NCBI GenBank assembly: GCA_963169355.1
Contig: CAUJCR010000001.1
Span: forward strand, 1-64,000
Length of the DNA stretch: 64,000 bases
Direction of reading: 5' to 3'
Source of the DNA: Bacteroidota bacterium
GTDB lineage: Bacteria; Bacteroidota; Bacteroidia; B-17B0; Aurantibacillaceae
Shown here: positions 1 through 64,000 of the stretch, piece by piece
Position numbering within the stretch: position 1 is the first letter of the stretch
Layout of the letters: every line of letters begins with the position of its first letter
Program-made: the position numbers and the translations under genes
Notes under the pieces: model-generated
The model's database searches: none
What the model was told of the DNA's origin: nothing
What the model saw: only the letters and a program-made list of their open reading frames with translations

Positions 1-1341
1 CTCAGCAGCGGCCTTTGCTAATGCTGCCTTTTGAGCGGCTTCTTGTTCCTTCGCTAATTTTTCTGCAGCAGCTTTTTCTTGGGCAATGCGTTCGGCTTCT
101 GCTTTAGCAGCCGCTTCTTTCTCCTTGGCAATACGTTCTTCTTCGGCTTTCTTAGCGGCTTCTTGTTCTTTTGCTAATTTTTCTGCAGCAGCTTTTTCTT
201 GGGCAATGCGTTCGGCTTCTGCTTTGGCAGCCGCTTCTTTCTCCTTAGCAATGCGTTCTTCTTCGGCTTTCTTAGCGGCTTCTTGTTCCTTCGCTAATTT
301 TTCCGCAGCCGCTTTTTCTTGGGCTATACGTTCGGCTTCTGCTTTGGCAGCCGCTTCTTTCTCCTTAGCAATGCGTTCTTCTTCAGCTTTCTTAGCAGCA
401 GCTTGTTCTTTTGCTAATTTCTCTGCTGCCGCTTTTTCTTGGGCAATGCGTTCGGCTTCTGCTTTGGCAGCCGCTTCTTTCTCTTTAGCAATGCGTTCTT
501 CTTCGGCTTTCTTAGCAGCAGCTTGTTCCTTCGCTAATTTCTCTGCTGCGGCTTTTTCTTGGGCAATGCGTTCAGCTTCTGCTTTGGCAGCCGCTTCTTT
601 CTCCTTAGCAATGCGTTCTTCCTCAGCTTTCTTGGCAGCAGCTTCTGCCTCTGCTTTCTTTTTAGCCTCTTCTTCTGCCTTTGCTTTAATACAATTTTCG
701 GCTAATAATAATTTTTCTAGTGGGGTTCCTTCATCAGGCAATATCTTATTTGCTGTAGTATATTGCGCCTTTGCATTATCACAATCTTTTTTTGCTAAAA
801 AAGAATCACCACTTTTTAGTGCTGCATTATACTTTGAAATTAACTCTTCTTCTTGCGCCCTGATAGAAGCTAAAGCATTTAATGTTTGATTAGTATAGGA
901 AGGATCGTCATTAAAAGTCTTTTTTGAAGCATTATATCCCAACTTTAATAAAGGTTGATTTAAAACAGAATAATTAATTCCAGGAAGTGGCTTAGACATC
1001 GTTACTCCCTCTATTTTTACTTCTGCCTTAAATTTATCATTAATTAATTCAGCAGGAACTCCCATGGTTGATACTTGAAATTTTTTCGTATTACAACCTG
1101 GATAGGAAACCGTCATGATATAATCACCATTTGCAGGAACATTAATTTGAAAATCACCATTACCAGAACTTTGTGTTTGGGCAACAATTGATGAGCCTTT
1201 ATATAGTATAATAGATGCGCCACCAATCCCCTTACCATCTTTTTCAATCTTACTTGTTAATTTAAGTGTCCATTCTTGCGCTAGCCCTATATGACTTACT
1301 AAAAAGAAAAATATATAAATAAAACCTCTATTGATTCTCAT
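1..1341 (-). CDS. Secreted coiled-coil repeat protein (3' end beyond window)
   Basis: The reading frame starts at ATG 1341 and runs off the left edge open, giving 447 visible residues. Residues 1-21 form a signal peptide ending near LAQ. Residues ~24-95 look like a carboxypeptidase-regulatory or PEGA-like beta domain (KDGKGIGGASIILYKG), which Bacteroidota often place at the front of envelope proteins. From about residue 220 the protein is almost pure Ala/Glu/Lys/Arg in a 40-residue repeat containing the motifs EERIAKEKE, AERIAQEKA and EKLAKEQ, predicted to be a long charged coiled coil. A domain anchoring or sensing something may follow beyond the window. The long plus-strand frame over the same bases is only the antisense of this repeat. 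Export is clear; the role is unknown. Confidence 0.85.
   Translation of the reverse strand, partial: MRINRGFIYIFFFLVSHIGLAQEWTLKLTSKIEKDGKGIGGASIILYKGSSIVAQTQSSGNGDFQINVPANGDYIMTVSYPGCNTKKFQVSTMGVPAELINDKFKAEVKIEGVTMSKPLPGINYSVLNQPLLKLGYNASKKTFNDDPSYTNQTLNALASIRAQEEELISKYNAALKSGDSFLAKKDCDNAKAQYTTANKILPDEGTPLEKLLLAENCIKAKAEEEAKKKAEAEAAAKKAEEERIAKEKEAAAKAEAERIAQEKAAAEKLAKEQAAAKKAEEERIAKEKEAAAKAEAERIAQEKAAAEKLAKEQAAAKKAEEERIAKEKEAAAKAEAERIAQEKAAAEKLAKEQEAAKKAEEERIAKEKEAAAKAEAERIAQEKAAAEKLAKEQEAAKKAEEERIAKEKEAAAKAEAERIAQEKAAAEKLAKEQEAAQKAALAKAAAE
41..640 (-). repeat. Five 120-bp tandem repeats inside the coiled-coil gene
   Basis: Landmark sequences such as the one at 41-60 recur at 161, 281, 401 and 521, an exact 120-bp period equal to 40 codons. 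Copies differ mainly at third codon positions and in an Ala/Glu swap. Beyond 640 and towards position 1 the pattern decays into irregular Ala/Glu/Lys sequence. Confidence 0.9.
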
Positions 1342-1475
1342 ACTTTAAAACTTGAAACTACTAATTTACTTAATTTTTATAAAATATTTCTAAATGTTAA
1401 AAAACTGTCAGAATCTATTGATGAAATTTAGTCGTGCCTAAAAGCATTCTGTTCATTTAAAAATTAACTATACAT

Positions 1476-2375
1476 TTGCCCGTGCTAAAAAACGTATCAA
1501 AACATCATTTACTATTACACTTTATTGTGTTTATATGGGGATGGTCGCCTATATTAGGAAGAAGTATAAGTACTGGCACTTTTCCATTAGTGTGGTATAG
1601 AATTTTGTTTACGATTTCCCTTATGGGACTATACTTGCTTTATATAAAATCTCCAATAAATATTTCGTTAAAAAGATTTCTTCATCTTAGTTTAATTGGG
1701 GTTATAATTTGCGTGCATTGGTTATGTTTTTATGGTGCCATAAAAGTATCAAATGTATCAGTAACTATGGCTGCATTTAGTACAGGTACTTTTTTCACAG
1801 CCATCATTGAACCCATTATGTACAAACGCCGTTTTATTTGGTATGAACTTCTTATTGGCTTAATTATTATTAGTGCCATTTGTATTATTTTTTCTAGTGA
1901 ATTAAAATTTGGTCCTGGAATTTTATTAGGTGCTTTAGCGGCCTTTACAGCTTCCATTTTTAGTGTATCTAATGGACTTTTGATACAAAATAATAAAGAT
2001 CCCATTTCTTCGCCAGTTCTCTCGTTTATTGAACTTAGTGTAGCATTATTAGCATTAAGTATTTACTTATTATTTGCAGGAGAATTATCTGTTTCCTTTT
2101 TTAAATTAAATATCAATGATATTATATTTATAGGATTACTTTCTGGCGTCTGCACTGTTTATCCATTTATAGCAAGTGTTAGCTTAATGAAACATATTTC
2201 GCCCTACACAATTAATTTAACAGTAAATCTTGAAAGTGTATATGGAATTATTTTGGCCTTTATCATCTTTAAAGAAAATAAAGAATTATCACTTACTTTT
2301 TATGTAGGCTTTAGTATCATTTTAATAGCTATTTTCTTAAATGCTTATTTAAAACAAAAATTTCATAAAGGGTGA
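1476..2375 (+). CDS. EamA/DMT-family membrane transporter
   Basis: The 299-residue protein is almost entirely hydrophobic, with about ten membrane segments in two halves, the length and layout of EamA (drug/metabolite transporter) permeases. The N-terminal stretch FIVFIWGWSPILGRSIS and the arginine of VWYRILF match the first helices of this family. It probably moves a small metabolite or amino acid across the inner membrane; the substrate cannot be read from sequence. The start used here is TTG; a GTG two codons later is an alternative and no ATG is well placed. It is co-oriented with mgtE 44 bp downstream but has no functional link to it that I can see. Confidence 0.85.
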   Translation: MPVLKNVSKHHLLLHFIVFIWGWSPILGRSISTGTFPLVWYRILFTISLMGLYLLYIKSPINISLKRFLHLSLIGVIICVHWLCFYGAIKVSNVSVTMAAFSTGTFFTAIIEPIMYKRRFIWYELLIGLIIISAICIIFSSELKFGPGILLGALAAFTASIFSVSNGLLIQNNKDPISSPVLSFIELSVALLALSIYLLFAGELSVSFFKLNINDIIFIGLLSGVCTVYPFIASVSLMKHISPYTINLTVNLESVYGIILAFIIFKENKELSLTFYVGFSIILIAIFLNAYLKQKFHKG

Positions 2376-2419
2376 TTTTTAAAAATTAAAAATTACCTTT
2401 ACAAACTCAAAGAAAAGTC

Positions 2420-3775
2420 ATGCAGTTTGAGTTAAATATAGAATATATTGAACAGCTTAAACAAGCTATCATTGATAAGAACGACCAACTTATCAAGGAG
2501 CAATTTAAAGAATTGCATGCGGTTGATATTGCCCTTATTATAGATAGATTAAACACCGAAGAGGCTAATTACATTTACGATCACCTTGAAGAAGAAATGG
2601 CGGCCGATGTGTTGCTTGAGATGGATGAAGAGAAAAGAGAGGCATTATTAGCAACGTTTTCTACTAAAGAAATTGCCGAACAGTTAGACAACATGAATTC
2701 TGACGATGCGGCAGACGTTATTAATGAACTACCTGAAGAAATCCAAGAAGAGGTACTATCGCAAATTGAAGACATAGAGCAAGCTAGCGATATTGCTGAT
2801 TTAATGAGCTATGAAGAAGGTACTGCTGGTTCATTAATGGCTAAAGAACTTGTAAGTGTTTATGCACAAGATACAGTAAGTGCTTGTATTGATGGAATTA
2901 GAAGGCAAACAGAACATATTGAAGCTTTTTATGCCATCTATGTGGTAGATGATAACAACAAATTAATAGGAGTATTGCCTTTAAAAAAATTAATAGTCTC
3001 GCATCCTTTAGCTAAGATAGAAGAGATTTATGATCCAGACATCTTATCTGTAAAAACATCTGCCTCAAGTGAAGAAGTTGCTGCTATTATCCAAAAATAC
3101 GACTTAGTTGCCCTGCCTGTCATTGACCAATTAGGAAGATTAGTAGGACGAATTACAATTGATGACGTGATGGATGTAATACGTGAAGAAGCTGAGAAAG
3201 ACATTCAGTTAATGAGTGGTATTACGGATGATGTAGATAGTAGCGATAGCTTATGGCGTTTATCAAAAGCTCGTATCCCTTGGTTATTAGTTGGAATGTG
3301 TGGTGGTATAATTGGTTCGAGAATTATTGGCAGCTATGAATCACAAATTCAGATTCATCCTGAAATGGCTTTCTTTATTCCATTGATAGGTGCTACAGGT
3401 GGGAATGTAGGCGTACAATCTTCTGCTATTATTGTACAAAGCTTGGCTAATAACACCTTAGTTACAGATAAAATTTCTCAGAAACTTTTAAAAGAATTAA
3501 GCGTTGGATTAATTAATGGTTTAATTTGTTCATCACTTATATTAGGTTATAATCTCATTATAAACGAAACATGGTCGTTAGCTGCCACCGTTAGTATAGC
3601 TTTATTAACGGTAATTTTATGTGCCTCATTCCTAGGCACATTTGTACCACTTACCATGAATCGTTTTAAGATAAATCCAGCATTAGCTACTGGTCCTTTT
3701 GTTACAACGCTTAACGATATTATTGGGATTTCGATATATTTCCTCGTTGGACGCCTGCTGTATGGCGTTTTTTAG
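2420..3775 (+). CDS. mgtE: Magnesium transporter MgtE
   Basis: MgtE is a Mg2+-gated magnesium channel of the inner membrane. The 451 residues follow the family order: an acidic helical N domain (~1-130, with ADVLLEMDEEKREALL and SDDAADVINELPEE), a CBS pair (~135-255, with EEGTAGSLM and GRLVGRITIDDVMDVI), then five membrane helices from ~285. The pore signature is seen in PLIGATGGNVGVQSS, and the acidic N and CBS domains are the expected Mg2+ sensors. Length is normal. No Mg2+ riboswitch fits in the 44-bp upstream gap, so regulation is probably at the protein level. Confidence 0.95.
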   Translation: MQFELNIEYIEQLKQAIIDKNDQLIKEQFKELHAVDIALIIDRLNTEEANYIYDHLEEEMAADVLLEMDEEKREALLATFSTKEIAEQLDNMNSDDAADVINELPEEIQEEVLSQIEDIEQASDIADLMSYEEGTAGSLMAKELVSVYAQDTVSACIDGIRRQTEHIEAFYAIYVVDDNNKLIGVLPLKKLIVSHPLAKIEEIYDPDILSVKTSASSEEVAAIIQKYDLVALPVIDQLGRLVGRITIDDVMDVIREEAEKDIQLMSGITDDVDSSDSLWRLSKARIPWLLVGMCGGIIGSRIIGSYESQIQIHPEMAFFIPLIGATGGNVGVQSSAIIVQSLANNTLVTDKISQKLLKELSVGLINGLICSSLILGYNLIINETWSLAATVSIALLTVILCASFLGTFVPLTMNRFKINPALATGPFVTTLNDIIGISIYFLVGRLLYGVF

Positions 3776-3778
3776 TTG

Positions 3779-5080
3779 TTAATTTTTATGAGATTGTAGC
3801 CTTTTTATAGCTACTAGTTGGTCGTAATAAGTCCCTCGTTTACGATGATATACATAAATGGCATATTCATTATTAGTAGCCCAATGATTACCCTCAGTTA
3901 AAGTTTCATCACCACCTTTCTGCTCATCAGACAAATACACATAAGAATAATTATAATATCCCTGTTTTAAAAACAAACTACATTCGTAGCCCATTTTTTT
4001 ATAATAATAAGTCATCCGGTTTGTTTTATTTAAGCGCCACTCTGTTAATTTTCCTAGTATATAAAAGTTCCCTGATGTTTGTACACCATAAGGCAAAAAG
4101 AAATGAACCCACGCATAATCTGCTTCAATATCTGGATTGGTAGCCATATCTTGATTTTTAATTAGAAAACCGCCATTCAAATCATTATAAAAACTATACG
4201 ACTTGAATGTTCTAATCTCATCATTTTTTAATTCGATATGATATCTATAAGAGCTATCACGATAAATGTTATACACTCTCTCAGTGTAGGTTCTTAACGA
4301 GCGGGTATCAAAAAACCTAAATTCATTTCCTCCATTAAAGGTTGATTTATCATCTAATGAGTAAGTGAGCTGACCAGGTTCAACAAAAGTTGGTTTAATA
4401 TTATTAACGGCGTTATCCCAACGGTTATTTTGTGTTATTACTACTTTTAAATCAGTAAATGGATTAGTAAGCTCATATTGTGAATTAAGAATTTTAAAAT
4501 CGATATGTTGTTTTTCATACTGTTCGTCCTTCCCCATTGCTTGTCTAATATCAGTAAGAACTGTTACTTTATTTTCAAATATCATAAAGCGTTTGGTTAA
4601 AACAAGATTTTCTTTATCATTATCTAAATAAACAAATGCAATATAATTTCCCGATTTGGTAAATTGCATATTTGCCTGTGGGAATATAATTGAATAGTGC
4701 GTATATTTTTGAATCGTATTATTTGAAAAATTAAAGTTGATAATATTAGCTTCGTAAAATCCATCTATGTATTCAGATTGCATCAAATCAGATGGTTCCC
4801 AATTAGCATTACAATGAAGAAAGCTTACAGTATATGATTTTTTATCTGCCTCTAAATCATCAAAACTTAATTCTAATAATTGCTGGGTATTTAACTCAAT
4901 AACTGGAGGATTAGCATCAAAAGTAGATTCGTGTAGTTGTGCTGTTTGAATATTTGGTTTATAAATCCAATCTTCATATCGCATTTGATTGTCATTAACA
5001 TAATCGTCCTGCGCATTTAGATTATTAAATAACAACGAGAATAAAACAACAATTAAAGTAGTATTTAATTTATACGCCAT
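3779..5080 (-). CDS. DUF5103 protein, T9SS Plug-type
   Basis: This 433-residue secreted protein has a signal peptide ending in LNAQ and the conserved DUF5103 features LLELSFDDLEAD, FLHCNANWEPSDLMQSEY, YTHYSIIFPQANM and SGNYIAFVYLDND. In Flavobacterium johnsoniae a member of this family is the Plug that closes one side of the SprA translocon of the type IX secretion system. By homology this protein should sit in the periplasm or outer membrane and gate the T9SS channel. It lies convergent with mgtE (3-bp gap) and divergent from a type B T9SS cargo gene at 5204. The length is typical. Confidence 0.85.
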   Translation of the reverse strand: MAYKLNTTLIVVLFSLLFNNLNAQDDYVNDNQMRYEDWIYKPNIQTAQLHESTFDANPPVIELNTQQLLELSFDDLEADKKSYTVSFLHCNANWEPSDLMQSEYIDGFYEANIINFNFSNNTIQKYTHYSIIFPQANMQFTKSGNYIAFVYLDNDKENLVLTKRFMIFENKVTVLTDIRQAMGKDEQYEKQHIDFKILNSQYELTNPFTDLKVVITQNNRWDNAVNNIKPTFVEPGQLTYSLDDKSTFNGGNEFRFFDTRSLRTYTERVYNIYRDSSYRYHIELKNDEIRTFKSYSFYNDLNGGFLIKNQDMATNPDIEADYAWVHFFLPYGVQTSGNFYILGKLTEWRLNKTNRMTYYYKKMGYECSLFLKQGYYNYSYVYLSDEQKGGDETLTEGNHWATNNEYAIYVYHRKRGTYYDQLVAIKRLQSHKN

Positions 5081-5147
5081 TTCTTCATCAAAAAAATTAC
5101 AAAATCAATATCGTCAAAGATAATATTTCTTGATGATAAATAGGCGT

Positions 5148-5155
5148 GTATATTT
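5148..5155 (+). promoter_or_regulatory. Bacteroidota -7 promoter element
   Basis: TATATTTG matches TAnnTTTG and lies 48 bp before the ATG at 5204. A possible -33 TTG sits at 5129-5131 with a short 16-bp spacer, so the call is moderate. Confidence 0.45.
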
Positions 5156-5203
5156 GATTTATGAAAGGTTTTAACTAATATTGTGCATAGTAAAATATTA
5201 TAA

Positions 5204-6253
5204 ATGTTCCGATTTTTTGTTACCATACTTTTCGTATTCATACTAAGCTCAGTAAAAGCCCAATTTACCGTTAATGCAGGGGCTGATATTACAGTATGTT
5301 TAGGTGGTAGTGTTACATTAGGTGCAACACCCACTGCTACTGGAGGCGTTGCACCATATACTTATACTTGGTCGCCATCCACGTTTTTAAATTCTACATC
5401 TATTGCTAATCCTATTGCCTCCAATATTAATTCGGATATTACTTATACGCTCACTGTTATGAGTGCCGATTCTGTTATCAAGACAGACCAAATACACCTC
5501 AACCTTGATAAGATATTTACATTTAATGCAGGTATTGATACTGGTTTTTGTGAAACACAATCGCCAGGAGTTCAAATAGGCGCTAGTTTTAACAATAATT
5601 TATATCATAACTTTAGTTGGCAACCTACCAGCGGGTTAGACAACTCATCTGCTCCTCGCCCACTTGCTACACCAACCATTACTACAACTTACACTTTAAC
5701 AGTAAGCGACAACTTGTGTCCTGATAATGTTACTTATGTTACGGTTACTCCATTTAAGCCGCCATTTGTAGATGCAGGAAACGACACCATTATTGACGAA
5801 GGTGCTACGATTACTTTACATGGAACAGGCGCAACTAAATATTGGTGGTCGCCAGATTACCATATAAAATACCGAAACACACCAAATCCAGATGTGTGGC
5901 CAATTACAGCAACTACCTACACCTTATTAACGATTGACCAGCACGGCTGTTATAATGGCGATGTGGTTACTATTAATATCACTCCAGGCGATAAATTATT
6001 TTTTTATAACACCTTTACACCTAATGGCGATGGCGATAACGATTTTTTCTATATTGGAAATCTAGAAAAATTCCCTGATAATAATCTAAAAATTTATAAT
6101 AGATATGGTAAACTTGTGTATAGTGCTACCAACTACGATAATTTATGGAATGGAAAATATATGGGAAATGAACTCCCCAATGGAACTTACTTTTATATCT
6201 TAAATGATGGTAAAGGCACTCAATATAAAGGCTCTGTAACTATCATCAACTAA
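5204..6253 (+). CDS. Secreted T9SS cargo with gliding-associated C-terminal domain
   Basis: A 349-residue exported protein with signal peptide (ending VKAQ), three Ig/PKD-like modules beginning TVNAGADITVCLGGSVTLG, FNAGIDTGFCETQSPG and VDAGNDTIIDEGATITL, and a C-terminal type B sorting domain. That domain shows the family landmarks FTPNGDGDNDFF, IYNRYGKLVY, LWNGKYMGNELPNGTYFYIL and a final GSVTIIN strand. The T9SS should export it to the surface. The function of the Ig-like part is probably adhesive, by analogy only. Its stop codon overlaps that of the convergent helicase gene by 4 bp. Confidence 0.9.
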   Translation: MFRFFVTILFVFILSSVKAQFTVNAGADITVCLGGSVTLGATPTATGGVAPYTYTWSPSTFLNSTSIANPIASNINSDITYTLTVMSADSVIKTDQIHLNLDKIFTFNAGIDTGFCETQSPGVQIGASFNNNLYHNFSWQPTSGLDNSSAPRPLATPTITTTYTLTVSDNLCPDNVTYVTVTPFKPPFVDAGNDTIIDEGATITLHGTGATKYWWSPDYHIKYRNTPNPDVWPITATTYTLLTIDQHGCYNGDVVTINITPGDKLFFYNTFTPNGDGDNDFFYIGNLEKFPDNNLKIYNRYGKLVYSATNYDNLWNGKYMGNELPNGTYFYILNDGKGTQYKGSVTIIN

Positions 6254-8541
6254 TCATCATCGCTTATGAGGGCTTGAGTAGCTAAGGAAAAGCGAATTTC
6301 AGAAAATGAAAAATCATCACCCAACTCACTTTTAAGTGTAGATAGCGCTTTTGATTTCAATTTTTTAGCGCAAGCCAATATTTCTTGATGTTTTTCGATT
6401 TGTACAAACTGAGTAACAGGAATTAAGCCAAGACTAACGTATTTTAATAAATGAGTTTCGACTGTTTGTGATGTTAGCTTTCTTTCCTTAGCTATTTCGT
6501 GTACAGACAATCCTTGCTTATATAAAAGATACGATTCTTCCTTGGTGTCTTTCTTTGGAGCTTTTTCTTTTTTGGGTTTGGCGTTAGTTGTTTTCTTCTT
6601 CGTCCTTCGCTCCTCAAAAGCCATTTTCTCGGTTAAAACAATTGTATCTTTAATAAGCGCTAAGCGCTCATGTTGGTTTGTAAGTAACTTAATTTGTTGT
6701 TTATTAAAATCGTTTCCACTTAACACAGCATCTAACAAAGCACTTGTTTTCTCTAACAAAACAATACGTTGATACGTTAAATTCTCTAATTGAAGTAATT
6801 CTTCAAGATATGCTTTAATTTGTTTTTCTTCTTTCAGTAATTCTATTTGAGTTAATATTCTTTTAGAAATATCTTTAAGTATCGGATAAAAATAATGTTT
6901 TGCGGCTTGATGTCTTTCTGCAATTTGCTTTAAGTAATCATCTTCATGGCTTTCAAATAAACGCATGAGTTGATTAGAAAATTTACCAGCATTTTGTGCT
7001 AATGGTTTAAAAATATCATGTATTTGTTCTGCCCACAACTTATGTTTTTGTTTATTCGATTTATTTTCATCTAACTGATAACTTTCAATATGTCTTGAGA
7101 ATTGAGTATCAATCCATGTATAATTATACGTTTTAAGCAAGTAATCTCTTAAAAATAATTTTCGTTCATTTCGTATGTTTCGTTGTAACTCACTATTAGC
7201 TGGTTTATCATCTACATAGTTCAACAATGTTTTATCTTGCTGAATACTTTGAAATTGAATGGGAGTAGTTAATACCAAACCTTGTAAAGATTTTAAACGC
7301 GATAAAGCCACATAAACCTGACCTGGCGCAAATGCCCTATTGATATCTAAAATGGCATTTTCAAAAGTTAATCCTTGGCTTTTATGAACTGTAATTGCCC
7401 ATGCAGTTTTAATAGGAAATTGTTTAAAAGTCCCTATTTCAATTTCATCTACTTCGTTTGTAATAGTATTTAATTCGTATTTAATATTTTTCCATTCGTA
7501 TCTATTAATTTCAATTGGTTTACTGCCATCTTTAAAATCTACTTCAATAGTTTCATCGGTTAGTTTAGAAACAACTGCAATTTTTCCATTAAAAAATAGT
7601 TGTTGCCCACTTGGATCATTTTTCACAAACATAATTTGTGCCCCAACTTTTAATTCTAACGAATACTCAACAGGGTAAGCCGACTCATTAAACTCATCTT
7701 CCACCACCGCTCGATAGAAAAAAGATTTTCCACTTAGTTGTTGTAAAGCAGTTTTATTCATTTCATCGGCTTTATAATTATGAGTGGTAAGTGTTATTGT
7801 ATTTAAAGCCTTTGAGGCATCAAAATTTGGTTTGTAATACGTATTTAATAGGTCAATATCGGCTTGTGTTACTTTATTATTTCTTAAATGATTTAATAAA
7901 TCAATAAAAACAGTATCCGATTGGCGATAAATTTTATCTAACTCAATATAAACAGGTTTATGTCGTTTTAAAACAAGCGCATCAAAAAAATAAATGCTTT
8001 GGTAATAACGATTTAAAACATGCCACTCATCTTCTTTTACAACTGGGGGCAATTGCATTAAATCACCAATAAATAAAACCTGCACTCCTCCAAATGGTTT
8101 ATGCTGTTGTCGCCTAATGTGCTTTAATACAAAATCAATCATATCTAACAAATCGGCACGAAGCATACTCACCTCATCAATAATTAAAAGCTCTAATTCT
8201 TGTAATAATCGGCGCTTATGTTCACGCATGTTTAAATGTTTGATAAGCGTAAAAGGCGTATTTACTTTAGCGTTTAATTCCGTCATTTGAAAAGTGCTAT
8301 CAGGCACAAATGCGCCAAATGGTAAGCCAAATTGTGAGTGAATAGTTACGCCTCCTGCATTAATAGCTGCAATACCTGTGGGAGCCACAATAATGGCATT
8401 TTTAAGTGTGTGCTCAATAATTTTTCTTAAAAAAGTAGTTTTACCAGTTCCAGCCTTACCAGTTAAAAACACTGGGCAGTTCGTTTGATTAATATATTTA
8501 GCTGCAAGTTCTGCAGGTGTTAATTCATTTGGGTTTTCCAT
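6250..8541 (-). CDS. Pif1/RecD-like ATP-dependent DNA helicase with C-terminal HTH
   Basis: The 763-residue protein carries a superfamily 1B helicase core: Walker A GKAGTGKTTFLRKI (~27-40), a Pif1-like AINAGGVTIHSQFG segment, Walker B LLIIDEVSM, QLPPV (motif III) and a C-terminal core signature AWAITVHKSQGLTFE with VYVALSRLKSLQGL. After a long helical linker, a Lys-rich stretch (KKKTTNAKPKKEKAPKK) leads to a helix-turn-helix domain (LSVHEIAKERKLTSQTVETHL), an arrangement seen in Bacteroidota helicases. It probably acts in replication fork or recombination maintenance. It is followed 14 bp upstream by the HD-domain gene on the same strand, so the two may be cotranscribed. Confidence 0.88.
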   Translation of the reverse strand: MENPNELTPAELAAKYINQTNCPVFLTGKAGTGKTTFLRKIIEHTLKNAIIVAPTGIAAINAGGVTIHSQFGLPFGAFVPDSTFQMTELNAKVNTPFTLIKHLNMREHKRRLLQELELLIIDEVSMLRADLLDMIDFVLKHIRRQQHKPFGGVQVLFIGDLMQLPPVVKEDEWHVLNRYYQSIYFFDALVLKRHKPVYIELDKIYRQSDTVFIDLLNHLRNNKVTQADIDLLNTYYKPNFDASKALNTITLTTHNYKADEMNKTALQQLSGKSFFYRAVVEDEFNESAYPVEYSLELKVGAQIMFVKNDPSGQQLFFNGKIAVVSKLTDETIEVDFKDGSKPIEINRYEWKNIKYELNTITNEVDEIEIGTFKQFPIKTAWAITVHKSQGLTFENAILDINRAFAPGQVYVALSRLKSLQGLVLTTPIQFQSIQQDKTLLNYVDDKPANSELQRNIRNERKLFLRDYLLKTYNYTWIDTQFSRHIESYQLDENKSNKQKHKLWAEQIHDIFKPLAQNAGKFSNQLMRLFESHEDDYLKQIAERHQAAKHYFYPILKDISKRILTQIELLKEEKQIKAYLEELLQLENLTYQRIVLLEKTSALLDAVLSGNDFNKQQIKLLTNQHERLALIKDTIVLTEKMAFEERRTKKKTTNAKPKKEKAPKKDTKEESYLLYKQGLSVHEIAKERKLTSQTVETHLLKYVSLGLIPVTQFVQIEKHQEILACAKKLKSKALSTLKSELGDDFSFSEIRFSLATQALISDDD

Positions 8542-8555
8542 TTAAAACAATATGC

Positions 8556-9779
8556 TTAATCTTTAGGGTAACAAATAAAATACTTAACTACCTTTTTACT
8601 AAGCATTTTTATATTTAATTGATCTGAAGCTTTGGCTACATCAATTAATGAACCATCTTTTTGAAGTATCTTAATTTGAGAATGAGTATTGTAAGCGCTA
8701 TTATTTACGGCCTCGCTAAACACAAAATATTCCACTTCTTGTTTATCGAGTTTATATTTTCTCATCACTTTTTCGCGTATAGACTGCTCGTAGGCTTGAC
8801 TAAATTTTTTCTGTTGAATTTCAATCTTATATAATTTTCTGTTCAACATATTTTGACACAAAGTAGATAATACCACATCTTGATGTGTAGCCCACACCTT
8901 TACAGAAGCCATAATATCGTAATCATCTAGCAATATAAATTGAGCTAATAATTCAGGCTTTTTAATAAAATCTTTTTTGGTAAAATTATTTCTAAGAAAT
9001 AACGAAAGTGCAGGTGTAGCAAATAACTCAACACCTTGTAGCGATAGATCTTTAGCTCGTTTTAAAATATTTACTAATAATTTTTCGGCACTTAATACGG
9101 TTTTATGCAAATAAACCTGCCAATACATTAAACGGCGAGCAATTAAAAAGTTCTCGATACTATAAATACCCTTAGCCTCAATTACCAACTCACCATTTTT
9201 CACGTTTAGCATTTTAATAATTCGGTCGTTGCTTACAACACCTTCCGATACGCCAGTAAAAAAACTATCTCTGTTTAAATAATCAAGCCTATCCATATCT
9301 AACTGACTAGACACTAGCTGATGAAGAAATTTTTTAGTGTATTGGTTTTTAAATATTTTAATGGCTAATGATAATTTCCCTTTAAATTGTTTGTTCAGTT
9401 CATCCATCAACATAGCCGAAATATCCTCGTGATGAACGCCTTTTACAATGCTATGTTCTAAGGCATGAGAAAACGGACCATGACCAATATCATGTAACAA
9501 AATGGCAATAATAGCCGCATCGCATTCCTCATCGGTAATTTGAATATTTTTAGATTTTAATATCTGTAAAGCATCCGTCATAAGGTGCATAGCCCCAATA
9601 GCGTGATGAAAACGGGTATGTAAAGCCCCAGGATACACTAAATTAGTGAGTCCTAACTGTTTAATGCGTCTTAAGCGTTGAAAAGTGGGGTGATTTATTA
9701 AATCGTGTACAATATCATTAGGAATGGTAACGAAACCATACACAGGGTCGTTAATTATTTTTCGCTTGTTTAATGTCAT
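8556..9779 (-). CDS. HD-domain phosphohydrolase (dNTPase-like)
   Basis: The 407-residue protein has the HD-superfamily metal ligands: the His of TRFHHAIGAMHLM, the HD pair of AILLHDIGHGPFSHALEH, and a distal Asp in SSQLDMDRLDYLNRDSFFTG. This layout, including the opening INDPVYGFVTIP, matches the SAMHD1/YdhJ-type group that hydrolyses phosphate esters, often deoxynucleoside triphosphates. Cytoplasmic; no membrane segment. The substrate is not determined. A -7 element lies 13 bp before its ATG in the intergenic region shared with the divergent aminotransferase gene. Confidence 0.88.
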   Translation of the reverse strand: MTLNKRKIINDPVYGFVTIPNDIVHDLINHPTFQRLRRIKQLGLTNLVYPGALHTRFHHAIGAMHLMTDALQILKSKNIQITDEECDAAIIAILLHDIGHGPFSHALEHSIVKGVHHEDISAMLMDELNKQFKGKLSLAIKIFKNQYTKKFLHQLVSSQLDMDRLDYLNRDSFFTGVSEGVVSNDRIIKMLNVKNGELVIEAKGIYSIENFLIARRLMYWQVYLHKTVLSAEKLLVNILKRAKDLSLQGVELFATPALSLFLRNNFTKKDFIKKPELLAQFILLDDYDIMASVKVWATHQDVVLSTLCQNMLNRKLYKIEIQQKKFSQAYEQSIREKVMRKYKLDKQEVEYFVFSEAVNNSAYNTHSQIKILQKDGSLIDVAKASDQLNIKMLSKKVVKYFICYPKD

Positions 9780-9792
9780 AAGAGTAATAAAG

Positions 9793-9800
9793 CAAATTTA
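9793..9800 (-). promoter_or_regulatory. -7 promoter element for the HD gene
   Basis: Read on the minus strand the bases are TAAATTTG, a TAnnTTTG match, ending 14 bases before the ATG at 9779, which implies a very short leader. No clear -33 TTTG is at the usual spacing. Confidence 0.4.
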
Positions 9801-9822
9801 CACTTTTACTAATAAAAATGAC

Positions 9823-9830
9823 TATTTTTG
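9823..9830 (+). promoter_or_regulatory. -7 promoter element for the aminotransferase gene
   Basis: TATTTTTG matches TAnnTTTG and lies 24 bp before the ATG at 9855. It is the divergent partner of the HD-gene promoter in the 75-bp gap. Confidence 0.5.
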
Positions 9831-9854
9831 CGCAACTAAACCAACATTACAACT

Positions 9855-11054
9855 ATGCCTAAAATTTCTGTGAAGGCTCAAGAAATGCCTTCGTCGCCTA
9901 TTCGTAAGTTAGTACCTTATGCCGATGCTGCTAAAAAGAAAGGAACTAAAATATATCACTTAAATATTGGTCAGCCAGATATTGAAACACCATCTACCTT
10001 TTTAAAAGCGGTGCAAACAGCCGACATTAAAGTATTAGAATATAGCCATAGTGCAGGTAACGAAAGCTATCGTAAAAAATTAGCAGGTTATTACCAATCA
10101 TATCAAATTGCCGTAGATGCCTCTGAAATTATTGTAACTTGCGGTGGCTCCGAAGCTATTGAAATTGCAATGCTTACCTGTTTTAATGCAGGAGACGAGG
10201 TTATTATTCCTGAACCATTTTATGCCAATTACAATGGTTTTTCAAGAGCCTCTGATGTAACCATTGTTCCTGTAAGAAGCTACATAAATACTGGATTTGC
10301 CTTGCCTTCTATCAGCGATTTTGAAAAAGTAATTACGCCTAAAACAAAAGGGATTATGATTTGTAATCCTGGTAATCCAACAGGCTATTTATATACCAAA
10401 GCCGAGCTTGAAGCCTTAAAAGAATTAGTAAAAAAGTACGACTTATTTTTATTAAGCGACGAAGTATATCGAGAGTTTTGTTATGATGGAAAAGAATATG
10501 TATCGGTAATGCACCTCACTGGTATTGAGAACAATGTAGTGTTACTCGATTCAATCTCAAAACGCTATAGCGCTTGTGGTGCTCGTATTGGTGCTATGAT
10601 AACTAAAAACAAAGAAGTAATGGCGGCGGCTATGAAATTTGCACAAGCCCGATTATCTCCACCTAGCTACGGACAAATAGGCGCAGAAGCCGCTCTTGAC
10701 ACTCCTGCCTCGTACTTTGAAGGGGTTAAAAAAGAATATATTGAGAGAAGAAATTTTTTAGTAGATGAACTCAATAAAATTGAAGGCGTTTTCTGTCCTA
10801 AGCCTAGTGGTGCATTTTATTGTATTGCCCAATTACCTATTGATGATTCTGATAAATTTTGTCAATGGTTGTTGGAATCGTTTAACTACAATAACCAAAC
10901 AGTAATGATGGCTCCTGCCTCTGGTTTTTATTCAACCAAAGGAGCAGGAACCAATGAAGTGAGATTAGCTTATGTATTAAACAAAGAAGATTTAAAAAAT
11001 GCCATTATTTGTTTAAAAGAAGCGCTAAAAATCTATCCTGGAAAAACAAATTAG
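9855..11054 (+). CDS. PLP-dependent class I/II aminotransferase
   Basis: A 399-residue cytoplasmic enzyme of the aspartate aminotransferase fold. Visible landmarks are the substrate-binding NIGQPDIETP near residue 36, VTCGGSEAIEIAMLTCFN (cofactor phosphate loop), ICNPGNPTGYLYTKAE, the LLSDEVYREFCYD aspartate, the PLP-binding lysine in LLDSISKRYSACGARIG, and the arginine in AGTNEVRLAYVL that binds the substrate carboxylate. It transfers an amino group between an amino acid and a 2-oxo acid; aspartate or an aromatic amino acid is plausible, and the exact specificity cannot be read. It stands alone between a divergent HD gene and a convergent glycosyltransferase gene. Confidence 0.92.
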   Translation: MPKISVKAQEMPSSPIRKLVPYADAAKKKGTKIYHLNIGQPDIETPSTFLKAVQTADIKVLEYSHSAGNESYRKKLAGYYQSYQIAVDASEIIVTCGGSEAIEIAMLTCFNAGDEVIIPEPFYANYNGFSRASDVTIVPVRSYINTGFALPSISDFEKVITPKTKGIMICNPGNPTGYLYTKAELEALKELVKKYDLFLLSDEVYREFCYDGKEYVSVMHLTGIENNVVLLDSISKRYSACGARIGAMITKNKEVMAAAMKFAQARLSPPSYGQIGAEAALDTPASYFEGVKKEYIERRNFLVDELNKIEGVFCPKPSGAFYCIAQLPIDDSDKFCQWLLESFNYNNQTVMMAPASGFYSTKGAGTNEVRLAYVLNKEDLKNAIICLKEALKIYPGKTN

Positions 11055-11059
11055 TTTGC

Positions 11060-12175
11060 TTATTGTACAATAAGTTGAATTAACTTTTGCCTTTCTTGAT
11101 CCCAATTATTCTCCACAGCGGCAATAATGGTATTACTTTTATATTCAAGGTAGTTTTGACTGCTTATTAATTCGGTTACTTTCTCCGCTATATGCGAAGG
11201 ATGATGATTTTGAATAAACAAACCTATTTTATATTTATCAATAAGCATCTGAATTTCTGGCAACTGAGTAGCTAAAATTGGAATACCCGCATGAATATAA
11301 TCAAACACTTTATTAGGTAATGAAAAATGGTAATTCATATTCGTATCCTTGTCGATAGTTACTCCTAGGTGCGCATTTGCAGTATAATGGCGCAATAAAG
11401 ATGCTGGCATCTTATCAAGAAACATCACTTTTGTGCTTAATTGTAATGAAACAACCATCTCCTTCAATGTTGATATCACATCGCCACTACCAATAATTAA
11501 AAGTAAATACGTATCATCTAAATACTTAAATGATTCTACTAATTCCTCGGCACCTCTTTGCACATTTATACCAGCACCTTGTAATATGATTATCTTTTTT
11601 CCATAAGGAAGCTTTAACTCCTCTCTCGTTTTTATGGTTTGAAGTTTGGGATATTGTGGAATATTCCTCACAAAAATAAATGGCGCCTGGTATTTATTAG
11701 TAAAGTAATCGGCAATACTTTTATTAACCGTGATACATTTACTAAGTTTTGGAACAATCCACGATTCTAGACGTTCCCAAATTTTTTTCTTAAATGGGTT
11801 TTGCTGTAACTCGGGCACTTCACAAAAAATCTCATGACTATCATATATTAAAGGAATTTTCTTAATTTTTGACACTAGGTAGTTAGGTAAAAGTGTATCT
11901 AGGTCGTTTGAAAATAAAACATCTGCTTTATTAAGAAGTAACACAAAAAATAATCGAAGATTAAACCAAAAGTAAAAAGCAGGTCCTTTTTCAAAAAGCA
12001 GAAACATGCGCTTACAAGTATAAGGTCTTTGTTCGAGTGGTTTAGAGTGTTTCTGTTTTCGTCCTACTAATAACACATCGTAATCTAAATCTACAAATAC
12101 TTGACAGGTACGTGCAACTCGTTGATCGGTTACTAAATCATTAATTACAGAAACTATCACCCTTTTCTTTAGCAT
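11060..12175 (-). CDS. Glycosyltransferase, GT4-like
   Basis: The 371-residue protein has the two Rossmann halves of GT-B glycosyltransferases. The N half starts VIVSVINDLVTDQRVARTCQVF and includes DVLFSNDLDTLLPNYL and PLIYDSHEIFCEVPEL. The C half has IILQGAGINVQRGAEELVESF and the donor-binding region FSLPNKVFDYIHAGIPILATQLPEI. It probably adds a sugar in surface polysaccharide or glycolipid synthesis at the cytoplasmic face of the inner membrane. It is not embedded in a polysaccharide cluster here; the next gene (33 bp upstream) is meaB, so context gives no substrate. Confidence 0.85.
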   Translation of the reverse strand: MLKKRVIVSVINDLVTDQRVARTCQVFVDLDYDVLLVGRKQKHSKPLEQRPYTCKRMFLLFEKGPAFYFWFNLRLFFVLLLNKADVLFSNDLDTLLPNYLVSKIKKIPLIYDSHEIFCEVPELQQNPFKKKIWERLESWIVPKLSKCITVNKSIADYFTNKYQAPFIFVRNIPQYPKLQTIKTREELKLPYGKKIIILQGAGINVQRGAEELVESFKYLDDTYLLLIIGSGDVISTLKEMVVSLQLSTKVMFLDKMPASLLRHYTANAHLGVTIDKDTNMNYHFSLPNKVFDYIHAGIPILATQLPEIQMLIDKYKIGLFIQNHHPSHIAEKVTELISSQNYLEYKSNTIIAAVENNWDQERQKLIQLIVQ

Positions 12176-12207
12176 GAGGCACTAAGATTTTTTAAGTAAA
12201 CTATTCT

Positions 12208-13188
12208 TCAACTTATTTTCTTTAACAAATCCATCGCCATTTGATAAGGATTAACGTTTTGTTGAGATAATTGTTGTTCTATTTTTTTCAATTCAGTTTT
12301 TACTTTTGAATTTGAATAAAAACGTTCAATCAGTTCATCATGAATGGTTTGGTGAAGCCATTGCACATTTTGCGAAGTTCTCTTTTGCTCAAAAAAACGA
12401 TTATTTAAAGTGTGATGCTTATACTTATCTATCATATCGTACACTTCCTTAATGCCAATTTGCTCGGTACTTGAACAGGTTAACACCTGTGGTTTCCATA
12501 AACTATTGGTTGGAGGAAACAAATGAAGTGCTCTTGCGTATTCTGCTCTGGCTTGTTTAGCTTTTTCTAAATTTGAGCCGTCCGCTTTGGTAATAACCAT
12601 TCCATCAGCCATCTCCATTATTCCTCGTTTTATTCCTTGTAACTCATCGCCTGCACCTGCCAACATTAATAGTAGAAAAAAGTCGGTCAGTTGATGAACC
12701 GCTGTTTCGCTCTGCCCCACTCCCACTGTTTCCACAATAATATAATCAAAGCCTGCCGCTTCGCAAATGATAATACTTTCTTTGGTTTTACGAGCAACAC
12801 CTCCTAAACTTCCTGCACTAGGCGATGGGCGAATAAAGGCTTTTGGGTGAATTGAAAGTTGTTCCATGCGCGTTTTATCTCCCAAAATACTGCCTTTGCT
12901 TTTTTGAGAACTTGGGTCGATAGCCAACACAGCCAACTTGTGTCCACGATTTACCACTTCTAAGCCAAAACTCTCAATAAACGTACTTTTACCAACACCA
13001 GGCACACCCGTTATGCCCAAACGAAATGAAGTAACAGGATGTTTTAATAACTGATTAATAATTTGCTGTGCTTGTTCCTGATGTTCGGGCTTTGTAGATT
13101 CGGCTAAAGTTATTGCCCTGCCAACATACGTGATATTTGATGCTAAAATACCATCAACATACTCATTTATTTGAAAAGATTTACTCAT
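12208..13188 (-). CDS. meaB: Methylmalonyl-CoA mutase-associated GTPase MeaB
   Basis: MeaB is the G-protein chaperone that loads and protects adenosylcobalamin-dependent methylmalonyl-CoA mutase. The sequence shows P-loop GVPGVGKSTFIESFG, LAIDPSSQKSKGSILGDKTRM, RPSPSAGSLGGVARKT, the switch region VETVGVGQSE, and the guanine-specificity motif TKADGSN. I chose the ATG at 13188 (326 residues, opening MSKSFQINEYVDGI), which fits the family; the frame stays open for 18 further codons to 13242. The mutase itself is not in this window. Confidence 0.92.
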   Translation of the reverse strand: MSKSFQINEYVDGILASNITYVGRAITLAESTKPEHQEQAQQIINQLLKHPVTSFRLGITGVPGVGKSTFIESFGLEVVNRGHKLAVLAIDPSSQKSKGSILGDKTRMEQLSIHPKAFIRPSPSAGSLGGVARKTKESIIICEAAGFDYIIVETVGVGQSETAVHQLTDFFLLLMLAGAGDELQGIKRGIMEMADGMVITKADGSNLEKAKQARAEYARALHLFPPTNSLWKPQVLTCSSTEQIGIKEVYDMIDKYKHHTLNNRFFEQKRTSQNVQWLHQTIHDELIERFYSNSKVKTELKKIEQQLSQQNVNPYQMAMDLLKKIS

Positions 13189-13366
13189 TTTCTGATTAAC
13201 AAAAATAGGGTTTAATTTTTGTTTACAAGGTCTGATTTTCAAACAAATTCAACTTTCTTTTATTTATTACAATTTACTCTATAAAATAAAACCCTCAAAG
13301 TTTTCAAACCCTATCTGGGTGCGACATAAAATGATCATTTAGGAACAGCAAAAGATACTTGATAAT

Positions 13367-13424
13367 CATTTTTTATTTGTATATTTATTTCATAAATAAC
13401 AAACGGCTTGTGTTAATGATAACG
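13367..13424 (+). repeat. 58-bp dispersed repeat, copy A
   Basis: Starts CATTTTTTATTTGTATATTT and ends GTGTTAATGATAACG. It differs from copy B (14506-14563) at two positions and from copy C (53175-53232, opposite strand) at two positions. An internal TTATTT-CAT-AAATAA can fold as a small hairpin. It ends 43 bp before the Fic start codon. The preceding part of the 225-bp gap (13189-13366 including the unused meaB extension) holds a 12-bp palindrome at 13329-13340 and nothing else I can identify. Confidence 0.9.
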
Positions 13425-13467
13425 CGGGTTTGTATTAGTTACAGCTTAAAATTACGCATTGTAATAA

Positions 13468-14502
13468 ATGGACGATTTTGAAGAGTATTTAAGACAGGGC
13501 GAACCCAGCAAAGCCGAAAAAGCAAAGCTTTGGAAAACGGCTATTGGTTTACAACAGGTTGACGGATTAAAGCCTTCTGAATATCTTATAGCAACTGCTA
13601 AGCAAAACATTGAAGGTAATATTACTATTAACGAAGTAAAAAAACGCATTGATTCCTATTACCAACATCACCCAACAAAAAACACTGAAGATCGAACGGA
13701 AGAAGCAGATAAAGTATCGGCACGAATTACAGAAATTTTAAGCGAACAAACATTTACGTTTTCACCTGCCGAGTATATATCAATTCATCGAAGATTATTT
13801 CAAGGTATCTACAAGTTAGCAGGGCAAATTCGAGATTACAACATTACTAAACAAGAGTGGGTTTTAAATGGCGAAACGGTTCTATATGCGAGTGCCAATA
13901 GTTTAAAAGCAACATTAGAATACGATTTTGAGCAAGAAAGAAAATTTAGCTACAAAGGCTTAAGCGAACAAGAAATTATTGAACATATTGCACATTATAT
14001 TTCATACTTGTGGCAAATACACATATTTGGAGAAGGAAACACCCGAACAACAGCCATTTTTTTGATAAAATACTTGCGTAAGTTAGGTTTTAAAAAAGTA
14101 AACAATGATTTGTTTGCCGAAAATTCGTGGTATTTTCGCAACGCACTTGTACGAGCCAACTATGAGGATTTATCAAAAGGTATTTATAAGACCGAAAAAT
14201 ATCTTCTTCAATTTTTATCGAACTTACTGTTGAGAGAAAATTATTCGCTCAAAAATAGAGAAATGCACATTCTTTATAATGACACTGTAAATGACACTGT
14301 AAAGCTCCAAAATGACACTGTAAATAAAACTGTATTTTCATTGATAAAAAAAGATAATAAAATAACCGCAACTGAAATTAGCGAATGTTTGAAAATGAGT
14401 TTAAGTACCGTAAAGCGGAAAATAAAAAACTTAAAAGAACAAGGAAAAATAGAACGAATTGGAAGCGACAAAACAGGGCACTGGAAAGTAATTGAAGAAT
14501 AA
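13468..14502 (+). CDS. Fic-family protein with C-terminal winged HTH
   Basis: Fic enzymes transfer AMP or another nucleotide part onto a target protein. The 344-residue protein has an N-terminal helical region (~1-65) whose EGNITINEVKKRIDSYY resembles antitoxin-like helices found next to some Fic domains, a Fic core (~75-250, AGQIRDYNITK near 118), and the active loop HIFGEGNTRTTA at 185-196. The catalytic His185 and the acidic Glu189 are present. The canonical HxFxxGNGRxxR is altered to GNTRTTA, so the second arginine is missing. A linker of four NDTV-like units (271-289) joins a winged helix (~291-344) suited to DNA binding. Direct 58-bp repeats bound the gene, suggesting acquisition as a unit. 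It could be a toxin-antitoxin-like self-regulating Fic. Confidence 0.9.
   Translation: MDDFEEYLRQGEPSKAEKAKLWKTAIGLQQVDGLKPSEYLIATAKQNIEGNITINEVKKRIDSYYQHHPTKNTEDRTEEADKVSARITEILSEQTFTFSPAEYISIHRRLFQGIYKLAGQIRDYNITKQEWVLNGETVLYASANSLKATLEYDFEQERKFSYKGLSEQEIIEHIAHYISYLWQIHIFGEGNTRTTAIFLIKYLRKLGFKKVNNDLFAENSWYFRNALVRANYEDLSKGIYKTEKYLLQFLSNLLLRENYSLKNREMHILYNDTVNDTVKLQNDTVNKTVFSLIKKDNKITATEISECLKMSLSTVKRKIKNLKEQGKIERIGSDKTGHWKVIEE
14281..14337 (+). repeat. Four 12-bp NDTV-type repeats in the Fic linker
   Basis: The 12-bp unit AATGACACTGTA or a close variant (AATAAAACTGTA) occurs four times, giving NDTV, NDTV, NDTV and NKTV, with a 3-codon interruption after the second. It marks the hinge between the Fic core and the winged helix. 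Confidence 0.8.
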
Positions 14503-14505
14503 AAC

Positions 14506-14563
14506 CATTTTTTATTCGTATATTTATTTCATAAATAACAAACGGCTTGTGCTAATGATAACG
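14506..14563 (+). repeat. 58-bp dispersed repeat, copy B
   Basis: Same orientation as copy A and 56/58 identical by direct comparison (T to C at position 12 and T to C in GTGYTAATG). It begins 4 bp after the Fic stop codon and ends 61 bp before the ATG of the next gene, so each of the two genes of the island is preceded by one copy. Confidence 0.9.
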
Positions 14564-14624
14564 GTTTTTTTTTTACAGGCTGAACTTAGTGATAATTTGC
14601 AAAAATCATAAATTCAATATACAC

Positions 14625-15017
14625 ATGAAGAAAATAATTTTAGTTTTGACTGCACTATTATTCTTTATTTCTTGTATGAAAAAAGTTAAACTTCCAGACA
14701 ATCAATCAGAATTACTTATTGGCACCTGGAAATATGTTTCAAGCAGTGGTGGTATGACAGGAAGAGAAGAAAATGCAAGTAGAACTGAAATTGAATACAC
14801 GAAATATGGAAAATATAAATATAAAGACAAGAAGAAGTTTAATTTTAAAAGTAAGTTTGAAATTATTATGATTAATTCAATATACACAAATAAAGACGTC
14901 TATGCAATTAGATATCATAAAGAAGGAATTTCTCAATCATTTTTAATAAGGAATGATACTTTGTATTTAAAAGACGAAGCAACCGACAGTTACAGTTATA
15001 CTTATGTTAGAAAGTAA
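14625..15017 (+). CDS. Small lipoprotein, lipocalin-like, unknown function
   Basis: I place the start at ATG 14625, because from there the protein begins with a clean lipoprotein signal (KKIILVLTALLFFISC), whereas the GTG at 14589 would add 12 polar residues. The 130-residue product has LLIGTWKYVSSSGGM after the lipidated cysteine, the opening seen in small lipocalin-like lipoproteins, and a charged mid-part ending in beta strands (DSYSYTYVRK). No neighbour explains its role. It follows repeat copy B and is bounded downstream by a strong hairpin, so it looks like the second gene of the island that carries the Fic gene. Confidence 0.75.
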   Translation: MKKIILVLTALLFFISCMKKVKLPDNQSELLIGTWKYVSSSGGMTGREENASRTEIEYTKYGKYKYKDKKKFNFKSKFEIIMINSIYTNKDVYAIRYHKEGISQSFLIRNDTLYLKDEATDSYSYTYVRK

Positions 15018-15044
15018 CAATTACTTCTGTAAGCTCCCCCGAAA

Positions 15045-15078
15045 TTCTTCCAATTAAATTGAATTTTAATTGGAAGAA
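15045..15078. terminator. Long bidirectional hairpin between convergent genes
   Basis: TTCTTCCAATTAAA at 15045-15058 is perfectly complementary to 15065-15078, giving a 14-bp stem and a 6-base loop between convergent genes ending at 15017 and 15108. It lacks a clear U tract, so it may be a structural boundary, not a classic intrinsic terminator. Confidence 0.6.
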
Positions 15079-15107
15079 AACCACATGAAGAGAACATAAT
15101 TCACATT

Positions 15108-15734
15108 TTAATTAATCTGAACTTTAAACTCCACCTGTATGTCTGTATTTCCAGGGGTGTATGTTCCATCTTTTATTTGAGGTTGGTGTTTTAATTCTAC
15201 TTTTAATAAAGATTTATTCATGGGCATACTAGGTGTTTGCCAAATGGTATTTAAGCCAAGAGGTTTATTGTTGGCATCCAAATCCATGTATTTGATGGTA
15301 AGCATACTATTAGGTAAAAAAACGGATGGAGGTGTTCCACTTGGGTTTAATGCATTAAAAAATACTTGATGATCTTCCGCTTCGTTTATCACCTCGTTCG
15401 AAATGGTATCTATTGGATTTTTGGTTTCGTCGAGTAATAAAATGCGACAACTATACACCTTATTTTGTAATAAATGAATGACTGAGTCTGATTGGTTGGT
15501 GCCTCCATATATTGCAGGATTTCCACCCACACCATCTACATCGCTAAATTGATAAGTTGTTAAACTGTGTGTAACAGTATCTTCAAGCATTAATTGAATT
15601 GTGGTAATGAGTTCGGTTTCATCATTATTAGGCGCAATCGGATTTTCTGGCGATGGATCATTTTTCTTTTTACAAGCCATTGTTATTAAGCTCAACATGC
15701 TAATCGTTAAAATGAATTTAAAGGTTGTTTTCAT
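15108..15734 (-). CDS. Surface lipoprotein paired with TonB receptor
   Basis: The 208-residue product has a lipoprotein signal with the cysteine in LITMACKKK. The body has ELITTIQLMLEDTVT, FSDVDGVGGNPAIYGG and EAEDHQVFFNAL. These match a Bacteroidota lipoprotein group that I recall being annotated as type 1 periplasmic binding-fold proteins and lying beside TonB-dependent receptors. Here it ends the operon directly downstream of the receptor, 25 bp away, so it probably helps capture the receptor's ligand at the outer membrane. The ligand is not known. Confidence 0.75.
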   Translation of the reverse strand: MKTTFKFILTISMLSLITMACKKKNDPSPENPIAPNNDETELITTIQLMLEDTVTHSLTTYQFSDVDGVGGNPAIYGGTNQSDSVIHLLQNKVYSCRILLLDETKNPIDTISNEVINEAEDHQVFFNALNPSGTPPSVFLPNSMLTIKYMDLDANNKPLGLNTIWQTPSMPMNKSLLKVELKHQPQIKDGTYTPGNTDIQVEFKVQIN

Positions 15735-15759
15735 GTTTTTTGTTTTTTAATGTGATGGG

Positions 15760-18102
15760 TTATTGTTTATCATAAATTGTAAGTGGTACTTTTATTCTAA
15801 TGGTATAGTTTCTGCCAATAGCGTCTGTAAAGTATCTAAACCTATCCAAGTAATCTCTATACACTGTATTTAATATATTGGTTGCTGAGAAGCTAATATC
15901 AATGCGTTGTTTATTAAAAATGATTGAAGTGCCTAGTTCCGCATTTAGTAAGCCATAAGCCTGAGGCGGTGGTGCAAAATCACTTTGTTTAGGCACATGC
16001 CATTGTTTTGTAATGTATTGATAGCCCAGTTCGATGTATGTATCTTTTATCATAGCGTTTATATCTGTAAAATATTTAGCGTTTAGGCTATATCTATCCG
16101 ATGGCATATAAACGAGGTAATCGTTAATAGTATAATTCCAACCTCGTAATAGCATGGCTTTGCTGTTTAGCTCTATGTGTTTCATTAACTGACCCGAAAC
16201 TTTAGCATCAATTCCGCTAATGCGTGCTTGTGCTTGTTGATATACAAATACAGGATATGCACCCTGAATGGTGAGCTCTGTTTGATTACTTGGATTTAAG
16301 TAAATATAATTTTCAAATTGGTTATGATAGATGTTTAATTCTGTTTTTAGGTTTTGTAATTGCCATAAGCTAGCAACAGAAAAATTATAAACCTGTTCGG
16401 TTTTTAATTGTTTATTTCCTTTCTCAATAGAGCCTAATCCTTGATGAATGCCATCGCTATATAATTCATTAACGGCTGGCGCTCTCCATGCCGAACCTGC
16501 ATTTATAACAATATGCCATTGCTTATTAGGCTTAATAATACTACCCATATTCCACGATAAATTAGAAAAATGTAATTCGGGTTTTTGTAGTTGCTGACCA
16601 ATGTAATAGTATGATTTCAAATTTTTATAATCATATCTTAATCCTGCCTCTAGTTCAATATGTTGCCTAACAAAGCGTTCAATAGCAAAAATTCCAAAGG
16701 TGTTATTAATATAATTAGGAATAAAAAAACGCCCTAGGTAAACATTTTGTTGGTTCATGTAACTGGCGCCCATTTGCCCTCTAAATGATTTAATATTGAG
16801 ATGCTCAATCATTAATTCACCCGATTGAGAAGTGATACGATAATCCAACTCAGGTTTGTTAAGCGCCGCTAAGGCATTTTTTAAAGGCGGATGTTTGTCA
16901 TATTCTTTTCTGATATTATATTGATAGGCGTATTGAAAACTAGCAACCCATCTTGAAGCAATGTGCCAATGCCATTTACTTTTTGCTAGTTCGTGGCTAA
17001 TGAGTTGGTATGGCCTGGAGATTGAGTAAGAAAAATTAGCCAAGCTATCTTGTGGTTTGTGAGCATTAAATGACGCCATTAAGTCGGTTAAATTATCAGC
17101 ATGTGCCCCCGAAAAAATTCCAATCTTACTATTAAACTGAGAGTAAAATAATTCTACTCCCCACCTTTTTCGGTGATAGGAAGTTGCCCACGAAAAATTG
17201 TTTTCTTCTACGCCTGTGTTTTTAAGATAATAGTTGGGAGTTTTAATATTGCCACTCTTTTTTAAGGTGCCTTGCAAACGCCAGCTAAAGTATTTAAGTT
17301 TATCAAAATAGCCTTCAATCATGCCCGATGCTGTTCCTGCTTTTCCGTTGCTACTACCTACTAAGTTTAGTTCACTTCTTAACGAGGCTGTATCGGGCAA
17401 GTTATTAGGCTCAACTAACACAACACCTGCTATGGCATCGCTTCCATATCTTACAGCCTGAGCTCCCATCACAACAGTAAGTTTTTGGGCTATAAACGGA
17501 TCAATTTCTGGTGCGTGCTCATTTCCCCATTGTTGCCCTTCTTGCCTAATGCCATTATTTAAAATTAAAACTCTGTATCCTTGCATGCCATGTATCATAG
17601 GTTTTGAAATACTACTTCCTGTTTTAAGATTTGTAACCCCGTTTATAGATTGTAGCGCATCTCCTAAATTCTGTCCTCTGGTCTTATCCAAATTTTTTCC
17701 ACTCAGTTCATCTACGTGTTGGGTTTTAAGTGCTTCCATTTGTTTATCCATCACATCTATTTGGCTTAACTCTACGGCACTGTGTGGCAATCGAATAGTG
17801 ATAGAGGTATTTTTTTTTAGTGTAACGAGAATGCTTGTATCTCTACAGCCAACATGCCTTACAATTATTTGATGTGGCCCTTCTTCTAAATTCACAAATT
17901 TAAAACGTCCGTGTTCATCTGTTACTTTTGTATCGTTTGTTTTCTCTAATATAATAAAAGTACCCTCCAATTCTTCTCCATTATCTTTATCAATAACCTT
18001 TCCTGAAAGTTGATATAACGATACTTGAGCAATAAATGAATGACTAATAGCCGTGCATAAGATGGTTATAGCCCATTTTAAAAGCCAAATTTTAAATTGC
18101 AT
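15760..18102 (-). CDS. TonB-dependent outer-membrane receptor
   Basis: This 780-residue receptor has a signal peptide (to SFIAQ), a carboxypeptidase-like regulatory domain (~30-115, LSGKVIDKDNGEELEGTFIIL), a plug (~120-245, with NLGDALQSINGVTNLKTGSS, MIHGMQGYRVLILNNGIRQE and VMGAQAVRYGSDAIAGVV) and a 22-strand-type barrel ending IRIKVPLTIYDKQ. It imports a scarce ligand using proton-motive force through TonB. The plug segment GQQWGNEHAPEID recalls metal-type receptors, and a His-rich small protein lies at the head of the cluster, so a metal such as zinc or copper is my inference. The next gene upstream is yidD, with a 21-bp gap. Confidence 0.9.
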   Translation of the reverse strand: MQFKIWLLKWAITILCTAISHSFIAQVSLYQLSGKVIDKDNGEELEGTFIILEKTNDTKVTDEHGRFKFVNLEEGPHQIIVRHVGCRDTSILVTLKKNTSITIRLPHSAVELSQIDVMDKQMEALKTQHVDELSGKNLDKTRGQNLGDALQSINGVTNLKTGSSISKPMIHGMQGYRVLILNNGIRQEGQQWGNEHAPEIDPFIAQKLTVVMGAQAVRYGSDAIAGVVLVEPNNLPDTASLRSELNLVGSSNGKAGTASGMIEGYFDKLKYFSWRLQGTLKKSGNIKTPNYYLKNTGVEENNFSWATSYHRKRWGVELFYSQFNSKIGIFSGAHADNLTDLMASFNAHKPQDSLANFSYSISRPYQLISHELAKSKWHWHIASRWVASFQYAYQYNIRKEYDKHPPLKNALAALNKPELDYRITSQSGELMIEHLNIKSFRGQMGASYMNQQNVYLGRFFIPNYINNTFGIFAIERFVRQHIELEAGLRYDYKNLKSYYYIGQQLQKPELHFSNLSWNMGSIIKPNKQWHIVINAGSAWRAPAVNELYSDGIHQGLGSIEKGNKQLKTEQVYNFSVASLWQLQNLKTELNIYHNQFENYIYLNPSNQTELTIQGAYPVFVYQQAQARISGIDAKVSGQLMKHIELNSKAMLLRGWNYTINDYLVYMPSDRYSLNAKYFTDINAMIKDTYIELGYQYITKQWHVPKQSDFAPPPQAYGLLNAELGTSIIFNKQRIDISFSATNILNTVYRDYLDRFRYFTDAIGRNYTIRIKVPLTIYDKQ

Positions 18103-18123
18103 GTTTGTTATTGTAATCCAAAT

Positions 18124-18333
18124 TTATTTTACTGGATCATAACCACTGCCACCCCACGGATGACAACGCCCTATACGTTTTATAGTAAGCCACGTTCCTT
18201 TTAAGAAACCGTATTTGGTAAAAGCATCAATACCATATTGCGAACACGATGGCGTAAAACGACAAGATGGCCTTAATAGTGGCGAAATAGCATATTGATA
18301 AAAACGAATGATAGCTATGGCTATGAACTTCAA
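18124..18333 (-). CDS. yidD: Membrane protein insertion efficiency factor YidD
   Basis: The 69-residue protein is a full-length YidD. The family core is complete: [20 protein letters not shown], then [18 protein letters not shown] and the tail [14 protein letters not shown]. YidD is a small inner-membrane-associated protein that assists YidC-dependent insertion. The start is TTG at 18333; no ATG fits. It sits between the His-rich protein and the TonB receptor and away from rnpA/yidC, so its place in this cluster is probably incidental. Confidence 0.93.
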
Positions 18334-18379
18334 ATGTGTTGTTATTAATTAAGTTAGTTAAGTAAATAAAAAAAGAATA

Positions 18380-18712
18380 CTAACTCAATGGTGGCCCTCG
18401 TAAATAGGCAATAGCTATATGTTGCTTAGGTAAAAAACTAGAATGTTCTAAAACTGAAATTTCTTTACTAGGTTTTAAGGGAGAGAAATTAAGAAAAAAC
18501 TTAAAAACAGTATAATAAACTGGCGCATCAAATTTCTCAAAATTACAATCGGCATTGTGTTCTTCTTGCTGAATTGCAGTACCATCTTTAGGAGCTGAAA
18601 CGCTATGATGAATATGCCCCAATAAAGAGTGGATATAAACCTTAGGCGTAGCAGCAAATAATACAACAGCTAATAAGGCAAATGATAAAACTATTTTAAA
18701 TCTCTTTTTCAC
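18380..18712 (-). CDS. Small His-containing exported protein heading the TonB cluster
   Basis: The 110-residue protein has an N-terminal hydrophobic segment (VLSFALLAVVLFAATPKV) followed by a His-containing stretch (HSLLGHIHHS, EEHNADC) and ends LRGPPLS. Short exported proteins with clustered His/Cys and an LRxPP tail commonly precede TonB receptor genes in Bacteroidota; metal binding or sensing is a fair guess but not shown. The promoter is unusually clear: TTTG at 18745-18748 and TAAATTTG at 18718-18725 with a 19-bp spacer, the latter only 5 bp from the ATG. Confidence 0.75.
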   Translation of the reverse strand: MKKRFKIVLSFALLAVVLFAATPKVYIHSLLGHIHHSVSAPKDGTAIQQEEHNADCNFEKFDAPVYYTVFKFFLNFSPLKPSKEISVLEHSSFLPKQHIAIAYLRGPPLS

Positions 18713-18717
18713 CTACA

Positions 18718-18748
18718 CAAATTTATAAAAAAAGGAATTAATACCAAA
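18718..18748 (-). promoter_or_regulatory. Full Bacteroidota promoter (-33 and -7) of the metal-type locus
   Basis: On the minus strand, TTTG at 18748-18745 is followed after 19 bp by TAAATTTG at 18725-18718, the consensus arrangement. The ATG at 18712 starts only 5 bp after the -7 element, so the transcript would be leaderless or nearly so. Confidence 0.65.
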
Positions 18749-18782
18749 TTATCCTAAAATCCTTTATTGCATAATAATGTTA

Positions 18783-18807
18783 AAATTACCAAAAGGAAAG
18801 GTAATTT
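18783..18807. promoter_or_regulatory. Inverted repeat in divergent intergenic region, possible operator
   Basis: AAATTACC at 18783-18790 and GGTAATTT at 18800-18807 are perfect 8-bp complementary arms with a 9-base loop. It lies between the His-rich gene promoter and the divergent phosphatase-family gene, a natural place for a metal-responsive operator. It could equally be a hairpin; no family match is claimed. Confidence 0.35.
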
Positions 18808-18916
18808 CAAATTGTAGTTATACTTGATATAAAAGCAAAAATGAGGTGAATATCTACGCAAAATTTAAAGGTTTAATATATAAAATCGTAAATTTATATC
18901 TGCAATTCATTTTGTT

Positions 18917-19876
18917 TTGATAAGAAGCTTATACATAATTAGTGTGTTCATTTGTTTAGCGCTCGCATTAATGCTATCGTGTAATAGCAAGCAATTAGCC
19001 TCAATACAGCCACATAAACCCTATAAATCAAAAAAACTAATTGTTGTATTAATTGATGGACCACGTTGGGAAGAAACATGGGGCGATTCCACACACCAAT
19101 ATCAGCCATATATGGCCAGCTATTTACGAAACGAGGGTTGTATATTCACTAATTTTAATAACCTAGGTAATACTATTACAAATCCTGGACATTGTGCTGT
19201 GTTAACTGGAAATTATGAGAGCCTAGCAAATAATGGGGCGCAGTTACCAAGCTATCCTAGTTTGGCTCAAACTTTTTTACAAAAAACACAACACGATTCT
19301 ACTTCGGCTTGGTTGATTACAAGTAAAGATAAATTAGAGATTTTTAAAACTTGCCTACAGTCATCGTGGTCTAATCAATATATGCCAAGTGTAGATTGTG
19401 GTGTGGGAGGTTTGGGAACAGGATATAGACATGATTCAATTACTTTTTTAAATGCTATGAATGTGTTACAAAATAGTCATCCTGATTTTATGTTTATTTC
19501 ATTTAGAGATCCCGATTTCTCGGCACATGCCAATGATTGGAATGGCTATTTAGAAGGTATAAAAAGAGGTGATAAATATGTGTATGAATTATTTAATTTC
19601 TTACAAACAGATACGGTTTATAAGAATCAAACAACATTTGTTGTTACAAATGACCATGGCCGTCATCCTGATAATTTAGGAGGCTTTACCTCGCATGGCG
19701 ATAATTGTAGTGGTTGTAAGCACATTAATTTGTTTATAGCAGGGCCAGACATTAAGAAAAATCAAATAATCACAACTTTTGCCGAGCAAATAGATTTACA
19801 TTTTACTTTAAGCCATATTCATGGTCTTACCAATTTATATAGTAAGGGTAAATTAATTCCTGGAATTTTCAATTAA
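18917..19876 (+). CDS. Alkaline-phosphatase-superfamily lipoprotein
   Basis: A 319-residue metalloenzyme-type protein. The TTG start gives a lipoprotein signal with the cysteine in LALMLSCNS. The catalytic core shows the first metal-binding Asp in KKLIVVLIDGPRWEETWG, a nucleophile threonine in NTITNPGHCAVLTGNYE, the FISFRDPDFSAHANDW segment with Asp and His ligands, and VVTNDHGRHPDNLGGFTSHGD with DH and a later His. These are the ligands of the phosphatase/phosphodiesterase/sulfatase superfamily with two metal ions. It probably acts on a phospho- or phosphodiester substrate in the periplasm. The specific substrate is unknown. Confidence 0.85.
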   Translation: MIRSLYIISVFICLALALMLSCNSKQLASIQPHKPYKSKKLIVVLIDGPRWEETWGDSTHQYQPYMASYLRNEGCIFTNFNNLGNTITNPGHCAVLTGNYESLANNGAQLPSYPSLAQTFLQKTQHDSTSAWLITSKDKLEIFKTCLQSSWSNQYMPSVDCGVGGLGTGYRHDSITFLNAMNVLQNSHPDFMFISFRDPDFSAHANDWNGYLEGIKRGDKYVYELFNFLQTDTVYKNQTTFVVTNDHGRHPDNLGGFTSHGDNCSGCKHINLFIAGPDIKKNQIITTFAEQIDLHFTLSHIHGLTNLYSKGKLIPGIFN

Positions 19877-19907
19877 GCTTAATCTTATCGTTCCATAATT
19901 CATAACG

Positions 19908-20486
19908 CTATTTTCTCTTAGAGCGAATACGACTCAGCGTTGATTGGTCTATGTTAAGATATTCGGCAAGCACACCTAATGATAAATGAGGCAACAAATG
20001 TTCAGCTCTGTTCATCCATTCCACAAAGCGATTTTCTGCATTATGTTGTGAGTGAATGATGAATCGTTTTTCCCAATATTGATAACCAGCTTCCAGAATT
20101 TTAATGTATATATTGGCTACATCAATGTGTTCATGAATCAGTTGTTTAAACTGCGACATTTCAATTGAAAAAGTCTCGCAGTTGGTTAATGCCATTATTA
20201 TTTCACTTCCTGTTTCATTATTATACATTGTTTTAAAGGAAGTAATAAAATCTCCTTTTTCACCAAACCACAATGTGTGTTCTTCCCCATCGTTGCTAAT
20301 GTAGGCTCTTGTAACCCCTGAATATATAAAATAACATGTTGTACAAACACCTTTATTAGAAACAATGACATCTCCTTTATTAAAGTTTTTATACTCAAAA
20401 AAGGGGGCAATCTTTTCTACAGTTGAGGATTCAACATGTGGGTTACAATGTTGTAAAACTTCTTTAAGTATCTTAGTATTCACCAT
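19908..20486 (-). CDS. Crp/Fnr-family transcriptional regulator
   Basis: A 192-residue regulator with an N-terminal cyclic-nucleotide-binding-like beta roll (~25-125; VIVSNKGVCTTCYFIYSGVTRAY, TLWFGEKGDFITSF) and a short C-terminal helix-turn-helix (SLGVLAEYLNIDQSTLSRIRSKRK). The variant roll lacks the strict cAMP phosphate-binding signature, as is common in Bacteroidota Crp/Fnr members, so the ligand is unknown. Full family length is about 190-230. It is the upstream neighbour of the DUF6089 gene on the same strand (65-bp gap) and might control nearby genes. Confidence 0.88.
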   Translation of the reverse strand: MVNTKILKEVLQHCNPHVESSTVEKIAPFFEYKNFNKGDVIVSNKGVCTTCYFIYSGVTRAYISNDGEEHTLWFGEKGDFITSFKTMYNNETGSEIIMALTNCETFSIEMSQFKQLIHEHIDVANIYIKILEAGYQYWEKRFIIHSQHNAENRFVEWMNRAEHLLPHLSLGVLAEYLNIDQSTLSRIRSKRK

Positions 20487-20551
20487 TTGAACACTAAAGA
20501 TAATAAAAAAAATTAAAGCTTTTGTAAATTTGTTTTACAACAATTGTAAGG

Positions 20552-21370
20552 CTAATAGCCAGTTGTATAACAAGGAGGGGGCTTAAAATCAATTTTGAAA
20601 TTAAGCGTAATGCCAAAAAAGAAATACCAATCTTTGGTTCTTGGATTACCTCTTTGTTTATTAACATTACTTCCTGCCTTAATTGATCTATCCGATAAAA
20701 GTACCGAGTTTGCTCCAGCAGCCACAGCCGTTGTCCAATCTGGATAAGTACCACTTACATCGTCTAGGTAATCGGTAAATGTTTTACGTGGCCCCCACTC
20801 CAATCCAATTCCAACTTTTTTCGAAACATTAATTTTTGCTCCAATGCCAAATGGAATTGCCACCTGCGTAAGTTTATAGCCTTTTGCTTGCCCTTCGGTT
20901 CTTAATGGTTGTGTACTTATCCAAGTATTTCCATAACGAGTTTGCGGGTTAAACCGAAATACATCAACTCCTAGAAATAAAAATGTGGTAAATTTATATT
21001 TATCATTACTAATACGGTATTCTAAGAAATTAAATTCGGCTAATACATTAAACTCAATGATTCTCGTTTTAAAATTTAAATTTCTTTGAATTTGATCGGC
21101 ATCGTTGGTTTGTGAATCGTCGCCAAGAATATTGCCCCAATTAAATCCGCCTCTAAAGGCGTATCTATAATTTGGTGTAAAGCGATAAAAAACACCCGCG
21201 GCAGGTTGTGTTAAGAAGAAATGTCTCCTCGGACTTAAATCACCAATATAATAAGCACCACCAAGCATCACACCTAACTCGTGTTGCCTAAAATGCCTTC
21301 TTCCAGATTGCGCAAATAGTGATGTGGCTATGGCACAACTTATTAAAAGGGTTATAATGAGGCGGTTCAT
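20552..21370 (-). CDS. DUF6089 outer-membrane beta-barrel protein
   Basis: The 272-residue protein has a signal peptide (to SLFAQ), then HELGVMLGGAYYIGDLSPRRHFF and alternating aromatic/hydrophobic strands (RYAFRGGFNWGNILGDD, FNVLAEFNFLEYRIS, VGIGLEWGPRKTFTDYLDDVSGTY). These match the DUF6089 group of Bacteroidota barrel proteins. An outer-membrane barrel of about 8-10 strands is expected. No function is assigned to the family. The length is normal. The next gene on the same strand, 57 bp away, encodes a secreted subtilase. Confidence 0.8.
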   Translation of the reverse strand: MNRLIITLLISCAIATSLFAQSGRRHFRQHELGVMLGGAYYIGDLSPRRHFFLTQPAAGVFYRFTPNYRYAFRGGFNWGNILGDDSQTNDADQIQRNLNFKTRIIEFNVLAEFNFLEYRISNDKYKFTTFLFLGVDVFRFNPQTRYGNTWISTQPLRTEGQAKGYKLTQVAIPFGIGAKINVSKKVGIGLEWGPRKTFTDYLDDVSGTYPDWTTAVAAGANSVLLSDRSIKAGSNVNKQRGNPRTKDWYFFFGITLNFKIDFKPPPCYTTGY

Positions 21371-21427
21371 TTATATATTATAACGTGAATAAATTAACTT
21401 TAGTATATGAAATTAGTTAAAATAGGC

Positions 21428-23536
21428 TTACAAAATTATCAATTTTATTTTATAAGTTTTGTAGTTATTCTGTACAACTAAAAAATAAACACCTGTTGCT
21501 AAATTATGGCGTTGTAGGGTGTATTTTTCAGCATGACAGGTATCTTCTTTTACCAACTGACCAAAACTGTTGTATAGTTTAATTGAGTTTAGCTCAGCAC
21601 TTTCAAATAACAAAGTGGTTTCATCTACAAATGGATTTGGAAACATCTTAATGGCATCTTCTGTTTCAATGACTTTAACATTATCAAAAGTTTCGCCACA
21701 AGTCATCGTGGCAAAACCGTCAAGTTTTCCATAACCCCATCGTGTGTTGGGCAATGAGGAGCCTGTGTAATTATCTTGATAAGCACAATTTATAATAGCT
21801 TGTTTAATTTGCTGATTGGTGGCTGCTGGTTGTCTTTCTAAATAAAGTGCAACAAGCCCCGCAACAACTGGACTAGCTGCCGAAGTACCACCTGCAGTTC
21901 GATGAAACCCGCCTTGTGCAACTACATCTGGAAAATTGACAATATAATTTGCCAACATACTTATAGGTAAACAAGTTAAAATATTAGAGCCAGTAGCTGC
22001 TATATCGGGTTTCATTCGATTGTCGCGTGTGGGTCCACTACTACTTGTATAATGGATTTGACCTGAAGTTTCATTAATAGTTTGAAGCGCATTATTAACA
22101 TCTATAAAGCGATTTCTATCGGTATAATTGGCAACGGTAATAACCTCTTCACTACACTGAAAACCACTTACCATTGTTTGTTGAAGATCTGGCAACTTGT
22201 AATGTGTAATTTTAGGATAGTTGATAGTAGATGGCAAGTTGTTAGATACATAATCAAAATTCCATGAATCGAACTGGCCACTACCAGTTGTGGTAAATGC
22301 CCAATTATAATTTAAACTATCGGCTTTAATGGTAAAAGCTAATTCATAAACCCCAAATGTATTGATGCTTGCAGATGATAGAATAACACCTATGCGCTGA
22401 GATTGATAATATAAAGTATCTTTTTTTAATGTATTAAGCGCATAATTGTAATTTCTAAAGCTGGAATTGACTAGGTCTATCAAAGCAGGATTGGTAACAC
22501 CTATTTGATATTGTACATTTTTAATTTGTGATGTATCGGCAAATATTGAAAAGCTAATTTCATTATTATTATTTCGTATCCAAGTAAAATTTGTATCGGT
22601 GGGGGTAACTTGGTATCCTAAATGAAAATAGGTAGCACCACCATTTCCTGCCGCAGCTACCATTGCTCTTCCAGGCGTATTAGCAATTAGGGCATTTATC
22701 ATTTGTGTTTCTAAATCTGTACCATCATGGCTACCGTAATAGTCGCCTAAGCTAGCATTAATTACACAAGGCATGTTTAAACTATCAGCTTTGTGTATAA
22801 TATATTGAACTGCATCAGCTATGGTGTGTCCTGGTCGGTTAAAATCTACTGCAACTACCACTAAATCTGCTTTTGGTGCCATGCCTTCATATCTATTTAC
22901 CGAAAAGCCATTTCCTGCCGCTATTCCAGAGGAGTTAGTCCCATGACCATAATATACCAAATCGGTGTGAGTACATTGTCCTGCATCTATTTCTGTATTA
23001 TTCCATTCTTGCCCATATCCAAACATACTAGGTGTGTTACTAGATAATGGTTTGGTCATATCCCACAAAAATTTTATACGCGAATAACCGTTGATGTCTT
23101 TAAAATCTGGATGATTAAAATCGGTTCCACTATCAATAATTCCTACTAAAATTCCATTTCCGTTATATGATTGCGTTAAGGGAGCTGTTCCCATTTTAAT
23201 TGGTTTTATTCTGTTTTTTACATGGGCACTATCCGCCATAAGTTGTAAATGATGGTGTGTATATTCAATTCTTAATACTTCTTGATGTTTTGCTAATTGC
23301 TTAATGGTAGCAATATCTGTCTGTATAGAAAATAGATTATTGGTCTTAAATTTTACATGTATTTGTTTGGAAAATCTATTTAATGGTGTAGCGTGAGGCT
23401 TAGTAAGTACTAATACATCTATAAGCTGTGATTGTTTGGCTGTATCTAAAATTCTAATTAAATCCGTATTTAATACAGATTGAGCACATGTAATCTTTAC
23501 TATACAGGCAATTAATACTAAACTATAAAATCGCAT
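21428..23536 (-). CDS. Secreted S8 serine peptidase with T9SS type A sorting domain
   Basis: The 702-residue protein has a signal peptide (to TCAQ), a propeptide-like region (~20-110), a subtilisin catalytic domain with Asp135 (GIIDSGTDF), His198 (YGHGTNSSG), the oxyanion-region ASLGDYYGSH near 261-270, and Ser552 (GGTSAASPVVAG), with a large inserted beta domain between 300 and 450. It closes with a type A T9SS domain from ~630 (MFPNPFVDETTLLFES, LYNSFGQLV, HNLATGVYFLVV). It should be exported by the T9SS and cleave proteins outside the cell. All three triad residues are present, so it is probably active. Confidence 0.93.
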   Translation of the reverse strand: MRFYSLVLIACIVKITCAQSVLNTDLIRILDTAKQSQLIDVLVLTKPHATPLNRFSKQIHVKFKTNNLFSIQTDIATIKQLAKHQEVLRIEYTHHHLQLMADSAHVKNRIKPIKMGTAPLTQSYNGNGILVGIIDSGTDFNHPDFKDINGYSRIKFLWDMTKPLSSNTPSMFGYGQEWNNTEIDAGQCTHTDLVYYGHGTNSSGIAAGNGFSVNRYEGMAPKADLVVVAVDFNRPGHTIADAVQYIIHKADSLNMPCVINASLGDYYGSHDGTDLETQMINALIANTPGRAMVAAAGNGGATYFHLGYQVTPTDTNFTWIRNNNNEISFSIFADTSQIKNVQYQIGVTNPALIDLVNSSFRNYNYALNTLKKDTLYYQSQRIGVILSSASINTFGVYELAFTIKADSLNYNWAFTTTGSGQFDSWNFDYVSNNLPSTINYPKITHYKLPDLQQTMVSGFQCSEEVITVANYTDRNRFIDVNNALQTINETSGQIHYTSSSGPTRDNRMKPDIAATGSNILTCLPISMLANYIVNFPDVVAQGGFHRTAGGTSAASPVVAGLVALYLERQPAATNQQIKQAIINCAYQDNYTGSSLPNTRWGYGKLDGFATMTCGETFDNVKVIETEDAIKMFPNPFVDETTLLFESAELNSIKLYNSFGQLVKEDTCHAEKYTLQRHNLATGVYFLVVQNNYKTYKIKLIIL

Positions 23537-23588
23537 TTTATATAAGAGTAATTTGGGTTAAGTTACAAATAATTTAGATATTTACGCC

Positions 23589-24239
23589 ATGCGTTTCTTA
23601 CTAATTGTTTTTTTAACTTTTTGTATAAACCTAAAATTAGTTCGTGCACAAGATTCTATTGCATTTACTAAAGATTTTAGATTGTATGAAGGTGTGTATT
23701 TAAGTTATGAAGATTTAAGATATAATTGGCCAATTCCTAAAGAGAAAATAAATACCACTATTCAGAAAGACCAGTTAGATTTTTACTCAAAACTTATTGA
23801 GAATGACCTTGTGGAATATATAGAAAGAGATGGAAGCGTAGCTCAAATAAAATCAAATAAAATTTGGGGCTATTGTCAAAATAATATCATCTTTATTAAT
23901 CAGGATAAAAATTTTTATCGAATTCCCGTATTTGGAGCGATTAGTCATTTTATAGGAACAGTGGAAGTAGTAGGCTATTCTCCAGGATATGATCCATTTA
24001 TGAATGCCCCAATGTCGAGCACGCAAACAAGAGTTCGAGAATTAAGACAATACCTTTTTGATTTTTATACAGGCGATATTTTTGAATTTAATTTAGAAAC
24101 ATTAGAAGAACTTCTTAAACGTGATGCAGAGGTATATAATGAGTTTATGAAATTAAGTAAAAAGAAACGGAAAGAATTCGCCACCAAATATATTAGAATG
24201 TACAATGAAAAACATTTAGTATATTTTCCTAAAGGATAA
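23589..24239 (+). CDS. Secreted hypothetical protein
   Basis: A 216-residue protein with signal peptide (MRFLLIVFLTFCINLKLVRAQ). Visible segments are FRLYEGVYLSYEDLRYNWPI near 31-50 and GYCQNNIIFINQDKNFYRIPVFG, then a charged helical tail rich in Lys/Glu. I do not recognise a domain. It looks like a conserved lineage-specific envelope protein; the Trp/Tyr-rich start suggests a small beta fold. Divergent from the subtilase gene. Confidence 0.65.
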   Translation: MRFLLIVFLTFCINLKLVRAQDSIAFTKDFRLYEGVYLSYEDLRYNWPIPKEKINTTIQKDQLDFYSKLIENDLVEYIERDGSVAQIKSNKIWGYCQNNIIFINQDKNFYRIPVFGAISHFIGTVEVVGYSPGYDPFMNAPMSSTQTRVRELRQYLFDFYTGDIFEFNLETLEELLKRDAEVYNEFMKLSKKKRKEFATKYIRMYNEKHLVYFPKG

Positions 24240-24252
24240 ATTAATTATCGAA

Positions 24253-24858
24253 CTATTCTCCTGCTGTTAATATCATTTCTTTTATAGTGTAGTATTGTTT
24301 CATCTTTAAGTTACGCTCCTTGCGCCATCCATTTGATATATTGATATTAAATTGTTGTGCCACTTCTTTATAACTCATATTCGAAAGAAAAGCATTTACA
24401 AAATCATAATCCTTTAAGCGCCAAGAGTCAAGGTAATCTTCATAAATCATTAATAAGTTATTAAGGTGTAAGCTCTTTTTTTCATTGCCTGTAATAATTA
24501 AAAACCGGCTATCAGACTTTTTAATCAAATCTAAATTTTTACGTGCATCTATTAACCCAAATCCTAATCGCTCGTACGCTTCGTGCTTACTTTGTAAGCT
24601 TTTTATTTTATCATGATACAAAACATGTTTTAATTTAAACTCTAGTTTATTTTCTATAATACACTCTTCAATGTCAAATAAGATATTTAAACTAGCCACT
24701 AGGTTATTTGTAATACCTTGAAATTCAAATGGCATAACCATGTCTAATTCGGTTATAAATGTTTCTTTATGAAGCTTATTTATAACTGAAATTAATTTTT
24801 TTAAATCGTCTTGTATAGCTTTATCAGTGGTTTTTTTAGTTGGTTTAACCGCCGACAT
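24253..24858 (-). CDS. SatD-like protein with C-terminal helix-turn-helix
   Basis: I place the start at ATG 24858 (201 residues, MSAVKPTKKTTDK); TTG at 24876 would add six residues. The protein resembles SatD-type proteins by the pattern DMVMPFEFQGITNNL followed by AYERLGFGLIDARKNLD. A C-terminal helix-turn-helix is suggested by MSYKEVAQQFNINISNGWRKERNL. SatD relatives are poorly characterised. No clear partner gene is adjacent. Recognition is from memory of the motif layout and is tentative. Confidence 0.6.
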   Translation of the reverse strand: MSAVKPTKKTTDKAIQDDLKKLISVINKLHKETFITELDMVMPFEFQGITNNLVASLNILFDIEECIIENKLEFKLKHVLYHDKIKSLQSKHEAYERLGFGLIDARKNLDLIKKSDSRFLIITGNEKKSLHLNNLLMIYEDYLDSWRLKDYDFVNAFLSNMSYKEVAQQFNINISNGWRKERNLKMKQYYTIKEMILTAGE

Positions 24859-24940
24859 TAATATAAAATGTTCCAAAATTTATTTACAAATTTAAAATAG
24901 TTCGTTATCAAATTATAGTTTGCTATTACATTCCATTTTT

Positions 24941-25396
24941 CTATTTAACAAAACTTTTGGTGTACAAATCAATCCATTCTTTTACATTCATTTTTTGCAT
25001 TAACTCGGCTATTAATTTTAATGGAATGTCATCTACCTTCTTAAAGCGAATACAAGATTTTCCCATATCTAACTTGGTTTTGCAATGCTTAGGATATTCT
25101 GAAGTGAACCAATTTAGGAGTTTTGCATCGGCGTAAATGCCCATGTGATAAATAGCTACAAAGTTTTTTTGAGAAGCAATGCTTACAAATGGCAAGGGCA
25201 ACTCAGGTTTGCAATGATAACCTTTAGGATATAATTTGTGAGGAACCACATAACTTATCATGCCGTAATTCATACATTCCTCAAAACCTTTGGGTATGTT
25301 TTTCTTAATTATCTTTCTTAAATCTTCTATAATCTGAACCCTGTCAGTTGGAAGGTCTTTAATATATTCCTCAATAGTTTTCTCTTTTGTTGCCAT
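24941..25396 (-). CDS. DUF1801/YdhG-like protein
   Basis: A 151-residue cytoplasmic protein with the DUF1801 pattern: IEEYIKDLPTDRVQIIEDLR, FEECMNYGMISYVVP, FVSIASQKNFVAIYHMG, and DMGKSCIRFKKVDDIPLKLI near the C end. The fold is frataxin-like/YdhG. The biochemical role is not established. It is divergent from the glycosyltransferase gene at 25490. Confidence 0.85.
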   Translation of the reverse strand: MATKEKTIEEYIKDLPTDRVQIIEDLRKIIKKNIPKGFEECMNYGMISYVVPHKLYPKGYHCKPELPLPFVSIASQKNFVAIYHMGIYADAKLLNWFTSEYPKHCKTKLDMGKSCIRFKKVDDIPLKLIAELMQKMNVKEWIDLYTKSFVK

Positions 25397-25489
25397 GGTG
25401 TTTTATTAAACTAAAAGTAGTATAAAAAATTATAAGCAACAAATTCAATTTTAGTATAAAAACCCGTATTTTGCGCTAAAATACAGATT

Positions 25490-26611
25490 GTGCAGATTGT
25501 AGTTAATACACGCTTATTACTTCCTAATAAATTAGATGGCATTGGTTGGTTTACTTACCAAACATTAAAACGTATGACCACCAATAATCCAGATGTTCAT
25601 TTTGTGTTTCTATTTGATAGAGATTTTAGCGATGAATTTATCTTTTCAGATAACATTACGCCAATGGTAATCAGCCCTCAGGCACGCCATCCGTTTTTAT
25701 ATTATATTTGGTTTCATCATTCCGTTAAATCTATTTTAAATCAACTTAAACCCGATTTGTTTTTATCGCCCGATGGTTTTTTGTCGCTAGGTGCAAAGTG
25801 CAAACAGTTGCCTGTAATTCATGATATTAATTTTTATCACAACCCTAAAGATTTAAAACCTCTTACAAGTAAATATTATAATTATTTCTTTCCAAAATAT
25901 GCCCAACTAGCTCATCGCATCGCAACTGTTTCTGAATACAGCAAACAAGACATTGCCAAACATTATCACATCAACCCAGATAATATTGATGTGGTGTATA
26001 ATGGCATAAATGAAGGATTTAAGCCACTTGATGCGTTTGAGCAACAACATGTTCGTGCGCAGTTTTCGGAAGGGAGACCTTATTTTTTATTTGTAGGTTC
26101 ACAAAGCCCTCGTAAAAATTTAAACCGTTTGGTAGCAGCCTTTGATGTGTTTAAAGAACAAACGCAGTCTGATTTTAAATTATTATTAGTTGGCGCTGTT
26201 TACTCCAACGAAGGAGATGTAAAAAGAGTTATTGATAAATCACAATTTAAGCAAGATATTATTTTTACAGGAAGGCAACCACAATCGGTACTCGAACAAA
26301 TCATGGCTTCTGCCTTTGCACTTACATTTGTACCTTATTTTGAAGGTTTTGGTATTCCTTTAATTGAGGCTATGCAATGCCACATACCAATTATTAGTAG
26401 TAATACAACGAGCATGCCCGAAATTGTAGGCAATGCTGCTTTACTTGTAAATCCATTTGATGTGAATGAGATTGCCAATGCCATGATTAAATTACAACGT
26501 GATGAGAAACTTTGTGCTCAATTAATAGAAAATTCCCAAAAGCATAAAAACAATTTCTCATGGGATAAATCGGCTAATTTACTTTGGGATAGTATCCTTA
26601 AAACGCTATGA
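25490..26611 (+). CDS. Glycosyltransferase family 4 protein
   Basis: A 373-residue GT-B glycosyltransferase. The start is GTG. N half: TRLLLPNKLDGIGWFTYQTL. C half: PYFLFVGSQSPRKNLNRLVAAF (residues ~202-223), LLLVGAVY, and the donor-binding ALTFVPYFEGFGIPLIEAM (family E-x7-E pattern). It likely acts in polysaccharide or glycolipid assembly. The stop overlaps the next gene's ATG by 4 bp (ATGA), implying translational coupling with the DUF2779 nuclease, an odd pairing. Confidence 0.9.
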   Translation: MQIVVNTRLLLPNKLDGIGWFTYQTLKRMTTNNPDVHFVFLFDRDFSDEFIFSDNITPMVISPQARHPFLYYIWFHHSVKSILNQLKPDLFLSPDGFLSLGAKCKQLPVIHDINFYHNPKDLKPLTSKYYNYFFPKYAQLAHRIATVSEYSKQDIAKHYHINPDNIDVVYNGINEGFKPLDAFEQQHVRAQFSEGRPYFLFVGSQSPRKNLNRLVAAFDVFKEQTQSDFKLLLVGAVYSNEGDVKRVIDKSQFKQDIIFTGRQPQSVLEQIMASAFALTFVPYFEGFGIPLIEAMQCHIPIISSNTTSMPEIVGNAALLVNPFDVNEIANAMIKLQRDEKLCAQLIENSQKHKNNFSWDKSANLLWDSILKTL

Positions 26612-28080
26612 ATTCTTTAATTAGCAAATCGGCATTTATGAAGGCAGAACAATGCCTCAAGCATTTTTATTTATATAAAAAACATCCTAATCTCAGAGAT
26701 AAATTATCTAAAGAAACGCAATTTGTTTTTAAGCGCGGAACCGATATTGGCATTTTTGCACAACAATTATTTCCTAATGGTGTTGATGTTACTAAAGATG
26801 AGAAATGGAATCATGAATTGTTTGCTCAACGCACGCTTCAACTTATTGCCAATGGTGCAGAAACTATTTACGAAGCAACATTTATTTATGATGATTTGTT
26901 GGTAATGGTGGATATACTGCACAAGCAAAATGAACAATGGTATGCTTACGAGGTAAAAAGTTCTTTAAAAATTACCGAAACCTATATTAAAGATGCCTGC
27001 TTTCAATATTTTGTAATTAAAAATGCTTTACCCAATTTAGCTGATTTTAGCCTGCTTACTTTAAATCCCAAATATGTTTTACAAGGCGAAATAAATGTTC
27101 AGGAACTTTTTAAAACAACATCTATTTTAAAAGATGCCATTAAAAATGTGCCTTATTTTAAATACAAAGTACAACAAGCCAAATTAACGTTAGAACAAAA
27201 TAAAATACCAAATATTAAAATTGGCACACATTGTTTCCATCCTTACGATTGTGATTTTTTAGGACTATGTTGGAAAAACATTTATGATTCTACTTCTATT
27301 TTTTCAATTGGAAAATTATCAAAAGCGGCTATTTTAGAGTTCTATCAAAATAATATACTTCATGTAGAAGACATTGATATTACTACAATTTCAAAAGAAG
27401 ATATTAAAATTCAGGTAAAAGCTGTAAAGGAAAATGAAGAACAATGTCAAATTGAAAAAATTGCACCTTATATTTCGCTTGTTAAAGAGCCGTATTGCAG
27501 TTTAGATATTGAAGTGTGGATGCCTGGATTACCATTTTACCAAAACACAAGACCTTTTCAGCAAATACCTTTTTTGTTTTCAATGAATTATGAAGAAGAT
27601 GGCATACAAAAACAATATAGTTTTATTAAACCTATAGAAGAGGATAATAGAAAACACTTTTTAGAGCAAATATTAGAAGCAACTAAGCCTTTTAAATCTA
27701 TTTTAATGTTTGATAAAACATTAGAAAATGGAGTATTGAATCAATTAGTTGAATTATTCCCAGAATATCAAGAAGAAGTAAATGAGCTAAAACAAAAGAT
27801 TGTGGATTTAGAAGAACCTATTCGTAAAAATTATTTCTATCATCCAGAAATGAAAGGGAACTTTACCTTAAAAAGTTTAGCCCCTTTAGTAAATAAAGAA
27901 GATGGTTTTAATAAATTGCAAATACAATCAGGGGTAGTAGCCATGTACGAATACGAATCGTTACTTCAAAAAAATAGTATAGAACAAGAAGCACTCAAAC
28001 AGCAATTAATTGATTATTGCGAAATGGATGCGCTCATTACTTATCAACTTTTTCATTATTATAAAAATAAAATAACTTAA
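26608..28080 (+). CDS. DUF2779 protein: PD-(D/E)XK nuclease + Fe-S cysteines + DEDD-like domain
   Basis: The 490-residue protein combines three readable parts. A PD-(D/E)XK nuclease core (~60-150) has Asp102 (MVDILHK) and Glu115-x-Lys117 (YEVKSS). Four cysteines, Cys16, Cys209, Cys215 and Cys221, have the 1+3 spacing of the Fe-S cluster of Cas4/AddB-type nucleases. The C-terminal DUF2779 half has Asp300/Glu302 (SLDIEVW), Asp369 (LMFDKTLENG) and Asp474 (YCEMDALITY), the acid positions of a DEDD-type 3'-5' exonuclease. The activity is not proven. Not part of a CRISPR or RecBCD cluster here. Confidence 0.85.
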   Translation: MNSLISKSAFMKAEQCLKHFYLYKKHPNLRDKLSKETQFVFKRGTDIGIFAQQLFPNGVDVTKDEKWNHELFAQRTLQLIANGAETIYEATFIYDDLLVMVDILHKQNEQWYAYEVKSSLKITETYIKDACFQYFVIKNALPNLADFSLLTLNPKYVLQGEINVQELFKTTSILKDAIKNVPYFKYKVQQAKLTLEQNKIPNIKIGTHCFHPYDCDFLGLCWKNIYDSTSIFSIGKLSKAAILEFYQNNILHVEDIDITTISKEDIKIQVKAVKENEEQCQIEKIAPYISLVKEPYCSLDIEVWMPGLPFYQNTRPFQQIPFLFSMNYEEDGIQKQYSFIKPIEEDNRKHFLEQILEATKPFKSILMFDKTLENGVLNQLVELFPEYQEEVNELKQKIVDLEEPIRKNYFYHPEMKGNFTLKSLAPLVNKEDGFNKLQIQSGVVAMYEYESLLQKNSIEQEALKQQLIDYCEMDALITYQLFHYYKNKIT

Positions 28081-28093
28081 ATGCATTATCACA

Positions 28094-29176
28094 TTGCGGT
28101 ATAAATTACTTATATGCTTTAGTTGTTTGTCTGTTTTATTACAGGCTCAGTTTAGGATAGATACTGCCAAACGTGTAAATGTATTAGCCATTCCTGTTTT
28201 ATTTCGCACACCCGAAACCGGCTGGGCTTATGGTTTATCCAGTTCTATTAATTTTAAAACCTCACACAAAAACGATTCGCTCACAAGAACCTCAACCATT
28301 ACAGCTATGGGCATTTTCTCTCAGCGTCAGCAAAATGTGCAGGCACTAGATGCAACAATTTATTTTCCTAGAGAGAAATACATACTTTATTTTAATTCTT
28401 CTCATAGTTATTTCCCCGATAATTTTTGGGGCATAGGCACATTCTCTAAAAACAACGACAAAGAACGTTATGTATTTGAACAAGTGGCAATAAGTTCACA
28501 CATCAAACGTCAATTTTTAAAACATACATTTTTTGGTGTTATTGCCGATTATCAAAATTTATTTCGGCTACGTTATAACCCTGGCGGAATAATGGATACC
28601 AGTTCTTTTTTAGGAAAATCAAATTATAATGTAACAGGTTTTGGTGTAACGGCTAGTTACGATACTCGTAATTTTACTTTTTGGCCAACACGTGGTGTGT
28701 TTTTACAAACTCAATTTACAAGCTATAATAAAGAATTGGCTTCTAGTTATTCGTTTAATAAATGGATGATTGAGTTTAGAGGGTTTTATCAAATTTACAA
28801 AGGGCACATTTTGGCCATGCAATTATATAATTACGCTACCTTTGGTCAAACACCTTACCGTTCATTAGCAAATTTTGGTGGCGCAGGTAACATGCGTGGT
28901 TTTTATCAAGGGCGTTTTCGAGACAACTCAATGTATTCATTAATTGGTGAATATAGGACACATCTCTTTTGGAAATTAAGCGCTTGTGTTTTTGGTGGTA
29001 TTGGCGATGTTTATTCTTCATTTAATCAAATACAAACCAAAACAATGAAAGCTAGTTTTGGTGGCGGACTAAGATTAACCATATTAGAAAAAGACAAACT
29101 AAATCTGCGTGTAGATTATGGCTATTCCGATGCCTACAACCAAGGATTTTACTTTACAATTGGCGAGTGTTTCTAA
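28094..29176 (+). CDS. BamA/TamA-type (Omp85 superfamily) outer-membrane protein
   Basis: A 360-residue barrel protein with TTG start and signal peptide (to LLQAQ). Strand-rich sequence follows, with the Omp85 surface-antigen pattern GFGVTASYDTRNFTFWPTRGVFLQ and the C-terminal part FGGGLRLTILEKDKLNLRVDYGY ending in phenylalanine. No POTRA domains are present, so it is smaller than BamA. Proposed roles are outer-membrane protein or lipid insertion, or an orphan barrel. It begins 13 bp after the DUF2779 stop. Confidence 0.85.
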   Translation: MRYKLLICFSCLSVLLQAQFRIDTAKRVNVLAIPVLFRTPETGWAYGLSSSINFKTSHKNDSLTRTSTITAMGIFSQRQQNVQALDATIYFPREKYILYFNSSHSYFPDNFWGIGTFSKNNDKERYVFEQVAISSHIKRQFLKHTFFGVIADYQNLFRLRYNPGGIMDTSSFLGKSNYNVTGFGVTASYDTRNFTFWPTRGVFLQTQFTSYNKELASSYSFNKWMIEFRGFYQIYKGHILAMQLYNYATFGQTPYRSLANFGGAGNMRGFYQGRFRDNSMYSLIGEYRTHLFWKLSACVFGGIGDVYSSFNQIQTKTMKASFGGGLRLTILEKDKLNLRVDYGYSDAYNQGFYFTIGECF

Positions 29177-29308
29177 AAAAAATGATTGCCAATTCTTTTA
29201 ACATTCTTTAGTTCATAGTTTCTTATGGCATTGTTCTAAAATTCTGATAGCTGTATTAACTTTAATACTTGAATTTTAGAATTTACAATTTATTAATTAG
29301 CCGTATTT

Positions 29309-32032
29309 ATGTCAAAAATTAAAGTCGGAATTTTTTTTGGTGGTCGTTCAAAAGAGCGTGAAATATCGTTTGCAGGCGGAAGAACAGTTTATGATAATTT
29401 AAACAAATCTATTTTTGAAGCCATTCCAATCTTTGTTGATTCATTTGGTAATTTTGTATTGCTTGATTGGAATTATGTGTATAAAGGCACCATTCGCGAT
29501 TTTTATCCTCCAGTACAATTTATACCATCCGAAAATACCGATTTTCAGTACTACGCCGAAAACTTAGGCGATTTATCCATACAACAACAAGACGAATTAA
29601 TTGCTCAAATTGGAAAAAAAATAGAAACGAATCAATTAGCTTCGTTAATGGATTTTGCCTTTTTAGCCTTACATGGTCCTTATGGCGAGGATGGTAGAAT
29701 ACAAGGCTTGTTGGAGTATCTTCAAATTCCTTATTCTGGCAGTGGTATTTTACCAAGCGCTATTGGCATTGATAAAAGCGTACAAAAAAAATGGATGATA
29801 AATGCCGGTTTCAATAGCCCTGCTTATTTTACCATTGATAGAATCGATTGGATACAAGGTCGGTTAAACCAATCTTTCGAAAAAGCAAAAAAAGAAATTG
29901 GTTTCCCAATGGTTATTAAACCAGCTAATCAAGGCTCTTCAATAGGTGTAACCATTTTAAATGAGGATAAATCAACCTTATTTATGGAGGCTATAGAAAA
30001 AGCATTATTTACTAAGTGGCTTGATTTAAAGGCTTGGAAAGCATTATCAAAACACGAACAAACGGAAATGATGCGCTCATTATCTGATATTCGGGAGGGA
30101 ATTGGTATGCCTATCAAAATTAATCTTGCCAATTCTTCTACAAAATCAGTTGGGGCAGATGAAAAAGTATTTTATAACCAATATGAATTAATTCATTTTT
30201 TAAATCAACCACATAACGATATAGACGGATTTGTGTTAGAGGCACTTGATGGTGAAAGCACTGTTATTATTGAAGGGTTTATTGAAGGAAAAGAATTTTC
30301 ATGTATTGTATTAGAAGACACTGATAACAACGGAACTGTGATTGCATTGCCTCCTACCGAAATTAGAAAAGGTAAAGAGTTGTTTGATTATCGTAGTAAA
30401 TATTTACCAGGTTTATCTCGTAAAATTACTCCTATTGAAGAAAGTGATGCGCAAATAAATGCCATAAGAAAAGAGTGTGAGCGTTTATTTACAGAACTAC
30501 ACTTTGATGTTTATGCACGCATCGATGGTTTTTTAAGTAAAGATGGAAAAGTATTTTTAAATGATCCAAATACCACATCGGGTATGATGCCTAGTTCATT
30601 CTTCTTTCATCAAGCTGCCGAAATAGGATTAACACCTTCTCAGTTTTTAACCTACATTATTCGCACATCGTTAAGTAAACGCATTAAAAATAGCAAAGGT
30701 GCATTTGTGTACGAACGTGTACTTAAAGCATTAGATAACTTTTTATTAAACGAAAAAAATAAAGAGGCTAACAAAATTCCTGTAGCAGTTGTATTAGGAG
30801 GTTATTCATCTGAGCGACATATTTCGGTTGAGAGTGGTAGAAATATTTTTGAAAAACTAAACTCATCTGAAAAATACGAGCCTATTCCTGTTTTTTTAAC
30901 TGGTAGTTCTAATAAGCACGAACTTTATCAAATTCCTATTAACGTATTATTAAAAGATAATGCAGATGATATAAAGGAAAAAATATACCATTGGAAAATT
31001 CATCCGGTGGTATCTCAAATAATTACCGAATGTAAAACCATTACCCAAAAATATGGTTCCGAAAATAATTTAATGGCGCCAAAATCTTTAAGCTATGCCG
31101 ATTTATCAAAATTAGTGAAACAAGTATTTATTGCTTTACATGGTCGTCCAGGCGAAGATGGCGCTATACAAGAACAATTAGATAAGGTAGGTTTAACCTA
31201 TAATGGCTCTGGAAAAGATAGCTCGTCTATTACCATTGATAAATATCGCACCAACGAAATTTTAATGCAACATGGTTTTTTAGCAGCTAAGCACGCTCTA
31301 ATAAGTATGGATGATTGGAAAGGAAATAAAGATAACATTAAGCAACAATTGCAAAACGAATTTCACTATCCATTAATTGCTAAACCAGTAGATGATGGAT
31401 GCAGTAGTGCCGTAAAAAAAATAAAATCGTTTGAAGAGTTTGAAGCCTTTGCAACATTAATTTTTAGAGAGGAAGAAACACTCGATGCAAAGTCGGCTGA
31501 GTTTTTACACATTAAACCCAAAGAAGAATTCCCTCAAAAACAAGTCATCTTAGTAGAGGAACTTATTAGTAAAAATAATGCGCAGCATTTTTTAGAAATA
31601 ACGGGCGGAATGCTTACCAAGTTTAATAAACAAGGGGAAATAGAGTACGAAGTATTTGAGGCTTCAGAGGCATTAGCCGAAGGAGATGTATTGAGTTTAG
31701 AAGAAAAATTTTTGGCAGGGCAAGGGCAAAATATTACACCAGCACGCTATGCACGTAATGAAAATGATAGACAACAAATTTCTGATAAAGTAAAAGAAAC
31801 CTTGGGTGCTGCGGCTAAAGTTTTAAATATAGTAGGCTATTGTCGTATTGATGCCTTTGTAAGAATTTACGCAAACAACAAAGTAGAAGTAATTTTTATT
31901 GAAGTAAACTCATTACCAGGTATGACACCAGCAACTTGTATCTACCATCAAGCAGCCATTAATGGTTATAAGCCATACCAGTTTATAGACCAAATTTTAG
32001 ATTTTGGAGCCAAAAAAGCCTTAGTACATTAA
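29309..32032 (+). CDS. Tandem fusion of two D-alanine-D-alanine ligase modules
   Basis: A 907-residue protein with two ATP-grasp Ddl modules, so about twice the normal Ddl length. Module 1 (~1-470): GGRSKEREISFAGG, SGSGILPSAIGIDKSVQKK, FPMVIKPANQGSSIGVTI, RIDGF and FLNDPNTTSGM (Asp419-Pro-Asn421, where Ddl usually has Glu-x-Asn). It has an insertion of about 70 residues around 230-300. Module 2 (~490-907): GGYSSERHISVESG, NGSGKDSSSITIDKYRT, FIEVNSLPGMTP (Glu865-Val-Asn867, canonical). Ddl joins two D-Ala for peptidoglycan. One module may be catalytic and the other regulatory or have different specificity. Cytoplasmic. Not the common single ddl of cell-wall clusters. Confidence 0.9.
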   Translation: MSKIKVGIFFGGRSKEREISFAGGRTVYDNLNKSIFEAIPIFVDSFGNFVLLDWNYVYKGTIRDFYPPVQFIPSENTDFQYYAENLGDLSIQQQDELIAQIGKKIETNQLASLMDFAFLALHGPYGEDGRIQGLLEYLQIPYSGSGILPSAIGIDKSVQKKWMINAGFNSPAYFTIDRIDWIQGRLNQSFEKAKKEIGFPMVIKPANQGSSIGVTILNEDKSTLFMEAIEKALFTKWLDLKAWKALSKHEQTEMMRSLSDIREGIGMPIKINLANSSTKSVGADEKVFYNQYELIHFLNQPHNDIDGFVLEALDGESTVIIEGFIEGKEFSCIVLEDTDNNGTVIALPPTEIRKGKELFDYRSKYLPGLSRKITPIEESDAQINAIRKECERLFTELHFDVYARIDGFLSKDGKVFLNDPNTTSGMMPSSFFFHQAAEIGLTPSQFLTYIIRTSLSKRIKNSKGAFVYERVLKALDNFLLNEKNKEANKIPVAVVLGGYSSERHISVESGRNIFEKLNSSEKYEPIPVFLTGSSNKHELYQIPINVLLKDNADDIKEKIYHWKIHPVVSQIITECKTITQKYGSENNLMAPKSLSYADLSKLVKQVFIALHGRPGEDGAIQEQLDKVGLTYNGSGKDSSSITIDKYRTNEILMQHGFLAAKHALISMDDWKGNKDNIKQQLQNEFHYPLIAKPVDDGCSSAVKKIKSFEEFEAFATLIFREEETLDAKSAEFLHIKPKEEFPQKQVILVEELISKNNAQHFLEITGGMLTKFNKQGEIEYEVFEASEALAEGDVLSLEEKFLAGQGQNITPARYARNENDRQQISDKVKETLGAAAKVLNIVGYCRIDAFVRIYANNKVEVIFIEVNSLPGMTPATCIYHQAAINGYKPYQFIDQILDFGAKKALVH

Positions 32033-32252
32033 TCGAAATTTTGGAGATTTTTTGACTTTAAAAATAATAATCCGTTATTTTTTTAACACAAAATCTAAAA
32101 TAGTTTAATTAATTGTTTATCAATCTTTTGCGATTTAATTTAACAGGCTTTTAACCATATACTAACAAATAAATAACATATTTTAAACTATTTTTAGTCC
32201 TTTATTTTTACTCAATTCGTCTAATAAATTACTTTATTAACATTTTTGACTA

Positions 32253-32260
32253 TACCTTTG
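32253..32260 (+). promoter_or_regulatory. -7 promoter element of the 145-residue unknown gene
   Basis: TACCTTTG matches TAnnTTTG and ends 25 bp before the ATG at 32286. The 253-bp gap 32033-32285 is otherwise featureless AT-rich sequence. Confidence 0.5.
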
Positions 32261-32285
32261 TTGATAACTAAAAGGTGTATTCCAA

Positions 32286-32723
32286 ATGTTTGAGATTTTA
32301 AAAAGCTTTGAAACAAAGTATGGTTCTCTCAAAAAGAAAGGTTTGAGAATCGAAGGTTTATCTATGATAGACCCAAAGCGTAAAAAACATGTCATTATGA
32401 TTTCTAAGCCTTTCTTATTTGATAACAGACAGTTACCAAAAACATACGAAGGATTAGATATTAAATCTAAAATTGAAGGTACTTTACCTGAAGAGTTTAA
32501 GATTGAAAAATCGGCTGTAAAAAAAGATTATTTATGGGCACCAAGTAAGTTTGAAAAATTTGTTGATCGTTGTGCTGATGATATTAAGAAACAATTTGGT
32601 AATCCAAATATGTCTCGTGCCGAAATGCTAGATGCTTTAGCATTTGGTAGTTTTGAAGATCACAAGAAAAAAACTTTAAACCTAATTAAAGAAGGAAAAA
32701 TTCCTGCTATTAATCTCAATTAA
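32286..32723 (+). CDS. Conserved-looking 145-residue protein of unknown function
   Basis: I do not recognise the family. It is a soluble, Lys-rich protein (RIEGLSMIDPKRKKHVIM, PKTYEGLDIKSKIEGTLP, WAPSKFEKFVDRCADDIKKQ, MSRAEMLDALAFGSFEDHKKK) without signal peptide or membrane segment. The unit is isolated, with its own -7 element upstream and a strong terminator downstream. The codon pattern looks like its neighbours. Confidence 0.7.
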   Translation: MFEILKSFETKYGSLKKKGLRIEGLSMIDPKRKKHVIMISKPFLFDNRQLPKTYEGLDIKSKIEGTLPEEFKIEKSAVKKDYLWAPSKFEKFVDRCADDIKKQFGNPNMSRAEMLDALAFGSFEDHKKKTLNLIKEGKIPAINLN

Positions 32724-32776
32724 AATAAAGCAATTGTTAAGGGTATAATTAAGGGTTAAACTTTTAAATTGCTTAC

Positions 32777-32807
32777 AAAAAATCCTCTCTATCGGGAGGA
32801 TTTTTTT
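32777..32807 (+). terminator. Intrinsic terminator after the 145-residue unknown gene
   Basis: AATCCTC at 32781-32787 pairs with GAGGATT ending 32802 around an 8-base loop, followed by a run of T to 32807. Stem plus U tract is a classic Rho-independent form. Confidence 0.85.
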
Positions 32808-32886
32808 ATTCTTTTTTGGCTTAAATATCGGTTTATAAAGTAAATATTCTGTTTTTTTAACCCTATATTTACCACGATTATATAAA

Positions 32887-33864
32887 GTGAGCCAGGTCGT
32901 TGAACAAATAAAAGCACCCATTAATTTTCACATGGATGAGTTTGAAGTAAAATTCAAACAATCAATGAAAAGTAATGTATCATTACTAGACAAAATCACC
33001 AATTATATTGTTAAACGTAAGGGAAAACAAATTCGCCCGATGTTTGTTTTTTTAAGTGCTCAAAGTGTAGGTGCTATTAATGAAAGTTCATACCGTGCGG
33101 CATCATTAATAGAATTACTACATACTGCAACCTTGGTACATGATGATGTGGTAGATGACAGCAATGAGCGACGTGGCTTTTTTAGCGTGAATGCTTTATG
33201 GAAAAATAAAATTGCCGTATTAATTGGTGATTTTTTATTATCGAGCGGTTTACTTTTATCATTAGACCATGATGATTTTCATTTGCTGAAAATTGTGAGC
33301 AATGCAGTACGCGATATGAGTGAAGGCGAATTATTGCAAATTGAAAAAGCGCGTAAGTTAGATATTTCAGAAGAAATATATTTTGAGATAATCACCAAAA
33401 AAACCGCAGCACTTATTGCAGCATGTTGCGCTGCTGGTGTAGCCTCTGTAACAGCAGACAAACAACTGATAGAACAGTTTAAAAATTTTGGTATTTATAC
33501 AGGAATAGCTTTTCAAATCAAAGACGATTTATTTGATTTTGGTGATGATACATCAATAGGAAAACCAACGGGTATAGATATAAAAGAAAAGAAAATGACT
33601 TTGCCGTTGATTTATGCCCTTAATCAAAGTACTTGGCTTGAGAAAAGAAAAATTATTAATATTATAAAAAATCATAATGATGATCCTCAAAAAGTAAATG
33701 AAGTGATTCAATTTGTAAAGGATAAAGGAGGCATAGGTTATGCAGAAAAAGTAATGCACGATTATAAAAACAAAGCCTTGGAGTTACTTACTAATATACC
33801 TGATAGTCCATCAAAACAAAGTTTAATGTTATTGGTTAATTATTCAATTGAACGAAAAAAATAA
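32887..33864 (+). CDS. Polyprenyl (trans-isoprenyl) diphosphate synthase
   Basis: A 325-residue prenyltransferase that extends allylic diphosphates with isopentenyl diphosphate for quinone side chains. The two aspartate-rich motifs are clear: HDDVVDDSNERRG (~residue 86) and IKDDLFDFGDD (~212). KGKQIRPMFVFL is the substrate-binding segment. The GTG start (GTGAGCCAG) fits. The chain-length class (octaprenyl-like) is inferred from homologous length. The next gene begins 4 bp after its stop. Confidence 0.92.
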   Translation: MSQVVEQIKAPINFHMDEFEVKFKQSMKSNVSLLDKITNYIVKRKGKQIRPMFVFLSAQSVGAINESSYRAASLIELLHTATLVHDDVVDDSNERRGFFSVNALWKNKIAVLIGDFLLSSGLLLSLDHDDFHLLKIVSNAVRDMSEGELLQIEKARKLDISEEIYFEIITKKTAALIAACCAAGVASVTADKQLIEQFKNFGIYTGIAFQIKDDLFDFGDDTSIGKPTGIDIKEKKMTLPLIYALNQSTWLEKRKIINIIKNHNDDPQKVNEVIQFVKDKGGIGYAEKVMHDYKNKALELLTNIPDSPSKQSLMLLVNYSIERKK

Positions 33865-33868
33865 GAAA

Positions 33869-34366
33869 ATGATAAAGAAAAAACTTTATACACTTGCAGC
33901 AGTTATCTTGGCTATTGTAACTTTTATAGCTTGTACTTCAAATAATAATCAAGCTACGCAAAGAATAAAAGAAGATTCTATCAAAGTAACTCAATCAGAT
34001 TCGGCCAAATTAGCAAAAGCACTGAATAAATTTTTAATTGAACCACCAGATCCTGATTATTCAGGAGATTACATTTCAAAATATCCTAATGGAGTGATAA
34101 AATTTTCTGGTTTTTTTAGATTTGGACAACGACATGGCGAATGGTTAGCTTTTTTTGAAAATGGAAAAATATGGAGTAATTGTTTTTATGATAAAGGAGA
34201 AAAACATGGCGCAACCTTAGTTTATCACCCTAATGGTCAATTGTTTTATACTGGCTGGTATAAACACGACCAAAAAGATAGCCTTTGGATTTTTTATGAT
34301 GAAAAAGGTAAAGAACTTGAACGCAGAGCTTATCGTAACGGCGTAGAAACAGGATTAGTTTACTAA
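33869..34366 (+). CDS. MORN-repeat (YwqK-like) lipoprotein
   Basis: I place the start at ATG 33869 because it gives a clear lipoprotein signal (IKKKLYTLAAVILAIVTFIAC) and avoids the prior gene; TTG at 33848 is an unlikely alternative. The 165-residue product has three MORN-type units: YPNGVIKFSGFFRFGQRHGEW, FFENGKIWSNCFYDKGEKHG and YHPNGQLFYTGWYKHDQKDSLW, of the kind found in YwqK-like proteins. Probably envelope-anchored; role unknown. Confidence 0.8.
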   Translation: MIKKKLYTLAAVILAIVTFIACTSNNNQATQRIKEDSIKVTQSDSAKLAKALNKFLIEPPDPDYSGDYISKYPNGVIKFSGFFRFGQRHGEWLAFFENGKIWSNCFYDKGEKHGATLVYHPNGQLFYTGWYKHDQKDSLWIFYDEKGKELERRAYRNGVETGLVY

Positions 34367-34411
34367 TCAATTCACTATTTTAAACCTTAATTTGTTAAAA
34401 AATAACCTATA

Positions 34412-34428
34412 AACTAAACAGTTTAGTT
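34412..34428. promoter_or_regulatory. 17-bp palindrome overlapping the plsY promoter
   Basis: AACTAAACAGTTTAGTT is a perfect inverted repeat with 8-bp arms about a central A. It overlaps the likely -33 region of plsY. The symmetry and position suit a dimeric repressor such as a TetR-type regulator. Confidence 0.5.
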
Positions 34429-34457
34429 GATTTAGGCATTTTAAAATTGTATATTTG
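34427..34457 (+). promoter_or_regulatory. plsY promoter
   Basis: TTG at 34427-34429 and TATATTTG at 34450-34457, a -33/-7 pair with a 20-bp spacer. The latter is an exact TAnnTTTG match. Confidence 0.6.
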
Positions 34458-34486
34458 TGTTTCATAACTAAACACGAATTAATATT

Positions 34487-35119
34487 TTGGAAACACTTCT
34501 TATTATATCGCTGTTTGTAGCTGCGTATTTATTAGGTTCAATTCCAACTGCAGTATGGTGGGGCAGAAAGTTTTATGGAATTGATGTTAGAGAGTTTGGA
34601 AGCGGAAATTCTGGAGCTACCAATACATTTAGGGTTTTAGGAAAAAAAGCTGGTATTCCTGTATTAGCAATTGATATTATAAAAGGAATTTTAGCGGTAT
34701 TATTAGTGTATTTATCTCCTTTTGCCTATGATAGTTCTGAATTTGTTAATCTTGAACTAGGCTTGGGTATTGCAGCATTAGTAGGACACGTTTTTCCAAT
34801 TTATGCAGGTTTTAGAGGTGGAAAAGGTGTAGCAACCATGCTCGGAATTGTTATTTGCATTACTCCACTTACTAGTTTACTGGTTTTATTAGTATTTCTT
34901 ACAGTTTTAATTATTTCAAAATACGTATCACTTTCTTCTATGTCTGCAGGAATTAGTTTCCCAGTATTTTTAAATATTGTTTTGAAAAATGAAAACCAAA
35001 CCCTCTTAATATTTTCATTATTTGTGGCTGTTCTATTATTAATTACCCACAAAAAAAATATTGCTCGTTTATTAAAACGTCAAGAAACTAAGGTAGATTT
35101 GTTTACTAAGAAAGCCTAG
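34487..35119 (+). CDS. plsY: Glycerol-3-phosphate acyltransferase PlsY
   Basis: PlsY transfers acyl groups from acyl-phosphate to glycerol-3-phosphate, the first step of phospholipid synthesis. The 210-residue protein is a polytopic inner-membrane protein with family motifs GSIPTAVWWGRKF, FGSGNSGATNTFRVLG, GHVFPIYAGFRGGKGVAT. The start is TTG at 34487. A palindrome overlaps its promoter (34412-34428), so local repression is plausible. It is convergent with the MFS gene. Confidence 0.95.
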   Translation: METLLIISLFVAAYLLGSIPTAVWWGRKFYGIDVREFGSGNSGATNTFRVLGKKAGIPVLAIDIIKGILAVLLVYLSPFAYDSSEFVNLELGLGIAALVGHVFPIYAGFRGGKGVATMLGIVICITPLTSLLVLLVFLTVLIISKYVSLSSMSAGISFPVFLNIVLKNENQTLLIFSLFVAVLLLITHKKNIARLLKRQETKVDLFTKKA

Positions 35120-35128
35120 GATACTTCC

Positions 35129-36490
35129 TTAATCTCTTTTAGATTTTAACAGAGGAATCAACAATAAAATTCCTAATACAAAAAATACAATTAAAGAAAG
35201 TATAGATTGGCGCATTCCGCCTGTTATTTGACTTATTACCCCAAACAGTACAGTGCCTAATATCATCCCTAGTTTTTCTACAATGTCATAAAAACTAAAA
35301 AAACTAGTGTGATCTTCCGTTTCAGGGAGAAACTTACTGTAGGTGCTTCGAGATAAAGCTTGAATCCCACCCATTACTAACCCAACTAAAAAGGCAACCA
35401 CATAAAACTGCATAGGCGTGTGTACTGCAGTGTAGGTATATACACATATAAATATCCAAATGGCAATGGAACACATGAGCGATTTAATATTTCCGATTTT
35501 AGTTGATAACCACGAAAACAAAAAAGAACCAGCCATACCTACAAACTGAATAATTAAAATACTTACAATTAAAGCCGATGTTTTCTTTTTTTCGGCATCC
35601 TCTCCTACCCCCCAATCTATTTCGTTACGCGCAAATAAAACGGCCACTACCATAATAGTTTGCACGCCCATATTATAAAAAAAGTAAGCCGACAAAAATT
35701 TCTTTAATACAGGCAAGTTTTTTACCTGTTTCCACACACCTTTTAATTCCTTAAATCCTTTGTATAATATACCCTTTTGCTCATTATCGCTTAATGTATG
35801 TGTTTTATTTGGTAATGCTCTAAAAGTAAATTGAGCAAATCCTATCCACCATAAACCAACTAACAAAAAAGAATATTTTACTTTAAAGAAACCACTTGTT
35901 ACTATAACACCATTTACTTCCTGCTCTTCATATTTAAAAACCATAATACCAATTAAACAAACAATTAAGAGAAGAGAACTCCCGAAATACCCTAAAGCAA
36001 ATCCTTTAGCGCTCACTTTATCTTGATGTTCGGGTGAGGCTATTTCTGGTAAATAAGAATTATAATACACTAAGCTACCCCAAAAACCAATAGTAGCCGT
36101 AATAAACGGAATAAAACTTAACTCGAGGTGTTCTCTATTAAAAAAGAATAAACCCATACAGGATAAAGCACCTAAATAGCAAAAGAATTGTAGAAAGCGT
36201 TTTTTATTGCCAAGATAATCGGCAATACCACTTAATAAAGGAGTGATAATTACCACGATAGATAAAGCAAAGGCGTACACAAATGAATAGATGTTTTGAT
36301 TTTCGAACTCTACACCTAAAAAAGAAACGGTGTGCCCTAAAAAATCTTTTGCCTCGTTGTGAGTTGTTATATAATCGTAGTAATTAGGAAAAATAGCTGA
36401 TGTAATAACTAATGGGAATACAGAGTTTGCCCAGTCGTAAAAAGTCCAAGCTTTAATAATCTTTGGGTTATCTTTTTCTATTAATTGCAT
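35129..36490 (-). CDS. UMF1-type MFS permease
   Basis: A 453-residue protein with about 12 membrane segments. Start IIKAWTFYDWANSVFPLVI and the charged loop ISGVADYLGNKKRF-like GIADYLGNKKRFLQFF match the Atg22/UMF1 major facilitator group, as does GGIQALSRSTYSKFLPETED. Substrate unknown; amino acid or metabolite export is common in the family. Its start is 6 bp after the OmpA gene's stop on the same strand, so the two may be cotranscribed. Confidence 0.88.
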   Translation of the reverse strand: MQLIEKDNPKIIKAWTFYDWANSVFPLVITSAIFPNYYDYITTHNEAKDFLGHTVSFLGVEFENQNIYSFVYAFALSIVVIITPLLSGIADYLGNKKRFLQFFCYLGALSCMGLFFFNREHLELSFIPFITATIGFWGSLVYYNSYLPEIASPEHQDKVSAKGFALGYFGSSLLLIVCLIGIMVFKYEEQEVNGVIVTSGFFKVKYSFLLVGLWWIGFAQFTFRALPNKTHTLSDNEQKGILYKGFKELKGVWKQVKNLPVLKKFLSAYFFYNMGVQTIMVVAVLFARNEIDWGVGEDAEKKKTSALIVSILIIQFVGMAGSFLFSWLSTKIGNIKSLMCSIAIWIFICVYTYTAVHTPMQFYVVAFLVGLVMGGIQALSRSTYSKFLPETEDHTSFFSFYDIVEKLGMILGTVLFGVISQITGGMRQSILSLIVFFVLGILLLIPLLKSKRD

Positions 36491-36496
36491 TAAGAT

Positions 36497-37579
36497 TTAG
36501 GTTTTTATAATTTCAAACTCCACTCTCCTATTTTTAGCTCTATTAATATCGGTATCGTTGGGTGCAATAGGAGACTCGCTACCAAAACCTTTAAAGTACA
36601 TTTTGTTTTGAACACCTTTTTTAATTAAGTACTCAAACACTTCACGGGCACGTAGTTCCGATATTTTTTGATTCTTATTTTTTGAACCTATATTATCAGA
36701 GTGTCCATTAATTCGTACCTCCATATTTGGGTTTCGTAATAAATACTGCGCTAATTTATTTAATTCAGAATAGGACTCTGGGAGTAAATAATATTTTCCA
36801 TTTTCAAAAAAAATGTTTTTTAAAGTTACTTTTTCGCCTACAGCAATATCTTTCTTTACTTCCAGTACTGAATCTTGTTCGGCTACAAAAGAACCCACAA
36901 TCTCTACTTTTACTTTTTCAACAGGTTCTTTCATTTTCACTAAAGAAACGTCATCTACAAAGTAATAAGCCTCTTTAAACCCAAACTTGAAGATATTTAA
37001 TCGAATCATATCCTTTTTTATAACTGGAGAAAAATTTCCGATAGTAAGATACTTTTCGCCACCGTCGGCTTGATATTTACCTGATATTTTTATCCAACGG
37101 TAATTATTTACAAAAGCACCTTTTTTACACACAGAGTCAATCATAGCTGTTTTTACGACATCTTTTTGCCCTTTGTAACCTATTTTTGAGAATAATACAC
37201 CTAATGATTTAAGACCTGCATTACTCCAAAAAGCCATTCTTACATACATCTCAAATTCATAAATAGTGCCTCGTCGCAAAGGTTCAGCCAATTTTACTTG
37301 TAAAAATTCTTTATATCGTTTCTGAAATCGCAGCCCAGCATAGCAGTTACCTTCTTTAGCTCCTTTTTCGGCTGTAGTATCATTGCTTATGGGTTCCTGA
37401 TAAAAATCAACACTCGCTATTTGTTGCCAAGGAATAGCTTGCCTTATACTTCCAGATTTTCTTCTAAAATTTTCAAAGCTCCCATTTGGCACCAAGTTTT
37501 TAATAGGTTCGCTAATTTCTTGAGCCAAGAGGTAACCACTTAGCCCCAAATAAAGGAAATATACGATAAAAATGCGCAT
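36497..37579 (-). CDS. OmpA-family outer-membrane protein
   Basis: A 360-residue exported protein (signal to YLLAQ). Residues ~25-220 form a carbohydrate-binding-like beta sandwich (LVPNGSFENFRR, YFVDDVSLVKM). The C-terminal ~240-360 is an OmpA peptidoglycan-binding domain: LLPESYSELNKLAQYL, VRINGHSDNIGSKNKN, ELRAREVFEYLIKKGV and NRAKNRRVEFEII. It probably tethers the outer membrane to peptidoglycan. Confidence 0.9.
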   Translation of the reverse strand: MRIFIVYFLYLGLSGYLLAQEISEPIKNLVPNGSFENFRRKSGSIRQAIPWQQIASVDFYQEPISNDTTAEKGAKEGNCYAGLRFQKRYKEFLQVKLAEPLRRGTIYEFEMYVRMAFWSNAGLKSLGVLFSKIGYKGQKDVVKTAMIDSVCKKGAFVNNYRWIKISGKYQADGGEKYLTIGNFSPVIKKDMIRLNIFKFGFKEAYYFVDDVSLVKMKEPVEKVKVEIVGSFVAEQDSVLEVKKDIAVGEKVTLKNIFFENGKYYLLPESYSELNKLAQYLLRNPNMEVRINGHSDNIGSKNKNQKISELRAREVFEYLIKKGVQNKMYFKGFGSESPIAPNDTDINRAKNRRVEFEIIKT

Positions 37580-37637
37580 GTTACTAATTACAAATGTAAC
37601 TTTATGACTATATTCTTTAAATTTTTGTTATTAACAC

Positions 37638-37666
37638 TTGTAGGTATAAAAAAAAGTGTATATTTG
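37638..37666 (+). promoter_or_regulatory. rpsT promoter
   Basis: TTG at 37638-37640 and TATATTTG at 37659-37666, an exact TAnnTTTG, with an 18-bp spacer. It lies 38 bp before the rpsT ATG. Confidence 0.65.
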
Positions 37667-37704
37667 CAGTCCAATTTTGAAAATAGAATAAATACTTTAA
37701 TAGA

Positions 37705-37962
37705 ATGGCAAATCATAAGTCGGCAATCAAAAGAATTAGAGCTAATAACGCTAAGCGTTTAAGAAATCGTTATTATGCAAAAACTACTCGTAACGCGATA
37801 AAGAAATTACGTGTAACTAGCGATAAGAAAGAAGCTGAGGTATTATTACCAAAAGTAGTAGCAATGCTTGATAAATTAGCTAAGAAAAATGTAATTCATA
37901 AAAATAAAGCTTCTAACTTAAAATCAAAGTTAACTAAGAAAGTTAACGCAATTTCTAAGTAA
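37705..37962 (+). CDS. rpsT: 30S ribosomal protein S20
   Basis: The 85-residue basic protein opens [21 protein letters not shown] and ends with [19 protein letters not shown], the typical S20 layout of three helices binding 16S rRNA. Full length. It has its own promoter at 37638-37666 and a strong terminator at 37987-38014, so it is monocistronic. Confidence 0.97.
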
Positions 37963-37986
37963 TAGCAATTTCTACAAAAATTAATC

Positions 37987-38014
37987 AAAATCCCACTCAT
38001 TGTGGGATTTTTTT
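37987..38014 (+). terminator. rpsT terminator
   Basis: AAAATCCCAC (37987-37996) pairs with GTGGGATTTT (38002-38011) around a 5-base loop and continues as a T run. Confidence 0.9.
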
Positions 38015-38057
38015 ATGGAATTATATGTAAAATATTAGGCTGATAGTAATAATTTTA

Positions 38058-38065
38058 TAATTTTG
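38058..38065 (+). promoter_or_regulatory. -7 element of the TPR lipoprotein gene
   Basis: TAATTTTG matches TAnnTTTG, 30 bp before the ATG at 38096. No convincing -33. Confidence 0.5.
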
Positions 38066-38095
38066 CGGTGAAATACATTTAAATAATAAAAACAA

Positions 38096-39835
38096 ATGAA
38101 TACTAAATCTTTACGTAACTTAAGTCTTGCAGTTGGTGCTACTGCTTTGTTGGTAGGTTGCAATGGCCTAGGAAAAATGGTCAAAAAACAATCAACATTT
38201 TCTTATGATGTTAAACCTAATCCTGTGGAAATGCACGGCGACAGTATCACATTTAGTGTTACTGGAAAATATCCAGCTAAAGTATTTGCAAAGAAAGCAA
38301 CTGTAACAGTTACTCCTGTATTAAAATACGCAAGCGGAGAGAAAGCTTTAAAACCAGTAATTTTAGTTGGTGAGAAAGCAACTGACGCAGGACAAAAAAT
38401 AAGCTACGCAACTGGCGGTACATTTAGCTACACATCTGAGAAATTTGCTTATGAACCAGGTATGAAAGTATCGATTGTTGAGTTAAGAGCTCAAGGTCGT
38501 GTAAAGAAAAAAACGAAAGATTTTACTCCTGTAAAATTAGCCGATGGTACTAATGTAACTCCTTTATTAGTTCGTAATGACGAAAAGGGAATTTATGCAA
38601 AAGATGCGTTTGTTAAAACTACGCCAGTAAACCAAACAGCCAATATTTATTATTTAATTAATCAATCTAATGTTCGCGCAAGTGAATTAAAAAGTGATGA
38701 GATTAAAAACCTAAACAAATTCATTTCTGATAATATCAATAGTTCTTGGTACGATTTCAAAAACATTACAGTGTCGGCTTACGCATCTCCAGATGGTGAG
38801 TTAGATAAGAATGCAAACTTAGCAAAAGATCGTGCTAAATCTGGTTCTAACGCTTTAATGGCTGAGTTTAAAAAGAACAAAAACAAAGACCAAAAATTTG
38901 GTAAAGAAGAAAGCAATTACGTAGTTCAAACTACAGCAGAAGACTGGGAAGGTTTCAAACAATTAATGGAAGCTTCTACAATTGCTGATAAAGATTTAGT
39001 TATTCGTGTATTAACCATGTATAACGATGGCGAACAACGTAAAAAAGAAATCAAAAACTTATCTAAAACATTTACTGAAGTAGCTGATAAAATTTTACCA
39101 AGATTACGTCGTTCAGTATTAACACTTAATGTAGATAAGAAATCTCGTACAGATGAAATGATTTCTAAATTAGCAACTACTTACCCTGATTCATTATCAG
39201 TTGAAGAGTTTTTATATGGTGCTACTTTAACTAACGATGTAAATACAAAAATTGCTATTTATACTAATGCAGAGAAAAAATATGCTTCAGATTGGAGAAC
39301 TTCTAACAACTTAGGAGTTGCTTTATTAGCTAATAATAAAGTTACTGAAGCTGGTGAGGCTTTTGCTCGTGCTGAAAAAGCTGCAAGCACAAATCCAATT
39401 GTAATGAACAACTTAGGTATTATTGCTGCAAAATCTGGTAATCGTGTAAAAGCTATGGAGTACTACGATAAAGCTAGCGGTGCTGGTAACGAAGTAAACT
39501 ATAACAAAGGTATTTTAAATGTTCGCGATGGTAAATATGCTGATGCAGTTAGCAACTTTGGTGAATACAAAGGATTTAACAAAGCTCTTGCTGAATTATT
39601 AAACGGAAATGCAGGTACTGTTGCAACAACTTTAGATGCAAGTACAGAAAAAGATATGGCTATGTCATTCTATTTAAAAGCTGTAGCAGCTGCTCGCAAT
39701 AATAATACAGCTGAGGTGATTTCTAACTTGAAATCTGCTGTTGAAAAAGATGGCTCATTAAAAACTGCTGCTAAAGAAGATGTAGAGTTTATTAAATTAC
39801 GTGATAACACAGATTTCAAAGCTATTGCTGGCTAA
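38096..39835 (+). CDS. TPR lipoprotein with OmpA-like middle region
   Basis: A 579-residue protein with lipoprotein signal (LLVGCNGLGKM). Three parts: a beta domain (~30-170), an OmpA-like segment (~185-265: INQSNVRASELKSDEI, VSAYASPDGELDKNANLAKDRA) and TPR-like helices (~390-580: WRTSNNLGVALLANNKVTEAGEAF, MNNLGIIAAKSGNRVKAMEYY). Codon use is notably regular, as in highly expressed genes. Function unknown; envelope scaffold plausible. Monocistronic, with terminator at 39859-39890. Confidence 0.82.
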   Translation: MNTKSLRNLSLAVGATALLVGCNGLGKMVKKQSTFSYDVKPNPVEMHGDSITFSVTGKYPAKVFAKKATVTVTPVLKYASGEKALKPVILVGEKATDAGQKISYATGGTFSYTSEKFAYEPGMKVSIVELRAQGRVKKKTKDFTPVKLADGTNVTPLLVRNDEKGIYAKDAFVKTTPVNQTANIYYLINQSNVRASELKSDEIKNLNKFISDNINSSWYDFKNITVSAYASPDGELDKNANLAKDRAKSGSNALMAEFKKNKNKDQKFGKEESNYVVQTTAEDWEGFKQLMEASTIADKDLVIRVLTMYNDGEQRKKEIKNLSKTFTEVADKILPRLRRSVLTLNVDKKSRTDEMISKLATTYPDSLSVEEFLYGATLTNDVNTKIAIYTNAEKKYASDWRTSNNLGVALLANNKVTEAGEAFARAEKAASTNPIVMNNLGIIAAKSGNRVKAMEYYDKASGAGNEVNYNKGILNVRDGKYADAVSNFGEYKGFNKALAELLNGNAGTVATTLDASTEKDMAMSFYLKAVAAARNNNTAEVISNLKSAVEKDGSLKTAAKEDVEFIKLRDNTDFKAIAG

Positions 39836-39858
39836 TCTTTATTACGAATATCAATTTA

Positions 39859-39890
39859 AAAAGACTGGCATTTGTCAGTCTTTTTTTTTA
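39859..39890 (+). terminator. Terminator after the TPR gene
   Basis: AAGACTG at 39861-39867 pairs with CAGTCTT at 39876-39882 with an 8-base loop, followed by T's through 39889. Confidence 0.85.
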
Positions 39891-39945
39891 CTTCAAGCAT
39901 TCACTAATCAGTACTAAAAACAGTATATTTATCCCTAAATAAATA

Positions 39946-41193
39946 ATGGCTAAAGTAATTCCTTTTAAAGCAATTAGACCAGTTAGTGACAAGGTGCATC
40001 TAGTAGCATCTCGTTCTGTTGATGGATATAATTCAGCAGAATTGCGTGATAAATTAGCTGGTAATCCGTTTACATTTTTACATGTTATCAATCCTGATTT
40101 TGATGATGGTATAAAAACTAAACCCGGCTCTAAAGAAAGATTACAAAAAGTAAAAAATGCCTTTAAGCGCTTTGTTAGAGAAAAAGTATTTCAAAGAGAT
40201 GAACAACCTTGCTATTATTTATACCGCCAAATAAAAGAGAACAATGAATACCTTGGCATTATCGCGTGTACAAGTATTGACGATTATATGAACGGCGTTA
40301 TCAAGATACATGAGCAAACACTAACCACTAGAGAAGAAAAATTAAAAGACTATTTGGAGGTGTGTGAGTTTAATGCTGAACCCGTTTTGTTTTGCTATCC
40401 AAATGATGAAGTAATTGATCAATTATCGGATGACATTTCGAAATCAAGAGCTGATTATGATTTTACCACAACCGATAAAGTGCGTCATTCTGTTTGGATT
40501 ATAGATTCCCGTAAATCGGTAAAACTAATTGCCGAACGCTTTCATACAATTCCGCATATTTATATCGCCGATGGACATCATCGTTCGGCCTCATCCGCAT
40601 TATTAGGTAAATTAAGACGTAGTACTAAAAAATCTTACACTGGCGAAGAAGCCTTTAATTATTATTTAGGCGTATTTTTTCCCGAAAGTCATTTAAAGAT
40701 ATATGATTATAACCGTGTTGTAAAAGACACTAATGGTTTATCGGTTGCTGACATTTTAAACAAATTGAAGACTGATTTTGAAGTTGATGCATTGGATGCT
40801 AAAGACTTTAAACCTCAACAAAAACATGTTATTTCAATGTATATTGAAAATAAATGGTACGCCTTAAAAGCAAAAAGCACTATTTATAACCCTAAAGATC
40901 CAATTGGTAGTTTAGATGCAGATATCTTAACCAAACATATTTTATCGCCTATATTAAATATTCATGATTTAAAAACAGATAAGCGAATTGGTTTTGTACC
41001 TGGCATAAAGGGCAGTGGAGAATTAAAAAAGCTAGTGGATGAGGGTAAAGCTGCTATAGCATTTGGATTATTTCCTGTAACGATGGAACACCTAAAATGG
41101 ATTGCCGACACTAATAATATTATGCCGCCTAAATCTACGTGGGTAGAACCTAAAATGAGAAGCGGATTATTAATTTATAGCTTAGAAGATTAA
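39946..41193 (+). CDS. DUF1015 family protein
   Basis: The 415-residue protein has the DUF1015 layout: IPFKAIRPVSDKVHLVASR at the start, YYLYRQIKENNEYLGIIACTSI, VRHSVWIIDSRKSVKLIAERF, and HIYIADGHHRSASS, the best-conserved motif of the family. Cytoplasmic. Its biochemical activity is not established; in many bacteria the gene is near serine biosynthesis genes, but none are nearby here. Convergent with the Ppx/GppA gene (5-bp gap). Confidence 0.9.
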   Translation: MAKVIPFKAIRPVSDKVHLVASRSVDGYNSAELRDKLAGNPFTFLHVINPDFDDGIKTKPGSKERLQKVKNAFKRFVREKVFQRDEQPCYYLYRQIKENNEYLGIIACTSIDDYMNGVIKIHEQTLTTREEKLKDYLEVCEFNAEPVLFCYPNDEVIDQLSDDISKSRADYDFTTTDKVRHSVWIIDSRKSVKLIAERFHTIPHIYIADGHHRSASSALLGKLRRSTKKSYTGEEAFNYYLGVFFPESHLKIYDYNRVVKDTNGLSVADILNKLKTDFEVDALDAKDFKPQQKHVISMYIENKWYALKAKSTIYNPKDPIGSLDADILTKHILSPILNIHDLKTDKRIGFVPGIKGSGELKKLVDEGKAAIAFGLFPVTMEHLKWIADTNNIMPPKSTWVEPKMRSGLLIYSLED

Positions 41194-41198
41194 ATTAA

Positions 41199-42140
41199 TT
41201 AAGGTAGATAGTTTGTAGAACCAAGCTGTTGAAAAACAACTCCTTCTTTCAGCGAAAAAGTTGAAACACGTAATTTAGAAATTGAAAGTTCTCTTAAAAC
41301 AAAATCAATAAGTAATACCGATATAACAATCATATCTACTCGCATATCAATTAAGCCATTAATTTGATAACGTTCTTTTAAGGTAGAAGATTTTATTAAT
41401 TGACTCATTTCGTGGTAATGTGTTAAATCAACAGAATATTCGGTAATGGCTTCACTAATACACGGTAAATGATGTTTAGATGCAATGATATCAATTATCG
41501 AATCGAACACTCCTGATGAACCAATTAATTCAGTAGGTTTGTGTTGTTGAGTAATAGCTAATAAAGGACTTAGTTCTTGCTTTAAATACGTGTTTATAAG
41601 ATTAATTTCATTTGCTGTAATAGGATCAGATGGATTAAATTTTTCTAACAAGCGAGCCGCACCTAATAAAAAACTTTGTTTCCAAATGATGTGGGACTTA
41701 TCTCCAATTATAAACTCGGTGCTTCCACCTCCAATATCCATAATAAGAGAAGGCGATTCATCTAAAGGCACAGCCATTCTATTCCCGTAGTAAATTAAAT
41801 CGGCTTCCTCATTACCATCAATAATTTTAATTTTAATACCCGCTATTTGATACGCTTGCTCACAAAAATCTTTACCATTACTAGCCGAGCGCACCGCCGA
41901 TGTAGCAAATGCGTAAGTATAATCAACATTATATTTTAATAAATACGATTGAAATTGCCTAAGTGCTCTTATACCTCTTTGAAAAGGCACATCGGCAATG
42001 TAACCTTTATTAATGGCACCTTCGCCCAGCTTAACAGAAATTTTGGTATTAAATAATTTTTGAAAACTATGATGATTTATTTTTTTTGCGATTAATAAAT
42101 TAAATGTATTCGTACCTAAATCTATAACTGCAAAAATCAT
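41199..42140 (-). CDS. Ppx/GppA-family phosphatase
   Basis: A 313-residue ASKHA-fold enzyme hydrolysing polyphosphate or pppGpp. VIDLGTNTFNLLIAK (phosphate-1 motif at 4-18) and LIMDIGGGSTEFIIGD (phosphate-2) are clear, and the acidic VRSASNGKDF and SGVFDSI fit the family. It lacks the C-terminal HD domain of long Ppx forms, so it is the short form. The exact substrate is not set by sequence. Confidence 0.9.
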   Translation of the reverse strand: MIFAVIDLGTNTFNLLIAKKINHHSFQKLFNTKISVKLGEGAINKGYIADVPFQRGIRALRQFQSYLLKYNVDYTYAFATSAVRSASNGKDFCEQAYQIAGIKIKIIDGNEEADLIYYGNRMAVPLDESPSLIMDIGGGSTEFIIGDKSHIIWKQSFLLGAARLLEKFNPSDPITANEINLINTYLKQELSPLLAITQQHKPTELIGSSGVFDSIIDIIASKHHLPCISEAITEYSVDLTHYHEMSQLIKSSTLKERYQINGLIDMRVDMIVISVLLIDFVLRELSISKLRVSTFSLKEGVVFQQLGSTNYLP

Positions 42141-42177
42141 AACCCAATTTTAAATACTTTTAAGTTACAACTTTTTT

Positions 42178-43140
42178 TTAATTTATCATATACTGATAAC
42201 GTTGTTTTAAGAAACGATTATTAAACCCTCTTTTCTTTTTGTCAGTTCCCATGTTTGATGAAAAAGCAATAGTAATTTCATGCGAACCCTTTTGGTATTT
42301 ACGTAAAGGCGAAGTTACAATATCATAAGAGTAACAAATTTGAACCATATCTTTTATAGTATATCCTAGTTGTAGAGCAATGGCATCATTTAACCTAAAA
42401 CTAAAACCGGCAATTAAAGATTTTTTCATGTGCATACGAACGGTGTAATCTATAGAAGCATTAAATCCAGGAACATAAACGGCTAATAACGAATTTTCAA
42501 ATAAAAAATCTGGATTATCACTCCAATTAAAACCTGCAGAAAAACAATAATGAGCAGCATTTGTATAGAAGCCTTTTTTAAGTGTATCTTTTTTATAAAA
42601 CTCTAATTTAGATGTGGATACATTGTTTGCACCTATTCCTATATGAAATCTATCATTGTAATACAACAAACCAAAACTAAAATCATAATTTCCTGTTTTA
42701 TCTGTAACATATTGATTAACGGCTTTATCTTGTTGATTGCGCAAAGTAACATTAGTTCCAACAAATTTGTATTGCATATAATTACCTTGCACACCAAGTG
42801 ATAATTCTGAATCGGGGAATTTAAGATGATAGGCTGCCGTTAAAGCAGAGTATAAGTTTCTAAACGGACCTATATCATCTTTAAAAGCAAAACCGCCAAT
42901 ACCTACTCTACCTTTTACCAAACGTGCATTTAATGAGAGTGCGTAAGTTTTTGGTGCACCTTCGTATCCTAACCATTGATTACGATAATTTATACGAGCA
43001 TCTATAACGCGTTTTGTACCACAAAAGGCTGGATTAAATAATGATTGATTACTACGATATTGTGTCCACCAAGGGTATTGCTGCGCTACCACTTGAAAAG
43101 AAATAAAAACAAACGCAAATATGAAGTACCTTCTTATCAA
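42178..43140 (-). CDS. PorP/SprF-family T9SS membrane protein
   Basis: A 320-residue outer-membrane protein with signal peptide (to QVVAQ), the conserved WWTQYRSNQSLFNPAFCGTK and INYRNQWLGYEGAPKTYALS, and beta-barrel strands (VGIGGFAFKDDIGPF, FSFGLLYYNDRFHIGIGANN). PorP/SprF proteins assist T9SS secretion and anchoring of specific large cargo such as type B proteins in gliding bacteria. A large type B adhesin lies nearby at 44980, though on the other strand. Confidence 0.92.
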   Translation of the reverse strand: MIRRYFIFAFVFISFQVVAQQYPWWTQYRSNQSLFNPAFCGTKRVIDARINYRNQWLGYEGAPKTYALSLNARLVKGRVGIGGFAFKDDIGPFRNLYSALTAAYHLKFPDSELSLGVQGNYMQYKFVGTNVTLRNQQDKAVNQYVTDKTGNYDFSFGLLYYNDRFHIGIGANNVSTSKLEFYKKDTLKKGFYTNAAHYCFSAGFNWSDNPDFLFENSLLAVYVPGFNASIDYTVRMHMKKSLIAGFSFRLNDAIALQLGYTIKDMVQICYSYDIVTSPLRKYQKGSHEITIAFSSNMGTDKKKRGFNNRFLKQRYQYMIN

Positions 43141-43184
43141 ATGATTTTAATAAATGGAGAAATAAAACGGTAAGTTAGTTTGAA

Positions 43185-44174
43185 TTAATTGATTCTAACT
43201 CCGTTTTTATATTTCGCAATAAATCCGTTAAACCCCTTAGATTGTAACTCATCACGATATTTAATAGCATCTTCTTTACTATTAAATTTACCAACGGTTA
43301 CTTTGTATAAGCCATTAATCATATCTATACTCACGTTAGATAAGCCGCTGTATTTACTTTTACTAGGTTGAGAACTAAAAGCTCCAATTTGTACTTTATA
43401 AGTCATACCATCTTCAGAGGCAGTTGTTCTAGCGTTGTTATTCACTGGGGCAGTTTCTGCTGGTTTAGTTTCAGCTGGCGCCGAAGCTACTGGTTGTTCT
43501 GCAGGCTTAGCAGGAGCAGTTTCTACTGGCTTTGTTTCTGTTGGTGTTGATGCAACAGGTTGTTCAGTAGGCTTAGCAGGTGTAGTTTCTACTGGTTTAG
43601 TTTCGGCTGGAGTTGCAGCAACGGGTTGTTCAGCAGGTTTTGTAGGAGCAGTCTCTACTGGTTTTGTTTCTGTTGGTGTAGAAGCTACTGGTTGTTCCAC
43701 TGGTTTAGTTTCAGCAGGTGCTGGCGTACTAGGCTCTGCAGGTGCAGAAGCTACAGCTCCACTACCTCCATTAATAGTTACAGAAACAGGAGGTGCTTCT
43801 GCTTCTTTCTTTTCACTATTTTCTAAATAATAAAATTTTTGATTAAATACTGAAGGGTTCGGTGCATTTGATGCGGCTTGTATTTTTAATTTAATGGTAA
43901 ATTCAGCATCGCTTGGAATAGACACCCAAACTATTTTAGCTCTTTGATTCTCAAAAGTAAAATTTCCACTCTTAGCATCTACGGCTGATACAATAATTCC
44001 AGTAGGTACATCCATTTGGTATTTAGCAAAATTTGCAACAGTTCCTTTCGAAATTTTTATTTCTGCTTCGGTTGATGAACCTGCACTAATAGCAGGAATA
44101 TTAGCTGTGATAGTAATTTGTGCATAAAATGCAGTAACCCCAAAGAAAGAACAAATAGTCAGTAATTTTTTCAT
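43185..44174 (-). CDS. SPOR-domain protein with Pro/Thr repeat linker
   Basis: The 329-residue exported protein has a signal (to FYAQ), a cohesin/dockerin-like beta domain (~20-135), a Pro/Thr/Glu/Lys linker of four 22-residue repeats (157-244; EQPVASTPTETKPVETAP type) and a SPOR peptidoglycan-binding domain (~257-329, TYKVQIGAFSSQPSK, LYKVTVGKFNSKEDAIKYRD). It probably binds denuded glycan in the periplasm during division. Promoter at 44269-44276 on the minus strand. It is 45 bp upstream of the PorP/SprF gene in the direction of transcription. Confidence 0.88.
   Translation of the reverse strand: MKKLLTICSFFGVTAFYAQITITANIPAISAGSSTEAEIKISKGTVANFAKYQMDVPTGIIVSAVDAKSGNFTFENQRAKIVWVSIPSDAEFTIKLKIQAASNAPNPSVFNQKFYYLENSEKKEAEAPPVSVTINGGSGAVASAPAEPSTPAPAETKPVEQPVASTPTETKPVETAPTKPAEQPVAATPAETKPVETTPAKPTEQPVASTPTETKPVETAPAKPAEQPVASAPAETKPAETAPVNNNARTTASEDGMTYKVQIGAFSSQPSKSKYSGLSNVSIDMINGLYKVTVGKFNSKEDAIKYRDELQSKGFNGFIAKYKNGVRIN
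43443..43706 (-). repeat. Four 66-bp repeats in the SPOR-protein linker
   Basis: 264 bp encode four consecutive 22-residue units (residues 157-244), each beginning KP-x-EQPVA and containing ETKP-x-ET. Copies differ by a few substitutions. Confidence 0.88.
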
Positions 44175-44268
44175 AAATATTGATATAGTTTTTATTTTTA
44201 AATCCTAAGATAAACTTTTAAGAAAAATTATATTATTAACCTAAGTTTACCAAAACGACTTAATATCA

Positions 44269-44276
44269 CAAATATA
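44269..44276 (-). promoter_or_regulatory. -7 element of the SPOR gene
   Basis: TATATTTG on the minus strand, an exact TAnnTTTG, leaving a leader of about 90 bases before ATG 44174. No clear -33. Confidence 0.45.
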
Positions 44277-44530
44277 AATATTTACTTTAAATTAAAATTT
44301 GTTTTTTTTCTGGATATTAATCTAAATTCTTCGCTCAACATAAAAGAGAGGTAACATTTAAAGTAATAATTAATCAGAATGAATAAATTTGATTTAATGC
44401 CTCATAAAAAATCAACTTTTCAAAAATAAATAAGTAAGAGTTTGTAATTTGTTTATAAAATCCCATACGTCTAAAACTTTTTAGTTAAGCTTTTAACATT
44501 TAGGAGTCCAATAATTAACTGAAATTGACA

Positions 44531-44538
44531 TATTTTTG
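44531..44538 (+). promoter_or_regulatory. -7 element of the 124-residue gene
   Basis: TATTTTTG matches TAnnTTTG, 25 bp before ATG 44564; likely drives both this gene and the adhesin. Confidence 0.5.
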
Positions 44539-44563
44539 TGTATAATGTTATAAAAAATATCAG

Positions 44564-44938
44564 ATGAAAAATTGGTCTTATTTAGTACTTGTTCTATCTT
44601 TTTTAGCTAGTACCCCTTTATTTGCTCAGCAACGTGTGAATACATCAACTACACAAGAAACTAAAACCATTCATTATTACAGCTTTGAGGCTAAAAATAC
44701 TAATCAAGATGTATTAAATAATCTTGAAGAAACATTAGGCCGTTTTGATTTTGTTACGCAAGCTAAAGTAAAGTATAAACCAGAAAATGGAATGGGACAA
44801 ATAATTGTGTTAGTTACACAACCTATAATTACAAGCGAGAATCAAGCAGAATTTCAACCAACTCAACTAAAGAAAACACTTATCAATTTTGGTTTTACGC
44901 CAATTCAATATTCTAAAGAACCTTATGTGGTTAAGTAA
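44564..44938 (+). CDS. Small secreted protein upstream of the giant adhesin
   Basis: A 124-residue protein with signal peptide (to PLFAQ). The mature part reads as alternating strand/helix (IHYYSFEAKN, DVLNNLEETLGRFDFVTQAKVKY, GQIIVLVTQP, QLKKTLINFGFTPIQY), a ferredoxin-like beta-alpha-beta pattern, but without a CxxC metal motif. Unknown family. Its stop is 41 bp before the ATG of the adhesin, so co-expression is likely and it may be a partner. Confidence 0.7.
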   Translation: MKNWSYLVLVLSFLASTPLFAQQRVNTSTTQETKTIHYYSFEAKNTNQDVLNNLEETLGRFDFVTQAKVKYKPENGMGQIIVLVTQPIITSENQAEFQPTQLKKTLINFGFTPIQYSKEPYVVK

Positions 44939-44979
44939 TTAATCCATCTCATTATTCATCATTGTTATCAAATTGTATT

Positions 44980-47900
44980 ATGCGAAAAATTTATTTAAGC
45001 CTTTTATTACTTTGTACAGTTAGTCAGCTTTTTTCTCAAGGCGAAAATTGCTCGGCTGCAACCTTAATTAGTAATGGTTCTTGTGTAACAGGCTCTGCTG
45101 GACTTACACAAAACATTCCTGGTTGTGTAGGAACAGCCGATGATGATGTTTGGTACAGATTTGTGGCAACAAGTACAAGCCATTCAGTTACGGTTACTGG
45201 TTCAGCTGGTTTTGACGCTGTTTTACAAGTTTTTTCTGGGCCTTGTTCGGCTTTAGTCTCTATGGCCTGTGTAGATAATTCTTTATCTGGACAGTCGGAG
45301 TCGACTGTTGTTTCAGGATTAACAATTGGTAACACCTATTATATTAGAACCTATCATTATTACACAGGTTCTGGATCATCCACCTTTACACTATGTTTAA
45401 ATACGCCACCTCCTCCTCCATCAAACAATAATTGTGCGAGTGCTATAAATTTAACTGTCAACTCGGGTTGTGTTCAAACAAGCGGTACTACATTAGGAGC
45501 CACCACTCAAACTCAATTCCCAATTTGTGCAGGTACACCCAATGATGATGTGTGGTACACCTTTACAGCTACAAATTATACACAAACCATTCAGGTAACA
45601 GGATCTACCAATATGGACGCTGTCATTCAATTATTTTCAGGTTCATGTGGTTCATTTACTCAATTAAGTTGTACTGATAATACATTTTCAGGAGGTGTTG
45701 AATCGGTTACTGCCAGTGGTTTAACACCAGGGGTTCAATATTTTTTCAGAGTGTATGATTATTATTCAGACCCAGGAGCAACCTTTAGTGTATGTGTATC
45801 TGGAAATAGTATTATACCTGGTTCTCAGCCAAATGACGACCCATGTTCGGCTATACAATTACCTCCAGTAACTTCAGACTGTAATTATCAGATGTTTTCA
45901 AATATTGGTGCAACAACTACATCTTCAACACTTGCACCTAACCCAACAGGATGCACTGGCGGTACTGGTGGATTTACTGGCACTAGCAAAGATGTATGGT
46001 TTGCCATCACAGTTCCAGCTAGTGGCAATTTATGTATTACGCCCATGCCAAATTACACAACGGCTCCTGCAGTAACGGATGGTGTAATGGCTCTATATAG
46101 TGGCTCTTGTGGAAGTTTAACTCAAATTGCTTGCTCAGATGATGCGGATGGAATTCCTTATAATTATCCAGGAACAGCGAATGATTTTTTACCTTATTTG
46201 AATGTAACAGGATTAACAGCTGGTTCAACCGTTTATTTAAGATATTGGGGCTGGGGTTCTCAAGCAGGAAACTTTGGAATATGTGTTCAAGCTCCCACAA
46301 ATGACTCATGTTACAAAGCCTTATATATATGTGACTTAAATGGTTATGCGGCTTCTACAAGCCCAGCATACACGCCTGATAGACCAGGAACAGGAGCAGG
46401 ACAAATGTATGGAAATAACGAAACTCCAGCTGGCGTGGATCAACCAAATGGTACAAATACAGGTGGTATTTTTGGGTATTATCCTCCAAGTAATATACCT
46501 GGTCCTTTTTCATCTCCAGCCATAGATGTGAATATTGATAATAACTCATGGATTAGATTTACAGCGGCTACACCTACCGTTTCATTAAGGGTAAACGTTT
46601 ATAATTGTTGGGAAAATGGACCTACTAATCAAGGTGTACAAATGCAAATTTTTAGTGGAACAAATTGTTCGAGTTTCACCCCTGTATCATCCTTTAGAGA
46701 AGGCATTGGTACTTATACCGTTACTACTGCTGTTCCACTCATAGTAGGTAATGATTATTATTTGATGGTAGATGGTTGGGGAGGAAACATTTGTAATTAC
46801 AGTATTCAAGCCTTATCAGGTGTTGCATTTCCTGATATTACAGCTACTCCAACGAATATTTGTGCCGGACAATCAGCAACTTTAACGGCACCTTCTGGTG
46901 CTACAAGTTATACTTGGGCACCAACTGGTGAAACAACTCAATCCATCGTTGTAAGCCCAGGCACTACGATGACTTATTCATGTATCGTAACAGGTGTATG
47001 TGGTTATAAGCAAACCTTAACCAAAACAATAACCATGTTACCTTCGCCCTCAGTAACTATTAACGGAGGCGCCGCTATTACTACTTGTGGTACGAATACA
47101 ATAACCCTAACAGGAAGCGGTGCATCAACTTATACTTGGAGTACTGGAAACACAACATCTTCATTTACAGTTGCACCCTCAGGAAGTACCAGTTACTCGG
47201 TGATTGGCACAGCAGCGAATGGTTGTACAAGTACAGCTGTTACTAATGTTACTGTCAATCCAGTTCCTAACATTCTGCCAGCGGGTACAAACACTATATG
47301 TAATGGAGCATCTACCAATCTTACCGTGAGTGGAGCTAATACATACACTTGGTCGCCTGCTGCATCATTAAGCCCCTCCACAGGAACAAATGTAGTAGCT
47401 ACACCAACCACAGGAACTAATTATACCATAACTGGAACGGCTACTAATGGTTGTACGAATACAGCTACTTATTCCGTAACCGTCAATCCTAGACCTAACG
47501 TTTCAACAACTGCTACAAGCACATTAATTTGTAGTGGAGGCTCCGTAACATTACAAGGAACAGGCGCTAATTCTTATACATGGACAGGTGGTATTACAGA
47601 TGGCGTTGCTTTTACGCCTACGGTTACTACTACTTATACAGTAACAGGAACTAATGCCGCAACAGGATGTACCAATACCGCCGTAAGAACAATTTCTGTA
47701 AATACTACACCAACAGTATCTTCTACGGCTAGTAATTCTGTCATTTGTAATGGACAATCGGTTACTTTAAATGGAACGGGTGCTAATACTTACACATGGA
47801 CAGGAGGTGTTACGAATGGTGTTGCTTTTACACCAACTACAACCAATACATATACAGTTACTGGAACAGCCACTAATGGCTGTACAAATACAGCAGTTGT

Positions 47901-50900
47901 AACTATTACCGTTAATCCAAAGCCAACTGTTTCTTCAACAGCAACTAACTCAGTCATTTGTAATGGACAATCCGTTACTTTAAATGGAACAGGTGCTAAT
48001 ACTTATTCATGGACAGGAGGCATTATTAATGGTGTTGCATTTACACCAAGCAGCACAACAACTTATACAGTTATAGGTACAGATGCTGTTACTGGCTGTA
48101 CAAATACTGCTGTAAGAACAATAACCGTAAATAGTTTACCATCTACAATAGCGAGTACTTCGGGCTCTATTACTTGTGCCACTAATACCATTAACCTCAA
48201 CTCGAGCACTTCTGGTTTATCATACACTTGGACTGCACCTAGTGGAAGCTCAATTACTGGCGGAACAGCCAATAACCAAAATGCAATTGGACAAGGGGCA
48301 GGTACCTACACGTTAGTAGTGATGAATGCTTCTAACTGTACTTATTCAACTACCTTATCAGCCAATGTTAATACTACAGTACCAACCGCATCTGCCACTA
48401 ATGGCACATTAACTTGTGCTGTAACATCTACGGTTTTAGTTGGCGGACCAACTAGTGGTGTAACTTATAACTGGAGCGGACCAGGCATTTTAGGCCCTAA
48501 TACTACTGCAAATATCACTGTAACAGTTACAGGGAATTATTCTTTAGTTACAACAAGTACCTTAACAGGTTGCTCAAGTACAGTAACAGCCATTGGAACT
48601 GTTACAAATAACTTAACAACACCTACTGTAAGCGCAGGTTCAAACCAAACAATAACCTGTGCTGCACCAACCGTTACGCTAACAGGAAATGCTACCTCAG
48701 GCTCTAGTTATAACTGGAGTAATGGTGCAACCACATCTACAACATCAGTAGGTGGTTCGGGTATTTATACATTAACGGCTACTAATCCTGTAACGGGTTG
48801 CTCTTCGTCGGCTACCGTGCAGGTAATTCCAAGTGCTGGTACACCAACAGGAACTTTGTCGGCTGTTACTAATTCTATTACTTGTGCCAATACAACGGTG
48901 TCGGTTGGTATTACATCAACTACAACACCAATTTCCATTTTATGGGCAGGGCCTGGCATTGTAGGCGCTACAAACACCCCTACAATAAACGTTAATCAAG
49001 GAGGAACTTATACGGTAACACTTACCAATACTTCAAATAGTTGCTCAGCACCTTATACCATTGTTGTTCCATCTAATACTACGCCAGTAGTAGCAAGTGC
49101 TAGTATTTCACCATCTTCAAGTATTACTTGTAGTACGCAAAGTATAACCTTAAGTGCTAGCCCAACTGGTGCTAATTATGCTTATGCATGGTCGGGCGCA
49201 GGCATTGTTTCGGGAGGAACAACAGCTAACCCAGTGGTAAATGCTGGAGGAAATTATACCGTTACAATTACCAATACAATAACTGGTTGTAGTGGGGCAA
49301 CTGGAACAACACAAGTATTTGTGCCAACTAATACCACAACACCAAACTTAAATTTAAGTGCTAATTCTGTTACTACAACTTGCTCTAATCCATCAGCCGT
49401 AGTTACAGCAACTAGTAGCTCTGGTACCAATACCACTTATACTTGGACAGCGCCAAGCACTGGTAATTTAAGTAATCCCAATGTTTCAAATCCTAGCTTA
49501 GGTGGTAGTGGTGTATTTACGGTAGTGGCTACCAATACTATTAATGGTTGTGTATCTGCTCAAGCTACTGTAAATGTAGTACCTGATAATAACATTCCAA
49601 CTTATACCTTATCAGCTAATGCTGCATCAATTACTTGTTCTACCACTACACCAAGCGTTACTATTTCAACCAATGTTTCGGGAGCAACTTTCTCATGGAC
49701 ACCAAACCCAGCTAGTGGTGGTAATACAGCTACGCCAACATTTACAGCGCCTGGTAATTATACCTGTGTTATTACAAATACAGTAAATAACTGTTCAACT
49801 AATTCACCAATGGTAAGTATTAATACAAATACTACTAGCCCTATGGTTACTATTGCGCCATCTTCTTCTATTACATGCGCTAACACCACTGTCAATATCA
49901 CTTCTACGGTAAGCGCTTCTTCTGCAACTTATACTTGGTCGGGTGCTGGAATTACAGGTGCAAATAATAACGCAACGGCTAACGCTAATAGTGGTGGAAT
50001 TTATACACTTAATGTTACCGATTTATCTAATGGATGCGTTGGCACAGCTACCACAACAGTAAATACCAACACTACTGCTCCAACTTTAACGGTTTCATCT
50101 ACTAATACATTAATTAGTTGTGGCGCTAGTTCTGCTACTTTAAATGCGGTTTCATCTATTACCGATACACCAGTGTGGTTTGGTACAACTTCTTCTACCT
50201 TAGCTGTTACAAGTGCTGGAGATTACGTTGCCACCGTTGTAGATGCTATAACAGGTTGTTCTGCATCGCAAACAATTACAATAACTAGTAGTATTAATCC
50301 GCCAGATGCCAATGCTGGTGCCGCAGTGGTTATGCCTTGTGCCTCGCCAACTGTTGCCCTATTAGGAAGTAGTACAACTACCGATGTTGTAACTTACAAT
50401 TGGAATGGACCAACTATTATTTCGGGAGCTAACACTTCAAATCCAGTAGTTGGGGCAGTTGGTATTTATACCTTAACTGTTACAAATACAGCAAATGGAT
50501 GTAGCGCCACAGCTACAGTAGATGTATCGCAAAGTAATGTGATAGCTAATTTTTATGCTGATCCTATGTTTGGCGAAGCACCATTAACCGTTAATTTAAC
50601 TGATTCGAGTACAAATGCAACCACTTTTAGTTGGGATTTTGGTAATGGCTTAACCTCAACTCAACAAAATCCAAGCACCTTATATCCTGATGGTGGCACA
50701 TACACGATTACTTTAGTGGCTAGTTCTGGACCATGTTCGGATACAGCTACCAAAGTGATTACAGTAGAAGATGGATTTGTAATTGAAGTGCCTAATGTGT
50801 TTACGCCTAATGGTGATGGTGTGAACGAAGCATTTCACATAAAAATGAAAGGAGTGAAATCGGCTGAGGGTACAATTTATAATCGTTGGGGACAAATTTT

Positions 50901-51051
50901 ATATAGTTGGGACGCACTAAATACATCTTGGGATGGAAAAGCAGCAAATGGCGAAATATGTCCAGATGCTAATTATTATTACATCATTAAAGTAACTGAT
51001 AAAAAAGACAAAGAACATTTAGTTCCTGGCTATGTTTTAATTATTAGGTAA
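44980..51051 (+). CDS. Giant multi-Ig-domain T9SS type B adhesin
   Basis: I place the start at ATG 44980, where the signal peptide (RKIYLSLLLLCTVSQLFSQ) begins cleanly; TTG at 44962 adds six residues. The ~2,023-residue product has three related cysteine-containing beta modules (DDDVWYRF, NDDVWYTF, KDVWFAI, each with VLQVFSGPC-type strands), a fourth diverged one (~440-620), then 16 Ig-like modules of about 70-90 residues starting near residue 625. A PKD domain (FYADPMFGEAPLTVNLTDSS, FSWDFGNGLT) follows, then a type B sorting domain (VPNVFTPNGDGVNEAFHI, IYNRWGQILY, SWDGKAANGE). Likely a surface adhesin or filament. Modules 5 and 6 are almost identical. Confidence 0.92.
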   Translation: MRKIYLSLLLLCTVSQLFSQGENCSAATLISNGSCVTGSAGLTQNIPGCVGTADDDVWYRFVATSTSHSVTVTGSAGFDAVLQVFSGPCSALVSMACVDNSLSGQSESTVVSGLTIGNTYYIRTYHYYTGSGSSTFTLCLNTPPPPPSNNNCASAINLTVNSGCVQTSGTTLGATTQTQFPICAGTPNDDVWYTFTATNYTQTIQVTGSTNMDAVIQLFSGSCGSFTQLSCTDNTFSGGVESVTASGLTPGVQYFFRVYDYYSDPGATFSVCVSGNSIIPGSQPNDDPCSAIQLPPVTSDCNYQMFSNIGATTTSSTLAPNPTGCTGGTGGFTGTSKDVWFAITVPASGNLCITPMPNYTTAPAVTDGVMALYSGSCGSLTQIACSDDADGIPYNYPGTANDFLPYLNVTGLTAGSTVYLRYWGWGSQAGNFGICVQAPTNDSCYKALYICDLNGYAASTSPAYTPDRPGTGAGQMYGNNETPAGVDQPNGTNTGGIFGYYPPSNIPGPFSSPAIDVNIDNNSWIRFTAATPTVSLRVNVYNCWENGPTNQGVQMQIFSGTNCSSFTPVSSFREGIGTYTVTTAVPLIVGNDYYLMVDGWGGNICNYSIQALSGVAFPDITATPTNICAGQSATLTAPSGATSYTWAPTGETTQSIVVSPGTTMTYSCIVTGVCGYKQTLTKTITMLPSPSVTINGGAAITTCGTNTITLTGSGASTYTWSTGNTTSSFTVAPSGSTSYSVIGTAANGCTSTAVTNVTVNPVPNILPAGTNTICNGASTNLTVSGANTYTWSPAASLSPSTGTNVVATPTTGTNYTITGTATNGCTNTATYSVTVNPRPNVSTTATSTLICSGGSVTLQGTGANSYTWTGGITDGVAFTPTVTTTYTVTGTNAATGCTNTAVRTISVNTTPTVSSTASNSVICNGQSVTLNGTGANTYTWTGGVTNGVAFTPTTTNTYTVTGTATNGCTNTAVVTITVNPKPTVSSTATNSVICNGQSVTLNGTGANTYSWTGGIINGVAFTPSSTTTYTVIGTDAVTGCTNTAVRTITVNSLPSTIASTSGSITCATNTINLNSSTSGLSYTWTAPSGSSITGGTANNQNAIGQGAGTYTLVVMNASNCTYSTTLSANVNTTVPTASATNGTLTCAVTSTVLVGGPTSGVTYNWSGPGILGPNTTANITVTVTGNYSLVTTSTLTGCSSTVTAIGTVTNNLTTPTVSAGSNQTITCAAPTVTLTGNATSGSSYNWSNGATTSTTSVGGSGIYTLTATNPVTGCSSSATVQVIPSAGTPTGTLSAVTNSITCANTTVSVGITSTTTPISILWAGPGIVGATNTPTINVNQGGTYTVTLTNTSNSCSAPYTIVVPSNTTPVVASASISPSSSITCSTQSITLSASPTGANYAYAWSGAGIVSGGTTANPVVNAGGNYTVTITNTITGCSGATGTTQVFVPTNTTTPNLNLSANSVTTTCSNPSAVVTATSSSGTNTTYTWTAPSTGNLSNPNVSNPSLGGSGVFTVVATNTINGCVSAQATVNVVPDNNIPTYTLSANAASITCSTTTPSVTISTNVSGATFSWTPNPASGGNTATPTFTAPGNYTCVITNTVNNCSTNSPMVSINTNTTSPMVTIAPSSSITCANTTVNITSTVSASSATYTWSGAGITGANNNATANANSGGIYTLNVTDLSNGCVGTATTTVNTNTTAPTLTVSSTNTLISCGASSATLNAVSSITDTPVWFGTTSSTLAVTSAGDYVATVVDAITGCSASQTITITSSINPPDANAGAAVVMPCASPTVALLGSSTTTDVVTYNWNGPTIISGANTSNPVVGAVGIYTLTVTNTANGCSATATVDVSQSNVIANFYADPMFGEAPLTVNLTDSSTNATTFSWDFGNGLTSTQQNPSTLYPDGGTYTITLVASSGPCSDTATKVITVEDGFVIEVPNVFTPNGDGVNEAFHIKMKGVKSAEGTIYNRWGQILYSWDALNTSWDGKAANGEICPDANYYYIIKVTDKKDKEHLVPGYVLIIR
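47709..48134 (+). repeat. Recent tandem duplication of adhesin Ig modules
   Basis: Two ~212-bp segments (47709-47920 and 47921-48134) are near-identical: both contain TCATTTGTAATGGACAATC and the coding of NGQSVTLNGTGANTY. The flanking modules are more diverged, indicating recent duplication or conversion. Confidence 0.8.
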
Positions 51052-51054
51052 TTC

Positions 51055-51507
51055 TTAAAATGGTTTTAAAACCATTAAAATAATGATGAGGATAAAGATG
51101 CTGTTTTCGATGCGCTCGTAAAAAAATAATTTTTTAGCCATTGGATAATACGCCTCGGGAATGTTTTCACCTGTGTGTTGATTTAATAACTCTTTTATAG
51201 GTTTTGATTTGGGCGCTAATACAAATGGGCCAAAGCTCAGCGCAATTAAAAACAAAACAATACTGCTTACATACCAACCTCTATAAAACAGATAAGGTTG
51301 CATAATGCCCATGGTAATACCCGATAAAATTAAAAATGTGCCGCCTACCATTACAAATTGATGTAACCTATTTCGGATAATGTATGCGTGTTTTAATTCA
51401 GAAAGGTTGGTGGCTTTTGAAATTACATATATCATCACAAAACCTGGTCCCATACCTAAGATGGCGGATAAAATATGAATGAGTAAGATAAAACTATATA
51501 ATGACAT
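51055..51507 (-). CDS. DUF2269 integral membrane protein
   Basis: A 150-residue protein with four membrane helices. The start SFILLIHILSAILGMGPGFVM matches DUF2269 members, and GGTFLILSGITMGIMQPYLF is typical. Function unknown. Convergent with the adhesin gene, with a 3-bp gap. Confidence 0.82.
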   Translation of the reverse strand: MSLYSFILLIHILSAILGMGPGFVMIYVISKATNLSELKHAYIIRNRLHQFVMVGGTFLILSGITMGIMQPYLFYRGWYVSSIVLFLIALSFGPFVLAPKSKPIKELLNQHTGENIPEAYYPMAKKLFFYERIENSIFILIIILMVLKPF

Positions 51508-51634
51508 TTTATTAATAATACAGAACCTAATGCGATAGATTTTACAATACTTACCGCAAAAGTACGTTTTATAATTTAAAACCTTACAAATTGTAACATA
51601 AACTTATTTATATCATAATTAGTATAATTAATCT

Positions 51635-51642
51635 TACATTTG
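51635..51642 (+). promoter_or_regulatory. -7 element before the glycosyltransferase gene
   Basis: TACATTTG matches TAnnTTTG and lies only 10 bp before ATG 51653, so the leader would be very short. Confidence 0.45.
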
Positions 51643-51652
51643 ATTTTTGAAA

Positions 51653-52957
51653 ATGCCAACAAAACGCGTATTAATAATTACCTACTATTGGCCACCAACT
51701 GGCGGAGCTGGCGTGCAGCGTTGGTTAAAATTCACGAAGTATTTTAGAGAGTTGGGTTACGAACCAATAATTTATACGCCCTCTAATCCTGATTTTCCGA
51801 TTAACGACAACACGCTGTTAAAAGATGTACCCGAAAATTTGGAGGTACTAAAAACAGAAATTTCTGAACCCTACAATGTGTATCGTAAAATAATGGGTAA
51901 GAAAAAAACAGAGGCGGTTAATCAAGGATTTTTATCTGAAGAGAAAGAAAATAATTTTTTAAAATCATTGATGATTTGGATAAGAGGTAATTTTTTTATC
52001 CCCGATGCTCGCCTATTTTGGATAAAACCTTCTATCCGTTTTTTATCTAAGTATATACAACAACACAAAGTAGATGCTGTGATAAGCACAGGGCCACCGC
52101 ATAGTATGCACCTTATTGCCCTAGGTTTAAAACAAAAATTTAACTTGCCTTGGATTGCTGATTTTAGAGACCCTTGGACACAAATAGATTTTTATAGCCA
52201 ACTAAAATTGACAGCCCTTGCCGATAAGAAACATAAACGATTAGAAAAAAAAGTTTTAAGTACCGCCAATAGAGTTGTAACTGTAAGCAAAAGTTGGGCG
52301 AAAGACCTTGAAAAGCTTGGTGGTAGAAATGTAGATGTAATTACGAACGGTTTTGATAGCGATGACTTTAAACAAAATAATAGCAATGAGCTCTTAACTG
52401 GTTTTTTATTTCATCACATTGGTGCATTAAATAAAGATAGAAACCCGCATAATTTATGGAAAGTGTTGGGTGATATATGTAAAGAAAATAGTGCGTTTAA
52501 AAATGACTTACGTTTAAAATTTACAGGAAAAACCGATGCGGCAGTTTTTGAATCGTTAAAACAACATCAACTTTTAAACAATGCTGAAAAAACAGATTAC
52601 TTGCCTCATGCCGAAGTAGTTCAACTTTTGGTTAAATCGCCTATATTATTATTGCCGCTAAATGATACGCCAAATGTAAAAGGCATTATCCCTGGAAAGT
52701 TATTTGAATACTTAGCTGCCAAAAGACCAATTTTTGCGATTGGAGATACGCAAGGCGACACCGCAGCTATTTTACAAGAAGTAAACGCAGGCGCCATGGT
52801 TGGATTTAAAGACTACGAAGCAACTAAACAGGCGGTGCTGAATTTATACCAACACTTTCAATCCAATACGCTAAGTGCCAACATAGGCGATATTACACCT
52901 TACTCGCGCCGACAATGTGCTTCTAAGTATGTGGATTTGCTAAACATAATACAATAA
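51653..52957 (+). CDS. Glycosyltransferase (GT4-like)
   Basis: The start is placed at ATG 51653 (434 residues); TTG 51647 adds only two codons. N half: RVLIITYYWPPTGGAGVQRWLK and DAVISTGPPHSMHLIAL, PWIADFRDPWTQIDF. C half: ANRVVTVSKSWAKDLEKLG, FHHIGALNKDRNPHNLWKV, and PGKLFEYLAAKRPIFAIGD as the donor site. It probably acts on surface polysaccharide. Standalone gene; downstream is a 477-bp gap. Confidence 0.87.
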   Translation: MPTKRVLIITYYWPPTGGAGVQRWLKFTKYFRELGYEPIIYTPSNPDFPINDNTLLKDVPENLEVLKTEISEPYNVYRKIMGKKKTEAVNQGFLSEEKENNFLKSLMIWIRGNFFIPDARLFWIKPSIRFLSKYIQQHKVDAVISTGPPHSMHLIALGLKQKFNLPWIADFRDPWTQIDFYSQLKLTALADKKHKRLEKKVLSTANRVVTVSKSWAKDLEKLGGRNVDVITNGFDSDDFKQNNSNELLTGFLFHHIGALNKDRNPHNLWKVLGDICKENSAFKNDLRLKFTGKTDAAVFESLKQHQLLNNAEKTDYLPHAEVVQLLVKSPILLLPLNDTPNVKGIIPGKLFEYLAAKRPIFAIGDTQGDTAAILQEVNAGAMVGFKDYEATKQAVLNLYQHFQSNTLSANIGDITPYSRRQCASKYVDLLNIIQ

Positions 52958-53112
52958 AAGTTTTCTCTTAAATAATTGAAATCAAAAAAATCTATTTTTG
53001 AAAGGTTCGAAAAAAAGGGAAGTGCACAAAGCACGGATACCTCACACACAATACTACGCTTCATATCCGCGCGAGCGGGTAGCTATATTAAACTACGGTG
53101 TTACTTTTTATG

Positions 53113-53135
53113 CCGCAGCATTACAAATGCAGCGG
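53113..53135. repeat. REP-like palindrome
   Basis: CCGC-A-GCATT-ACA-AATGC-A-GCGG is symmetric about the central ACA, with one A:A mismatch in the stem. Such compact GC-rich palindromes are typical of dispersed REP-type elements. Confidence 0.55.
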
Positions 53136-53174
53136 AGCGGGATCTGGGTTTAATTTACATCTAACATCAACCTG

Positions 53175-53232
53175 CGTTATCATTCACACAAGCTGTTTGT
53201 TATTTATGAAATAAATATACAAATAAAAAATG
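53175..53232 (-). repeat. 58-bp dispersed repeat, copy C
   Basis: Reverse complement matches copy A at 56 of 58 positions (GGC to AGC and TTAATG to TGAATG). The similarity weakly continues for about 15 bases past the 58-bp block. It lies ~40 kb from copies A and B and in the opposite orientation, with no gene following it in its own direction. Confidence 0.9.
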
Positions 53233-53369
53233 AGAAATTACCAACAAATCACTAAAGATGGCGTGATGTCTCATTTACTATTTCCGGGAGTTTAAATAGT
53301 TCATTAACAATCTCAACAGATATTAACAATCCATTAGTATTTAGCGCTTATTTTGTAAATTTAACGAGC

Positions 53370-53399
53370 AGGTGTGTGCGCTAATAGGCGCACTAACCT
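53370..53399 (+). terminator. Hairpin with T tract upstream of dnaE
   Basis: AGGT and GTGCGC pair with GCGCAC and ACCT (inner stem 53376-53381 with 53388-53393) around TAATAG, followed within 7 bases by a T run. It may end a transcript or attenuate dnaE. Confidence 0.5.
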
Positions 53400-53434
53400 C
53401 AAATTATTTTTTTTACCATCTAAGCATTTAATAC

Positions 53435-56400
53435 ATGTTCTTAATTTTTGACACAGAAACAACTGGCTTACCACGCGACTATAAAGCTCCATTAACTGAT
53501 TTTGATAATTGGCCACGCATGGTTCAAATTGCATGGCAATTACACGACGAGAAAGGGAATTTATTAAACAGCAACTCCATCATCATTCAACCCGATGGTT
53601 ATACCATTCCTTATAATGCCACACAAATTCATGGCATCTCCAACGAACGCGCTCATGAAGAAGGAAAAAATTTAAAAGATGTTTTACAAGAATTTATTGC
53701 TATTGTTCAGCAAGCTACTTATTTATGCGGGCATAATATTGAGTTTGATATCAACATCATTGGCTCAGAATTGTTGCGTTGTGGGTTTGAAAACATTTTA
53801 GCAAACAAAGCATTTATTGATACTAAAAATGATCAAACCACCGAGTATTGTGCTATACCAGGCGGTAAAGGAGGAAAATTTAAGTGGCCTACTTTAACCG
53901 AATTATACAAAAAACTATTTAACGATACATTTGAAGAAGCACACAATGCGGCTTTTGATGTTTTAGCAACTGGTAAAGTATTTTTTGAAATTATAAAGCA
54001 AGGCATTACTAAGGTAAATGAAATACCTGCTAGTAACCTATCATCTATTCAGTACCAAGCACCAGATTTGTCGGAGTTATACCAACATGAACAAACTTGG
54101 AAAAACAAAAAACAAGCAAGTAGCAATACAAAAAACGATATTGCCACCGATGCAGCACATCCAACAAATAAAGAAAGTATTCGATTCTCGCACTTACACA
54201 ATCATACACAGTTTTCTGTATTACAATCTACCAGCGATGTAGCCGATTTAGTAAAAAAAGCAGCCGAATACAATATGCCAGCTGTGGCTATGACCGATCA
54301 TGGAAATATGTATGGGGCATTTTTATTTTGGCAAGCTATTGATAAACAAAACAAATCTATCAAGGCGCATAACGAAGCGGTAGAAAAAGGCGAAAAACAA
54401 GCACCTAAAAAAGAATTGCTAAAATGTATTATTGGCTGCGAATTAAATATCTGTAAAGATTACACGGATAAATCTAAACAAGACAATGGATACACTCAAG
54501 TTTTCTTAGCCAAAAATACAGTAGGTTATCAAAACCTTTCTCGGTTAAGTTCCATTGGATTAATAGATGGTTTTTATTATGTGCCTCGTATTGATAAAAA
54601 TTTATTACTAAAATATAAAGATGGTTTAATAGCTACAACAGGTTCACTTAGTAGCGAAATTCCAAGTCTTATTTTAAATGTTGGTGAAGAGCAAGCCGAA
54701 GAAGCCTTTGTTTGGTATAAAGAACAGTTTGGCGATGATTTTTACATTGAACTTAATCGGCATGATTTACCCGATGAAAACCATGTGAATGATGTACTCA
54801 TGCGTTTTGCTAAAAAATATAATGTAAACTATTTTGCCGCTAATAATAATTACTACCTCGATAAAAATGGATTTGATGCGCATGATATTTTATTGTGTGT
54901 AAAAGATGGCGAAAAGAAATCAACACCAATAGGCAAAGGCAGAGGCTTTAGATATGGCTTACAGAATAAAGAATTTTATTTTAAATCGCCACAAGAAATG
55001 GCTAGCTTGTTTCAAGATATGCCAGAAGCCTTAGAAACAACCAACGAGATAATTGAAAAAATTGAATCGTTTAAATTAGGGCGTGATATTTTACTCCCTA
55101 AATTTGAAATAGATGCCGCTTTTATCGCCGAAAACAAAGAGGCTATAAACGCTTCGTTTAATCGAATTGTAGCACTAAAAGAAAAATCATGGACAGAAAA
55201 AAATTTAAGCGCAGAAGCTATTGAAGCTCAAAAAGCAGAAATGCTAGTTATTGCCGAGCAGTTTATTTATATGTCGCACTTAACTTGGCAAGGAGCACAC
55301 AAGCGTTATCCTGATATGCCTCAAGAAACCAAAGAGCGTATTGAGTTTGAATTAGCCACAATTGAAAGAATGGGTTATCCAGGTTATTTTTTAATTGTAG
55401 CCGATTTTATTTCAAAGGCTAGAGAGATGGGTGTTTCCGTTGGGCCAGGACGTGGTTCGGCAGCAGGTTCGGCTATTGCATACTGCTTGTGGATTACTAA
55501 TGTTGATCCCATTAAATTTGATTTACTCTTTGAGCGTTTCTTAAATCCTGATCGTATTAGTATGCCCGATATTGATATTGATTTTGATGATGAAGGGCGA
55601 GGTAAAGTAATTGAGTATGTAATTAATAAATACGGTTTTAATCAAGTAGCTCAAATTATTACTTATGGTACTATGGGTGGAAAATCGGCAATTAGAGATA
55701 CAGCAAGGGTGTTAGACTTACCATTAGCAGATGCCGATAAACTAGCTAAATCTTTTCCAGATAGTTTGGATGCCGAATTAAAATCATTATTAAAACCAGG
55801 TGGTATTGACGAAAAATATTTAGGTAAGATAAAAGACAAAAGAGAGGTTGTTGAGCAATCTCATAACTTCAGAAAATTATCAGAGGGCAATACACCCGAG
55901 GCTAATGTATTAAAACAAGCATACGAATTAGAAGGTTGCCTAAGAAACACAGGCATACATGCGTGTGGTGTTATTATTACGCCCGATGAAATGGTAAAAT
56001 TTGTACCAGTTACAAAGGCTAAAGATAACGATATGCTCGTTACTCAGTTTGATAACTCGGTAGCAGAAAATGCTGGTCTTTTAAAAATGGATTTTTTAGG
56101 TTTAAGAACCTTAACAATTATAAAAGATGCCTTGCATTTTATCAAACAAAATCAAAACATTGATATTGATATTGATGCCATACCACTTGATGATAAAAAA
56201 ACCTACGAACTTTTTCAACGTGGCGAAACCAATGGTATTTTTCAATATGAAAGTGCTGGAATGCAAAAGTCGTTAAAGGAATTAAAACCCGATTCGTTTA
56301 ATGATTTAATTGCAATGAATGCCTTGTATCGTCCGGGTCCTTTAGCTTATATTCCCAATTACATTAAACGTAAGCATGGTTTAGAAGCGGTTTCTTACGA

Positions 56401-57901
56401 CTTAAACGGTATGGAGGAATATTTATCCGAAACGTATGGAATTACGGTTTATCAAGAGCAGGTAATGCGTTTATCTCAAAAACTAGCCAACTTTACTAAA
56501 GGTGACGCCGATACCTTGCGTAAAGCGATGGGAAAAAAACAAAAAGATGTGCTGGATAAAATGAAAAGCAAATATTTAGAAGGCTGCAAGGAAAACGGGC
56601 ACGACTTATCTAAGGCAGAAAAAGTGTGGACCGACTGGGAAGCCTTTGCAAGTTATGCTTTTAATAAATCGCATTCTACATGCTATGCTTATATTGCCTA
56701 TCAAACTGCATACATTAAAGCGCATTATCCAAGTGAGTTTATGGCATCTGTTTTAAACCATTCTGGAAGTATTGAAAAGATTGCGTTTTTTATGGAAGAA
56801 TGTAAACGCATGGGAATAAAAGTTTTAGGGCCTGATGTAAATGAAGGCTTTTCAAAATTTAATGTCATCAAAGGAAAAACCGATATCCGATTTGGTATGG
56901 GTGCTATTAAGGGCGTGGGAGAAAACACCGTTAACAACATCATTGAAGAAAGAGATAATAACGGAAAATTTATCTCGGTATTTGATTTAGCAAAACGCCT
57001 TGATAGTAAATCCATCAATAAAAAATCAATAGAAGGTTTAGCATTAGCAGGTGCATTTGATAGTTTTGAAGGTGTGCATAGAGCTATGTTTTTTACACCC
57101 GAATTAGATGGCACCACGCTAACCGATAAAATGATAAAATACAGTAACCAAATTAATTCAGGTAATGATACCTCACAAGCGAGTTTATTTGGCGGCGATG
57201 ATGTTATAGAAATTACGGAACCTCAACTTCCACAAAAAATTGAACCATGGAGTAAACTAGACGAGTTAGCTAAAGAAAAAGAAGTCGTTGGTTTCTTCAT
57301 CTCTGGTCATCCACTCGATCCTTACAAGTTAATAGTAGAAAATAAATGTAGTGCCAACTGCGCTCAGCTAAAAGCAGGCTTAGAACCTTTTAGAGGTAAA
57401 GATGTTTCATTTGCTGGTATTGTAGTAGGTGGCGAATCACGCACTGGAAAAACAGGAAATCCGTATGGTAAATTAACTATTGAGGATTATCATGGCACTA
57501 CCGAAATTATGTTGTTTGGAAAAGATTATGTAGAGTTTAGTAAATACTTAAATGTTGGTTTATTTATTTATGTAAGAGCCAAAGTTCAGGAACGCTTTGG
57601 ACAAACTGGAAGCTTAGAATTAAAAGTTCAAAAAATCGAACTATTAGAAGATGTTAAGAGTAACATTTTTTCATTAATGAAACTTAAACTTAATGTAAAT
57701 GATATTAATGAAGAACTCATTAACTCTATCGAATCGCTGCTTAATTCATCACAAGGTAAATGTTCTGTAGAATTTTTAGTTGAAGATAAGGCAGAGAATA
57801 TGAGTGTAAAGCTTTATTCTAAAACCAAAAAAATTGGATTAAGCACCGAGCTGATTAACGACTTAGAGAAGATAAACGGGTTAACGTATGAGTTAACATA
57901 A
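53435..57901 (+). CDS. dnaE: DNA polymerase III alpha with fused DEDDh exonuclease
   Basis: Replicative polymerase of 1,488 residues. N-terminal 3'-5' exonuclease (~1-185) with Asp6/Glu8 (DTET), Asp105 (HNIEFD), and His170/Asp175 (HNAAFD) is complete DEDDh. A linker precedes the PHP domain (~250; HLHNHTQFS). The polymerase active site has GPGRGSAAGS and PDIDIDF with Asp712/Asp714/Asp716. Then GIHACGVIIT, finger/thumb, a helix-hairpin-helix region and an OB fold near 1300 (VSFAGIVVGGESRTGK). E. coli keeps the exonuclease as separate DnaQ. The stop overlaps uvrA's by 9 bp. Confidence 0.95.
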   Translation: MFLIFDTETTGLPRDYKAPLTDFDNWPRMVQIAWQLHDEKGNLLNSNSIIIQPDGYTIPYNATQIHGISNERAHEEGKNLKDVLQEFIAIVQQATYLCGHNIEFDINIIGSELLRCGFENILANKAFIDTKNDQTTEYCAIPGGKGGKFKWPTLTELYKKLFNDTFEEAHNAAFDVLATGKVFFEIIKQGITKVNEIPASNLSSIQYQAPDLSELYQHEQTWKNKKQASSNTKNDIATDAAHPTNKESIRFSHLHNHTQFSVLQSTSDVADLVKKAAEYNMPAVAMTDHGNMYGAFLFWQAIDKQNKSIKAHNEAVEKGEKQAPKKELLKCIIGCELNICKDYTDKSKQDNGYTQVFLAKNTVGYQNLSRLSSIGLIDGFYYVPRIDKNLLLKYKDGLIATTGSLSSEIPSLILNVGEEQAEEAFVWYKEQFGDDFYIELNRHDLPDENHVNDVLMRFAKKYNVNYFAANNNYYLDKNGFDAHDILLCVKDGEKKSTPIGKGRGFRYGLQNKEFYFKSPQEMASLFQDMPEALETTNEIIEKIESFKLGRDILLPKFEIDAAFIAENKEAINASFNRIVALKEKSWTEKNLSAEAIEAQKAEMLVIAEQFIYMSHLTWQGAHKRYPDMPQETKERIEFELATIERMGYPGYFLIVADFISKAREMGVSVGPGRGSAAGSAIAYCLWITNVDPIKFDLLFERFLNPDRISMPDIDIDFDDEGRGKVIEYVINKYGFNQVAQIITYGTMGGKSAIRDTARVLDLPLADADKLAKSFPDSLDAELKSLLKPGGIDEKYLGKIKDKREVVEQSHNFRKLSEGNTPEANVLKQAYELEGCLRNTGIHACGVIITPDEMVKFVPVTKAKDNDMLVTQFDNSVAENAGLLKMDFLGLRTLTIIKDALHFIKQNQNIDIDIDAIPLDDKKTYELFQRGETNGIFQYESAGMQKSLKELKPDSFNDLIAMNALYRPGPLAYIPNYIKRKHGLEAVSYDLNGMEEYLSETYGITVYQEQVMRLSQKLANFTKGDADTLRKAMGKKQKDVLDKMKSKYLEGCKENGHDLSKAEKVWTDWEAFASYAFNKSHSTCYAYIAYQTAYIKAHYPSEFMASVLNHSGSIEKIAFFMEECKRMGIKVLGPDVNEGFSKFNVIKGKTDIRFGMGAIKGVGENTVNNIIEERDNNGKFISVFDLAKRLDSKSINKKSIEGLALAGAFDSFEGVHRAMFFTPELDGTTLTDKMIKYSNQINSGNDTSQASLFGGDDVIEITEPQLPQKIEPWSKLDELAKEKEVVGFFISGHPLDPYKLIVENKCSANCAQLKAGLEPFRGKDVSFAGIVVGGESRTGKTGNPYGKLTIEDYHGTTEIMLFGKDYVEFSKYLNVGLFIYVRAKVQERFGQTGSLELKVQKIELLEDVKSNIFSLMKLKLNVNDINEELINSIESLLNSSQGKCSVEFLVEDKAENMSVKLYSKTKKIGLSTELINDLEKINGLTYELT

Positions 57902-60748
57902 CTCCTTTTTTAAGAAAGGTGCAGTGTAACCTTTATTAAATTTTATTAATTCCTCTGGTGTTCCAGAGAACAATATGTTACCACCCTTTATACCACCCTC
58001 AAGTCCAATATCAACAATATAATCGGCTACTTTAATGATATCTAAATTATGTTCAATAACAATTACGGTATTGCCATTATCTACTAATTTATTTAATACG
58101 CCTAATAAAATTCTAATGTCTTCAAAATGTAATCCAGTAGTAGGTTCATCTAAAATATAAAGCGTATTACCAGTATCTCTTTTACTTAATTCGGTTGAGA
58201 GTTTAACACGCTGCGCCTCCCCTCCGCTAAGTGTTGTAGCTTGCTGTCCCAAGGTAATATAACCCAATCCCACATCTTGCAATGATTTAATTTGACGATA
58301 AATAGATGGTAAATTTTCAAAAAAATCACAAGCCTGATCAATCGTCATATTAAGAACATCGTTTATTGATTTGCCTTTGTATCTTACTTCTAAAGTTTCA
58401 CGGTTATAACGTTTACCATTACACTCATCACAATTAACATACACATCTGGTAAAAAATTCATTTCAATTGTTTTTAATCCAGCGCCTCCACAGGTTTCGC
58501 AACGCCCACCTTTTACATTAAAAGAAAAACGCCCTGGCTTATAGCCTCTAATTTTCGATTCAGGTAAATTGGCAAATAAGTTTCTGATATCCGAAAACAC
58601 ATTGGTATAAGTGGCTGGGTTACTTCTTGGTGTACGACCAATGGGTGATTGATCAATATCAATCACTTTATCAATATGCTCTAAACCCGAAATTGATTGA
58701 TATGGCAATGGTCTCTTTTCTGATTTATAAAAATGATTGCTTAAAATAGGATACAGCGTTTCATTTATTAAACTAGATTTACCACTTCCACTCACACCTG
58801 TTACACAAATAAATTTTCCCAACGGAATTTGTAAATCAACGTTTTTAAGATTATGCCCTGTACAACCTTTCAATGTCAGTTTTTTTCCATTACCCTTACG
58901 ACGTTGTGGTGGCACTTCTATTTGGCGTTTACCTGTAATGTACTCTGCCGTTAAAGTTTTAAATTTCAGCATCTGTTTTGGTGTAGAAGCAGCCACTACC
59001 CTACCACCATGTATACCTGCTCCAGGCCCAATATCAATCACATAATCGCTTTGCTCAATCATATCTTTGTCATGCTCAACAACCAAAACACTATTACCAA
59101 TATCTCTTAAATTTTTTAGTGCCTCAATTAGTTTCACATTATCACGTTGGTGCAAGCCAATACTTGGTTCATCTAAAATATAAAGTACACCTACTAATTG
59201 TGAACCAATTTGCGTAGCTAATCGAATACGCTGTGCCTCGCCTCCACTCAGTGTTTTAGAAGAACGGTTTAATGTAACATAATCTAATCCAACCTCTAAC
59301 AAAAACCCAATTCGAGCTCTTATTTCTTTTAGAATTTCTTTTGCAATTACATTTTGAGATTTAGTAAGGCGTTTTTCAATTCCTACAAACCAATCTTGAA
59401 GAAAATGGATATCCATTTCTGCTAACTCAAAAATATTTTTATCATCTATTTTAAAATTCAAGGCTTCTTTCTTTAGCCTTGTGCCGTTACAAGTAGAGCA
59501 ATTAATTTTATTGGTAAAACCTTCTGCCCAACGCAACATAGCTGGCGAAGAATCTTCTTCGGCTTGTTTAGCAATATGAGTGGCAATTCCGTCAAACGAA
59601 AAATTATAGCCGTTAGAGTTTGTATCGGTTTTAATAGTAAACAACTCATCTGTACCATTTAATAAAATATTGATGGCATCTTCATCAATCTGTTCAAAAG
59701 GCGTATCTAAATTAAATTGATATTTATTACCAATAGCTTCAATTTGCTTAAATACCCAAGAGTTTTTTGAGGGTCCTAAAGGCACAATAGCCCCTTTACG
59801 AATTGATAATTTTGGATTTGGAACTATCTTATGAATATCTACTTCTGACACCACGCCTAAGCCATTGCATTTAGGGCAAGCTCCATAAGGAGAGTTGAAC
59901 GAAAACAAGTTGGGAGCAGGTTCATCATACGATATTCCAGATGTAGGACACATTAATGTTCGGCTAAAAAACTGCACTTTGCCAAAACCAAAGGCATTCG
60001 ATTTCTTTTTTGAACTAGTGGATTTTTCATCATGTTCAAGAACCATAATAGTTCCTTTTCCATGTTTCATGGCTATTTGTAACGATTGAGCTAATCTTGA
60101 TTTTATGCTTTCATTTACCTCCAATCTATCCACTACAATTTCAATATCATGAATTTTATATCTATCCACTTGCATCTTTGGGGTAATGTCCACAATTTCA
60201 CCATCAATCCTCACTTTATTAAACCCCTTTTTTCTTATATCTTCAAAGAGTTCGCGGTAATGTCCTTTCCTTCCTTTGATAATTGGCGCTAACAAATTAA
60301 TTTTTTTTGAATCGTATTTTTCTAAAATGAGTTGTATAATTTGTTCGTCGCTATAACGAACCATTTTTTCACCCGTAACATATGAAAAGGCTTCGCCTGC
60401 TCGTGCAAACAATAATCTTAGAAAATCATAAATTTCAGTAATGGTTCCAACTGTTGAGCGAGGATTTTTATTCACGGTTTTCTGCTCAATAGAAATAACA
60501 GGACTTAACCCAGATATTTTATCTACATCTGGGCGTTCCATATTGCCTAGAAATTGACGAGCATAACTCGAAAAACTTTCTATATACCTTCTCTGACCTT
60601 CTGCATAAATTGTATCAAATGCTAAGGATGATTTTCCGCTTCCACTTAAACCAGTGAGCACTACCAATTGATTGCGAGGAATAGTTACCGATATGTTTTT
60701 TAAATTATGTACTCTTGCGCCAATAACTTCTATTTGTTCTTCTTCCAT
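57893..60748 (-). CDS. uvrA: Excinuclease ABC subunit UvrA
   Basis: UvrA is the damage-sensing ATPase of nucleotide excision repair. The 951-residue protein has two ABC ATPase modules (GLSGSGKSSLAFDT near 32-45 and GVSGSGKSSLINET), two ABC signatures (TLSGGEAQRIRLA and TLSGGEAQRVKLS), and four zinc-finger CxxC pairs (CPKCNG, CSTCNG, CETCGG, CDECNG), the expected set. Full length. The convergent dnaE overlaps its end by 9 bp. Confidence 0.97.
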   Translation of the reverse strand: MEEEQIEVIGARVHNLKNISVTIPRNQLVVLTGLSGSGKSSLAFDTIYAEGQRRYIESFSSYARQFLGNMERPDVDKISGLSPVISIEQKTVNKNPRSTVGTITEIYDFLRLLFARAGEAFSYVTGEKMVRYSDEQIIQLILEKYDSKKINLLAPIIKGRKGHYRELFEDIRKKGFNKVRIDGEIVDITPKMQVDRYKIHDIEIVVDRLEVNESIKSRLAQSLQIAMKHGKGTIMVLEHDEKSTSSKKKSNAFGFGKVQFFSRTLMCPTSGISYDEPAPNLFSFNSPYGACPKCNGLGVVSEVDIHKIVPNPKLSIRKGAIVPLGPSKNSWVFKQIEAIGNKYQFNLDTPFEQIDEDAINILLNGTDELFTIKTDTNSNGYNFSFDGIATHIAKQAEEDSSPAMLRWAEGFTNKINCSTCNGTRLKKEALNFKIDDKNIFELAEMDIHFLQDWFVGIEKRLTKSQNVIAKEILKEIRARIGFLLEVGLDYVTLNRSSKTLSGGEAQRIRLATQIGSQLVGVLYILDEPSIGLHQRDNVKLIEALKNLRDIGNSVLVVEHDKDMIEQSDYVIDIGPGAGIHGGRVVAASTPKQMLKFKTLTAEYITGKRQIEVPPQRRKGNGKKLTLKGCTGHNLKNVDLQIPLGKFICVTGVSGSGKSSLINETLYPILSNHFYKSEKRPLPYQSISGLEHIDKVIDIDQSPIGRTPRSNPATYTNVFSDIRNLFANLPESKIRGYKPGRFSFNVKGGRCETCGGAGLKTIEMNFLPDVYVNCDECNGKRYNRETLEVRYKGKSINDVLNMTIDQACDFFENLPSIYRQIKSLQDVGLGYITLGQQATTLSGGEAQRVKLSTELSKRDTGNTLYILDEPTTGLHFEDIRILLGVLNKLVDNGNTVIVIEHNLDIIKVADYIVDIGLEGGIKGGNILFSGTPEELIKFNKGYTAPFLKKELC

Positions 60749-60786
60749 TATATAATCAACTTTCTATAATTCGTTTAATAATTTTA

Positions 60787-61866
60787 TTATGGTTTTGTAT
60801 CTGTTAAGGTATCCAAATTAATTCTTATAGAATCTGAGTACATCTGCTGAACAGAAATTGTATCATTTATCCTTTCTTGCGGAAACACATCATTAAAATA
60901 TACACTTAAATCAACGCGTTTATCTTTAGGAATTTTAATTTCATAACGCTCATTATTAGGATTAGGTAGTTCATCGCCTATTAACCAAGGATTAAATGTT
61001 CTTAAAGTTATTACATCTGTATGATAATATTTCGCAAAAGCTTTTAAATTGGTTATAGATGAATCTAGTTTCACAATCTTAAATGCAGGAAACAGGCTTC
61101 CTTTCTTTACTTTTGATTTCACCCCAAAATGTTCAGGATCGGTTAAAAGTGTTTTATAAGCTAAAATTCTGTATATAAAACTTCCTGTTTCTTTATTTAA
61201 AAGTAAATCATAATAACTATTTGTGTTTTGTCTCTTCATTGCATTTTGAATTCCGCCAATACCTACATTGTAGGCGGCTGCCGCTAAGGTCCAACTATTA
61301 AAATAGCGGTAAGCATCTTTAAAATGTTTACAAGCTGCTACGGTCGCTTTTTGAACATCCAACCGTTCATCAACATCGTTATTTACTCTTAATCCATAAT
61401 GCTGCGCAGTATTAGGCATCAGTTGCCAAAAACCAGCTGCACCCATTGGCGATACCACATTGGATAAATGACTTTCTATAATAGCCACATATTTAAAATC
61501 ATCGGGCACACCTTGTTGTTTTAATATAGGCTCTATTATTGGAAACCATCTTTGAGCCTTTTGAAATAAATGTAACGAAGAGCGTTTCCATGTTTTATTA
61601 GCAAAGAATTCTTTCTCTAAATTTTCTTTAATTTCAAAATCATTATGAGGCACCTTCTCTCCTGCAAAATTTAAATTAACAGGAATATTTAATCCTAGCA
61701 CTTTAAAATTAGAGTTTGTGTAATCATAAATATAATTAAATGGTGAGAAAACAGCTAGTCTAATAAAAATCATGAGAGCTAGCCAACAAAAAAAACTTAT
61801 ATAAATTTTTTTATATAAGGGACTAGGTTCTTTAAATACTTTTAATATCCAAACGGAAATAGTCAC
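60787..61866 (-). CDS. Lytic transglycosylase (SLT domain)
   Basis: A 359-residue protein with N-terminal membrane anchor (~20-42, FFCWLALMIFIRLAVF). The SLT catalytic domain has Glu131 (YVAIIESHLSN), SPMGAAGFWQLMPNTAQHYG and WTLAAAAYNVGIGGIQNA. A degenerate LysM-like tail (LKAFAKYYHTDVITLRTFNPW) may bind peptidoglycan. It cleaves glycan strands forming anhydro ends. The GTG start overlaps the preceding gene's stop by 4 bp (GTGA), so they are coupled. Confidence 0.9.
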   Translation of the reverse strand: MTISVWILKVFKEPSPLYKKIYISFFCWLALMIFIRLAVFSPFNYIYDYTNSNFKVLGLNIPVNLNFAGEKVPHNDFEIKENLEKEFFANKTWKRSSLHLFQKAQRWFPIIEPILKQQGVPDDFKYVAIIESHLSNVVSPMGAAGFWQLMPNTAQHYGLRVNNDVDERLDVQKATVAACKHFKDAYRYFNSWTLAAAAYNVGIGGIQNAMKRQNTNSYYDLLLNKETGSFIYRILAYKTLLTDPEHFGVKSKVKKGSLFPAFKIVKLDSSITNLKAFAKYYHTDVITLRTFNPWLIGDELPNPNNERYEIKIPKDKRVDLSVYFNDVFPQERINDTISVQQMYSDSIRINLDTLTDTKP

Positions 61867-62948
61867 TTTCTTTTAATTATCGTATTGAGATATAAAGATA
61901 CGAAAGTGACTGCACAAAAAATAATAGAAACAATTAACCAAAATGATTGGTAATTAAACATTAGATTTAAAGCTAAGGTTAAACCTAATAAACCAATAGC
62001 AAAAAAGAGTACTGCTATGCGTTTTTCTGTTAGACCTCTAAAAAATAAATGATGTGTGGTGTGATCTTTACCACCTACAAAGGGAGAACTTCCTCTCGCA
62101 ATACGATTTATACTTACTGTAATTGTATCTGTGAGTGGTAAAATAAATACTAATGCAATAATTAAAAAACCAAGAAGTATAGGGTTTATAGAATACCAGA
62201 AATTTTGAACTAAGGAAAATGAATTCCAACAATAATCAATACCAATTACAGATAAAAATGCCCCTAAGAACTGACTTCCTGTATCTCCCATAAACATTTT
62301 GGCAGGATGCCAATTATACACCAAAAATCCTAACAAAGCACCAACTAATCCCAAACTCAGAATAGGAATTGGAGCTAGAATACTATTTAAACTAGAATTT
62401 AAAATTAATGCGTACGCCAATATTAATAATGAAACAATAGTGGTAATAGCATCCATGTTATCTAACATATTAATAGAATTCATAAAGCCAATTACCCAAA
62501 AGAGTGTTAATGCAAAATTTAAAGCCTCGGTAGTAAAAATATTAATCTTTGTACCAGAAAAATATAAAATTAAACCACAAAGTAACTGAACTATAAACTT
62601 CAGTAATGGTTGTGTATTATAAGCATCATCAGCCAATCCCATAATAAATGCGATGGTACATACGATAAAAATTCCAAGAACCTTTAAGTTACCATAATGC
62701 AAGGGAAAAAGATTATTTATAAAGTTAAATACTATAAATGTGCATAAGAAAATAACAAAAAATGAAATTCCGCCAACTGATGGTCTTACCGTAGGACTCC
62801 ATCTTATTTCTTTATGCAATTGTTTTTGTCGAACACCTAAAGTTTGAGAAAATTTTAATAAAATAGAATTAAAAACAACCGATACAACAAAGGTTATCCC
62901 AATAATTAAAACAATAAATAACGATATGTTATTCTGAAAAAACTGCAT
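61863..62948 (-). CDS. WecA/MraY-type undecaprenyl-phosphate sugar-1-phosphate transferase
   Basis: A 361-residue protein with ~10 membrane segments. RPSVGGISFFVIFL, GLADDAYNTQP, NSINMLDNMDAITT, MFMGDTGSQFLGA and KDHTTHHLFFRG are the conserved loops, including the Asp and His of the catalytic site. It loads the first sugar phosphate on undecaprenyl phosphate to start polysaccharide or O-antigen units. Next in the same operon are rfbC and a BY-kinase (6 bp to rfbC), which fits exopolysaccharide synthesis. Confidence 0.92.
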   Translation of the reverse strand: MQFFQNNISLFIVLIIGITFVVSVVFNSILLKFSQTLGVRQKQLHKEIRWSPTVRPSVGGISFFVIFLCTFIVFNFINNLFPLHYGNLKVLGIFIVCTIAFIMGLADDAYNTQPLLKFIVQLLCGLILYFSGTKINIFTTEALNFALTLFWVIGFMNSINMLDNMDAITTIVSLLILAYALILNSSLNSILAPIPILSLGLVGALLGFLVYNWHPAKMFMGDTGSQFLGAFLSVIGIDYCWNSFSLVQNFWYSINPILLGFLIIALVFILPLTDTITVSINRIARGSSPFVGGKDHTTHHLFFRGLTEKRIAVLFFAIGLLGLTLALNLMFNYQSFWLIVSIIFCAVTFVSLYLNTIIKRK

Positions 62949-62954
62949 ACTAGA

Positions 62955-63497
62955 TTAGAATGGACTAACAAATTCTTTAAATGGTGTACCTTCTAAATCT
63001 TTTTCAGACAATAATGGATGAGAAACATTCCAATGAATATTCAAATCCGAGTCATTCCATAAAATACAGCCTTCCGATGGTTTATGATAAACATTAGTGC
63101 ATTTATATGAAAAAATGGTGTTATCTCTTAACGTTAAAAATCCATGAGCAAATCCAGTCGGAATATAAAACATGGTTTTATTTTCTTCATTTAATTCAAT
63201 AGTTACGTGTTGTCCGTATGTCTCAGAGTTTTTTCTAATATCAACGGCTACATCTAATACTGCACCAGTTATCACACGCACTAGTTTACCTTGATCATGA
63301 GGTGGTGCTTGAAAATGCAGACCTCTTAGAACGCCCGCCTGAGATAAGGATTGGTTATCTTGTAAAAAATTAGCAGTTATCCCATTATTTTTAAAAACAT
63401 CGGCATTATAACTTTCAAAAAAATAACCTCTTGCATCAGCAAACACTTTCGGTTTTACTATTAATAATCCTTCAATGGCTGTTTTAATTACTTCCAT
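62955..63497 (-). CDS. rfbC: dTDP-4-dehydrorhamnose 3,5-epimerase
   Basis: A 180-residue cupin enzyme making dTDP-4-keto-L-rhamnose for surface polysaccharide. The signatures are FFESYNADVFKNNGI, QDNQSLSQAGVLRGLHFQ with catalytic His, VDIRKNSETYGQH and IPTGFAHGFLTL. Full length. Its ATG overlaps the stop of the upstream kinase gene by 10 bp, implying coupling. Other dTDP-rhamnose genes are not in the window. Confidence 0.95.
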   Translation of the reverse strand: MEVIKTAIEGLLIVKPKVFADARGYFFESYNADVFKNNGITANFLQDNQSLSQAGVLRGLHFQAPPHDQGKLVRVITGAVLDVAVDIRKNSETYGQHVTIELNEENKTMFYIPTGFAHGFLTLRDNTIFSYKCTNVYHKPSEGCILWNDSDLNIHWNVSHPLLSEKDLEGTPFKEFVSPF

Positions 63498-64000
63498 AAC
63501 TTAGAAAAACTTTTTTTCTTATTCGATGTCTCTTGCTCATCAGCATAATAACCATTGCCATAGCCGTAACCATAACCATAGCCATAGCCGTACTTATAAC
63601 CATAACTTGAGCGAGTTGTATCTACACCATTTAATATAATAGATAAATTTTTGATATTAGCTTCATTAATTAATTTATCTAAAATTTGTACAAATGGTTT
63701 CTTAGAATAATCGGCTCTAAATACATAAATTGGGTAATCTGCCTTTTGAATAGTGGTTATACCATCTGTTACTAATCCTATTGGAGGATTATCAAATACG
63801 ATATAATCGTAAGATTGTTTTAATTCTTCTATTAGCGTATTTAAACGCTCACTAATAATTAACTCCGATGGATTAGGCGGAATAGGACCTGCGGTTATAT
63901 AATCTAAATTTGGGAAATGGCTATGCCTAATACAATCTTTTACTGGAGTTAAATCTGTTAAAATTGTACTCATTCCAATTTCATTTGGCACATCAAATCC
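63488..64000 (-). CDS. BY-kinase (Wzc-like) polysaccharide protein (5' end beyond window)
   Basis: The C-terminal 170 residues of a bacterial tyrosine kinase that controls polysaccharide chain length. The frame continues past 64000. Visible are GMSTILTDLTPVKDCI and ITAGPIPPNPSELI, then YDYIVFDNPPIGLVTD (Walker B region), and a long Tyr/Gly tail with a repeated YG dipeptide. In the family this C-terminal tyrosine cluster is the autophosphorylation site. The Walker A motif lies outside. Confidence 0.9.
   Translation of the reverse strand, partial: GFDVPNEIGMSTILTDLTPVKDCIRHSHFPNLDYITAGPIPPNPSELIISERLNTLIEELKQSYDYIVFDNPPIGLVTDGITTIQKADYPIYVFRADYSKKPFVQILDKLINEANIKNLSIILNGVDTTRSSYGYKYGYGYGYGYGYGNGYYADEQETSNKKKSFSKLWK

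Follow-up and report, generated by a model that had tools for sequence, protein, structure and literature searches.

A tandem D-alanine–D-alanine ligase with two asymmetric active sites in Bacteroidia

Introduction

The D-alanine–D-alanine ligase (Ddl), which links two D-alanines for the cell wall, is essential, is a target of D-cycloserine and is usually described as a single-module homodimer. The catalytic triad of Escherichia coli DdlB is Glu15-Ser150-Tyr216, and its metal ligands are D257, E270 and N272. In D-Ala:D-Lac ligases His is found, besides Phe, at the Tyr216 position, and a VanX-type dipeptidase is the companion of Van operons. Carbamoyl-phosphate synthetase has a tandem ATP-grasp subunit, CarB, whose duplicated modules have different roles.

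In lactic acid bacteria, Phe versus Tyr at the Tyr216 position decides between depsipeptide and dipeptide activity, according to the part of PMC5996685 that deals with this residue. Two Ddl units in one chain, as in the protein described here, are known from land plants: according to a passage of PMC9954125, the DDL of Arabidopsis and Physcomitrella consists of two putative DDL enzymes fused together. Moss Ddl is reported, in a section of PMC9434261, to be closest to Fibrobacteres-Chlorobi-Bacteroidetes homologues. Land-plant DDL, unlike the bacterial tandem, is eukaryotic and belongs to plastid peptidoglycan synthesis; the likeness considered here is the two-unit layout. Hirano et al. 2016 is reportedly the source given for the fusion in plants. 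Among the open-licence papers listed, none on a bacterial tandem Ddl was found.

The gene described here lies on contig CAUJCR010000001.1 of a Bacteroidota bacterium (GCA_963169355.1), within a 64,000-nucleotide stretch hereafter called the window, and its product is named P0001. E. coli DdlB and DdlA (PF01820 + PF07478) share the fold and nearly all catalytic residues with both modules of the tandem, but known enzymes of this kind are single-module; module 1 of the tandem has Asp for E270, and module 2 has Cys, Phe and Thr for S150, Y216 and S281. The D-Ala:D-Lac ligases LmDdl2 (Leuconostoc) and VanA are also single-module, unlike the tandem. LmDdl2 matches the fold of module 2, and its F261, as given in the same part of PMC5996685, is shared with F801 of that module. 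CarB resembles the tandem in carrying two ATP-grasp modules in one chain, but its reaction and substrates differ, and no sign of channelling was seen in the tandem. In the MurC-Ddl fusion (NF011171) a Ddl is likewise part of a larger cell-wall protein, but the partner is MurC and not a second Ddl; P0001 scored 175.9 against this model (cut-off 1015).

Results

Two Ddl modules in one protein

The P0001 reading frame starts with ATG and encodes 907 aa without an internal stop (Table 1). Pfam placed two Dala_Dala_lig_N stretches in the protein and Dala_Dala_lig_C stretches in both halves (window positions 29801-30004, 30212-30661, 31268-31477 and 31523-31999), with whole-protein E-values of 5.7e-48 and 1.5e-55. 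The frame and the domains in both halves bear out the preliminary description, which had proposed two full Ddl modules in one chain. P0001 also passed two NCBIfam D-alanine–D-alanine ligase subfamily models (359.8 vs 243 bits and 357 vs 245.65), with scores that add up over two modules and are flattering to a tandem.

Over 304 columns aligned to DdlB, identity was 29% for module 1 and 27% for module 2. The insert in module 1, earlier put at about 70 residues, is present but comprises 80 residues in this alignment, where it follows DdlB residue 172; module 2 has 22 residues at the same place. Of the eight segments compared, this insert varied most, with a mean entropy of 2.17 bits. The N-domains of both modules contained an additional insert of about 60 residues.

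Table 1. Features of the tandem ligase gene (window positions).
Feature	Position	Strand	Basis or remark
Tandem D-alanine–D-alanine ligase (P0001)	29309..32032	+	907 aa, including stop codon
Module 1, full Ddl fold, residues 1-483	29309..30757	+	Pfam, alignment, structure match
80-residue insert in module 1 ATP-grasp half, residues 235-314	30011..30250	+	Alignment
Asp419-Pro420-Asn421, module 1 metal site	30563..30571	+	At DdlB E270/N272 positions
Linking helix between modules, residues 465-488	30701..30772	+	Predicted structure
Module 2, full Ddl fold, residues 487-907	30767..32029	+	Pfam, structure match
Cys698, for DdlB Ser150	31400..31402	+	Cys in 128/128
Phe801, for DdlB Tyr216	31709..31711	+	Phe in 128/128
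Glu865-Val866-Asn867, canonical module 2 metal site	31901..31909	+	Alignment
Thr876, for DdlB Ser281	31934..31936	+	Thr in 128/128

Structure prediction, suggested in the preliminary description as a check, was run with AlphaFold2 on P0001 together with 56 tandems. The model (pLDDT 88.9, pTM 0.89) predicts a defined arrangement of the modules, with a full Ddl fold in each. Fifty structural matches were listed, of which 43 aligned to module 1 and seven to module 2. The best match of module 1 was DdlA (3i12_A; Z 39.6, rmsd 2.8, 338 aligned, residues 2-466). Module 2 matched LmDdl2 (1ehi_A; Z 37.9, rmsd 2.6, 339 aligned, residues 489-907), VanA (1e4e_B; Z 37.5, rmsd 2.2, 320 aligned), an ancient VanA (3se7; Z 37.1), Pseudomonas aeruginosa DdlA (three entries, two of them at Z 37.5 and 37.2) and Burkholderia pseudomallei Ddl, at Z values so close that they amount to ties.

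Directly downstream of the tandem, a 145-aa protein is encoded at window positions 32286-32723. It had no Pfam match at E 0.01 and was kept at position +1 in 4/60 tandem loci.

Catalytic residues

Conservation was read from an alignment of 128 tandems, of which thinning at 90% identity left 114 and in which pairwise identity went down to 37%, and positions were mapped to E. coli DdlB (from NC_000913) using 28 tandems and 42 single Ddls. The residues invariant in 128/128 sequences of module 1 were E16, S210, K364, Y365, R404, D406, D419, N421 and S430. Within module 1 the Glu-Ser-Tyr triad is intact (E16, S210, Y365). At its metal positions D406 and N421 are kept, and Asp419 replaces E270 throughout, a conservative change.

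The residues invariant in 128/128 sequences of module 2 were E502, C698, K800, F801, R846, D848, E865, N867 and T876. All metal ligands are kept here (D848, E865, N867); of the triad, E502 is kept, but C698 replaces Ser150 and F801 replaces Tyr216 in every sequence, leaving the triad incomplete. Equivalents of K97, K144, E180, E187, K215, R255, D257, E270 and N272 were kept in 28/28 module 2 rows. The Cys, Phe and Thr changes at S150, Y216 and S281 occurred in 0/42 of the single Ddls aligned.

The two halves therefore carry complementary, fixed sites: module 1 has the triad and an altered metal Glu, and module 2 has the metal site and an altered acceptor site. Both metal motifs named in the preliminary description, Asp419-Pro-Asn421 in module 1 and Glu865/Asn867 in module 2, align with DdlB E270/N272 as claimed. 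By the aligned residues, it is in module 2 that the acceptor site is altered; the Cys, Phe and Thr changes had been overlooked in that description.

Whole modules were about equally conserved, with a mean entropy of 1.33 bits for module 1 and 1.24 bits for module 2. At 17 site positions named beforehand, the means were 0.016 and 0.014 bits, respectively. Among the tandem genes dS was near or above 1, too high for a dN/dS ratio. A conserved Cys698-Cys877 disulfide was considered and is unlikely, because Cys877 is Ala or Val in 10/128 sequences.

Occurrence among Bacteroidia

The class census covered 396 Bacteroidia genomes at least 95% complete. Tandem-type genomes, defined by a P0001 match at E 3.5e-87 or better, numbered 161 (about two-fifths); 232 genomes had a single Ddl, with matches reaching 9.5e-27 at best, and three had neither. 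In the phylum sample (n = 296), the tandem was found in 0/223 genomes of other classes, 222 of which had some P0001 match (best E 2.1e-31). One single-type Ddl match from outside the class (G527:C55:57143-57490) lay in a 944-aa open frame, perhaps another fusion. In a set of 60 genomes, the own one and 59 relatives, 46 carried the tandem, whole or in pieces, and 11 a single Ddl; three had no match.

Seventy-two families contained a match: 36 tandem only, 31 single only, and five with both kinds of carrier (f42, f51, f57, f58 and f60). The mixed families imply that tandem and single Ddl have been swapped, in one direction or the other. An assembly artefact or an oddity of one genome was rejected, as the tandem is full length in many families; nor is it a chance arrangement, because full-length homologues in many families reach down to 37% pairwise identity. 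Cultured carriers include Pontibacter ramchanderi (L118).

Ddl N-domain matches numbered two in 154 tandem-type genomes, one in six, and three in one, the own genome. Among the matches listed, a common frame for the pair could be read for part of these genomes. Five of the six genomes with one match carry truncated forms. Beyond the tandem, no Ddl N-domain match was found in the other 160 tandem-type census genomes. Six single-type genomes had two N-domain matches (G055, G093, G221, G233, G251 and G370), and in G055 both fell within one 308-aa frame. A PF07478 search returned the fused gene as best match in 10/10 tandem or truncated genomes. Among the matches listed, those outside the fused gene ended at or before profile position 185 of 204 and were taken, by frame length, for other ATP-grasp enzymes.

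In a quick maximum-likelihood tree (102 rows, midpoint-rooted, branches long), module 1 grouped with the truncated forms (99) and the module 2 sequences grouped with each other (100). These two clades were neighbours (SH-aLRT 95), apart from 43 singles that included DdlB and the single Ddl of contig C52 described below. One duplication-fusion within Bacteroidia would explain this tree.

Shortened relatives and a further single Ddl

Truncated tandem proteins of about 550-630 aa were found in two families: f65, with 36-39% identity to P0001 in four genomes, and f75, with 40% in a single genome (628 aa). In the three that were read out (L156, L158 and L160), every named module 1 residue was kept, followed by a remnant of the module 2 N-domain that has neither the GGxSSERHIS nor the HGRPGEDG motif; the second ATP-grasp half is missing as well. 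Each of the five genomes had one Ddl N-domain match. The truncated gene gave the top PF07478 match in G266 (a single contig), G314 and G424, where other matches ended earlier in the profile. The model of the f75 protein reached pLDDT 88.7 and pTM 0.91, module 2 remnant included.

In f65 and f75 no Ddl was found other than one without the module 2 catalytic half, so the Asp-Pro-Asn site of module 1 is very probably active. These families keep the module 1 site and lose that of module 2, so module 1 is very probably enough for the essential reaction. The preliminary description had allowed that one half might regulate the other; that module 1 is the odd or the regulatory half is doubtful, given a triad kept in 128/128 sequences and an only Ddl of module 1 type in f65 and f75. 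A similar 623-aa protein, on a 602-kb Bernardetia plasmid (L243), is already annotated as D-alanine–D-alanine ligase in the record; the metal site of this truncated relative is Asp-Ile-Asn.

The own assembly also contained an intact 328-aa single Ddl (G000:C52:32-1015, locus L039) on a contig of 6089 bases, making it the only tandem-type genome of the census with a further single Ddl. The gene adjoins, as judged by eye, sigma-factor-like and TPR/CHAT-like proteins. The tetranucleotide distance of C52 from the window was 0.248, and 52 same-length window pieces, chosen to leave out the repetitive gene at 44962-51051, reached at most 0.181. By the same measure, five of seven congener loci lay at 0.108-0.167 and the others at 0.267 and 0.585. 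The repetitive gene is a 2029-aa ORF, and pieces reaching into it had the largest composition distances. The G+C content of C52 equals that of the window. A DNA search of 19 congeners with C52 gave one 48-base match and nothing else, five first-look candidates being scored per genome. Among 247 class genomes, relatives of the C52 Ddl had 46-50% identity in the ten best rows.

The contig looks foreign and is probably a binning contaminant or a recent gain; if its Ddl is genuine, the own organism is an exception to the tandem-or-single rule. The preliminary description had held that a separate normal ddl, together with a dispensable tandem gene, would count against its proposal. A separate single Ddl does exist in the assembly, but on a probably foreign contig, and the tandem gene is very unlikely to be dispensable, because the other 160 tandem-type genomes had no further Ddl N-domain match.

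Gene context

Sixty distinct tandem loci were compared (57 full and three truncated, from 62 with two duplicates). A PASTA-domain membrane protein was encoded downstream of the tandem in 31/60 loci, at +1 in 30; a Ham1/RdgB-like protein upstream in 17/60; and an RluD-like protein further downstream in 11/60. At least one of four recurring neighbours, with domains identified from single examples, was found at 38/60 loci. Among 20 single-Ddl loci (17 of the class), a PASTA gene lay beside ddl in seven. In L213, L214 and L217 a single ddl was located inside the rdgB-PASTA interval on the opposite strand; elsewhere the tandem fills this interval. The tandem is thus often placed in the usual ddl locus, the rdgB-PASTA-rluD stretch where other class members have a single ddl. 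In the window itself, this context was not found around the tandem. In genome G323 the tandem was fused in frame to the PASTA protein (L151:1459-5052, 1197 aa).

A single alanine racemase was found in the own genome, as a fusion with a Mur ligase (L244:846-3308) that we take, by precedent, to be MurF. With this fusion present, D-Ala supply and dipeptide use look normal. No VanX-family (PF01427) match was found in the own genome, which is 97% complete. VanX-family peptidases were rarer with the tandem, in 23 of 90-94 tandem genomes versus 56/105 single genomes; this comparison is approximate (197 genomes, 195 or 199 after matching), the genomes are not independent in relatedness, and PF01427 is broad. 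All 79 genomes with a PF01427 match were listed, and 20 of those without. A resistance-type D-Ala-D-Lac system was rejected as a likely explanation, given the absence of PF01427 from the own genome and its lower frequency in tandem genomes.

Discussion

The preferred reading, with a probability of about 60%, is that the tandem is the main D-Ala:D-Ala ligase, a fused and asymmetric version of the Ddl homodimer derived from one duplication-fusion, in which module 1 makes D-Ala-D-Ala and module 2 is a retuned live site. The tandem is very probably the main Ddl of its carriers, because a further single Ddl was found only in the own genome, on a foreign-looking contig. The half that does the work is probably module 1: with its Glu-Ser-Tyr triad and Asp-x-Asn metal site, it would make D-Ala-D-Ala for MurF. 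Module 2 would be its dimer partner, packed against it; the ATP-dependent site of module 2 would still be live but retuned, in the acceptor it takes or in its speed, and the essential reaction would not depend on it. The Phe in place of Tyr216 favours a changed acceptor, and the invariant ATP and metal residues disfavour a dead domain. Loss of module 2 in f65 and f75, together with the absent VanX link, disfavours a general role in resistance. The role of module 2 is not a general one: f65 and f75 have lost its catalytic half, and tandem and single carriers occur side by side in five families.

For module 2, a live site that has been retuned and a silent partner with a regulatory role are about equally likely; two equal ligases are less so. 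It is possible, though doubtful, that module 2 is a second ligase with a different acceptor, such as D-lactate, D-serine or some other D-residue, and that the tandem has two products; different D-Ala-D-X products had been raised in the preliminary description. Its Phe at the Tyr216 position, fixed in 128/128, is the dipeptide/depsipeptide switch described for lactic acid bacteria in that part of PMC5996685. The ATP and metal ligands are kept, and the D-Ala:D-Lac ligases 1ehi and 1e4e and the ancient VanA 3se7 align to this module. However, so do the ordinary Ddl entries 8evw, 8evx, 8evv and 5nrh, whereas the D-Ala:D-Ser ligase VanG (4fu0) aligns to module 1. P0001 as a whole protein scored 192.7 against the D_ala_D_lac model (NF000206), far below the cut-off of 550, and both the rarity of VanX-family peptidases in tandem genomes and the absence of the module 2 catalytic half from f65 and f75 speak against a second product. 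Equally tentative is the view of module 2 as a partner without catalysis of its own, which would bind either nucleotide or D-Ala and have a regulating or stabilising effect on module 1. Of its triad, Ser and Tyr are both gone, and f75 keeps a confidently folded module 2 N-domain without active-site motifs, as if the contact surface outweighed catalysis. Silent sites usually lose some ATP or metal residues, but nine ATP, metal and Arg255-type positions are kept in 28/28 module 2 rows.

It is unlikely that both halves make D-Ala-D-Ala and that the fusion just fixes the dimer. Both sites are strongly conserved, and E. coli DdlB Y216F was crystallised with ADP and phosphoryl phosphinate (1iow, by its title), which indicates that the Phe does not prevent binding; the three acceptor-site changes, fixed in all tandems and seen in none of the 42 single Ddls, stand against it. 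The widest reading is more improbable still: it makes module 2 a separate, second ligase by which many Bacteroidia would make a further D-Ala-D-X or couple two ATP sites as carbamoyl-phosphate synthetase does, and it derives the two-module DDL of plant plastids from the bacterial fusion. It is hardly credible that the C52 Ddl is the real enzyme and that the cell could dispense with the tandem gene. The C52 gene is intact and has the G+C of the window, but none of the other 160 tandem-type genomes has a further Ddl, its contig lies beyond all 52 window pieces in tetranucleotide distance, and its only trace in the 19 congeners, at five scored candidates per genome, was one 48-base match.

On the preferred reading of a fused main ligase, a class-wide lineage would use an asymmetric pair in place of the single-module Ddl homodimer. 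The truncated forms and single-Ddl relatives are ready natural controls. For the plant DDL, whose two-module form is unexplained, the tandem offers a tractable model in bacteria, and it is a clean case of active sites diverging after duplication.
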